Origin: Bacilli bacterium
GTDB taxonomy: Bacteria > Bacillota_I > Bacilli_A > RFN20 > CAG-826
Length of the DNA stretch: 36,509 bases
Direction: 5' to 3'
NCBI GenBank assembly: GCA_017540455.1
Contig: JAFYAZ010000035.1
Span: 1-36,509, forward strand
The notes beneath the pieces are model-generated. The model made no database searches. It saw only the letters and a program-made list of their open reading frames with translations, and was not told the origin of the DNA. Of this stretch, positions 1 to 36,509 are shown one piece after another (positions within the stretch are counted from its first letter, which is position 1; each line of letters opens with the position of its first letter). A program made the position numbers and the translations under genes.

Positions 1-82
1 CGACTGGAGCAGATGAGAACATCTTGGACTTGGTCTTCATCTGAACGTGGATCTCTAAGCCAATGACTGCTTCGAAGTTCAT
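1..82 (-). CDS. gatB: Glu-tRNA(Gln)/Asp-tRNA(Asn) amidotransferase subunit B, N-terminal fragment
   Basis: Only the first 27 codons are in the window; the gene continues past the left edge. The translation begins [20 protein letters not shown], the highly conserved start of GatB, the subunit that binds the mischarged tRNA and activates it with ATP. The ATG overlaps the gatA stop codon in an ATGA, so the two genes are translationally coupled. It is the third gene of a gatC-gatA-gatB operon. Identification rests on this short N-terminus plus gene order, which together are distinctive. Confidence 0.93.
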
Positions 83-1548
83 AAGTTGCCCTCCTTTTTG
101 TTGAGGATGCTGACGTTAGCGAGGCCAGAGGCTCTTTCGAAAGCGGCAGCGATCTGGAATAACTTCTTCTCCTCAAAGGCGCGGCCCATGATGTTGATGC
201 CAACAGGAAGGCCTTCTTTAAAGAAGAGAGGCAAGGTGATGGATGGAAGTCCGGCGAAGTTGCCTAAGGCAAGATGGTTATCCGCCATAAGGTATTCGTC
301 AGAGAGTTTGTCGGACACGCTCTCAAAGAGAGGCGCGACGGTTGGAGCGGCTGGGAGATAGATGAAGTCGTAATCCTTGAGGATTTCGTTCACCTTCTCA
401 ACGATCTTGGCGCGGTTACGCTGAGCTCTGAGGAAGAGTTCTTCTTGGTTCTCTCTCATAAGGCAGTAGGAACCGATGACGAAACGTCTCTTGATGAGTT
501 CGCTGAATCCCTTGTCGCGAGCGTTGAACATGACTTCCTGGTAGGACTTGCCACCATGATATGGACCGAACTTGATGCCATCGAGGTTGGCGTCGTTCGA
601 AGTGGCCTCAGCACAGGAGATGACCATGTAGGTCGCGTAGATGGATTCGAGAAGCTTCTTATCAAAACTCACAAAATCAACAGCAATTCCTTGCTCTTTT
701 GCGGCTTCAATGGATTTTTCGAAGTGTTTTTTGATTTCTTCGTCGGAAATGGAATCGATGATCTCCTTGATGATGGCGATCTTCATTCCAGCGACCGGTT
801 TATCGAGGTTTTCTTCATAACGCTCGACAGGTCTTGTGGAGCTTGTTGAGTCGTTAAGGTCACGACCAGACAAGACATCGAGAAGAACGGCGGACGAATA
901 AACGTCACGGCTGAAGTAGGCAACGTGGTCAAGTGATGGGGCGAATGGGAATAAGCCGTAGCGGCTGATTCTTCCCCAAGTTGGTTTCATACCGACAAGG
1001 CCGGCGAGCGAAGCTGGTTTTCTGACGGAGTCGCCAGTGTCGCTTCCAAGAGCGAATGGAACGATTGAGGCGGCAACAGCGGCAGCGCTGCCACAGCTCG
1101 AACCTCCAATGCCTCTCTTGTGGCTTGGATCCCATGGGTTATAGGTGATGCCAAGGTGGCCGGTGGTTCCGGTTCCGCCCATGGCGAGTTCATCAAGGGT
1201 GGTCTTGCCAAGAAGAACGGCTTTGGCTTCCCTGAGTTTGGTGATGACGGTCGCATCATAAACTGGGATGTATCCGTTAAGGATGTTGCTCGAAGCGGTT
1301 GATGGAATTCCTTTGGTGGAATAGTTGTCTTTGGAAAAATATGGGATGCCCCAAAGTGGATTGTCTTTCTCTGGTTCGGTTAAAGAGGTGGCAAACGCTT
1401 TGGCGCCTTCATCGTCGATGTACTCGAAAGCGTTGTCCTTGTTCTCATGAGCTCTCTTGAGAGCTTCTTCGGTGAGTTCAAGTGGGGTGACTTTCTTTTC
1501 GACAAGAGCCTCATGGAGCTCTTTGAGTGATAAATCTAAGTAACTCAT
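79..1548 (-). CDS. gatA: Glu-tRNA(Gln)/Asp-tRNA(Asn) amidotransferase subunit A
   Basis: This is a 489-residue cytoplasmic amidase-signature protein. It is the glutaminase subunit that frees ammonia to amidate Glu-tRNA(Gln) and/or Asp-tRNA(Asn) in the GatCAB complex. The Ser-cisSer-Lys triad is recognisable: K73 in FSKDN, cis-Ser S150 in GGSSCGS and nucleophile S174 in [11 protein letters not shown]. The C-terminal region ([19 protein letters not shown]) is also typical. Two residues around the triad are unusual: the canonical GGSSGGS reads GGSSCGS, and DTGGS reads DTGDS. The start ATG overlaps the gatC stop as ATGA, and the stop overlaps gatB. The gene order makes GatA far more likely than a stand-alone amidase. 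Confidence 0.93.
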
Positions 1549-1841
1549 AGAACCACCTTCGGCAACTTAACTTGGTTGTCCTGGACATTGCCAGCATTCT
1601 TTAAAGCGACCTCACGTGGAAGAGGTTCAAGAGCCTCATCTTCGCGGAGGAAATCAGTTGTGCAATCAAATGGGAAAGTCATTGGCTCATAGTTCTCTAA
1701 GCCTTCGATCTCTCCAATCGCACCCATTAGTTTTGTGAGCACTCCGAACTCTTTCTCGAGGGTATCGTATTGCTCATCTGACATTGAGAAGAGCAGCCTG
1801 TTGGCTGCATCGACCAATACTTCTTTGTTGATTGTTTTCAT
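1545..1841 (-). CDS. gatC: Glu-tRNA(Gln)/Asp-tRNA(Asn) amidotransferase subunit C
   Basis: This 98-residue protein has the normal GatC length and sits first in the gatCAB operon. GatC is a small helical belt that wraps GatA and stabilises its contact with GatB. The region around residues 46-56, with ENYEPMTFPF near the end of the helical part, and the C-terminal acidic segment REDEALEPLPREVALKNA resemble the GatC motif 'LREDeV...r.e.lkNAP'. Its stop overlaps the gatA start. No clear Shine-Dalgarno sequence precedes the ATG; upstream lie an inverted repeat and the rpiB terminator. Confidence 0.9.
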   Translation of the reverse strand: MKTINKEVLVDAANRLLFSMSDEQYDTLEKEFGVLTKLMGAIGEIEGLENYEPMTFPFDCTTDFLREDEALEPLPREVALKNAGNVQDNQVKLPKVVL

Positions 1842-1862
1842 AGTTTTTACCCGAACATAAGG

Positions 1863-1882
1863 TTACCACTTGTGAGTGGTAA
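1863..1882. promoter_or_regulatory. Inverted repeat upstream of gatC
   Basis: TTACCACT-TGTG-AGTGGTAA is a perfect 8-bp inverted repeat lying 22 bases upstream of the gatC start. It falls between a weak -35-like TTTACC and a -10-like TATGTT (minus strand), so it could be an operator or a leader hairpin. It has no T-run of its own, so it is unlikely to be a terminator. The role is inference. Confidence 0.4.
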
Positions 1883-1918
1883 ACAAAAGAGAAGCCACAA
1901 AATCTTTGTGACTCCTCT
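1880..1918 (-). terminator. Intrinsic terminator after rpiB
   Basis: A 14-bp stem (1888-1901 with 1905-1918, two G-U pairs in the minus-strand RNA) with a 3-nt loop is followed on the minus strand by TTTTGTTT. It lies between the rpiB stop (1931) and gatC, separating the prfA-rpiB operon from gatCAB. The opposite side is also T-rich, so it could act in both directions. Confidence 0.8.
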
Positions 1919-1930
1919 GTTTTTTTGTTA

Positions 1931-2377
1931 CTAGTTATCGCGTTTTTCGATGTCGGAAATCTCGTTCACCCTTCTGAGATGTTTGTCTCCCATGAAGTCG
2001 GTCGAGAGGAAGATGTCCACTCTCTTGAGAACGTCTTCGGTTTCCATGAAACGGCCAGCGAAGGCGACCATGTTTGCGTTGTTGTGCATTCTAAGGAGGC
2101 CGGTGACTTCGTCGTTATAGCCGATGCCGCAGCGGATGCCTTTGACTTTGTTCGCGGCGATGCAGATGCCTTCGGCACTGCCACAGCAGAGGATGCCGTA
2201 TTCCGCTTTTCCGGAGATGACGTCTTTTGCAGCTTTCTCAGCGAAGATTGGATAATCAACCGAGTCGGCTGAATAGGTTCCTTCGTCTAAGACCTCGTGA
2301 CCTTTTTCGGTGAGGTGCTTTTTGATGGCTTCCTTAAGTTCGAAGCCGGCGTGATCGCTTCCGAGTGAGATTTTCAT
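1931..2377 (-). CDS. rpiB: Ribose-5-phosphate isomerase B / RpiB-LacAB family sugar-phosphate isomerase
   Basis: This 148-residue protein starts MKISLGSDHAGFELK, the hallmark of the RpiB/LacA/LacB family. RpiB interconverts ribose-5-phosphate and ribulose-5-phosphate in the cytosol. The catalytic cysteine is probably C65 (GILCCGSAEG), followed by IAANKVKGIRCG and the HNNANMVAFAGR segment that lines the active site. The loop after the cysteine reads GSAEG rather than the usual GTGIG. I chose the ATG at 2377, which is preceded by GGAGGAACAATA and overlaps the tsaC stop by one base (TAATG); a start five codons upstream has no such support. It is the last gene of prfA-prmC-tsaC-rpiB. Confidence 0.92.
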   Translation of the reverse strand: MKISLGSDHAGFELKEAIKKHLTEKGHEVLDEGTYSADSVDYPIFAEKAAKDVISGKAEYGILCCGSAEGICIAANKVKGIRCGIGYNDEVTGLLRMHNNANMVAFAGRFMETEDVLKRVDIFLSTDFMGDKHLRRVNEISDIEKRDN

Positions 2378-2988
2378 TATTGTTCCTCCCAATACGCCAA
2401 TATCTTTTCGAAAGGTATTGGACCTTCTCTGACCAAGGTTATTTTATCATCTGCGGTTAAGTTGATGATGGTCGTTGGAGTCAAAGACTCACATTCACCT
2501 TTGACGACGGCTGGAAGCTCATCGCCAAATGCCTTGACGACATCATCGAAATATTTGGTTGTCGGCTCGCCTGATTTGTTGGCGCTGGTGACGAGAAGCG
2601 GTCTTCCCACTGCTTCGATCAGTTTCTTAACAAATGGCGAATCAGGGACTCTGATACCGATGACATTAGTTCCAAGTGTAACCCATTCAGGAAGGCTCTT
2701 TTTCGCATTCACCAAAACGGTCAATTCGCCTGGCAAGAAATGGTCCATGACAGATTTGACTTTATCTGAAATCTCGATGTATTTCGCAGCTTCTTCTAGC
2801 GACGAACACATAAGGGCAAACGGCTTGTTCGGTGGGCGTCTTTTGATGGCGACTAAACGATCGAAAGCGACCTTCGAATCATAAACACAGCCGACCCCAT
2901 AAACGGTTTCGGTTGGGAAGGCTAAAACTTCTTCATCCTTAAGGACTTTGCTAGCTTTTTCGATGTCTTCAATATTCAAAAATTCCAT
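2377..2988 (-). CDS. tsaC: L-threonylcarbamoyladenylate synthase (Sua5/YrdC/YwlC family)
   Basis: This 203-residue protein matches the single-domain YrdC fold. It makes threonylcarbamoyl-AMP from threonine, bicarbonate and ATP, the first step of t6A37 modification of ANN-decoding tRNAs. Diagnostic parts are the N-terminal FPTETVYGVGCV, IKRRPPNKPFALMC, and the late LLVTSANKSGEPTT. It lacks the extra C-terminal Sua5 domain. The ATG at 2988 was chosen because GTGGGG lies 6 bases upstream; the in-frame GTG at 3000 would overlap that site. It follows prmC, a neighbour seen in many Firmicutes (prfA-prmC-ywlC). Confidence 0.93.
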   Translation of the reverse strand: MEFLNIEDIEKASKVLKDEEVLAFPTETVYGVGCVYDSKVAFDRLVAIKRRPPNKPFALMCSSLEEAAKYIEISDKVKSVMDHFLPGELTVLVNAKKSLPEWVTLGTNVIGIRVPDSPFVKKLIEAVGRPLLVTSANKSGEPTTKYFDDVVKAFGDELPAVVKGECESLTPTTIINLTADDKITLVREGPIPFEKILAYWEEQ

Positions 2989-2999
2989 GCAAAACCCCA

Positions 3000-3845
3000 C
3001 TATTTTACGAAAATGTAGAGGAATCTGGTGAATCCGTTGAGGTCTTTTGCGAACTCGTAGGTGTAGTCCTCAAGATACTTTTTCATGAGGTCTTCGAGCC
3101 ACATTTCAAGGTCTGGGGAGATCTCAAACGCCATGAATAGAGAACCCTTCTTGACCTTCTTGTAATCTCTGAAGATCGACTCGTAGACGGAGTGCTTTTT
3201 ATCAAGCCAAAGCGCGCTTGCAGGTTCGTAATTTCTCACTGACGCCTGAGCGTCTTCTTTATTGAGGATGTATGGAGGATTGGAAACGATGATGTCGAGG
3301 TTGATGTTGTTCTCGATATATGGGGTTAAGGCGTCACCTTCAAGAACCTGGGCTCTGATGTTGTAACGGTCAAAGTTCTCTTTGGCGACCTCAAGGGCTT
3401 TTGGCGAGATGTCGCTTGCAACGATGAGCCAATTCGAAAAGCTTTGTCTTAAGCCGATGGAGATACAGCCACTGCCGGTTCCGATATCGGCAACAACCAG
3501 GTAGTTACGAGGATCATAATATTTGTCGATTCTCTCGCTGATGCCAGAGACGAGTTCTTCGGTTTCGCCTCTTGGGATCAAAACGTTCTCGTTGATCTTG
3601 ATTGGGGTGCCAAGGAAGTCGGCCTCACCAAGAACGTATTCGACAGGTTCGCCTTTGATGAGTTTCTGAACCTGTTCTTTGAAGAGTTCGTAGTTCTTCA
3701 TTTCCCTCTCTTTGTAAAAGAGGACGTCGATTTGTTCATGAAGGCCTTCGTCGTGCATTAAAAGAATGCGCAAATCCATGGCCATAACGCCATAAGGTTT
3801 TGCAAGCGCATAGGCTTCCTTGTAGGCTTCATCAATTGTCGGCAT
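3000..3845 (-). CDS. prmC: Peptide chain release factor N5-glutamine methyltransferase
   Basis: This 281-residue protein methylates the glutamine of the GGQ motif in release factors, using S-adenosylmethionine. The N-terminal helical domain (about residues 1-75) binds the release factor. The Rossmann domain carries the SAM motif DIGTGSG (120-126) and the catalytic NPPY (189-192). It sits directly after prfA, whose product is its substrate, with a TAATG stop/start overlap. This is the standard prfA-prmC arrangement. Confidence 0.96.
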   Translation of the reverse strand: MPTIDEAYKEAYALAKPYGVMAMDLRILLMHDEGLHEQIDVLFYKEREMKNYELFKEQVQKLIKGEPVEYVLGEADFLGTPIKINENVLIPRGETEELVSGISERIDKYYDPRNYLVVADIGTGSGCISIGLRQSFSNWLIVASDISPKALEVAKENFDRYNIRAQVLEGDALTPYIENNINLDIIVSNPPYILNKEDAQASVRNYEPASALWLDKKHSVYESIFRDYKKVKKGSLFMAFEISPDLEMWLEDLMKKYLEDYTYEFAKDLNGFTRFLYIFVK

Positions 3846-4927
3846 TATTTGTTGCTTTCTTCTAAGAGCTTTTGTTCCTGGTCGTAATGGATGAGGGCCT
3901 CGATGATGTCATCAAGTTCGCCTTCCATGATACGGTCTAATTGGTTGACGGTGAAACCGATGCGGTGATCGGTGACACGGTTCTGTGGATAGTTGTAGGT
4001 TCTGATCTTCTCACTTCTCTCACCGGTTCCAACTTTGAGTTTTCTTTCAGAAGCGCGGGCGTCGTCCTGTTGCGACTGATAGAAGTCGTGGACTTTGGCG
4101 CGGATCATTCTCATACAGATTTCTTTGTTCTGGAGCTGAGCCTTTTCGGTCTGGCAGCTGACGACGATTCCGGTTGGGATGTGGGTGACACGGACAGCGG
4201 ACTCAGTCTTGTTGACGTTTTGTCCTCCAGCACCCTGGGAACGATATGTGTCGATCTTAAGATCGGTTGGGTTGATTTTGACATCGACCTCTTCCGCTTC
4301 AGGCATGACGAGAACGGTTGCGGTTGAAGTGTGAATACGGCCAGACGCTTCGGTCTTTGGGACTCTCTGGACGCGGTGAGCGCCGCTTTCGAATTTGAGC
4401 TTCGAATAAACGTTCTTTCCTTTAACCATGAAAGAGACGTAGGAGTATCCGCCGGCAGAGCCTTCTTCACCATCGATGTACTGAACTTTCCATCCCTGGT
4501 TCTCAGCGTATCTCGTATACATTCTTAACAAGTCGCCAGCGAAGATGTTTGCTTCATCTCCTCCGACTGCGCCACGAATCTCAACGATGATGTTCTTCTT
4601 ATCGTTTGGATCGGCTGGAAGAAGTTTGCCATGGAGATCGACTTCGATTTGCTCCATCTTCTCTATAAGAGACTTCTTCTCAAGCTTCATCATTTCGGCG
4701 AGTTCTGGGTCGCCGCTGTTGATGATGTCGTCAGCGTCTTTCAAATCGCTTTCGGCCTTAAGGTATTCCAAATAACCTTCATAAGCTTCTGAAAGCGAGG
4801 ACCTTTCTTTGGATAATTCGGTGATAAGAGCCACATTGTTCATGATGGCTGGATCACTAAGGTCACGATCTATTTCTTCACACCTTGTCTTGACGGCTTC
4901 AAGGCGTTTTCTCATGCTTTCTTCCAT
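3845..4927 (-). CDS. prfA: Peptide chain release factor 1
   Basis: This 360-residue RF1 recognises UAA and UAG and triggers peptidyl-tRNA hydrolysis on the ribosome. The GGQ motif is at 234-236 (GAGGQNVNK). The stop-codon-reading PxT element is PKT at 190-192 within HRVQRVPKTEASGRIHTS. The N-terminal half is the usual coiled helical domain. The ATG at 4927 has AGAGG five bases upstream; an ATG four codons later is possible. It is first in its operon, with an extended -10 (TGGTATAAT) just upstream. It is divergent from dnaX. Confidence 0.97.
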   Translation of the reverse strand: MEESMRKRLEAVKTRCEEIDRDLSDPAIMNNVALITELSKERSSLSEAYEGYLEYLKAESDLKDADDIINSGDPELAEMMKLEKKSLIEKMEQIEVDLHGKLLPADPNDKKNIIVEIRGAVGGDEANIFAGDLLRMYTRYAENQGWKVQYIDGEEGSAGGYSYVSFMVKGKNVYSKLKFESGAHRVQRVPKTEASGRIHTSTATVLVMPEAEEVDVKINPTDLKIDTYRSQGAGGQNVNKTESAVRVTHIPTGIVVSCQTEKAQLQNKEICMRMIRAKVHDFYQSQQDDARASERKLKVGTGERSEKIRTYNYPQNRVTDHRIGFTVNQLDRIMEGELDDIIEALIHYDQEQKLLEESNK

Positions 4928-4948
4928 AACAACCTCTCGTGCCTCGTG

Positions 4949-4957
4949 ATTATACCA
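4949..4957 (-). promoter_or_regulatory. Extended -10 promoter of prfA operon
   Basis: The minus strand reads TGGTATAAT here, a perfect -10 with the TGn extension; the -35 region is weak. Transcription would start near 4942, giving a leader of about 15 bases that contains the AGAGG ribosome-binding site. Confidence 0.65.
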
Positions 4958-4993
4958 TAGGGTTATTCTCTCTAGAAGTCGTAAAAGTCTTCA

Positions 4994-5009
4994 TTCTCAC
5001 TAGTGAGAA
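4994..5009. promoter_or_regulatory. 16-bp perfect palindrome between prfA and dnaX
   Basis: TTCTCACTAGTGAGAA is a perfect palindrome lying about 67 bases upstream of the prfA start and 39 upstream of the dnaX start. It overlaps the position where a -35 for dnaX should be (-10 TATAAT at 5024-5029). A dimeric transcription factor site is the natural reading, but this is inference. Confidence 0.4.
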
Positions 5010-5023
5010 AAGGCTAGTTAGAG

Positions 5024-5029
5024 TATAAT
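5024..5029 (+). promoter_or_regulatory. -10 box of dnaX operon
   Basis: A perfect TATAAT lies 19 bases before the dnaX ATG. The -35 spacing position holds part of the palindrome 4994-5009 and matches TTGACA poorly. The predicted leader is only about 12 bases long and has only a weak Shine-Dalgarno (GGAAAC). Confidence 0.6.
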
Positions 5030-5048
5030 CAAAAACGGAAACTGAAAT

Positions 5049-6872
5049 ATGTCATATAAAGCTTTATATCTCACTTACCGTCCTCAGACTTTCGAAGAAG
5101 TCGCTGGCCAGAAGCCGATTGTGCGTACGCTTAAGAACGCCCTCGCGACCGGGAAGATGGCTCACGCTTATCTTTTCGCCGGCCCACGCGGAACAGGCAA
5201 AACCTCTATGGCTCGTCTTTTCGCCAAAGCCCTTAACTGCGAAGAAGGCCTCGGCCATCAGTGCAACCAGTGCCAGAACTGCCAGGAAGTCGCTAACGGC
5301 ACCCACCCAGACGTCATTGAAATCGACGCCGCCTCAAACAATGGCGTTGATCAAGTCCGTGACCTCATCGAAAAGGTCAGGTACGCCCCAATCAAAGGAA
5401 ACTACAAAGTCTATATCATCGACGAAGTCCATATGATGACGACCGGCGCCTTCAACGCCCTCCTCAAGACCATCGAGGAACCACCGGAGAACGTCATCTT
5501 CATCCTTTGCACCACCGAACCATTCAAGGTCATCCCAACCATTCTTTCCCGTTGTCAGAGATTCGATTTCTCGAAACTCTCCTATGAGGAAATGAGCGAG
5601 AAATTACACGAAATCCTCGACAAAGAAGGCACGAAATACACCGAAGCAGGTCTTAAGACCATCATCGATTTGGCTGATGGAGGCATGCGTGATGCCCTTT
5701 CCATCCTTGACCAAGTCCTCGCTTTCAGTAACAACATCTTACACGAAGAAGATGTCCTCGCCATGTATGGCTTAGCAAGCATCGACGAGAAGGTTGACCT
5801 TATCCTTTCGATCAAGGAAGGCAACGTCGCCGAAGTCGTCAAAAAGAGCGAAGCCTATCTCGCTGGCGGAATCGATATCCGTAGGCTTGTCTTAGAACTC
5901 ATCTCGTTGCTCAAGGATCTTCTCATTTATGAAAAGACCAATGACGTAGACCTTATGGAGAAGCTCGACAAAGAGAACGCTGACACTTTAGCGAAGAATC
6001 TCTCCCCTGCCGATTGCAATTCCATGATCTCTGCTCTTATTGAAGCCCAGAACAATTTCAGAAACGTCTCTGACATCCGTTCGCTCTTCGAACTCACACT
6101 TCTCAGAATGGCTTCAAGCGATAACGCTGCTCCTGCTCCAAAACCTGTTAAGAAAGCGGAGCCAAAACCAGTCCAACCAAAGGTTGAAGAACCAAAACCT
6201 GAGCCTGTTATCCAAGAGCCAGTCGTCTCTGAACCGGTCGAAGAAGAACCAGAAAGCCCACTCTTTGATTTCATCAACGAGAACAAATATAGCCCCGAGC
6301 CGAAGAAGAAGGGCGAGGTCCCTGATTGGCTTGTGAGCAAAGAAGAACCAGAGGAGCCAGCTCCAGAGCCAAAGAAAGAGGAACCAGTCAAAGAGGATAC
6401 GATCATCCGTTCGACCTCAATCGACACCTCGAAGATCTCCCACTACGACATCGTCACAACCGGAACGAACTTTGTTCTTTCCGAAGAGCAGATCTTCAAC
6501 ATCTCGGTTCTCGCTTCTAAAGAAGAGAGGCTTTCCCTCAAAGATAAGTGGCCTCTTCTTGAGGAACTCAAGATGGATCCAAAATTCGGTAAGGTGGCAA
6601 GCCTTCTTAGCGATGCTTCGCCATTCTGCCTTTGCAAAGAAGCTTTGGTCCTTGCCTATCAGCACAAGAACCAGGCCGACAAAGCCAACTTGGTTAACAA
6701 CCAAGCGGCCTTATCCGATCTCGTTGAAGCGATGCTTGGCCGTAGGGTGTTTGTCTACGCCCTCAACCCAGATGATCGCATCAAGGTCCGCACCTACTAT
6801 TACGAGAGAGTCCAAATGGGCCAGGTGCCAAACAAGAAAGACATAGTCTTACAATTACCAGTGATTAAATAA
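5049..6872 (+). CDS. dnaX: DNA polymerase III subunit gamma/tau
   Basis: This 607-residue clamp-loader ATPase loads the sliding clamp and, through tau, links the replicase parts. AAA+ features are Walker A GPRGTGKTS (45-53), zinc cysteines C64, C72, C75 and C78, Walker B DEVH (125-128) and sensor SRC (167-169). A proline/glutamate/lysine-rich linker runs from about 355 to 455, followed by a tau-specific C-terminal domain. I saw no canonical A AAA AAG slippery site, so a gamma form made by frameshifting is not supported. It is the first gene of an operon continuing through ebfC to rsmI. Confidence 0.96.
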   Translation: MSYKALYLTYRPQTFEEVAGQKPIVRTLKNALATGKMAHAYLFAGPRGTGKTSMARLFAKALNCEEGLGHQCNQCQNCQEVANGTHPDVIEIDAASNNGVDQVRDLIEKVRYAPIKGNYKVYIIDEVHMMTTGAFNALLKTIEEPPENVIFILCTTEPFKVIPTILSRCQRFDFSKLSYEEMSEKLHEILDKEGTKYTEAGLKTIIDLADGGMRDALSILDQVLAFSNNILHEEDVLAMYGLASIDEKVDLILSIKEGNVAEVVKKSEAYLAGGIDIRRLVLELISLLKDLLIYEKTNDVDLMEKLDKENADTLAKNLSPADCNSMISALIEAQNNFRNVSDIRSLFELTLLRMASSDNAAPAPKPVKKAEPKPVQPKVEEPKPEPVIQEPVVSEPVEEEPESPLFDFINENKYSPEPKKKGEVPDWLVSKEEPEEPAPEPKKEEPVKEDTIIRSTSIDTSKISHYDIVTTGTNFVLSEEQIFNISVLASKEERLSLKDKWPLLEELKMDPKFGKVASLLSDASPFCLCKEALVLAYQHKNQADKANLVNNQAALSDLVEAMLGRRVFVYALNPDDRIKVRTYYYERVQMGQVPNKKDIVLQLPVIK

Positions 6873-6886
6873 GGAGAGGTAATAAT

Positions 6887-7192
6887 ATGAATCCAATGCA
6901 GCAAATGTTAGCTAATGCTAAAAGAATGGAACGCGAGCTTAAGAAAGCCCACGAAGAATTAGCGACAAAAGAGTTTGTCGTCAAGAAAGCCGGCATCATC
7001 GAAGTCACCATCATGGGCGACAGAAAGATCAAAGCCATCAAGATCGACAAAGACGCTCTCTCTGCCGATAACGAAGAAATGGTTGAAGAGACCCTCGCCA
7101 TGGCCATCAACGAAGCCTATGACAAAGTCCAGGCTGAGAGCGATGCCATCGAAGAGAGAGTCACCGGACAAAGAGGAGTGCTCGGATTCTGA
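6887..7192 (+). CDS. ebfC: YbaB/EbfC family nucleoid-associated protein
   Basis: This 101-residue protein has a typical length and composition: an N-terminal helix MNPMQQMLANAKRMERELKK, a short beta-sheet core (VTIMGDRKIKAIKI) and a C-terminal helix. Family members form dimers that bind DNA, and the gene almost always lies between dnaX and recR, as here. A strong AAGGAGAGGT site precedes the ATG. The stop overlaps the recR start (TGATG). Confidence 0.95.
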   Translation: MNPMQQMLANAKRMERELKKAHEELATKEFVVKKAGIIEVTIMGDRKIKAIKIDKDALSADNEEMVEETLAMAINEAYDKVQAESDAIEERVTGQRGVLGF

Positions 7193-7788
7193 TGAAAGAA
7201 CTCCGCTCTTTGACAGAATTAATTGAATCATTCAGCAAGCTTCCCGGCGTCGGCGTCAAAAGCGCTGAGCGTATGGCCTATGCCGTACTTCGCATGAAAG
7301 AAGAAGACCGGGATGATTTTGTGAAGGCCATCAAAGACGTTTCCTCAAACATCCATCCATGCCCGGTATGCGGACTATATACCGAGGACGAAAAGTGTGA
7401 AATCTGTGCAAATCCCGCACGGAACAAGAAAACCATCTGCGTCGTAAGCGAAGCAAAAGACGCTTTGGCGATTGAGAAAATGAATTCCTTTGATGGAGTT
7501 TTCCACGTGCTTGGAGGAGTCGTCTCCCCTAGCCACGGAATCGGACCTGATGATCTCAACATCAAGTCGCTTCTTGATCGCGTCAAAGAGAACGAGGCTA
7601 CCGAAGTCATCATTGCCACCAACCCAACCATCGACGGTGAGACCACCGCTTTATTCATCGCCAAAGTCCTTGATGGAGTGGTTCCAACCATCACCAGGTT
7701 AGGCTATGGCTTACCAATGGGTTCATCCCTTGATTACGCGGATGCGTTGACCTTGTCAAAAGCGTTCGAAGGAAGGAAGAAGATCTAA
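7192..7788 (+). CDS. recR: Recombination mediator protein RecR
   Basis: This 198-residue RecR forms a DNA clamp and, with RecO, loads RecA on gapped DNA. Visible parts are the helix-hairpin-helix [15 protein letters not shown] (residues 17-31), zinc ligands C57, C60, C69 and C72 (CPVCGLY...CEIC), the Toprim domain starting [14 protein letters not shown], and a C-terminal Walker-B-like [13 protein letters not shown]. Its ATG overlaps the last base of the ebfC stop. Confidence 0.97.
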
Positions 7789-7789
7789 C

Positions 7790-8410
7790 ATGTTCATCAC
7801 ATTTGAAGGCGGAGAAGGCGCTGGCAAAAGCACAGCCATAAAAAGAATCGTCGAGAAACTCACTTCCGAAGGATATGAGATCGTTTTGACAAGAGAGCCG
7901 GGCGGAACCCCAATCGCCGAAGAGATCAGGAACGTCATCCTCGACAAGAAGAACACGGCTATGGACCCTCGCACCGAGGCTCTTTTATATGCCGCAAGCC
8001 GTCGTCAACACTTGGTTGAAAAAGTCATCCCTGCCCTCAAAGAGGGCAAATTGGTCCTTTGCGACCGTTTCATCGATTCTTCCCTTGCCTATCAAGGCGG
8101 TGCACGCGGAATTGGAATCGACAATGTCTATAACATGAACCTTTTCGCGACCGAAGGAATGCTTCCTGACCTCACGATCCTCTTCGACATCAAACCAGAA
8201 GAGGGTTTGGCGAGAATCGCCGCGAATAGCCAAAGAGAGGTGAACCGCCTCGATGTTGAGAAGCTTGCCTTCCATAACAAAGTCCGCGATTCATTCCATG
8301 AACTTGCGAAGAAATTCCCTGAGAGGTTTGTCATCATCGATGCCTCCAAGAGCCCTGACGAAGTCTTTGAAGAGTCTTATAAGGCCATCGAAGATAGGTT
8401 AAAGAAATGA
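7790..8410 (+). CDS. tmk: Thymidylate kinase
   Basis: This 206-residue kinase phosphorylates dTMP to dTDP for DNA synthesis. The P-loop is GGEGAGKST (7-15), followed by the dTMP-binding [14 protein letters not shown] and the [15 protein letters not shown] segment. The start lies one base after the recR stop, and the gene ends in an ATGA overlap with holB. The context (recR-tmk-holB) is standard for Firmicutes. Confidence 0.97.
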
Positions 8411-9387
8411 GATTCGGCGATTACCTAGAGAAGAAACAACCGCTTGTATATAGAACCTTTGCCAACGCCATCGAGAACAAACGTTTGGCGCATGCATATC
8501 TTTTGTGTGGCGAGTCTGGGACTCCTCTTTTGGAAACCGCCAAATACATGGCCAAGAGCCTTATCTGCGATCACCCAAATCCTTTAGCCTGTGAAGAGTG
8601 CAGGAGCTGCGGCCGTATCGACCATGGCACCTATATGGACTTCCACATCCTTGGCGAAGAAGAGGACGGAATTAAGAAGGAAGAAGTCGAAAACGTCGTC
8701 GAAGATTTCTCAAAAACCCCTACAGAAACCAAGGGAATCATGATTTATATCATCCATCTTGTGGAATCCATGAGCGTGGAAGCGATCAACTCCTTGCTGA
8801 AGTTTTTGGAAGAACCTCCAACCCATACGTTCGCTATATTGACCACGGAAAACGAGGCGAAGGTCTTACCGACCATCATCTCCCGTTGTCAGTGCATGAG
8901 GATGCTCCTCTCCCCTCGCGAGGAGGTCATCAAAGAAGCCGTTGAAGAAGGTGTCTCCTTAGAGGACGCTGAACTCATTTCCTATTTCTCGAATAGCGCG
9001 CCTCTCGTCCTTGAGGAATCGAAGACCGCTGAATATAAGAACGCGAAAGATTCGTTCCTCTTAGCCTTAGAAGCCCTTTCCAAAACGAGAAGCGAAGCTT
9101 GCTATCTTTTTGAGAAAGGCATCATCCCAGACCTCGACAAGAAGAAGGCCCGTTATTTCTTAGACATGCTTTCTTTGGCGTTTAAGGACTTAATCTCCCT
9201 CAAACAAAACCAAACGCCTTTGCTTTCTTCTTATGTTAAACTTATTGAGCCTCTCAAAAAGTGGTCACACCTCGAGGAAAGCCTCTTAGAGATCATGAAG
9301 GTCAGAAACCATCTTGAGCTCAATATAAATACCGCTCTATTAATCGAGCACCTCATCAACTACATCACCAAGGAATTCATACTATGA
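8407..9387 (+). CDS. holB: DNA polymerase III delta-prime subunit
   Basis: This 326-residue clamp-loader stator belongs with DnaX. It has the AAA+ fold, but the P-loop is degenerate: GESGTPL (35-41) lacks the Walker lysine, as expected for delta prime, which does not hydrolyse ATP. The zinc module is C54, C62, C65 and C68, and the SRC motif is in [11 protein letters not shown]. The ATG overlaps the tmk stop (ATGA), and the stop overlaps yaaT the same way. Confidence 0.94.
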
Positions 9388-10259
9388 ATAAAGACGAAAT
9401 CATGAACACATATAAATATTTCATCGGAGTCAGCTTTGCTGGTGCCAGCAAAGCTTATTATTTCGGCACCGATGATGACACTTTAGTGATTGGCGACAAA
9501 GTCGTCGTCGAAACCGTCTCTGGCCTTGAGCTTGGCGAGATTTCCGTTGCCCTTAAACCAACTAGCGCCTATAAATCCGGCCTTGAGCTAAAACCAATTA
9601 TCCGTCGTCCAACTAGCCTTGACCTCGAAGATTATGAGATGAGCAAAAAGGAAGCGGACATCGCCCTTAAGATCACTCAGAAAGAAGTCACTAAACTCGA
9701 TCTTCCAATGAGATTGCTCTCCGCCCAATACACCTTAGATGGCGCTAAAGTCACAATCACCTACACCGCGGACAACCGCGTCGATTTCCGTGAGCTTCTT
9801 CACGTCCTCGCCCCACAGCTTAAGTGCCGCATCGAGCTTCACCAGTTAGCCCCTCGCGACAAGGCCAAGATGGTCGGTGGCATTGGAACATGCGGTCTCC
9901 CGCTTTGCTGCTCAACCTTCCTTAACCAGTTCGATGGCATTGCCATTTCAAAAGCCAAGAACCAGATGCTTACCCTCAATATCCCTAAGCTTTCTGGACA
10001 GTGCGGCAAACTCATCTGCTGCCTTAACTACGAAGACGATCTCTACACCGAAGCGAGAAAGAACTTCCCTCGCCCAGGCACCCCTGTCAAATATAACGGC
10101 ACCGACTACGTGGTCGATTCTTTCAATATCATTTCTCAGACCATCAAACTCAAAGCCGAGCTTGATGTCGCTTATTTGTCCTTAGACGAATATAACGAGC
10201 TTACAAAAAACGCTCATCAGGGAAAGCATGACCGCCGCAATGATAAACCGCGAGCTTAA
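9384..10259 (+). CDS. ricT: PSP1-domain protein YaaT/RicT
   Basis: This 291-residue PSP1 protein has the six-cysteine signature of the family: C170, C175, C176, C207, C212 and C213 (TCGLPLCCSTFL and GQCGKLICCLNYE). In Bacillus subtilis, RicT forms an iron-sulfur-containing complex with RicA and RicF that stimulates RNase Y-dependent mRNA processing. The start overlaps the holB stop (ATGA). The C-terminal tail overlaps the start of rsmI by 32 bases. The position after holB matches other Firmicutes. Confidence 0.93.
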   Translation: MNKDEIMNTYKYFIGVSFAGASKAYYFGTDDDTLVIGDKVVVETVSGLELGEISVALKPTSAYKSGLELKPIIRRPTSLDLEDYEMSKKEADIALKITQKEVTKLDLPMRLLSAQYTLDGAKVTITYTADNRVDFRELLHVLAPQLKCRIELHQLAPRDKAKMVGGIGTCGLPLCCSTFLNQFDGIAISKAKNQMLTLNIPKLSGQCGKLICCLNYEDDLYTEARKNFPRPGTPVKYNGTDYVVDSFNIISQTIKLKAELDVAYLSLDEYNELTKNAHQGKHDRRNDKPRA

Positions 10260-11100
10260 TTTCTTTGGCAACAGTCCTCTTCTCTATTTGATTGCCACTC
10301 CAATAGGAAACCTCGGAGAAATGACTCCTAGGGCTTTGGAAGTGCTTAAGGAAATCGATTACGTCGCCTGCGAAGACACTCGTAACAGCGGCTCCCTTTT
10401 GAAGAAGTTTGGCTTAGATAAGCAATTCATCTCTTGCCACGAGCATAACGAAGAAGAAGCGTCTCAAAAAATCATCTCCCTTCTTAAAGAAGGAAAGAAG
10501 ATCGCCTATATGTCCGATGCCGGATACCCAACCGTCAGCGACCCAGGCGAAAGACTTACGAAGCGCTGCATCGAAGCGGGCATCAAAGTCTCTGTCGTCA
10601 ATGGTCCAAGCGCCGCGATCTGTGGCTTGGTCGGTTCAGGCCTTGAAGCAGACCACTTCTACTTCTATGGTTTCCTCCCAAGCAAACCGTCCGCCAGAAA
10701 GAAAGAACTCGAATCTCTAAAAACAAGAGAAGATACGATTGTCTTCTATGAAGCTCCTCACCGTATTGGAGCGACTCTCAAAGACATGTCTTCCATCCTT
10801 GGAGGAGACCGCAAAGCCGTCATCGCTAGAGAGCTCACCAAGCAGCACGAAGAATATATCAGAGGTACATTAGGCGAGATGGCGGAGCTTGATGAAAGCA
10901 CCCTAATCGGAGAGATGGTTATCATCGTCGAAAAGCAAAAATCCACTGCAAAAACCCTCTCAAATGATGAAATCGTTGAGATTTTGAAGGAAAAACTCGA
11001 AACCCTTTCTTCAAAGGAAGCAATCAAAGAAACCGCAAAAGAAAACGACATCCCGAAGAATGTCGTCTACGATATCTACCTTAAGAATTTTAAGGACTAA
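10228..11100 (+). CDS. rsmI: 16S rRNA (cytidine1402-2'-O)-methyltransferase
   Basis: This 290-residue SAM-dependent methylase acts on C1402 in the decoding centre of 16S rRNA. The family motifs are LIATPIGNLGEMTPRAL, VACEDTRNSGSLLKKFG, ISCHEHNE, MSDAGYPTVSDPGERL and VNGPSAAICGLVGSGL. The ATG at 10228 is preceded by AGGGA; an ATG four codons later has no ribosome-binding site. It is the last gene of the dnaX operon, and its stop overlaps the yfhO stop on the other strand by two bases (11098-11099). Confidence 0.96.
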   Translation: MTAAMINRELNFFGNSPLLYLIATPIGNLGEMTPRALEVLKEIDYVACEDTRNSGSLLKKFGLDKQFISCHEHNEEEASQKIISLLKEGKKIAYMSDAGYPTVSDPGERLTKRCIEAGIKVSVVNGPSAAICGLVGSGLEADHFYFYGFLPSKPSARKKELESLKTREDTIVFYEAPHRIGATLKDMSSILGGDRKAVIARELTKQHEEYIRGTLGEMAELDESTLIGEMVIIVEKQKSTAKTLSNDEIVEILKEKLETLSSKEAIKETAKENDIPKNVVYDIYLKNFKD

Positions 11101-14100
11101 GAGATTGAGGGCGAAGGAAGTTCGCTCTCTTTTTCTTTTAGAGGCTCGCTTGTTGAAGGAACGCTTTCTTCAGCGACTTCAGCAGACATAGACTCTTTCC
11201 TCTTCTTTTTGATCTCGAGGGTGAAGGTCACCATGGAGTAGCCGGCGATGACAAACCAGGCTGCGCTTGAAGCGAAGGCACCAACCTTGAGATATGGAGT
11301 GAGGTAAGTGAGTTCATAGGTAATCTTTCCTGCTGGAGCAACGAAACCAACTAAACCTCCATTGACCTTAAGCATCTTTGGATAAGTGACGTTTCCTTGT
11401 TCATCGGTCGCTTTGACGCTCCAACCTGCGTCATAACCAACTGAGGTGGTAACGACTTTAGTCGTTGGGAAGTTACTTTCGAAGGTGAACTTGTTCTTGT
11501 CGTATGTGACGTTGGTGAGGTTATGCTCATCGTCGCTGATGACGTTGAATGCGCCTTCAATTGCGCTTCTCTCGGATTTGTTGATGTTGACGTAGGAAGG
11601 GAATGTGCCTTGGGTGAAGTCACTTGGTTTGGCGTTGAAGCAGATATATTTGACTCTTCCGTTTGGATACATCTCGAAAATGTCGTTGGTGTAGCTGCCA
11701 CTGATGCGGTAACCGATGATGTTATCAAGGGCCCAGTATTCATAGCTCAAGAGAACGTTCTCTTCGATATCCCCGTTCTCTTTCATTCTGTCGCCGATCA
11801 TGTAGACCCTGGTCTTGTATTTGGAGTTGCGGAGGTTGTAGTCGATTGAGAAGCAAGCGCCACTCCAATCGTCGTTGAAGTATTTCGCTCCGCCGGTCGG
11901 AGTCAAAGCGACGACATCAGAGTCGCCGGTGTATTTGAAATCTTTGCCTTGGGTGAAGCCGTTCTTCGTGGTGACGTAGTTGCCTTTTGAATCAACGTAT
12001 CTGGTCTGATCTCCCTCGGTTTCGGTATGGAAAACGCTCTGAGCACCCTTCTCAATGATGTCGGCGAAATAGCCTGGGCCTTCACGACCATGGTTGGTGC
12101 CCCACCACTCAAACATATTTTTGCTGGGTCCCTCAACGGTCTTGCAATCATAGATCTGTCCAACATAGGAGACAGGTGTGAACAAAGAGTTTTTGTCGTT
12201 AGGAGTATCTAAGGTGAAGGATGGGTTTTCGGCGATAAGAGCCTCAGCGTCAGCGTCTTCAAGGATGGCGCCAGTCATGAGAACCTCGTCGTTCCTTAAA
12301 AGCTCTGTGGCATTTCCTGTTATATATCCGGAAGAGTTCACAGTTAGGAAATCGTCCCACTGATTGAAGGTGTTTTCTCTGACGTTTCGCTTATAGATAT
12401 GATCAACAGCGTGGCCGAGCTTTATCTTCTCAACATATGGGTTTTTGTAGAGACGGAAAGCAGAGTCTTTGTCGCCGTAGGTGAGCTCTGAACCCCATGG
12501 GACGTTATCAGCAACGCCTTCCCATTCGCGATAGCCTTCGTGGCGGATTGCGTAGTACTTCATTGAAAGAGCGAGGTCAGTGCCAAAACGTTTGTGGCCA
12601 TAGAAAGCGGACCAGGATTTGGAAGTGTAAACTTCGCCGTAGGCGTATCTGTTTTTACCGGGATCCCTGACTTCGATTGGCCTATTCGCTCCGATGTAGC
12701 AAGAAAGCTGGGCGAGGTCGTAGTTGAAAAGGGAATGGAAAGTCGCACATCCATTCGTGTGCCAGATGTATGGGGTGTTCCTATCACGAATATCATCGTA
12801 ATAGGTCCTGTAGTAGCCAGGATCCTCTTCTAAACACTTTTCTCCGTACTCGGTCAATTGATCTCTGATTTCTCCTCCGCCGTTCCACCATTCGTAGCTC
12901 CAAGTGCCTTTATAGACGAAGGACATGTTGCCCCAGAGAACGGTCTCAACCGCAATTATTCCAAACAAAACCTTATTCAAATGCTTGTGCTTCTTCATGA
13001 AGAAGATGACCATGCCAACGATGAAATCCATGCCAAGCTGATAGAAAACAATCCAGAGGCAAGACCTGATGATGCCGCTCCTGTCTCTGATTTGATATGG
13101 GACGTAAGTAAGGTTTGATGGCCAGTATGGGTCAAGCCACTCATCGTAATGCTGATCCTGAACGAAGATGATGGTGAGGATCCATGTGGTCATTGCTAAA
13201 GCAAGAGCGATGAACGCGCCAGTGAAGATAACCCACTTCTTCTCTTCTTTGATGTTGTCGAGTTCTCGACATGCGTAGTAAATCGCGCACGGCACAAGAA
13301 CGATGAACCAACGTCCATATCCATCACCCGTGAAGGCATAGAACATGTAGTAGGCCAAATTCGTAAGCATGAGGTAGGCGCAAAGGAGAACGGCGATGAT
13401 CTCGCCAACCTTCTTGTTCCTTATCGAGTTCACAAACGCGATGAAGAAGAGCACCACCAAAGGTGTGTAGATAAACGCATTAGACGTCCAGGAATCGTAT
13501 CCGCTTCCAGCTAAAGGAAGCTCAATATAACCGATGGTTGGGTAGAAGAAAGCCTGTAAGGCTTGCATCTCTCTGATTGGGTTACGGCCAACAGGTTCGA
13601 AGAGATATCCAAGAACGGTCTTGAAGTCTTTGTCTTTGAAGGCGGCAAGGATGGCGTCCAAATAGCCTTTGCCGATTGAGGAAGTTCTTCCTGAAAGGGC
13701 GGATTCTCTGACTGATGGGAGAAGTGTCCAGGCGGACAAAAGAATACCGATCGCAAAACCACCGACACCAAGGACGATGACCCAGATGTTCTCTTTGGCG
13801 GTTCTCTTTTTGATGGTCCAGAAGTAACGCCATAAGGCGTAGATGACGCCCCAAACGCAAGCGACAACGAGGAAGAAGAACGAGATGATTCCTAAGAGGA
13901 ATAATCCCATGATCAAAGTCATTGGCTTTCTTTCTTTGACAACTTTCTCAATGCCCAAGAGGATGAGAGGGAATGTGAAGGCGCTAGAAACGAAGGAAGG
14001 GAATCCAACAAAGTAGTTGACCCAGCCATTGAAGGCAAAGGCAAGCGCGCCGACTCTCGCGGTGCTTTCGCTGAGCCCCATGTACTTGAGGTAAGCGCGC

Positions 14101-14546
14101 ATCGCCATCGCTCCCACTGCTCCTTTGACCATGGTCGCTAAAGCGAAAGTCTGAGGAATCCAGGAACGAGGGAATAAGTAACAGATGAAAAGGAATGGGT
14201 CGAATAGGCCATAGTAGGAATTCGAACCGATGTTGTCCGATCCAAGATATGTATTCGCAGAATAAAGCTCAAAATAGCCTGTCTTGAAGAAACCGTGCCA
14301 GACGTCATGGTAGTAGAAGGTCATTGTAACGTACTGACCAAAGTAATCAGTCCACGGATAGAACTGGGTGAAGGAGTTGTTCACAAGGCCATAGGCCATC
14401 CAGGCCATGCCGATAAAGAAGACGAGCCAGAAGAAATAGAAAAGGCTCCTGATGTTGAACAGGAACGGGAACTTCTCATGCATGAACTGACCAAAGGTCG
14501 TTTTGCGTAAGCTCGATAGTTTTGCTGTGGTTTCTGGCGTCTCCAA
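11097..14546 (-). CDS. yfhO: YfhO family multi-pass membrane protein (probable GT-C-type glycosyltransferase)
   Basis: This 1149-residue integral membrane protein has about a dozen hydrophobic segments in the first 540 residues. A large extracytoplasmic region follows (about 545-1085), then one final transmembrane helix near 1090-1115 and a charged, serine-rich cytoplasmic tail. The YfhO signature is the N-terminal PWTDYFGQYVTMTFYYHDVW and the GSDNIGSNSYYGLFDPFLF region. In Bacillus, YfhO is implicated in glycosylating lipoteichoic acid from undecaprenyl-phosphate sugars. The start is a TTG with AGGAGA six bases upstream, placed 9 bases after the stop of the tandem PII gene, so it may share that operon. 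Its 3' end carries the rsmI terminator. The sugar it handles is unknown. Confidence 0.85.
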   Translation of the reverse strand: METPETTAKLSSLRKTTFGQFMHEKFPFLFNIRSLFYFFWLVFFIGMAWMAYGLVNNSFTQFYPWTDYFGQYVTMTFYYHDVWHGFFKTGYFELYSANTYLGSDNIGSNSYYGLFDPFLFICYLFPRSWIPQTFALATMVKGAVGAMAMRAYLKYMGLSESTARVGALAFAFNGWVNYFVGFPSFVSSAFTFPLILLGIEKVVKERKPMTLIMGLFLLGIISFFFLVVACVWGVIYALWRYFWTIKKRTAKENIWVIVLGVGGFAIGILLSAWTLLPSVRESALSGRTSSIGKGYLDAILAAFKDKDFKTVLGYLFEPVGRNPIREMQALQAFFYPTIGYIELPLAGSGYDSWTSNAFIYTPLVVLFFIAFVNSIRNKKVGEIIAVLLCAYLMLTNLAYYMFYAFTGDGYGRWFIVLVPCAIYYACRELDNIKEEKKWVIFTGAFIALALAMTTWILTIIFVQDQHYDEWLDPYWPSNLTYVPYQIRDRSGIIRSCLWIVFYQLGMDFIVGMVIFFMKKHKHLNKVLFGIIAVETVLWGNMSFVYKGTWSYEWWNGGGEIRDQLTEYGEKCLEEDPGYYRTYYDDIRDRNTPYIWHTNGCATFHSLFNYDLAQLSCYIGANRPIEVRDPGKNRYAYGEVYTSKSWSAFYGHKRFGTDLALSMKYYAIRHEGYREWEGVADNVPWGSELTYGDKDSAFRLYKNPYVEKIKLGHAVDHIYKRNVRENTFNQWDDFLTVNSSGYITGNATELLRNDEVLMTGAILEDADAEALIAENPSFTLDTPNDKNSLFTPVSYVGQIYDCKTVEGPSKNMFEWWGTNHGREGPGYFADIIEKGAQSVFHTETEGDQTRYVDSKGNYVTTKNGFTQGKDFKYTGDSDVVALTPTGGAKYFNDDWSGACFSIDYNLRNSKYKTRVYMIGDRMKENGDIEENVLLSYEYWALDNIIGYRISGSYTNDIFEMYPNGRVKYICFNAKPSDFTQGTFPSYVNINKSERSAIEGAFNVISDDEHNLTNVTYDKNKFTFESNFPTTKVVTTSVGYDAGWSVKATDEQGNVTYPKMLKVNGGLVGFVAPAGKITYELTYLTPYLKVGAFASSAAWFVIAGYSMVTFTLEIKKKRKESMSAEVAEESVPSTSEPLKEKESELPSPSIS
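11107..11139 (+). terminator. Intrinsic terminator of the dnaX-rsmI operon
   Basis: A 9-bp stem (11107-11115 with 11121-11129, one G-U) with a GGAAG loop is followed by TTTTTCTTTT. It lies just past the rsmI stop and inside the last codons of the convergent yfhO, whose C-terminal sequence must therefore satisfy both roles. Confidence 0.85.
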
Positions 14547-14555
14547 AATAGTCTC

Positions 14556-15359
14556 CTAATTTTGCTTACTTGAAGTATCTTCCTCTTTTTGGACGTTTTC
14601 GACAATGCCCACAACGTCAGTTGCTGGCACAGAGAAAGCGATGCCTTGGCCTTTGCTGTTGAGGCCTGCAGCTTGATAAATCGCCGTCAAAACCGCATCT
14701 TTTATGTCTTTTGGAACCAAAATCATGACGATTTGTTTCTCTGGAGCAATCGAGACACCGAAAAATTTTTCGATCTCTTTGTTTCCGGTTCCGCGGGCGT
14801 TGATGATCGTGCCGCCTCTTGCGCCTGCGCCTCTAGCGGCCTCCATGACCAAATCGGTGTAACCGTCATTGACGATGGCGAATACGACTTCGTAGTTCTC
14901 GTTTTTTGTTTGTTCCATGGAATCATCTCCTTTGGTTTCTAGAGGTAAGGACCTTTGGTCGGCAACGAATTTATAGGCATTGGTTCCGATGATGCTGTCG
15001 ATCTTGATAGCGAAAGATATGCCTTTTGCTACTTTAGACACGCTGAAGCGTGTTTCAAGCGTTGATTTCACTTTCGGCCATAAATCTTCTCTCATCGGAG
15101 TCAAAATGAGCTGCTTGCTCGCATTTTCTAATGTGAAGATCTCGTAGTATTTATTGATGGCGGTTCCTTCGCCATGGAAGACGAAAGAGGTGGCCGCGCC
15201 AGAAGTCTCCATGATCTTGGTTATGGCGCTGCCCTGTCCTTGGTTAACGACGGTGATGGCAACATAAAGAGGGCTATAAGCCTTCTTTGCTTCCTGGGAA
15301 GGTGCTCCCTCACTGGCTTTAGGGGCACGTTTCAAAACAAAGCGTCTTTTCTCGCTCAT
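14556..15359 (-). CDS. Tandem PII-like signalling protein coupled to DUF1538 gene
   Basis: This 267-residue cytoplasmic protein has two PII-like ferredoxin-fold domains, at about residues 30-126 and 156-254, joined by a charged linker. Domain 2 is the clearer: VVFAIVNDGYTDLVMEAARG, then GARGGTIINARGTG (short T-loop region), then NSKGQGIAFSVP corresponding to the nucleotide-binding B-loop of PII. Domain 1 is more divergent (ATSFVFHGEGTA, KGISFAIKI). The uridylylated tyrosine loop of classical GlnB is absent. PII proteins bind ATP/ADP and other small effectors and gate membrane transporters, as GlnK does for AmtB. The ATG overlaps the DUF1538 stop (ATGA), so equal production and direct interaction are likely. 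The effector is unknown. Confidence 0.8.
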   Translation of the reverse strand: MSEKRRFVLKRAPKASEGAPSQEAKKAYSPLYVAITVVNQGQGSAITKIMETSGAATSFVFHGEGTAINKYYEIFTLENASKQLILTPMREDLWPKVKSTLETRFSVSKVAKGISFAIKIDSIIGTNAYKFVADQRSLPLETKGDDSMEQTKNENYEVVFAIVNDGYTDLVMEAARGAGARGGTIINARGTGNKEIEKFFGVSIAPEKQIVMILVPKDIKDAVLTAIYQAAGLNSKGQGIAFSVPATDVVGIVENVQKEEDTSSKQN

Positions 15360-16948
15360 GCTTTAGCCTCCTCAAAGGAAATGATGACAAGGTCGTCATC
15401 TTCGTGGAATCTCTTACGAACAATGTAGTTGTTGATGGAGCGTTTGATGTTGGCGTATAAGCCCATGCCCTGAATGACGATAAGAGGCATTAAGGCAATC
15501 ATGGCAATCGCGCCGAAGGCGTTCTCCGCCACTCCAACGCCATCACTAGATTGATAGGCAAAACCAATTACAAAAGGAAGGACAAAGGTCGAAGCCATAG
15601 GTCCGCTAGCGACTCCGCCAGAGTCGAAGGCCATAGCCGTATAGATCTTTGGAACCAAGAACGACAATCCTAAGGCGATGATGTAGCCAGGAATCATGTA
15701 ATAGAGAATGCTAAAGCCATAGTAGGCTCGGATAATCGCTAAAGCGACGCCTCCGCCAACGGACAAAGCCATGACAAGTCCGACAGCCATGGATTTGATG
15801 GTTCCTTCGGAAATGACCTCAATCTGATGGACAAGGACATGGACGGCTGGCTCAGCAAGAACACCGAATAAGCCGAAGGCTGCGCCAATGATGACAGCGA
15901 TTCCTAGCATATCTCCTGAAGCGCCAAGTCCTTCTCCGACTTCTTGAGCGACCGGCAGGAAACCAAGATTAACCGCGGCGAGGAAAATAACGAGTCCGAA
16001 GTAGGCATAAAGCATGTTGATGAGGATTTTGACGATCCTGACTCTACGTGACTTGATGAAAACGAGGTCGTAGACAAGGAAGAAAATCGTTGTCGGAGCA
16101 ATTGCGATTCCAACCATCCAAAGCTCAGCAAGGAAATGGTCGCCAGCAGAAGCAAAGAATAGTGGCCAGAAACCATCAAAAGTCTTCGCATCAATGACAA
16201 AGCTCTGGGTCATTCCGAAGGTTAACGAATCAGCATCGAGGAACAAGGAAAGAACCATGACTGTGATGATTGGTCCAACGGAGGCTAAAGCAGTTAAGCC
16301 GAAGGAGTCTTCGCCGCTTCTGCCGCCGTTTGCGGTCGAGGCCGCTAAACCTGCGCCAAAAGCGAGGATGAACGGAACAGTAACAGGGCCCGTAGTAACG
16401 CCGCCTGAGTCAAAGCAAATCGGAAGGAATTTCGGATTAACGATTCCCGCCAGCATGAACACCAAACCATAGAAGCAGATGAACATAATGTTGAGGTTCT
16501 TGTTGAAGATGATTCTAAGAACACCAAAAACGACGAATAAGCCAACGCCGATACTGATGATGGCGATGAGCAAAACCTCATCTACACCAATCTGAGAAGC
16601 GGTGACTTTGAGGTCAGGTTCAGCTATCGTGACAAGCACGCCAATGATGAAGGTCGTGGCAACGACAAAGAAGATTTTTCTCTTTTTGAAGAGGGATTCG
16701 CCGACGATTTTTCCAATTGCGGACATCGAAGCCTCGGAACCGACGTTGAATAACGAAAGGCCGAGGACGATCAAAGCCGAGCAAATTAAGAAGGAGATAT
16801 AAGCAGGAAAACCGAAGTCAGCGACGATCCCCGTGAAGAAGAGGATCGAGACGACGGCGACAATCGGGATGACGCTCGTAAAAGAACTACGGAGCTTCAA
16901 AAGGAAGGCCGAGCGGAAGAATGTTTTACTTACGGCGTTTGCTTCCAT
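15356..16948 (-). CDS. DUF1538 family membrane protein, probable transporter
   Basis: This 530-residue polytopic membrane protein has two homologous halves. The first contains AEP at 109-111 and FDSGGVTTGP at 179-188; the second repeats AEP at 365-367 and FDSGGVASGP at 441-450. Each half then has an acidic patch (GEDSFG 212-217, AENAFG 474-479). Such duplicated conserved glycine/aspartate motifs inside membrane regions suggest two re-entrant substrate- or ion-binding loops. DUF1538 has no settled function that I know of. The C-terminus is charged and cytoplasmic. GGGAG precedes the ATG, which lies inside the last 23 bases of the pseudouridine synthase gene. The next gene encodes two PII-like domains, suggesting post-translational gating. 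Confidence 0.85.
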   Translation of the reverse strand: MEANAVSKTFFRSAFLLKLRSSFTSVIPIVAVVSILFFTGIVADFGFPAYISFLICSALIVLGLSLFNVGSEASMSAIGKIVGESLFKKRKIFFVVATTFIIGVLVTIAEPDLKVTASQIGVDEVLLIAIISIGVGLFVVFGVLRIIFNKNLNIMFICFYGLVFMLAGIVNPKFLPICFDSGGVTTGPVTVPFILAFGAGLAASTANGGRSGEDSFGLTALASVGPIITVMVLSLFLDADSLTFGMTQSFVIDAKTFDGFWPLFFASAGDHFLAELWMVGIAIAPTTIFFLVYDLVFIKSRRVRIVKILINMLYAYFGLVIFLAAVNLGFLPVAQEVGEGLGASGDMLGIAVIIGAAFGLFGVLAEPAVHVLVHQIEVISEGTIKSMAVGLVMALSVGGGVALAIIRAYYGFSILYYMIPGYIIALGLSFLVPKIYTAMAFDSGGVASGPMASTFVLPFVIGFAYQSSDGVGVAENAFGAIAMIALMPLIVIQGMGLYANIKRSINNYIVRKRFHEDDDLVIISFEEAKA

Positions 16949-17927
16949 TCTTTACTCCCTTTGCTTTTTTCGCTTCCGCGATAGCGCGTTTCTCGGCATG
17001 GGACACCCAGAAGAGCTTCTTAAAGCACGCAGGCATCTCCGCTTTGATTTTGTATTCTTTCCCGTTTAATGGGTTTGTGAAGTCGAGTTCATAGGCATGG
17101 AGGCCAAGTCTCTTGAGTGGGTTGGATGGTTCACCATAACGGTCATCACCGATGATGTAGTGTCCGATGTTGCCAAGCATGACACGGATTTGGTTCTTAC
17201 GACCGGTGTCGATGTTGACGTCAAGTAAGGCATAACCGTTCTTGGCCGCCATCTTCTTGTAGTGGGTGATCGCGAGTTTGCTGTTCTTCTTGCTCTTGGT
17301 GACCCTCACCTGGAAAGTCGTCTCATCGAGCCAGAGATAATTCTTAAGGGTTTGTTCTTCAGGGATGTCTTCCCCTTCGACGATTGCATAATAGCCGCGT
17401 TTGGTGACGATTTCCTGCCAGTGATTCTGGAGGGCCTCTTTGACTTCGAAGCTCTTGGCGAAGATCAAAACGCCTGAGGTATCTTCGTCGATACGGTGAA
17501 CGACAAAGACGCGGGCTTTTTTATTTGTTTGGGTGAGCCAATCAGTGACTAAGCGATAGGCGGTTTTGCCTTTTTCTCTGTCGCTAGCGACGGAAAGAAG
17601 ACCTGATGGCTTATCGATAGCGATGATGTCCTCGTCTTCGTAGATGATTGGGAGATCTTTTCTTTCTCTCTTCTTGATTGGAGTCCAGCTGACTGTGACT
17701 TCATCTTCTGGGTAAAGCTTATAGAACCACTCATTGACCGGAGCGCCTCCGACGGCGACCTGGTGGTTCGAAATCATGTGGCGGATATTGTGCTGAGACT
17801 GCTTCGCCATCTTCTCACGGAGGAACGTCAAAAGATCGGTTTCGTGGTACACCAAATAAGTCTTAGTTTTGTTTGGGTCTATAAAACCTTTTCGAGGTTG
17901 ATTTCTTTTAACGTCGTTTTTGTTCAT
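16926..17927 (-). CDS. RluD-type large-subunit rRNA pseudouridine synthase
   Basis: This 333-residue protein has an S4 RNA-binding domain (about 30-85) and a pseudouridine synthase domain (about 95-300). The catalytic motif is HRIDEDTSG (144-152), with D147 the catalytic aspartate; the usual form is HRLDxxTSG. Other family segments are IDKPSGLLSVAS and GRKNQIRVML. It isomerises uridine in rRNA (RluD/RluC/YjbO group); the exact target cannot be read from sequence. It is the first gene of its unit, with a perfect inverted repeat 10 bases upstream and only a weak ribosome-binding site. Its lysine/arginine-rich tail overlaps the DUF1538 start. Confidence 0.92.
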   Translation of the reverse strand: MNKNDVKRNQPRKGFIDPNKTKTYLVYHETDLLTFLREKMAKQSQHNIRHMISNHQVAVGGAPVNEWFYKLYPEDEVTVSWTPIKKRERKDLPIIYEDEDIIAIDKPSGLLSVASDREKGKTAYRLVTDWLTQTNKKARVFVVHRIDEDTSGVLIFAKSFEVKEALQNHWQEIVTKRGYYAIVEGEDIPEEQTLKNYLWLDETTFQVRVTKSKKNSKLAITHYKKMAAKNGYALLDVNIDTGRKNQIRVMLGNIGHYIIGDDRYGEPSNPLKRLGLHAYELDFTNPLNGKEYKIKAEMPACFKKLFWVSHAEKRAIAEAKKAKGVKNGSKRRK

Positions 17928-17937
17928 AAAAGTATCT

Positions 17938-17958
17938 TATCAAAATGTGATTTTGATA
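17938..17958. promoter_or_regulatory. 21-bp inverted repeat upstream of the pseudouridine synthase/DUF1538/PII operon
   Basis: TATCAAAAT-GTG-ATTTTGATA has perfect 9-bp arms. It lies 10 bases before the first start codon of the operon and after the aguB terminator. Its place in the promoter region suggests a repressor operator that would govern the DUF1538-PII genes. No T-run follows it. The role is inference. Confidence 0.5.
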
Positions 17959-17983
17959 TATACCTATTCGGCGATTTTTGATG

Positions 17984-18015
17984 AAAAAAGTCAAAGCAGC
18001 TTAAGGCTACTTTGA
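17984..18015 (-). terminator. Intrinsic terminator of the putrescine operon
   Basis: Stem 17991-18000 pairs with 18006-18015 (one wobble in the minus-strand RNA) and is followed on the minus strand by CTTTTTT. The aguB stop codon (18007-18009) lies within the stem. Confidence 0.8.
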
Positions 18016-18870
18016 GGCGTCGTGCTTAAGTAAATCTTCGTAAAGATCGGTGCGGCGATCGCGGTAAACTCCCCATCCGAAGCGCTCTTTGGCGATTTCG
18101 GCGAGGTCGAATTCCGCGTAGCGAATTCCTTCTTCCTCACGGTTCATCTCTTCAACGAAGTCACCGTGCTGATCGGCGATGAAGGAGGAACCATAGAACT
18201 TCATGGAGGATTTTCCCATGGACTCAACACCGACTCTGTTGGCCGCCATGACTGGCATGATGTTTGCGGCAGCGTGTCCCTTCATGACGTTCTGCCAGTG
18301 ACTCTTGGAATCTTTTGGAAGAACTGGTTCGGAACCGATCGCTGTTGGGAAAAGAAGGATCTCGGCGCCTTTGAGGGCAAGGATTCTCGCGGTCTCTGGG
18401 AACCACTGGTCCCAGCAGATGCCAACGCCGATATTTCCGGCTTTTGTCTTGAAGACTTTGAATCCGGTGTCGCCTGGGGTGAAGTAGAACTTCTCCTCAT
18501 AGCATTCCCCGGTTGGGATATGGCTCTTGCGGTAGATGTCGACGATTGAGCCATCCTTGTCGATCATGGCAAGGGAGTTGAAATAGCAGTTTCCAGATTT
18601 CTCGAAGAAAGAGATTGGAAGAACGATCTTGTATTCTTTGGCCATCTCTTGGAAGTGCTTCAAGGTCTTGGAATCCTTGGCCTCTTCCGCTTTGGCAAAG
18701 AAGTCATAATTCTCGATTTGGCAGAAGTAATAGCCCTCAAATAATTCAGGGAGCAAAAGCAAATCCACGCCGTTTTTGCTGGCGGTTTTTATAAATTCAT
18801 CGGCTTTTTCGATGCATTTCTCATAGTTGTCTGGCATTGAGAATTGGGTAATGGCAACTTTGATTTTCAT
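18007..18870 (-). CDS. aguB: N-carbamoylputrescine amidase
   Basis: This 287-residue nitrilase-superfamily enzyme hydrolyses N-carbamoylputrescine to putrescine, CO2 and ammonia. The Glu-Lys-Cys triad is E42 (LLPELFEG), K115 (YRKSHIPTGECYEEKFYF) and C152 (GICWDQWFPETAR). CYEEKFYFTPGDTGF is characteristic of AguB within the superfamily. The ATG at 18870 overlaps the stop of the decarboxylase-deiminase gene (ATGA) and has GGAGG seven bases upstream; a longer reading from 18909 has no such support. It uses the product of the upstream deiminase domain, completing the arginine-to-putrescine route. Confidence 0.95.
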   Translation of the reverse strand: MKIKVAITQFSMPDNYEKCIEKADEFIKTASKNGVDLLLLPELFEGYYFCQIENYDFFAKAEEAKDSKTLKHFQEMAKEYKIVLPISFFEKSGNCYFNSLAMIDKDGSIVDIYRKSHIPTGECYEEKFYFTPGDTGFKVFKTKAGNIGVGICWDQWFPETARILALKGAEILLFPTAIGSEPVLPKDSKSHWQNVMKGHAAANIMPVMAANRVGVESMGKSSMKFYGSSFIADQHGDFVEEMNREEEGIRYAEFDLAEIAKERFGWGVYRDRRTDLYEDLLKHDASK

Positions 18871-21488
18871 TTGTTCTCCTCCTCGGTTGGAACTTGCATG
18901 GTGATGCAATGGATGTTTCCTCCGCCATAAAGGATCTCGAGGGTGTTGACCTGATGGATCTCTTTATCCGGATAAACCTTCTGCATGGTCTTGAGGGCGG
19001 CTTCGTCTTCTTTGACTCCGAAGGCTGGAAGGATGATGAAGTCCTTGCCCTGGTAGTAGTTGACATAGGAAGCTGCTAAGCGACGTCCCGCCACTCTCTT
19101 ATCGAGGGTGTTGTTATTGTTAACGAGGGACTTGGCTTCTTCTTTGCCTAGGTAGAGCGGTGAAGGAAGCTTCATCTTGTGGATGATGAATTCTCTTCCC
19201 TTCGCGTCGGTCTGTTTCTTGAGAGCGCGATACGCTTTCTGGCAATAGTCGTATTGTGGGTCATTCTTGTCGGTGGTCCATGCGAGCATGACTTCGCCCG
19301 GTCTTACGAAAGAGACCATGTTGTCGATATGCTCGTTGGTTTCGTCTTCATAGATTCCATGAGGAATCCAAACGATCTTCTCAACACCGATATATTCACG
19401 AAGGACTTCTTCGATTTCGGTCTTGGTAAGACATGGGTTGCGTCCTGGGGAGAGGAGACAGGCTTCTGTGGTGATAAGCGTTCCTTCTCCATCGACGGCA
19501 ATAGATCCGCCTTCGAGGACGAATTTTGGATGGACATAGGACATAAGCCCCATCTTCTTTGAGATAACAGACTTGAGTCTGTCGTCATCTTTGTAGTTCT
19601 TATAGAGGCCGTCATAGTCTCCGCCCCAAGCGTTGAAGCGGAAATCAACGGTTCTGAGATTCTTGCCGTTGGTGATGAACAAAGGCATGTTGTCACGGGC
19701 CCAAGCATCGTTATAGCGGACTGAGATCGTCTCAACGTTAGGAATCCTCTCGTAGATTGGAGCAAGGGCTTTGTGGAAGTTTGGATGGATGCCCACCACA
19801 ACTTTCTCGTGCTTCGCGATAGCGGTGATGACGTCTTTGTAGGCAACCTGAGCAGGTCTCGCTTTCTTTCTCCAAGTATCAAGACGATATGGGAGAAGGA
19901 CAAGGGTCTCTTTATGTTTCTCGCCTTCAAATGGGACGTGATATCCATCATTGAGAGGCGTGGTCTTTTTGTTGCGGTGATAATCGCTCAGTTTCTTCTC
20001 GTAGACGGAGAAGCGACGCCAATTATCGGTGTCGATGACTTGGAAGCCGTCTTTAAAAGACGAGAGTAGGCGAATGCCTTCTTTCTTGTGTTCTTGGAAG
20101 AACTTAACTCTCTTGATGAGGTCTTTGGTCCATACCTCGCCAGGAACGATAAGCGGGATTCCCGGAGGGTACATCATGATTTGCTCTTTGGAGACGGTTC
20201 CGTCTAATTCGTCGAGAGGCATAACCTTTCCCGGAGCGTGGAAGGCGACACGAGGCCTTGTGAGCATGAACGGGAAAGAACTATCGAAGTGATGGTCTTC
20301 GTAGACGATGTTTTTGTGATAGTGCTTGGCAGAGATATCCTTGAGGGCCTCAACCAAAGCATCGACGTGCTTCTTCTTCGTTCCGATGGCGAAGACGCAC
20401 ATGATCTCGTAAGTCTCAGCGAGCTCAACCTGAACTTTGTATTCGTCGATGAGGAGACGGTATAAATCAAATCCGTCGATATCGAGCTTATCGATTGCGA
20501 TAACGAATTTGCTGGAGTCATAGTCGTAGGCTCCGTTTGATTTGAAATAGTCCTTGTCTTTGACTTCGAAGCCTTTGATTTGGTTGATCTTCTTTCTCGC
20601 ATATTCGACGAGCTTATAGGTGTCCGCCATAGCGGTCTGGCCTTTCTTGGAAGCCATGAAAGCGCGAGCCCCGTCTAAAGACGCCATAAGCAAAGTCGAT
20701 GGAGAAGTCGTGTTCAAAATGTTGAGAGAGATCTGAACCTCTTCCTTTCTGAACATGTATTCGTTCAAGAGAAGAACGGAGGACTGGGTCAATGAGCCAG
20801 CGGTCTTGTGGAAGGAGACGGCAGACATATCCGCTCCTGCATCCATAGCAGTCATTGGCTGACCCTCGATTTGGAAATAGAAGTGAGCGCCATGAGCTTC
20901 ATCAACAAGGACGGCCATATGGTGTTCGTGAGCGTACTCAACGAGTTCTTTGAGGTCACCGACCGCACCAAAGTAGGTTGGGTTGATGACAAAGATGGCT
21001 TTAGCGGATGTATTTCTGTTGATGGCCTTCTTCCACTCTTCGAGTGTTGGCTGATTCGCGATCTCAAGATCGTTATCGATCTGAGGCATGACATAAACTG
21101 GAACGGCGCCGGAAATCGTCAAAGCGTTGATGACGGATTTGTGGACGTTACGAGGAAGGATGATCTTCTCCCCTGCTTTGACCGCAGTCATGATCATCGC
21201 GATGATGCCGCTAGAAGTTCCGTTGATCAAAAAGAAGGACTCGTCAGCGTGGCAGGCTTCCGCCATAAGCTGTTCCGCTTCCATGATTACGCCATTAGGT
21301 TTGGCGAGGTTATCTAAACCAACTGGGGCATTGACGTCACAAAGGAAAGCTTCGTGACCTAAAACCCTTGTCGCGGCATTGTCGACGTTGCCCATGTGAT
21401 GCCCTGGGACATCAAAAGGAGAGACATCTTTCTTGATGTAATTCTCTAGAGCCGTGATAAACGGGGTATGTTTCTGACCCAATTTCAT
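18867..21488 (-). CDS. Bifunctional arginine decarboxylase-agmatine deiminase fusion
   Basis: This is an 873-residue fusion. Residues 1 to about 490 form a fold-I PLP decarboxylase of the SpeA/Orn-Lys-Arg group: FDVPGHHMG near the N-terminus, D196 in VDEAHGAHF, the PLP lysine K228 in VSFHKTAGSLTQSS, and YPPGIPLIVPGE (440-451). Residues of about 516-873 form a complete agmatine deiminase: NDAWARDN (593-600), E659 in LEGGS, H720 and D722 in ETNEHIDN, and catalytic C861 in GGGNIHCIT. It should convert arginine to agmatine and then to N-carbamoylputrescine, passing it to AguB encoded next. The start MKLGQKHTPF matches family N-termini; upstream in-frame codons overlap the glycosyltransferase and are rejected. 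No Shine-Dalgarno is visible, and a -10-like TATTAT ends 9 bases before the ATG. Arginine as substrate is inferred from the fused deiminase. Confidence 0.93.
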   Translation of the reverse strand: MKLGQKHTPFITALENYIKKDVSPFDVPGHHMGNVDNAATRVLGHEAFLCDVNAPVGLDNLAKPNGVIMEAEQLMAEACHADESFFLINGTSSGIIAMIMTAVKAGEKIILPRNVHKSVINALTISGAVPVYVMPQIDNDLEIANQPTLEEWKKAINRNTSAKAIFVINPTYFGAVGDLKELVEYAHEHHMAVLVDEAHGAHFYFQIEGQPMTAMDAGADMSAVSFHKTAGSLTQSSVLLLNEYMFRKEEVQISLNILNTTSPSTLLMASLDGARAFMASKKGQTAMADTYKLVEYARKKINQIKGFEVKDKDYFKSNGAYDYDSSKFVIAIDKLDIDGFDLYRLLIDEYKVQVELAETYEIMCVFAIGTKKKHVDALVEALKDISAKHYHKNIVYEDHHFDSSFPFMLTRPRVAFHAPGKVMPLDELDGTVSKEQIMMYPPGIPLIVPGEVWTKDLIKRVKFFQEHKKEGIRLLSSFKDGFQVIDTDNWRRFSVYEKKLSDYHRNKKTTPLNDGYHVPFEGEKHKETLVLLPYRLDTWRKKARPAQVAYKDVITAIAKHEKVVVGIHPNFHKALAPIYERIPNVETISVRYNDAWARDNMPLFITNGKNLRTVDFRFNAWGGDYDGLYKNYKDDDRLKSVISKKMGLMSYVHPKFVLEGGSIAVDGEGTLITTEACLLSPGRNPCLTKTEIEEVLREYIGVEKIVWIPHGIYEDETNEHIDNMVSFVRPGEVMLAWTTDKNDPQYDYCQKAYRALKKQTDAKGREFIIHKMKLPSPLYLGKEEAKSLVNNNNTLDKRVAGRRLAASYVNYYQGKDFIILPAFGVKEDEAALKTMQKVYPDKEIHQVNTLEILYGGGNIHCITMQVPTEEENK

Positions 21489-21507
21489 TGCGCATATATA
21501 ATACGCA
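21489..21507 (-). promoter_or_regulatory. Promoter/near-palindrome abutting the fusion gene start
   Basis: The minus strand reads TGCGTATTATATATGCGCA directly before the ATG. It contains a -10-like TATTAT (21498-21503) and is a near-palindrome with TGCG arms. Transcription would begin about 2-3 bases before the start codon, giving a leaderless mRNA. The -35 is poor. It could also be an operator. Confidence 0.4.
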
Positions 21508-21550
21508 TTCGCTACCCCATGTGAAATTATTTTTTGACCCCTAGAGGGAT

Positions 21551-21582
21551 AAAAAATAAACCGCACGGATTTCGTGCGGTTT
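21551..21582 (-). terminator. Intrinsic terminator after the glycosyltransferase
   Basis: A 10-bp stem AAACCGCACG with CGTGCGGTTT around a 5-nt loop is followed on the minus strand by TTTATTTTTT. It separates the glycosyltransferase gene from the polyamine operon. The plus side also has a T-run. Confidence 0.88.
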
Positions 21583-21609
21583 TTGTCAGCGATTTTTAGA
21601 TTTTCAAGC

Positions 21610-22641
21610 TTAGTTGAACTTGACGATTTTGTGGCCAAGATGGAAACCGGTTCTGGCAAGAAGGGTTCCAATGCCAAGAGGAAGGTTGATGAACCAAATA
21701 AGTGGGTGGCGTTTGACCTTCTTGTATTGGCGCTTGTTGTTGGTCTTGCAGTGTCTCCAGAAATCCTTGAGGGCTTCTCTTGATTCCTTGGTTCCAACAT
21801 ATTTGGCCCAAAGGACTGAGAGGAGCATATTCATGATCAAGTGATGGAAGACGGCTTTGTAGGTCGCTTTGTCTTTGATCGAATAAATGTCGATGGCATC
21901 GAAGATGAGCTTTCCGTCGATAAGGAAGTCTTTGTACTTCTTAACGAGGTTAGAGGTCTGCATGGACTGGCCATCTCTGCCAGTGAGGTACTGATAGACG
22001 CTCACAGGGACATAACGGATCTCTTTGACAAACGCCATTGGGGCGTAGATGAAGTAGTTGTCTTCATAGGAGACGTGTCCTGGGCAATGGACTCCGCTTT
22101 CTCTAAGGGTAGAGGTCCTATACATGGTGGTATGTAAGGTAAGGTTGCGGTCGTAGCGGAAAGGCTTGATGCAGGACCATGGTCCGCCTTTGGCGGCATC
22201 ATAGTCTTTGCCTTTGAAAAGGTAGTTGAAGTTGATGGTGGCGTCTTTGTTGTCTCTACCATGCCAGTAGGTGTAGTCGGTGAAGTAGAGGTCGGCTTTG
22301 CAGTTTTGCTCTTTGACGTCTTTGAGAAGAGCGGCAAATCCATCGTGATCCACCCAATCGTCGCTATCGAGGACGCGGAAGTAGACACCGGTGGCAAGCT
22401 CTAAGCCATGGTTGATGCCTTCGCCATGTCCGCCGTTTGGCTGGTGGACGGCTTTAATGAATGGGTGTTCGGCTGCGTACTTGTCTGCAATCTCACCCGT
22501 TTTGTCTTTGGAACCATCATCAATGATGATGACTTCGACGTCTTCCCCAAATGGGATGAGGGAATCGACGGCGTAGTGCAAGAATTCCTCGCTGTTATAA
22601 GCAGGGATGCACACTGTGATTAATTTCTGTTTTGTATCCAT
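21610..22641 (-). CDS. Family 2 glycosyltransferase
   Basis: This 343-residue GT-A enzyme uses a nucleotide sugar to extend a cell-surface glycan. The N-terminal domain has ITVCIPAYNSEEFL, VIIIDDGSKDKTGEIADKYA, NGGHGEGINHGLELATG and the metal-binding DSDD (92-95). The C-terminal part (about 230-343) is helical with hydrophobic stretches such as LLSVLWAKYVG and a basic tail that may lie on the membrane. The ATG at 22641 (MDTKQK) was chosen over an upstream in-frame codon because the conserved domain starts right after it. There is no clear Shine-Dalgarno; a -10 TATAAT and a long inverted repeat lie just upstream. Acceptor and donor are unknown. Confidence 0.9.
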   Translation of the reverse strand: MDTKQKLITVCIPAYNSEEFLHYAVDSLIPFGEDVEVIIIDDGSKDKTGEIADKYAAEHPFIKAVHQPNGGHGEGINHGLELATGVYFRVLDSDDWVDHDGFAALLKDVKEQNCKADLYFTDYTYWHGRDNKDATINFNYLFKGKDYDAAKGGPWSCIKPFRYDRNLTLHTTMYRTSTLRESGVHCPGHVSYEDNYFIYAPMAFVKEIRYVPVSVYQYLTGRDGQSMQTSNLVKKYKDFLIDGKLIFDAIDIYSIKDKATYKAVFHHLIMNMLLSVLWAKYVGTKESREALKDFWRHCKTNNKRQYKKVKRHPLIWFINLPLGIGTLLARTGFHLGHKIVKFN

Positions 22642-22646
22642 AGGTA

Positions 22647-22685
22647 AATTACTAGCTTCGCTTGTGGGCAAGCCTAGTAATTATA
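22647..22685 (-). promoter_or_regulatory. Promoter with nested inverted repeat before the glycosyltransferase
   Basis: AATTACTAG (22647-22655) and CTAGTAATT (22674-22682) are perfect 9-bp arms enclosing a second hairpin GCTTG-TGGG-CAAGC (22660-22673). The -10 TATAAT (22680-22685, minus strand) overlaps the distal arm, so the repeat straddles the -10 and the start site. This placement fits a repressor operator better than a transcribed leader structure. Confidence 0.5.
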
Positions 22686-22735
22686 CACATTTAAAACTAC
22701 CTTAAAAGGTAAAGAAGTGTTTTTGTAGAATGTGT

Positions 22736-25216
22736 CTAGTTTTCTAAAGCCTTTTTCGCAGCGTTCTCTAAAGCTTCGTCACGGGCTTTCTTTCTTTGCT
22801 TTTTGACTTTTCCTTGGTGGATGAACTCGTGAAGTCCTTTGAAGAACTTGCCGTTGCACATCATGATGAGACCACCAAGCTGTCCCCAACCGATCATGCC
22901 GCCTGAAGCGCGGGACATGTTCCTTAATGGGGTGTAGTACATACCCATGGTCATGGTATCTGCCAAGGATCTATTGCCGAAGGCTGGGAGAATCTTAATG
23001 ACGACGCGGATGGCCCACTCAAAGAAGCGGCCAAACCAGCCTTTCGCATAGCGAAGGTCGTAGATAGTTGTCTCAGGAGTGACCATGATTCTGTTCTTCT
23101 TGATGAAGACGACTGGTTCCTCGATCTTTCTGCCAAGGAGGGTTTCGAATTCCTCTTGGTCAACGCGTCTGACCTTTCCGCTGAAGTAGGAAGGAAGTTT
23201 CTCTTTGTCATATGGCGCTGGGGCGTTCGTGCCTTCTTGATGGATCTTGCCAACAAGAGGGAACGAGGCGCTTGATGGGCCGACATAGACATCGTAGTCC
23301 CCTGCTTCAACTTCCCACTTATTGGTGAGGATGTTGAAGTAACGGAAAGTATATTCATCGAATGGGATACTAACTACTTTGGTTTCGCCTGGCTTGATTT
23401 CGACTTTGGCGAATCCTTTAAGTTCGAAAGCCGGACGGAAGACCACGCTCTCTTTGAGGCCAATATACATTTCGGCGACTTCTTTGCCAGCGACGCTTCC
23501 GGTGTTCTTGATCTTGAAGGAGACACCCTTCTCATCGACCTTAAGGTCGCTGTATTCGAAAGTGGTGTATGAGAGACCGTAGCCGAATGGGTACCTTGGA
23601 GAGATGTCGGCGGTCGCGTAGTAACGGTAACCGATATATGGTCCTTCACGGTATTCGACTAAGCCATTCTGCCAGCCAAAGGTTTCGGCGCTTGGGCAAT
23701 CTTCGTAGGTGTATGGGAGGGTTTCGGAAAGCTTTCCGGAAGGATTGACCTTTCCAGCAAGGACTTCGATCATGGCTCTCGCGCCTGCCTCGCCTCCGAG
23801 GTATCCGTGGACGAGGGCGTTCACGTTATCGACGAATGGAAGCTCAACAGGTGAACCCGCACTCAAAACGCAGACGATTGGGGTTCCGATTTCATGCAAT
23901 TTCTCCAGCAAATCCAACTGATTTTTTGGAATTGCCATGGTTTTTCTATCAAGGCCTTCGGTCTCGCTATGCTCATCTAAACCGAGGAAATAAAGAACAA
24001 CATCAGCCTTTGAAGCGAGGGTACAAGCCTTCTTTCTAAGGCCTTTGCTCTTCTTGCCGTATCTCTTGAAACCAGGCTCATAGCCAATGACGTTGATGCC
24101 AGATCCTTCTTCTTTGGCGACCTCAAGAGCGGACTCGACTTTGATTGGGTTAACGATACTGGAACCCGCGCCTTGGTAACGTGGTTTGTCAGCGAAGTCA
24201 CCGATGATGGCAACCTTGGTTTCTGGTTTGAGAGGGAGGATGTCACCTTCGTTCTTTAAAAGAACGATCGATTCTCTAGCGACCGTAAGAGCGGCTTCGT
24301 GGTTGGCCTCTTTGTCAGTCTCTGGTTTCTTGTCTTTGAGGTTCTTGTTCGTGAGCAAAGCCAAATCGATGATGCGATCGATGGCCTCATCAACGTATTT
24401 CTCATCTAAGGTTCCGTCTTTGATGGCGTTATAGACGTCGTCATTGGTTTCACCGCCGGTGGAAGGCATCTCAACTTCGTTGGAGGCTTTCAAACCGAGG
24501 ATGCGGTCGTTCTCTCCGCCCCAGTCGGTGACGATGATTCCTTTGTATCCCCAATCGTTGCGGAGGATATCGAGGAGAAGGTGTTCGTTCTCATTGGCGT
24601 AGGTGCCGTTGAGTTTGTTGTAAGAAGACATGATGCTCTTGGCCTTGCCTTCTTTGATGGCGATTTCAAAACCGGTGAGATAAATCTCACGGAGAGTTCT
24701 TTCATCGACGATGGAGTTGGACGCCATCCTCTTGATTTCTTGGTTGTTAGCGGCAAAGTGTTTTGGACATGCGCTGATGCCGTTTTCCTGAACGCCAGCG
24801 ATATAGTTGGCGGCCATCTTACCGGCAAGATATGGATCTTCGGCGAAGTATTCGAAGTTACGTCCACAAAGTGGATTTCTCTTCATGTTGAGAGCAGGAG
24901 CGAGAAGAACGCTGACATCGTTTGTCGCGGCTTCTTCACCGATGGTCTTGCCCATTAAATGGGCCATCTCAATGTTCCAAGTATTCGCGGTTGTCGCGGA
25001 CGACGGGAAACAGGTAGCAGGAATAGATGGGTTGAGACCAAGGTTGTCGGCCTCGCTTGCTTGCTTCCTCAAACCGGTCGGACCATCTGAGAAGAACATC
25101 GAAGGCAAATCGATGCTTGGCAAGTTCATTGTTTGCCAGAAGTCTTTGCCACTTAATAGAGAAACTTTTTCCTCTAGGGTCAGCTTGGAGATTAAGTCTT
25201 TGTGTTTGAGGGCCAT
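22736..25216 (-). CDS. Glycoside hydrolase family 3 (beta-glucosidase-like), cytoplasmic
   Basis: This 826-residue GH3 enzyme begins with the TIM-barrel domain. The conserved PKHFAANNQE is at 151-160 and the nucleophile is D231 in GIIVTDWGGEND. A second alpha/beta domain holds the probable acid/base region LDEHSETEGLDR, followed by a fibronectin-III-like domain (KNTGSVAGKEVAEMY) and an extra C-terminal region of about 110 residues ending in a basic helical tail. There is no signal peptide, so it should act inside the cell on imported glycosides. AAGGAG lies six bases before the ATG. It follows glf by 24 bases and is probably co-transcribed with it. The substrate could be a beta-glucoside or another beta-glycoside; family 3 is broad. 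Confidence 0.92.
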   Translation of the reverse strand: MALKHKDLISKLTLEEKVSLLSGKDFWQTMNLPSIDLPSMFFSDGPTGLRKQASEADNLGLNPSIPATCFPSSATTANTWNIEMAHLMGKTIGEEAATNDVSVLLAPALNMKRNPLCGRNFEYFAEDPYLAGKMAANYIAGVQENGISACPKHFAANNQEIKRMASNSIVDERTLREIYLTGFEIAIKEGKAKSIMSSYNKLNGTYANENEHLLLDILRNDWGYKGIIVTDWGGENDRILGLKASNEVEMPSTGGETNDDVYNAIKDGTLDEKYVDEAIDRIIDLALLTNKNLKDKKPETDKEANHEAALTVARESIVLLKNEGDILPLKPETKVAIIGDFADKPRYQGAGSSIVNPIKVESALEVAKEEGSGINVIGYEPGFKRYGKKSKGLRKKACTLASKADVVLYFLGLDEHSETEGLDRKTMAIPKNQLDLLEKLHEIGTPIVCVLSAGSPVELPFVDNVNALVHGYLGGEAGARAMIEVLAGKVNPSGKLSETLPYTYEDCPSAETFGWQNGLVEYREGPYIGYRYYATADISPRYPFGYGLSYTTFEYSDLKVDEKGVSFKIKNTGSVAGKEVAEMYIGLKESVVFRPAFELKGFAKVEIKPGETKVVSIPFDEYTFRYFNILTNKWEVEAGDYDVYVGPSSASFPLVGKIHQEGTNAPAPYDKEKLPSYFSGKVRRVDQEEFETLLGRKIEEPVVFIKKNRIMVTPETTIYDLRYAKGWFGRFFEWAIRVVIKILPAFGNRSLADTMTMGMYYTPLRNMSRASGGMIGWGQLGGLIMMCNGKFFKGLHEFIHQGKVKKQRKKARDEALENAAKKALEN

Positions 25217-25240
25217 ATCTTACTCCTTCAATTTTTATTT

Positions 25241-26362
25241 TTAGGCTATGCCTAAGGATTTAAGCTTATCGAACATCTCTTTGGCAGCGATGATGCAATC
25301 ATCCATGTCGTAATACTTGTAGACCGCAAGCCTTCCAAGGAAGAAGGTCTTTGGCTCAAGCTTGGCCGAGAGTTCTTTATATGCAGCGGCGAGGCTATTG
25401 TTCTTCTCGTCGTTGATTGGGTAGCAAGGGATCTTTCCTTCTTCGAAGGTGTCAGGGTACTCGAATGTGACAAGGGTTGAATGATGGTTCTCGCAGAACG
25501 GATCAAAGGCCTTGTGCTCAGCGCAGCGGGTGTATGGCTGATCATGAGTGGTGAAGTTGATGACTGGGTTGTTCTGGTAACGGTCCATCTGCATCCACTG
25601 ATTGTCGAAACGGAGGGATCTGTATTCGAGCTTGCCGAGCTTGAATGAGAAGTACTCATCAAGACGTCCGGTGTAGATGACGTGGTCCGCCATTGCGTCC
25701 CATTTTTCTTTCTCTTCGAAGTAATCCACGCCGGTTTTGACGTCGATTTCTTTCAAAAGGTTCTCAACCCACTTGGAATAACCGCCGACTGGAAGTCCCT
25801 GCCAGGTGTCGTTGAAATAGTTGTTGTTGTATTCAAATCTCAAAGGCAAACGTTTGATGATGCTAGCAGGAAGCTCTTTGCAATCTCTGCCCCACTGCTT
25901 CTCGGTGTAGCCTTTGATGAGTTTCTCGTAGATGGTGCGTCCAACGAGTTTGATGGCTTGCTCTTCGAGGTTCTTTGGTTCATCGATGTGTTCCTTCTCA
26001 ACCTCTTCAGCGATTTTGGCTTTCGCCTCTTCCGCGGTAGTGACACCCCATAACTCATGGAAGGTGTTCATGTTGAAAGGCATGTGGTAGAACTCGCCAT
26101 GGCAGTTGGCGATAGGCGAGTTGATGAATGGATAAACCTCAACATTGTTGTTGAACATATCCCAGGCGAATTTGTCTGAGGTATGGAAAATGTGCGGTCC
26201 ATAAGTGTGGACGATGATGCCATCTTGGATGGCTGTGGAAATATTGCCGCCGACATCGTTGCGTTTCTCGAGGACGAGAACCTTCTTACCGGCGTTCTTA
26301 AGTAAGTTGGCGATCGTTGAGCCAGAAAGGCCGCTGCCAACAATCAAGTAATCGTAATGCAT
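25241..26362 (-). CDS. glf: UDP-galactopyranose mutase
   Basis: This 373-residue flavoenzyme interconverts UDP-galactopyranose and UDP-galactofuranose, the donor for galactofuranose-containing surface glycans. The FAD-binding motif is IVGSGLSGS (7-15), followed by VLEKRNDVGGN and HTYGPHIFHT. The substrate region RLPLRFEYNNNYFNDTWQGLPVGGY is diagnostic of Glf. The ATG at 26362 has AGGAG five bases upstream; an in-frame GTG two codons earlier overlaps that site. It lies upstream of GH3 and the glycosyltransferase on the same strand and is divergent from the peptidase gene. Confidence 0.96.
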   Translation of the reverse strand: MHYDYLIVGSGLSGSTIANLLKNAGKKVLVLEKRNDVGGNISTAIQDGIIVHTYGPHIFHTSDKFAWDMFNNNVEVYPFINSPIANCHGEFYHMPFNMNTFHELWGVTTAEEAKAKIAEEVEKEHIDEPKNLEEQAIKLVGRTIYEKLIKGYTEKQWGRDCKELPASIIKRLPLRFEYNNNYFNDTWQGLPVGGYSKWVENLLKEIDVKTGVDYFEEKEKWDAMADHVIYTGRLDEYFSFKLGKLEYRSLRFDNQWMQMDRYQNNPVINFTTHDQPYTRCAEHKAFDPFCENHHSTLVTFEYPDTFEEGKIPCYPINDEKNNSLAAAYKELSAKLEPKTFFLGRLAVYKYYDMDDCIIAAKEMFDKLKSLGIA

Positions 26363-26387
26363 AAGCACTCCTATTCAGACCGGTATA

Positions 26388-26410
26388 TTTTACCTTAACC
26401 TAGGGTAAAA
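26388..26410. promoter_or_regulatory. 23-bp inverted repeat between glf and peptidase gene
   Basis: TTTTACC-N9-GGTAAAA sits in the middle of the 73-base divergent intergenic region. It is 25 bases from each start codon and overlaps both sets of possible promoter elements (TACAAT at 26415-26420 for the plus strand). It is a candidate shared operator. A second small TACC-AAA-GGTA repeat lies at 26421-26431. Confidence 0.45.
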
Positions 26411-26435
26411 GTGCTACAATACCAAAGGTAAATTT

Positions 26436-27623
26436 ATGAAAAAGAACGAAGTTATACATGAAGCGCTGGCAAAAGAAGGCGCAGATGCTTGGGTTATCGT
26501 CGACTACGAAAACAGAAATAAAACTCTAGTCGAATTCCTTGGTAACAGGATGCTCACGAGAAAGATTTTCCTCGTCTTCCCGCTTAGCAAGAAGCCTTTC
26601 ATCATTTGTCATTCAATCGACACCGTTTTCCTTAGGGACGAAGAGATCACAAGTCAGTTCGACCTCAAGGTCTACCATACCTGGCAAGAGATGCTCGATA
26701 TCGAGAAGAAAGAGTTCGCCGAATACAAGAAGGTCCTTATGGACATCTCCGAGTTTGGCCTTCTCCCAAGAATCTCTTTAGCCGACTATGGCTCGGTCGA
26801 GTTCATTAAGAGCCTTGGCATCGAAGTCGCTTCAAGCGGAAACCTCCTCCAGAGATTCAGCGCCTTATATAGCGACAGAGCCTATGAGCTTCAGCTTCTC
26901 GCCAACAAGAAGACCCTCATGATCAAAGATGAGGCCTTCGCCAAAATCAAAGAGCTCATTCTTAAGAATGGCGAGACCAGCGAATATGAGATCCAGAAAT
27001 TCATCTGCGATAGATTCCACGAAGAAGGCATGGTCTATGACGACCCAGCTATCGTCGCGATTGGCAAGAACGCTTCCGACCCTCATTATGGCCCAAGCAA
27101 AGAAGTCTCCTCCCCTATCAAAAAAGGCGACTTGGTCCTTATCGATATGTGGGCGAAGATGGACGACCCTGAAGGCGTCTACGCCGACATCACCTGGATG
27201 GGTTATGTCGGAGAAGAGGTCCCAGAGGTTTATGCGAAGAGATTCGAGATCTTGAAGAAGGCGATTGAGGCCGATTTCGAGTTCCTTAAAAATGAGCTTC
27301 CTAAGAGGGCTGTCGCCGGTTACGAAGTCGACCAAATCTCAAGAGATTACATAAAAGACGCAGGATTTGCTGAGTATTTTGTCCATAGAACCGGACATAA
27401 CATCGCGGTTGATGTCTCTCCTCATGGCCCTGGCGTGAACATCGATAACTATGAGTCGCACGACACTCGAGAGATCATCGACGGAGTCACTTTCTCTCTT
27501 GAGCCAGGCATCTATGCGCCTGACTTCGGCATGAGAAGCGAGACCAACGTCTATATCAAAAACAGGCAACCAATTTACGTTGCTGGACACCAAGAAGAAA
27601 TCGTCGCGATTCTCAAAGATTAA
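26436..27623 (+). CDS. M24 family metallopeptidase (Xaa-Pro aminopeptidase-like)
   Basis: This 395-residue protein has an N-terminal creatinase-like domain (about 1-150) and a pita-bread catalytic domain. Metal ligands are all present: D237 (LIDMWAK), D251 (YADITW), H321 (HRTGHNIAVDVSP), E356 (SLEPGIY) and E369 (RSETNVY). Family members remove N-terminal residues before proline. The spacing between the two aspartates is three residues longer than in E. coli PepP. AAAGG lies upstream of the ATG in a very short predicted leader. It is followed by a terminator. A non-peptidase M24 function cannot be excluded. Confidence 0.88.
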   Translation: MKKNEVIHEALAKEGADAWVIVDYENRNKTLVEFLGNRMLTRKIFLVFPLSKKPFIICHSIDTVFLRDEEITSQFDLKVYHTWQEMLDIEKKEFAEYKKVLMDISEFGLLPRISLADYGSVEFIKSLGIEVASSGNLLQRFSALYSDRAYELQLLANKKTLMIKDEAFAKIKELILKNGETSEYEIQKFICDRFHEEGMVYDDPAIVAIGKNASDPHYGPSKEVSSPIKKGDLVLIDMWAKMDDPEGVYADITWMGYVGEEVPEVYAKRFEILKKAIEADFEFLKNELPKRAVAGYEVDQISRDYIKDAGFAEYFVHRTGHNIAVDVSPHGPGVNIDNYESHDTREIIDGVTFSLEPGIYAPDFGMRSETNVYIKNRQPIYVAGHQEEIVAILKD

Positions 27624-27635
27624 CCTTAGTTCTAG

Positions 27636-27670
27636 AAGGTCGGCCAAATTTGACCGACTTTTTCTTTTTG
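27636..27670 (+). terminator. Intrinsic terminator after the M24 peptidase
   Basis: Stem AAGGTCGG with CCGACTTT (one G-U) around a 10-nt loop is followed by TTCTTTTT. The same bases include the -35 box of the next promoter. Confidence 0.75.
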
Positions 27671-27678
27671 ACTAGAAT
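27650..27678 (+). promoter_or_regulatory. Promoter of the radical-SAM pair
   Basis: TTGACC (27650-27655), a 17-bp spacer and TAGAAT (27673-27678) each match consensus at five of six positions. The ATG begins 12 bases after the -10, so the leader would be about 5 bases and contains no Shine-Dalgarno. The -35 lies within the preceding terminator hairpin. Confidence 0.65.
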
Positions 27679-27689
27679 AGGCACGTCTT

Positions 27690-28592
27690 ATGAAATTCTC
27701 ATCTTTCATGAAATTTGCTGGTTTCGGAATCAGCACAATTCTCTTTCGAAGGAAGAAGCCTATTTTAGGAACGGTCATCGTCACCGATAAGTGCAACCTC
27801 CACTGCAAACACTGTTCCGTCAATAACATCACCGCGGTCATCCACCCATATGAACAGATCAAAGGCGAGATGAAGCAGCTCTATGACATGGGCGTGCGCA
27901 TCCTCTTTTTCTGTGGAGGCGAGACCTTCATGTGGAAGGACGGAGACAAGACCCTTAGAGACCTCGTCATCGAGGCGAAAAAGATGGGCTTTCTCATCGT
28001 CAACGTGGTCACGAACGGTACCTGGCCAATCGATTTGCCAGAGGCGGACTTAATTTTATTAAGTCTTGATGGCGACAAAGTCCACCACAACATCATCAGA
28101 GGCGAAACTTACGACACCATCTTCGAGAACATCTCCAAAGCCACTTCTGACAACATCTGTTTCTATATGGCCGTCAATCAAATCAACAAAGATTGCATCC
28201 GTGACGTCTGCGAGAAAGCCCGCGACACCAAGAACGTCAGAGCGGTCTCTTTCAACTTCCATACCCCATACCCAGATACCAAAGAACTCAAACTCACCAA
28301 AGAAGATAAAGCCAAATGCTGCGAGACCATAAAGCAGATGATGAAGGAAGGCTGCCCCGTCTTTAACCTTAAGAGCGCATTCCCATATATCATCGAGAAC
28401 AAATTCCCAACTCCGTGCTACCAATGCGTCGTCATGGAGAATGGAAAGCTTTCCGTCTGCGGGCGTTGCATCGATGTCCCAGGCCTTTGTGATGAATGTG
28501 GCTACTTCTTCGTCGCCGAATATACCCTTCTCTTCAGGGGCAACTTGAAGATCATCTTCGAGATGCTTAAGACTTACCTGAAATACATCTAA
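27690..28592 (+). CDS. Radical SAM protein with three C-terminal CxxC pairs
   Basis: This 300-residue protein has the radical-SAM 4Fe-4S motif C35-x3-C39-x2-C42 (CNLHCKHC) and the SAM-contact motif GGE at 76-78. The C-terminal part has C243xxC246, C257xxC260 and C267xxC270, which could bind one or more extra iron-sulfur clusters as in SPASM-type enzymes, though the spacing is not classical. The N-terminus MKFSSFMKFAGFGISTILF and the C-terminal LLFRGNLKIIFEMLKTYL are hydrophobic or amphipathic and may touch the membrane. One base separates its stop from the next radical-SAM gene, so the two probably work together. I cannot name the substrate. Confidence 0.85.
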   Translation: MKFSSFMKFAGFGISTILFRRKKPILGTVIVTDKCNLHCKHCSVNNITAVIHPYEQIKGEMKQLYDMGVRILFFCGGETFMWKDGDKTLRDLVIEAKKMGFLIVNVVTNGTWPIDLPEADLILLSLDGDKVHHNIIRGETYDTIFENISKATSDNICFYMAVNQINKDCIRDVCEKARDTKNVRAVSFNFHTPYPDTKELKLTKEDKAKCCETIKQMMKEGCPVFNLKSAFPYIIENKFPTPCYQCVVMENGKLSVCGRCIDVPGLCDECGYFFVAEYTLLFRGNLKIIFEMLKTYLKYI

Positions 28593-28593
28593 A

Positions 28594-29847
28594 ATGAGTT
28601 TCCTTACATCACTTGCAAGATCCTGGCTCACAAGGTCACTCAAACCATTCACTTTCAAGAGTGATTACGACCAGCTTCTCCCATATGAAAACCTAGACAA
28701 TCTAGGTCTTTATGTTCACCTTCCTTTTTGCAAAAACATCTGCAATTTCTGCCCGTATTGCAAAAAACTCTACTCAGAAGAGGAGAGTAACAGGTATATC
28801 GATGCCCTCATAAAAGAGATCCATTTGGTAGGTTCTCAAAGCAAAGAAAAGAAGAAGGTCACGAGCCTCTATTTCGGAGGCGGAACTCCTGCTTTGTCCG
28901 CGCCTAGAATCCACGAGATCATTGAGGCCATAAACGAGCACTTCATCATCACCGAAGGAATCGGTTTGGAGCTTCATCCGGAAAACGTTAACAAAGAGAC
29001 CCTCCAGACACTTAAAGACGCTGGGGTCACCAAGATCTCAATCGGCATTCAGTCCTTCCGTTCCAAATATCAGTCCATATTGGGAAGAAAGACCGTCGAT
29101 ACCGAAGCCATGAAAGAGGCTTTAAAGGCCGTTCCTTTTGAAACGGTGTCGATGGACTTCATCTTCGCTTTGCCTTCACAGACATATGAAGACCTTGAAG
29201 CGGATGTCGATGAAGCTTTCGAGCTTGGCGCTAACCACGTAGCCATTTATCCGTTCATCGACTTCACCTTCACCTCTAGCAAAGTCAAAGCCCTTCCAAA
29301 GAAAGAGAAAAGAGAGCTTCTTGATGCCATAACAAAACACTGCCAAGAGAAAGGCTATCCTCGCAGCACCATTTGGACCTTCTCAAGCAAGCCTGAGGCC
29401 AAATACTCGTCAATGACGAGAGAGACCTTCTTAGGCTTCGGTTGTTCTGCTACCACCCTTCTCAAAGACCAGTTCAAGATCAACACGTTCGATGTTGATT
29501 CCTACATCAAGAGAATCGAAGAAGGGAAACTCCCAACTTCGTTGACCATCAGATTCAAGAAGAGACAAAGAATGGTCTATTGGCTCTTCTGGACCGCTTA
29601 TAGCACAAGCGTGGATTCCAAAGACTTTGAGAAGTTCTTCGGTGTATCCCTTAAGAAGAAGTATGGGTTTGAGCTATGGCTCGCTAAGAAGATAGGCTAC
29701 ATCACTGAGAAAGATGGTGTTTACACCATGACCCTCAAGGGGGCCTTCTACTACCACTACTTCGAGAACTTCTATACTCTCTCATATATCGACAAGATGT
29801 GGGGAATCATGAGGAAAGAACCTTTCCCAAAACAAATCAAACTTTAA
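28594..29847 (+). CDS. HemN/HemW-like radical SAM protein
   Basis: This 417-residue member of the coproporphyrinogen-oxidase-like radical SAM group has YVHLPFCKNICNFCPYCK, giving cysteines 46, 50, 53 and 56. The first three fit the cluster motif CxxxCxxC; the fourth is an added CxxC spacing, while HemN has CxC there and HemW usually none. FGGGTP (95-100) and the IQSFRSKYQSILGR segment are typical, and a winged-helix HemN C-terminal domain spans about 315-400. There are no heme-biosynthesis genes nearby. Relatives include HemW, radical-SAM methylases and anaerobic heme-opening enzymes, and I cannot choose between them. It has no Shine-Dalgarno and likely relies on reinitiation after the preceding stop. 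Confidence 0.83.
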   Translation: MSFLTSLARSWLTRSLKPFTFKSDYDQLLPYENLDNLGLYVHLPFCKNICNFCPYCKKLYSEEESNRYIDALIKEIHLVGSQSKEKKKVTSLYFGGGTPALSAPRIHEIIEAINEHFIITEGIGLELHPENVNKETLQTLKDAGVTKISIGIQSFRSKYQSILGRKTVDTEAMKEALKAVPFETVSMDFIFALPSQTYEDLEADVDEAFELGANHVAIYPFIDFTFTSSKVKALPKKEKRELLDAITKHCQEKGYPRSTIWTFSSKPEAKYSSMTRETFLGFGCSATTLLKDQFKINTFDVDSYIKRIEEGKLPTSLTIRFKKRQRMVYWLFWTAYSTSVDSKDFEKFFGVSLKKKYGFELWLAKKIGYITEKDGVYTMTLKGAFYYHYFENFYTLSYIDKMWGIMRKEPFPKQIKL

Positions 29848-29851
29848 AAAC

Positions 29852-29890
29852 AAAAAAAGAGGCGCGGAGTAAGGACGCCTCTTTCTTTTG
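29852..29890. terminator. Bidirectional terminator between radical-SAM pair and hsp20
   Basis: A 9-bp stem AAAGAGGCG/CGCCTCTTT with an 11-nt loop has CTTTTG on the plus side and TTTTTTTG on the minus side. It serves the radical-SAM operon and the convergent hsp20. A second inverted repeat, AACAGCG-N13-CGCTGTT (29913-29939), lies between it and the hsp20 stop; its role is unclear. Confidence 0.85.
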
Positions 29891-29940
29891 TTAGTCGAGA
29901 ATGTTGGTATGGAACAGCGTGAAAGGAGTAGCCGCTGTTA

Positions 29941-30348
29941 CTAGTTGATTGAGATGTTGTGAACCAACTCTTTCTTCTCTTCTTCCTTAGGGAAGACGAG
30001 GGAGAGAACACCGTTTTCGAATTTAGCGTTGATGTCCTTTTCGTTGGTCAAACCAACATAGTAAGTCCTAGAAGCAGAACCATAGGTTCTCTCGTGGCAA
30101 ACATATTTGCCTTTGGACTTTTCATCCCTCTTGTCTTCGCGTTTGGCGGAGATGGTTAAGTATCCATCTTTGAGGGTGACGTTGATGTCTTCTTTCTTAA
30201 CGCCAGGAAGCTCTACATCCATCATGTAATGGGTTTCGTCTTCTTTGACATCCGTCTTCATGGAGATGGCGTGATTTTCTCTTCTGCTAACTGGAGCGAA
30301 GAAATCGTAGAATGGATCAAATCCGTAGTTGACTAAATCAAATGTCAT
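29941..30348 (-). CDS. Hsp20/alpha-crystallin small heat-shock protein
   Basis: This 135-residue ATP-independent holdase binds unfolding proteins in the cytosol. The alpha-crystallin domain spans about 25-125: VELPGVKKEDINVTL, then LTISAKRED and the GVLSLVFPK signature at 113-121. The C-terminal ISI (132-134) is the IxI motif that docks into a neighbouring subunit for oligomer assembly. AAGGAGGT precedes the ATG by seven bases. Two CIRCE operators and a sigma-A-type promoter lie upstream, so HrcA repression relieved by heat is predicted. CIRCE control of a small heat-shock gene is less usual than of groES or dnaK. Confidence 0.95.
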   Translation of the reverse strand: MTFDLVNYGFDPFYDFFAPVSRRENHAISMKTDVKEDETHYMMDVELPGVKKEDINVTLKDGYLTISAKREDKRDEKSKGKYVCHERTYGSASRTYYVGLTNEKDINAKFENGVLSLVFPKEEEKKELVHNISIN

Positions 30349-30372
30349 TGTAGTTACCTCCTTGGGATTTTT

Positions 30373-30399
30373 TTAGCACTCATACTTCCTAAGTGCTAA
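30373..30399. promoter_or_regulatory. CIRCE operator 1 (HrcA site)
   Basis: TTAGCACTC-N9-AAGTGCTAA matches the CIRCE consensus TTAGCACTC-N9-GAGTGCTAA at 17 of 18 arm positions. It covers the predicted transcription start of hsp20. HrcA binds CIRCE and represses heat-shock genes until misfolded proteins accumulate. Confidence 0.93.
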
Positions 30400-30403
30400 C
30401 TAT

Positions 30404-30431
30404 ATATTAGCCCTCTTTTTAGCACTGTCAA
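30404..30431 (-). promoter_or_regulatory. hsp20 promoter
   Basis: On the minus strand, a perfect TTGACA (30426-30431) and a TAATAT (30404-30409) are separated by 16 bp. The -35 lies inside CIRCE 2, and the -10 is between the two CIRCE elements. Confidence 0.85.
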
Positions 30432-30445
30432 TAGGTAAGTGCTAA
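30419..30445. promoter_or_regulatory. CIRCE operator 2 (HrcA site)
   Basis: TTAGCACTG-N9-AAGTGCTAA matches the CIRCE consensus at 16 of 18 arm positions. It overlaps the -35 of hsp20 and starts four bases beyond the stop of the upstream gene. Its centre is 46 bp from that of CIRCE 1. Confidence 0.88.
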
Positions 30446-30449
30446 TTTT

Positions 30450-30836
30450 TTATGCGAAATTTTTTGCCCTCTCATTCATGCGCGCGAACGCATTAAATAA
30501 TAAAGATGATATCTGCTTTTCGTAGGCGCCAAAGTCGACTATGAAAAAATCGTTTTTGGTGTTTTCGCGAAATAATTTTTCAACTTCGTAATTAATTTCT
30601 TTCACCATCTTCTCTGCGCAGACGTCGCAGATCTGCTGGTAGCGGCTCATGTCAAAACCCCAGCCGCTGATTAAGCCTGCTGTGTCTTTAAGGGTTTTGC
30701 AGAGTTTTTCCCTTAGAGCGGTCATCTTAAACTTTCCTTTGAACTGGGAAGAATAAGGATCAAGCCCATCGGATATGAGCTTTGAGAAATAAGAAAGAAC
30801 TTCGGTTTCGGTGTTTTGATAAATGTTGTTATTCAT
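30450..30836 (-). CDS. Uncharacterised 128-residue protein
   Basis: I do not recognise this protein. It is soluble and mostly helical by appearance, with no signal peptide or membrane segment. It contains three cysteines: one in LREKLCKTLKD and two in QQICDVCAEKM, the latter a single CxxC that might bind metal or be redox-active. The ATG at 30836 follows GGAGG, supporting it as a real gene; the in-frame GTG four codons upstream forms part of that site. It lies between the CIRCE-hsp20 unit and a small membrane-protein gene, with its own weak promoter (TTGTGA and TATATG, 19-bp spacing). An inverted repeat spans its start region. It may be read through into hsp20. Confidence 0.65.
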   Translation of the reverse strand: MNNNIYQNTETEVLSYFSKLISDGLDPYSSQFKGKFKMTALREKLCKTLKDTAGLISGWGFDMSRYQQICDVCAEKMVKEINYEVEKLFRENTKNDFFIVDFGAYEKQISSLLFNAFARMNERAKNFA

Positions 30837-30869
30837 AAGTGCCTCCACTTCTCATATAGAGGCATTTAT
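30835..30869. promoter_or_regulatory. Inverted repeat across the start of the 128-residue gene
   Basis: ATAAGTGCCTC (30835-30845) and GAGGCATTTAT (30859-30869) form 11-bp arms with one mismatch and a 13-base loop. The left arm contains the ribosome-binding site (GGAGG on the minus strand) and the first two bases of the start codon. If transcribed as a whole it would hide the ribosome-binding site; if the promoter is the TATATG in the loop, it would be a DNA operator instead. Confidence 0.4.
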
Positions 30870-30881
30870 GAAAATGTTCAC

Positions 30882-30907
30882 AAAAAAAGGACCGAAGAAT
30901 CGGTCCT
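30882..30907 (-). terminator. Intrinsic terminator after the 152-residue membrane protein gene
   Basis: A perfect 8-bp stem AGGACCGA/TCGGTCCT with a 4-nt loop is followed on the minus strand by seven T residues. Confidence 0.9.
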
Positions 30908-30926
30908 AGATTTTGTTGTTTGTTCC

Positions 30927-31385
30927 TTACTTAGCAAGGAAGGCTTTGACACCGATGAAGAGTTCGGTTCCAGCGGCAAGGAGAGCAGCAACCGCGGTAG
31001 CGATGAATCCCCAAGCAAGGGTGAGCTGGAACTGAGGAGCTTCGACCATGACTGGGGCAAGGAAGGCTAAGATGCCGGCGACGGCCATGCAGAGGCCACC
31101 GACGATCGAAAGGAATCCACCGAACTTTCCGCCATACCATCCGAAGGCGACTCCGAGAAGTTCGAAGGCAGCGCCAACGATGAAGAGAACGAACATGGCA
31201 ACAAGTCCGCCAGTCGCGCTGATAGTGAATGGAGCAGCTGGGTTGGTGAAGACAAAGTCATAACCGCGAACGAACTCATCCGCGCCAGCCTGGACGCCAG
31301 GGGCGATTGGGAAGAGGAACGCGCAAAGGGTGAAGATAAGGGCAACGATGCCAAGTAATCCACCTAAATTTGAAGTCTTTTTCAT
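30927..31385 (-). CDS. Small four-helix membrane protein, unknown function
   Basis: This 152-residue protein has four predicted transmembrane segments at about residues 8-30, 56-78, 87-111 and 122-148. A short polar loop after the first (AGADEFVRGYDFVFTNPAAPF) probably lies outside the membrane. It starts MKKTSNLGG, and AAAGGA is placed about eight bases before the ATG. I do not recognise a family. It has its own promoter (TTGAAC, 17 bp, TAAGAT) and terminator, so it is a single-gene unit. The composition (Gly, Ala, Phe) is typical of small integral membrane proteins of Bacillota. Confidence 0.75.
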   Translation of the reverse strand: MKKTSNLGGLLGIVALIFTLCAFLFPIAPGVQAGADEFVRGYDFVFTNPAAPFTISATGGLVAMFVLFIVGAAFELLGVAFGWYGGKFGGFLSIVGGLCMAVAGILAFLAPVMVEAPQFQLTLAWGFIATAVAALLAAGTELFIGVKAFLAK

Positions 31386-31414
31386 ATAGTTAGTCCTTTA
31401 CTAGAAACGAGTTA

Positions 31415-31443
31415 ATCTTACTAGCCTTGTAATCGTTGTTCAA
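31415..31443 (-). promoter_or_regulatory. Promoter of the 152-residue membrane protein gene
   Basis: On the minus strand, TTGAAC (31438-31443) and TAAGAT (31415-31420) have a 17-bp spacer. An inverted repeat AGCCTTG-N11-CAAGGCT (31423-31447) overlaps the -35 and the spacer, and a second palindrome, TAATTGTT-A-AACAATTA (31451-31467), lies just upstream and includes the stop codon of the PIN gene. Either could be a regulator site. Confidence 0.5.
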
Positions 31444-31464
31444 GGCTTCGTAATTGTTAAACAA

Positions 31465-32973
31465 TTATTTCAGGCCGTTTCTAATCTCTTTGAGCTTGGT
31501 TTGAAGCTCTTTTAATCCGAGGTTAAGCTCATTGGCTTCACCTGGTTTAAGATGGCGAACCCTTTCGATCTGGGCCTCGATGGCTTTGGCCGCCAAGACC
31601 TTCGAATAGTTAGGGTTGTTGATGTTGGCGTTAAGAATCAGATCCTGCCTTTGGGTCTCGGCAAAGCCGGAACTGTGGCTGGCTGGTTTCTTTGGCGCCT
31701 CTTTCTTAGGGGCAGGCTTCTTAGCTGGCGCCGGCTTTTTGGTTTCAGCCGGTTTCGCTTTAGGAGCAGCCTTAGGGGCTGGTTTTGCTTTTGGCTCCGC
31801 TTTTGGTTTTGGAACCGCGACAGGTTTCGGTTTCAAAGAAGCGTAGAAGTCGTTGTTCTTCTTTTCGAAGACAATGGTGGCTCCCTTGATTTTGTATTCT
31901 TTGAGCATGTCGTGCTTAAGCTCGGACACCTCTTTGTCGACCGCTTTAAGGTCTTTGGTGGTGACATCATATTCACCATGGACCATGGCGACATATGCAA
32001 CGTCTGGGTCTCTGAAGATCCAACCGTTATATTGGCCAAGCTTCTGAAGCGCGAAGCTTGGGGTCCTTCCGATTCCGTAGAAGATCTTCGGGGTTTCGGC
32101 CTTTGGTTTTTCAGGAGCCTTTGGAGCAGGAGCGACTGGCTTGGCTTTTGGGGCTGGGGCTAAACGCTTCTTCTCCTCAAGAAGCTTCTCTTCTGGGTAA
32201 CGGAGTTTGAGATTTGCTTTCTCGGCAGGTTTCATAGCCTTGAGAAGAGCAAGCTGTTTGTCGATATCCTCAATCTTCCTTGGGGTTGGGTAATTAGGAT
32301 TGCTGAGATTCGCGGAAAGTGCGGAATCTGCTAAAACCACAGGGGATTTGTCAGTGATTTTTGGTTTTTCAGGGGCTTTTTGCTGGGCTTCCTGTTTGGT
32401 TTTGATTGGGGTTTTGTTGTTCGAAATTGGTCGAACGTTGTTTCTTGCTGGGGCGCGTTCTTGCGGCTTCTCACCGTAGTTCACCTCTAAATCACCACTT
32501 CTGCTGATGCGGTAGACGTTGATGATTCTTCCCTTCTGGGATTCGAGGCTATTGAGACCACGGATGTCGTTTGTAAGTTTCTTGTCTTGGGTGATGATGA
32601 GAATCTTCTCGGCGATTCTCAGATCGGTGACCTTGGCAAAGATTGCTCTATCCGCAAAACCATCTTTGTGGGTTGGTTTTGTGATCTCAATGGTTTTGCC
32701 ATGGCGTTTATTGTCTTGCAGGATTTTTATGGCGAGTTTCGCTTCTACTAACTTATCGCCTTCCTTGCTCTTCGAATGCTTTTTGAGTTCTTCCATGCAT
32801 TCGCCAAGAACAATAACTTTCAAACCGTCTTTCCAATATTCACGGGATTTGACTAAGCAATCCATGAACAAAGGGAACGAGTCTTCCATCAAGGAACAAG
32901 TATCCATGAACACTTTGTCGAAATTATTCAAAAATTTCGCAAGGTTCGAGGACTTGATTTCCTCGCTGTACAT
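31465..32973 (-). CDS. PIN-domain protein with duplicated NPNY repeat and Ala/Pro/Lys-rich linkers
   Basis: This is a 502-residue protein. Residues of about 18-160 look like a PIN nuclease domain: D24 in KVFMDTCSLM, E61/E62, D108 in FADRAIFAKV, and D130 and D136 in ITQDKKLTNDI, which could make the acidic metal site. Two related segments follow, at about 216-271 and 444-501, each with AN(L/I)(S/N)NPNY and then LKAMKP or RHLKPGE and a helix. Between them lie low-complexity Ala/Pro/Lys linkers (about 272-295 and 380-432) and a compact domain of unknown type (about 296-378). No signal peptide or membrane segment. AAGGAGG precedes the ATG. An RNase role is inferred from the PIN fold only; the repeats are unfamiliar. 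Confidence 0.75.
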   Translation of the reverse strand: MYSEEIKSSNLAKFLNNFDKVFMDTCSLMEDSFPLFMDCLVKSREYWKDGLKVIVLGECMEELKKHSKSKEGDKLVEAKLAIKILQDNKRHGKTIEITKPTHKDGFADRAIFAKVTDLRIAEKILIITQDKKLTNDIRGLNSLESQKGRIINVYRISRSGDLEVNYGEKPQERAPARNNVRPISNNKTPIKTKQEAQQKAPEKPKITDKSPVVLADSALSANLSNPNYPTPRKIEDIDKQLALLKAMKPAEKANLKLRYPEEKLLEEKKRLAPAPKAKPVAPAPKAPEKPKAETPKIFYGIGRTPSFALQKLGQYNGWIFRDPDVAYVAMVHGEYDVTTKDLKAVDKEVSELKHDMLKEYKIKGATIVFEKKNNDFYASLKPKPVAVPKPKAEPKAKPAPKAAPKAKPAETKKPAPAKKPAPKKEAPKKPASHSSGFAETQRQDLILNANINNPNYSKVLAAKAIEAQIERVRHLKPGEANELNLGLKELQTKLKEIRNGLK

Positions 32974-33035
32974 TAAAAGTACCTCCTTATGAGTTAATTC
33001 TACTATATTTAGAACCTATTGGTTCCTAGAGTTTT

Positions 33036-33986
33036 CTAAGCGATGAAAAGGGCGGCCGCGCCGACAACGCCGGCATCGCTGCCGAGGGCAGAGACGAGAA
33101 CTCTGACTTCAGGGGTTCTCTTGAAGCCATAGTCTTTGGCCGCGAGTTTCTTCTCGACGGCGTCGGTTAAGTATTTGCGCTGATTGGAAAGGCCACCGCT
33201 TAAGATGACGGCCTCTGGACGGAAGATGTTGCAGAAGTTGATGATGCCTAAGGTGAGATACTCCTCATAATCATCGACGACTTTCAAAGCGGTCTTGTCG
33301 CCTTTTTTGGCGCATTCGAATGAAGTGCGGCCATCAACTTTCTTGATGTCGCCTTTGACGAAATCCCACATCTTGGAATCTTTGTCTTTCTTCATGGCTT
33401 TCTTGGTATCGTTGATCAAAGCAGTGACGGAAGCATAAGCTTCGAGGCATCCCTTGAGTCCGCAGGTGCACTGGCGTCCGCCTCTTTCGATGACCATGTG
33501 GCCGAGTTCGGTTCCTTTGCCTTCGTTGCCTTCGTAGAGTTTTCCATCAAGGAAAAGTCCACCGCCGACACCGGTTCCAAGGGTGAGGAGGACAAGGTTG
33601 TTATATTGTTTGCCAACACCGAATTTGGCTTCGCCAAGCATGGCGGCGTTAGCGTCGTTAGTCACTTTGGTTGGGAGGCCTGTGGCCTGGCGGATCATCT
33701 CAGCGACTGGAGCATTGTTCCAGCCAAGATTTCCAGAGAAGCAGCAGATACCGCTTCTGCTATTGATTGAGCCTGGGCAGCCAATGCCGATTCCGCCGAC
33801 TTCAAAACCTTCGGCCTGAACGGCTTTCACATTGGCGTTGATCAAATCGCCAAGCTTGCTGAGTGTTTCATCTTGTTTAGCACCCTTGATGAATTTCATC
33901 GTGAATGGGTGACTAATTGTTCCTTCTTCGTTTACGAACGCGCACTTAATGGACGTTCCACCGATATCAATTCCTAAATATAGCAT
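33036..33986 (-). CDS. ROK family sugar kinase (glucokinase-like)
   Basis: This 316-residue ROK protein has the ATP-binding GIDIGGTSIK at 5-14, the catalytic aspartate D111 in TNDANAAM, the phosphate loop LGTGVGGG (136-143) and the zinc site H163 with C173, C175 and C180 (CTCGLKGC). It has no N-terminal DNA-binding domain, so it is a kinase rather than a repressor. Glucose is the likeliest substrate. The start is uncertain: the ATG at 33986 fits family N-termini, with GAGG 12 bases upstream; an ATG at 34004 would add six residues but has no ribosome-binding site. It is 29 bases or more downstream of the nitroreductase gene. Confidence 0.92.
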   Translation of the reverse strand: MLYLGIDIGGTSIKCAFVNEEGTISHPFTMKFIKGAKQDETLSKLGDLINANVKAVQAEGFEVGGIGIGCPGSINSRSGICCFSGNLGWNNAPVAEMIRQATGLPTKVTNDANAAMLGEAKFGVGKQYNNLVLLTLGTGVGGGLFLDGKLYEGNEGKGTELGHMVIERGGRQCTCGLKGCLEAYASVTALINDTKKAMKKDKDSKMWDFVKGDIKKVDGRTSFECAKKGDKTALKVVDDYEEYLTLGIINFCNIFRPEAVILSGGLSNQRKYLTDAVEKKLAAKDYGFKRTPEVRVLVSALGSDAGVVGAAALFIA

Positions 33987-34033
33987 GCTGGTATTTTGCC
34001 TCATTTATTCCAAAGAATAAAGGATATTGCTTT

Positions 34034-34549
34034 TTAGAGCTCCTCGACCGTGTCGGCTAAAGGTTTTCTGTCTGAATGTCTTGGGGATGGGGTTGAGGAC
34101 TCGCTTGGATAGCCGATGGCGAGCATCATAACTGGCTTAATGTTTTCAGGAAGCTCAAAGGCTTCAGAGACGAGTTTCGAATTGAAACCCCTAAGCCAAA
34201 TGCTATGAATTCCAAGGTCCTCCGCTTCAAACATCATCGAAGTTGCGACGATGGAGGCGTCTTGCTCACCTGCGTTGTAACCTTCCTCGCGAGCGTTCTT
34301 CCAAACGGTATTCAAGTCATAGCAGACAAGAAGAACGATTGGAGCGTCATAAGTATGAGTGAGCTTAGCCGCTTTCCATAGAGAGTCCTCGGTCTTAAGG
34401 ACGTAAACCTTCTGTGGCTGGAAGTTACAGGCCGTTGGAGCGAGCCTTCCTGCTTCAAGGATCTTCGAAAGCTTTTCTTCTTCGATGGCGTGCGACTTAT
34501 CGAAGGCGCGTTCGGAGTATCTTTGCTCCGCTAATTTCAAGAATTCCAT
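34034..34549 (-). CDS. Nitroreductase family FMN oxidoreductase
   Basis: This 171-residue protein is a small FMN-dependent, NAD(P)H-using oxidoreductase that probably acts as a dimer. The family shows as QRYSERAFDKSHAI, LEAGRLAPTACNFQPQKVYV (FMN contact) and AEDLGIHSIWLRGFN, with MMLAIGYPSESS near the C-terminus. The natural substrate cannot be inferred. GGAAGGGGG lies upstream of the ATG. It may be co-transcribed with the ROK kinase, since no clear terminator separates them, only a short repeat TTTATTC-CAAA-GAATAAA (34004-34021). Confidence 0.9.
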   Translation of the reverse strand: MEFLKLAEQRYSERAFDKSHAIEEEKLSKILEAGRLAPTACNFQPQKVYVLKTEDSLWKAAKLTHTYDAPIVLLVCYDLNTVWKNAREEGYNAGEQDASIVATSMMFEAEDLGIHSIWLRGFNSKLVSEAFELPENIKPVMMLAIGYPSESSTPSPRHSDRKPLADTVEEL

Positions 34550-34706
34550 AATTAACCCCCTTCCTGGTTAACGGGACATCTTTTTATGAATATAAAACGT
34601 CTTCGAAAATATAATGTCATTCATTGCCGCTTTAATTCAAGGCAAATGATTTTGTTAATGTAAAAAATTATTGGAGTAAAAGGGTCTCTGTTATATACTT
34701 TGCCAC
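34550..34706. promoter_or_regulatory. Divergent promoter region, nitroreductase/DUF1275
   Basis: This is the longest gene-free stretch, at 157 bases. On the plus strand TATACT (34694-34699) sits 7 bases before the GTG of the DUF1275 gene, with a partial -35 TTGGAG at a 17-bp spacing. A TATAAT also occurs near 34610. On the minus strand, TATATT near 34591 could be the -10 of the nitroreductase gene. I see no tRNA, small RNA or other gene in it. Confidence 0.5.
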
Positions 34707-35462
34707 GTGAAAATCGAAGAAGAGAAAAGCATCGTAAAACATTCAAAGGTTGGCTTCATAATCGCCCTCCTTTTGACCTGCGCTGGCGGATTCCTTGAAG
34801 CCTATTCTCTTTACTATCGCGGCTTCTGGGGAATGATGATGACTGGCAACCTCGTTTATGGTGTTGTTAGCATTGTCAAAGGAACCCCTCTCGAACTTTT
34901 AACTTATATCCCGGTTGTCATTCTCTTCGCAGCAGGCGTTTTCCTCGCTAGACTTATCGAAGATAAAATTGCCAAAGAAGACGAAAAGAAATACCACGTT
35001 ATCGAACTTTCGGTCATCGTCGGACTTCTTCTTGTTGTCATGGCTATCCCAACCATTTTCGATCCAGAAACCAAGAACCCAGACAAATTCGCCTGGCCAA
35101 ACATCATCTCTAACGGCCTTATCGCCATCATCGGTGGCTTCTTGACCAAAAGCTTTGCTTCCTTTGACGAACAACCATACACCGCGACAATGATGACCGC
35201 GAATATGGGCCGCCTTGCCATATCAACCTATGACGCAATCTTTGGCGAGGAGAAGGCTAAGAGCCGTAAAGCGGCCCTCAAATACCTCGTGATCATTCTC
35301 TTGTTCGCTGTCAGCGCTGCAGGTTGCTACTGCTTCTACTACTTCGTTTATAAAAGCCTTGAGGGCGATACGCTTATCTCTTATTTCCCGAACCTGACTC
35401 TTGTGCTTCCACTCATTCTCATATCAAGCGCACTCATAGTTTCGGCGAAGAAAAAACAATAA
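34707..35462 (+). CDS. YoaK/DUF1275 family membrane protein
   Basis: This 251-residue protein has about six transmembrane helices (first at about 15-37, last near 225-247). The DUF1275 signature is visible: LLTCAGGFLEAYSLYYRGFWGMMMTGNLV near the N-terminus and the second-half TATMMTANMGRLA, reflecting an internal duplication with MTGN and MTAN. Family function is not established. The start is a GTG; the first hydrophobic helix follows only 14 residues later and no ATG lies between, so the GTG is credible. No Shine-Dalgarno is seen and the -10 box lies 7 bases upstream, so the mRNA may be leaderless. Confidence 0.88.
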   Translation: MKIEEEKSIVKHSKVGFIIALLLTCAGGFLEAYSLYYRGFWGMMMTGNLVYGVVSIVKGTPLELLTYIPVVILFAAGVFLARLIEDKIAKEDEKKYHVIELSVIVGLLLVVMAIPTIFDPETKNPDKFAWPNIISNGLIAIIGGFLTKSFASFDEQPYTATMMTANMGRLAISTYDAIFGEEKAKSRKAALKYLVIILLFAVSAAGCYCFYYFVYKSLEGDTLISYFPNLTLVLPLILISSALIVSAKKKQ

Positions 35463-35463
35463 G

Positions 35464-35492
35464 AAAAAGGGCTCAATTGAGCCCTTTCTTTT
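35464..35492. terminator. Bidirectional terminator between DUF1275 gene and solute-binding protein gene
   Basis: AAAGGGCTC-AATT-GAGCCCTTT is a perfect 9-bp stem with T-rich sequence on both sides (TTTCTTTTT plus, TTTTTCTT minus). It serves both convergent genes. Confidence 0.92.
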
Positions 35493-35500
35493 TGCTATTT

Positions 35501-36509
35501 TTATTCAAACGAACCGAAGGTTCTTACGGCTTCATCGACGCTCATGCCCTTTTGGCAAACGGCGATGCCAGCTTTTCTAACTTGCTGGTCGGCAGCATCA
35601 AGAAGACCTAATTGCGATGGGTTGATGATGCGGCTAGGCTCAATCTTTCCGAACGCTGAATATACTTCATCGAATGTCATGTCTTTGCATGGAGTGATCA
35701 TTCGCTTGGCTTTAGCCATGCGGTTGAGACAAGAAGATGAAATAACGAATCTCATGAACTCATTGGCCATGGCTAAGTTCTGGCTCTTCTTGTTAACTGA
35801 AAAGCAAAGATCGACGGTGTTATAGAAGTATCCGCCTTTATCGGTCGATGGGACTGGGTGGAAGCTATATTTGAATGGGTTCTTGGTGAAGGCTTCAGAT
35901 TGGCTTTCTCTCTTTTCGGTTCCTGAGACGGTTCCGCCTTTGGCGAGCATCATGGCAACGTCTCCCATATAGAAACGTTTGATGGTCTTGTCGTAATCGT
36001 CAGCAATGTTTGTCGTGCACTCTTCAAGATCGACAAAGCCTCTGCTCATAAAATCGTGGGCGAGTTCCAAGCTGGCACGCATATGCTCACCGGCGGAAGG
36101 CGCCAAGGAGTTGAGTTCATCCACCGCTGTTTTGTTATTGACTAAAGAAGCACAGAAATGTGGGAAGTAGAGAGGGTATATGACCATGCTTTCGTGTCCA
36201 AGCATCGGAAAGATCTTTGGGCTTGCTTTCTTGAAAGCGTCGCACGCAGAAATGAGTTCGTTATATGTCTCTGGAATTTTGACGTTGTTCGCCTTGAAGA
36301 GGTTCTCGTTGATTAACATTCCATAGGAAGTCGTGTAGACAGGAAGATATGGGACCTTGTTGTTCGAATCACGGTAAAGAAGGTCGTCGCGGATGCACGA
36401 AAGATCAAAGCCAAGCGACTTGTCGGACAAATCTTCTGTGTATTCGTCGATCGCCGAGAAGTCGATGGTTGAGTAGGTAAAGAAGATGTCCGGTGGGGTG
36501 TCTCCCTGA
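35501..36509 (-). CDS. Extracellular solute-binding protein, family 1 (sugar ABC transporter), partial
   Basis: The gene runs off the right edge; about 335 C-terminal codons are present, with the reading frame open to base 36508. Family features are DTPPDIFFTYSTIDFSAI, then VPYLPVYTTSYGMLINENLF (the typical 'Y...G..YNK.LF' hinge), PETYNELISACDAFKK, the GDVAMMLAKGG segment and the C-terminal NLAMANEFMRFVISS. Such lipoproteins capture sugars outside the membrane for an ABC importer. The signal peptide and transporter genes would lie beyond the window. Translation from an internal TTG at 36430 is possible on paper but is not the real start, because homology continues upstream. Confidence 0.88.
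   Translation of the reverse strand, partial: QGDTPPDIFFTYSTIDFSAIDEYTEDLSDKSLGFDLSCIRDDLLYRDSNNKVPYLPVYTTSYGMLINENLFKANNVKIPETYNELISACDAFKKASPKIFPMLGHESMVIYPLYFPHFCASLVNNKTAVDELNSLAPSAGEHMRASLELAHDFMSRGFVDLEECTTNIADDYDKTIKRFYMGDVAMMLAKGGTVSGTEKRESQSEAFTKNPFKYSFHPVPSTDKGGYFYNTVDLCFSVNKKSQNLAMANEFMRFVISSSCLNRMAKAKRMITPCKDMTFDEVYSAFGKIEPSRIINPSQLGLLDAADQQVRKAGIAVCQKGMSVDEAVRTFGSFE

What the first reader, a model, noticed from the sequence alone, without database searches (positions are those of the whole stretch)
31465..32973. PIN-domain protein with a duplicated NPNY repeat around an unrecognised central domain
After a PIN-like domain with the expected acidic residues, two segments of about 55 residues are clearly related: ANLSNPNYPTPRKIEDIDKQ and ANINNPNYSKVLAAKAIEAQ begin them, each leading to a helix with LK(A)MKP/LKPGE. 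They are separated by two Ala/Pro/Lys-rich flexible linkers and a compact domain of about 80 residues. This beads-on-a-string layout suggests a scaffold that presents a nuclease to a partner, possibly RNA, the ribosome or the envelope. I do not know the repeat.
Basis: partly seen in the sequence, partly recalled or inferred. Interest (0 to 1): 0.6.

Follow-up and report, generated by a model that had tools for sequence, protein, structure and literature searches.

The report
PIN nuclease with hairpin in its gene
Two related groups of uncultured, mostly rumen, bacteria carry a chromosomal RNA-cutting enzyme (PIN type) mounted on a flexible, positively charged scaffold of previously undescribed modules, and the start of its gene hides a conserved RNA hairpin that suggests, but does not yet show, that the enzyme controls its own messenger RNA.

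Summary
ORF 31465-32973(-) encodes 502 aa: PIN domain, linker, NPNY module 1, linker, compact alpha/beta domain, Lys/Pro/Ala linker, NPNY module 2. The N-terminus is a PIN fold (Foldseek; PIN_4 above Pfam's cut-off in three orthologs) with D24, E62, D108 and D130 invariant in 53 sequences. The modules are homologous (HHalign 99.3%). Neither they nor the central domain match Pfam or the PDB. The gene is in 36 of 37 genomes of its genus and 18 genomes of a sister genus, found nowhere else sampled with this architecture. All complete members are basic (pI 9.2-9.8). The closest outside PIN domains sit on kinases beside VWA and PP2C genes (TerY-P-like).

New: the first 84 nt of the CDS form a conserved hairpin over the catalytic DTCS codons. 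Pairing exceeds a synonymous-codon null (z 8.6 outside the window's kin), covaries (both-side changes 20 versus 7.3+/-2.0), is recovered without the window's kin (17 of 17 predicted pairs), and adds 10 bits or more in half of held-out sister-genus sequences. Best reading: a housekeeping PIN endoribonuclease tethered to RNA or ribosomes, perhaps autoregulated through this hairpin. Catalysis, targets and autoregulation are untested.

The parts
31465..32973 (-). CDS of the PIN-NPNY protein, 502 aa, pI 9.7, net charge +34
   Evidence: orthologs; purifying selection on all folded domains
32476..32973 (-). PIN domain (aa 1-166), putative metal-dependent RNase; D24 (32902-32904), E62 (32788-32790), D108 (32650-32652), D130 (32584-32586)
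   Evidence: PIN_4 in 10 of 26 members, best 1.5e-5, over Pfam cut-off in three genomes at this gene; Foldseek 1o4w E 4.2e-4, 3ix7, SMG6; four acids invariant 53/53
32890..32965 (-). RNA hairpin embedded in the CDS (CDS nt 9-84), over the codons of the DTCS active-site motif
32981..32988 (-). Strong Shine-Dalgarno-like sequence AAGGAGGU, just upstream of the start codon and hairpin
   Evidence: read in the sequence printed
32347..32475 (-). Flexible basic linker 1 (aa 167-209)
   Evidence: pLDDT below 50 at 172-208; net +6
32158..32346 (-). NPNY module 1 (aa 210-272), helical; absent by profile in L045, L046, L129 and L130, degenerate in L029 and L043
32089..32157 (-). Linker 2 (aa 273-295), Ala/Pro/Lys
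   Evidence: 83% K/P/A; pLDDT below 50 at 275-291
31831..32088 (-). Central alpha/beta domain (aa 296-381) with invariant H332-G333 (VHGP motif)
   Evidence: A5/A6; AF2 pLDDT 93.5, pTM 0.84; no PDB or viral fold match with E <= 0.001
31669..31830 (-). Linker 3 (aa 382-435), 81% K/P/A, net +13; 26-344 aa long in relatives
31468..31668 (-). NPNY module 2 (aa 436-502), found in all complete members tested except L130

Best explanation
A chromosomal, conserved (housekeeping-like) PIN endoribonuclease. SHOWN by computation: intact PIN active site; conserved modular basic architecture; a conserved, covarying hairpin in its own 5' coding RNA. INFERRED: the PIN domain cuts RNA with metal ions held by D24/E62/D108/D130; the NPNY modules and central domain, on long basic linkers, dock it on RNA, the ribosome or an RNA-decay partner, raising local substrate concentration; the CDS hairpin, starting at +9 behind a strong Shine-Dalgarno sequence, is a cis-regulatory element, most simply a cleavage or binding site by which the enzyme lowers its own synthesis (logic as in RNase III or Regnase-1 autoregulation, cited from general knowledge).
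For: PIN fold and active site. Conserved chromosomal gene: 36 of 37 genus genomes, 18 genomes of a sister genus; no relative confirmed in viral contigs, no PIN match in phages, only the PIN domain on plasmids. Constant basic charge: all 52 members measured have pI 9.2-9.8. Nucleic-acid-type module swap: FtsK_gamma-like domain in L130 and L129. Hairpin: MFE against synonymous-codon randomisation mean z -1.29 at CDS nt 1-96 versus +0.30, -0.22, -0.42, -0.10 in the next windows and -0.01 for 104 other genes; pairs formed 441 versus 358+/-9.7 in g1 without the window's kin, third-third codon-position pairs 126 versus 72.3+/-6.2, g23 z 3.6-3.9; covariation 0 of 500 shuffles, best at slide 0; same helices predicted without the window's kin; structure model beats sequence-only model by at least 10 bits in 9 of 18 held-out g23 loci; only one confident copy per genome, in this ORF.
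Against: No catalysis, RNA binding or autoregulation has been tested. RNAalifold over all 50 sequences finds no usable consensus and the hairpin differs or is not predicted in the QF clade, L026/L027/L033 and part of g23. Elevated codon conservation at CDS starts has other causes (initiation, recombination). No conserved operon partner. RNase Y and RNase J are present in genera with and without the gene, so it does not obviously replace a missing enzyme.
Confidence: 0.42

Rival explanations
1. The hairpin is real but is only a translational damper or the site of another factor; the PIN enzyme acts solely in trans on other RNAs.
For: The structure starts at +9, within the ribosome's initiation footprint, behind a strong Shine-Dalgarno sequence; it is confined to this gene; nothing links the protein to the hairpin directly.
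Against: A simple damper would not be expected to need a particular set of base pairs kept over two genera; still fully compatible with the data.
Confidence: 0.3
2. A domesticated conflict or stress effector: the PIN domain came from PIN-kinase/VWA/PP2C (TerY-P-like) systems and still acts as a stress-triggered RNase (growth arrest), now with its own scaffold.
For: The closest outside PIN domains (Lysinibacillus plasmid 34%, Fusobacterium 34%) are fused to a protein kinase and a treble clef beside VWA and PP2C genes; Hsp20 or ClpC-like genes lie nearby in about half of the loci.
Against: No antitoxin or triad partner beside it here; fixed in the genus, single copy, not mobile.
Confidence: 0.15
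3. A protein-protein scaffold whose PIN domain presents a nuclease to a membrane or chaperone partner; the basic linkers bind protein, not RNA.
For: Small 4-TM genes and Hsp20 follow the gene, co-directional, in several loci of both genera; the central domain gives weak roadblock/longin-type fold matches (TM-score about 0.4).
Against: Neighbours vary widely; fold matches are not significant; the protein is soluble by hydropathy.
Confidence: 0.13

Closest known systems
PIN_4 (PF13638) PIN domains
   Same: Fold, four acidic residues, Pfam score over the cut-off in three orthologs
   Different: D-T-C-S motif, and a C-terminal scaffold not matched by any library searched
PIN-kinase-treble-clef proteins in TerY-P-like (VWA, PP2C, kinase) loci of Lysinibacillus capsici and Fusobacterium vincentii
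   Same: Closest outside sequence relatives of the PIN domain, about 34% identity, same LN..S..G tail; the TerY-P triad is described in PMC11090510
   Different: No kinase, zinc domain, VWA or PP2C here; none of those proteins has NPNY modules
VapC toxins
   Same: PIN RNase fold
   Different: No antitoxin gene, 500 aa rather than about 130, fixed in the genus, single copy
Rae1/YacP (NYN domain, PF05991)
   Same: Works-like analogy only: a ribosome-associated PIN-like RNase of Firmicutes (own knowledge)
   Different: Family not found in any of the 18 genomes tested; no match for the window protein
RNases that autoregulate through a hairpin in their own mRNA (RNase III rnc leader, RNase E 5'UTR, Regnase-1; own knowledge)
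   Same: Nuclease gene with a conserved hairpin in its own transcript
   Different: Here the hairpin lies inside the coding sequence; cleavage not shown

Membership tests
PIN domain superfamily (PIN_4-like) | PIN alpha/beta fold | tested here: met
   Foldseek of the AF2 model: 1o4w E 4.2e-4 prob 1.00, 3ix7, SMG6
PIN domain superfamily (PIN_4-like) | Conserved acidic metal-binding quartet | tested here: met
   D24, E62, D108, D130 in 53 of 53
PIN domain superfamily (PIN_4-like) | Profile score above the curated cut-off | tested here: met
   Met in G004, G010 and G006 at this gene; the window member itself gives no hit
PIN domain superfamily (PIN_4-like) | Metal-dependent RNase activity | not testable with these tools
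   needs biochemistry
TerY-P-like PIN-kinase | PIN fused to a kinase, next to VWA and PP2C genes | tested here: not met
   No such domains or neighbours
VapBC toxin-antitoxin | Small antitoxin gene adjacent, patchy distribution | tested here: not met
NYN_YacP (Rae1) | PF05991 match | tested here: not met
   No match for the window protein; family not found in 18 genomes
FtsK_gamma (for the swapped module in L130/L129) | PF09397 match over the cut-off | tested here: inconclusive
   L130 E 0.0048, 17 bits against a cut-off of 30.6; per-genome E 2.7e-4 and 0.024
Self-regulating RNase mRNA | Conserved structured element in the enzyme's own transcript | tested here: met
Self-regulating RNase mRNA | Element cut or bound by the enzyme itself | not testable with these tools
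   needs biochemistry

The most novel reading that the evidence does not exclude
A lineage-specific PIN endoribonuclease with undescribed accessory modules recognises and cuts a hairpin encoded within its own catalytic-site codons, so that one stretch of RNA serves both as the active-site code and as the enzyme's regulatory substrate.
Probability: 0.25. Interest if true: 0.82.

Novelty: new variant of a known kind. Interest (0 to 1): 0.6.

Why it matters
The nuclease core is known; its accessory modules and lineage-wide conservation are not. A covarying hairpin inside a protein-coding start, pairing across codon third positions and apparently coupling amino-acid changes (N10/F22, S10/L22, A10/V22), is unusual in bacteria and gives a direct test of autoregulation for an otherwise orphan RNase of uncultured rumen bacteria.

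Tried and rejected
Overlapping antisense gene (ORF 32519-32992 +) as the cause of codon conservation: stop-free length varies from about 34 to 152 codons between relatives, not conserved. Simple codon gradient: part of the low divergence between L001 and L008 over codons 1-240 looks like recombination, and the corrected per-codon excess is modest beyond codon 30; the hairpin test was therefore done against synonymous randomisation. RNAalifold on all 50 sequences together: no usable consensus. Rfam on the window: nothing. Replacement of a missing RNase: RNase Y and RNase J present in all 18 genomes tested, YacP found in none. Viral or plasmid origin: no full-length relative. NCBIfam, PHROGs and PADLOC: no meaningful match; the ClfB hit is low-complexity sequence. 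Weak Jag_N, DUF4404 and L29 matches to the modules: not significant. Hairpin elsewhere in the genomes: no second confident copy. Literature: searches gave no description of this family; the PIN classification paper is not held.

Full report
OBSERVATION. The ORF 31465-32973(-) is real: 502 aa, intact, in 36 of 37 genomes of the genus including its own (the exception, G027, is 79% complete) and in 18 genomes of a second genus of the family. In an even sample of 395 genomes of the class only these two genera have it; one PIN-only relative appears in another family of the order (G079). Named records are uncultured Bacilli, Bacillales and Erysipelotrichaceae assemblies; where a source is given it is ruminant forestomach. 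All folded domains are under purifying selection, while the linkers drift mainly in composition and length.

ARCHITECTURE. Alignments give PIN (1-166), linker, NPNY module 1, linker, central domain, basic linker of 26-344 aa, NPNY module 2. The two modules are homologous: shuffles z 10.6, HHalign 99.3% and E 2.4e-20. Module 2 is found in every complete member except L130; module 1 is missing or degenerate in several. In g23, L130 has neither module and L129 lacks module 1; both carry an FtsK_gamma-like winged helix. No module profile matches Pfam or the PDB convincingly, and the modules were not found in other proteins of 41 genomes. The central domain folds confidently (pLDDT 93.5) with invariant H332-G333, and has no significant structural match in PDB or BFVD; AlphaFold DB could not be searched, so a new fold is possible but unproven.

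PIN DOMAIN. The single window sequence hits nothing in Pfam, but 10 of 26 relatives hit PIN_4, three genomes pass the curated cut-off at this gene, and the model matches PIN structures (1o4w, 3ix7, SMG6). D24, E62, D108 and D130 are invariant in 53 sequences. The nearest PIN domains found outside the lineage are N-terminal parts of kinase/treble-clef proteins in Lysinibacillus and Fusobacterium, followed by VWA and PP2C genes, that is, TerY-P-like triads as described in PMC11090510. So the PIN subfamily is used elsewhere in stress or defence signalling, but this gene is chromosomal, single-copy and without such partners.

CONTEXT. There is no fixed operon. Hsp20 follows within a few genes in about a third of the loci, in both genera; a ClpC-like gene lies a few genes upstream in ten g1 loci; small 4-TM genes are direct downstream neighbours in a subset. 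These are weak hints of a stress-related neighbourhood.

THE HAIRPIN. While measuring selection, synonymous divergence proved low at the 5' end of the gene. An antisense gene was excluded; recombination explains part for one pair; neighbouring control genes mostly lack the effect. Folding showed a long hairpin from CDS nt 9 to 84 in window, L008, L013 and L016, with similar hairpins in many others. Tests: (a) MFE against synonymous-codon randomisation, 49 sequences: mean z -1.29 at nt 1-96, about 0 in the next four windows and -0.01+/-1.06 over 104 other genes of the same loci. (b) Number of the window's pairs formed: in 23 g1 sequences without the window's close kin 441 versus 358.1+/-9.7; for pairs joining two third codon positions 126 versus 72.3+/-6.2; in g23 z 3.9 and 3.6; none of 400 randomisations reached the observed values. 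Slid registers of -1 and +1 are also enriched against that null (arm composition), so the register-specific evidence is covariation. (c) Covariation: both-side changes 84 versus 45.1+/-7.1 on 49 distinct rows and 20 versus 7.3+/-2.0 on the 17-sequence core set, where 88.9% of cells pair against at most 55% when slid; no shuffle of 500 reached either covariation score. These shuffles do not remove relatedness; the slid controls and the synonymous null address that in part. Pair 30-63 occurs as CG, GC, UA, UG, AU and GU. (d) RNAalifold on ten g1 sequences without the window's kin predicts 17 pairs, all 17 identical to the window's. (e) A covariance model trained on g1 scores held-out g23 loci up to 18 bits above a sequence-only model, at least 10 bits in 9 of 18; the gain is near zero or negative in a few. 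(f) The only confident hit per genome is this gene. The element is weak or different in the QF clade, L026/L027/L033 and part of g23, so it may have been remodelled or lost there.

MECHANISM. Shown by computation: a PIN fold with a complete active site, a conserved basic modular scaffold, and a conserved RNA element in cis. Inferred: RNase activity, RNA/ribosome tethering, and autoregulation. I commit to a scaffolded housekeeping PIN endoribonuclease with cis-regulation through its CDS hairpin; whether the enzyme itself acts on the hairpin is the open, directly testable point.

NOVELTY. As an enzyme core it is a known kind; as an architecture, and for the embedded hairpin, it is a new variant.

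Noticed in passing
linker 3 of L014, L025, L026, L027, L028, L034, L115, L118, L120, L122, L123, L126, L127, L128: Short conserved motif of the type VPxGATLIVGVP...IERKxRR inside the disordered linker in 14 of 53 sequences (shuffled linkers nearly never match); absent from the window's clade. Looks like a partner-binding short linear motif.
   Followed up: partly
L129 and L130 (genus g23): FtsK_gamma-like winged helix takes the place of one or both NPNY modules.
   Followed up: partly
L141:2973-3881 (Fusobacterium vincentii): HTH protein with a degenerate PIN-like C-terminal half directly upstream of the PIN-kinase/VWA/PP2C genes; acidic motif positions partly lost.
   Followed up: partly
L142:4944-5699 (Butyrivibrio proteoclasticus plasmid pCY186): Stand-alone PIN relative (29% identity) with a C-terminal glycine-rich hydrophobic tail.
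   Followed up: no
window 18867-21800 (-): 977-aa ORF joining an Orn/Lys/Arg decarboxylase to a Porphyromonas-type peptidyl-arginine deiminase domain (agmatine-deiminase-like), possibly two steps of polyamine synthesis in one chain.
   Followed up: no
window 32253-32973 against L008: First about 240 codons nearly identical, then a sharp drop in codon identity: a likely recombination breakpoint inside the gene.
   Followed up: partly
window 29941-30348 (-), and L049, L052, L056, L060, L113, L114, L116, L118, L122, L124, L125: Hsp20 gene recurrently downstream of the PIN gene in both genera.
   Followed up: partly
L022, L024, L030, L031, L032: Clade whose PIN protein begins QFTEE/EFTEE without the usual MY start, so its start codon lies elsewhere (possibly an N-terminal extension); the window-type CDS hairpin is not predicted there.
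   Followed up: no
window 27690-28592 and 28594-29847 (+): Two adjacent radical SAM genes one base apart.
   Followed up: no
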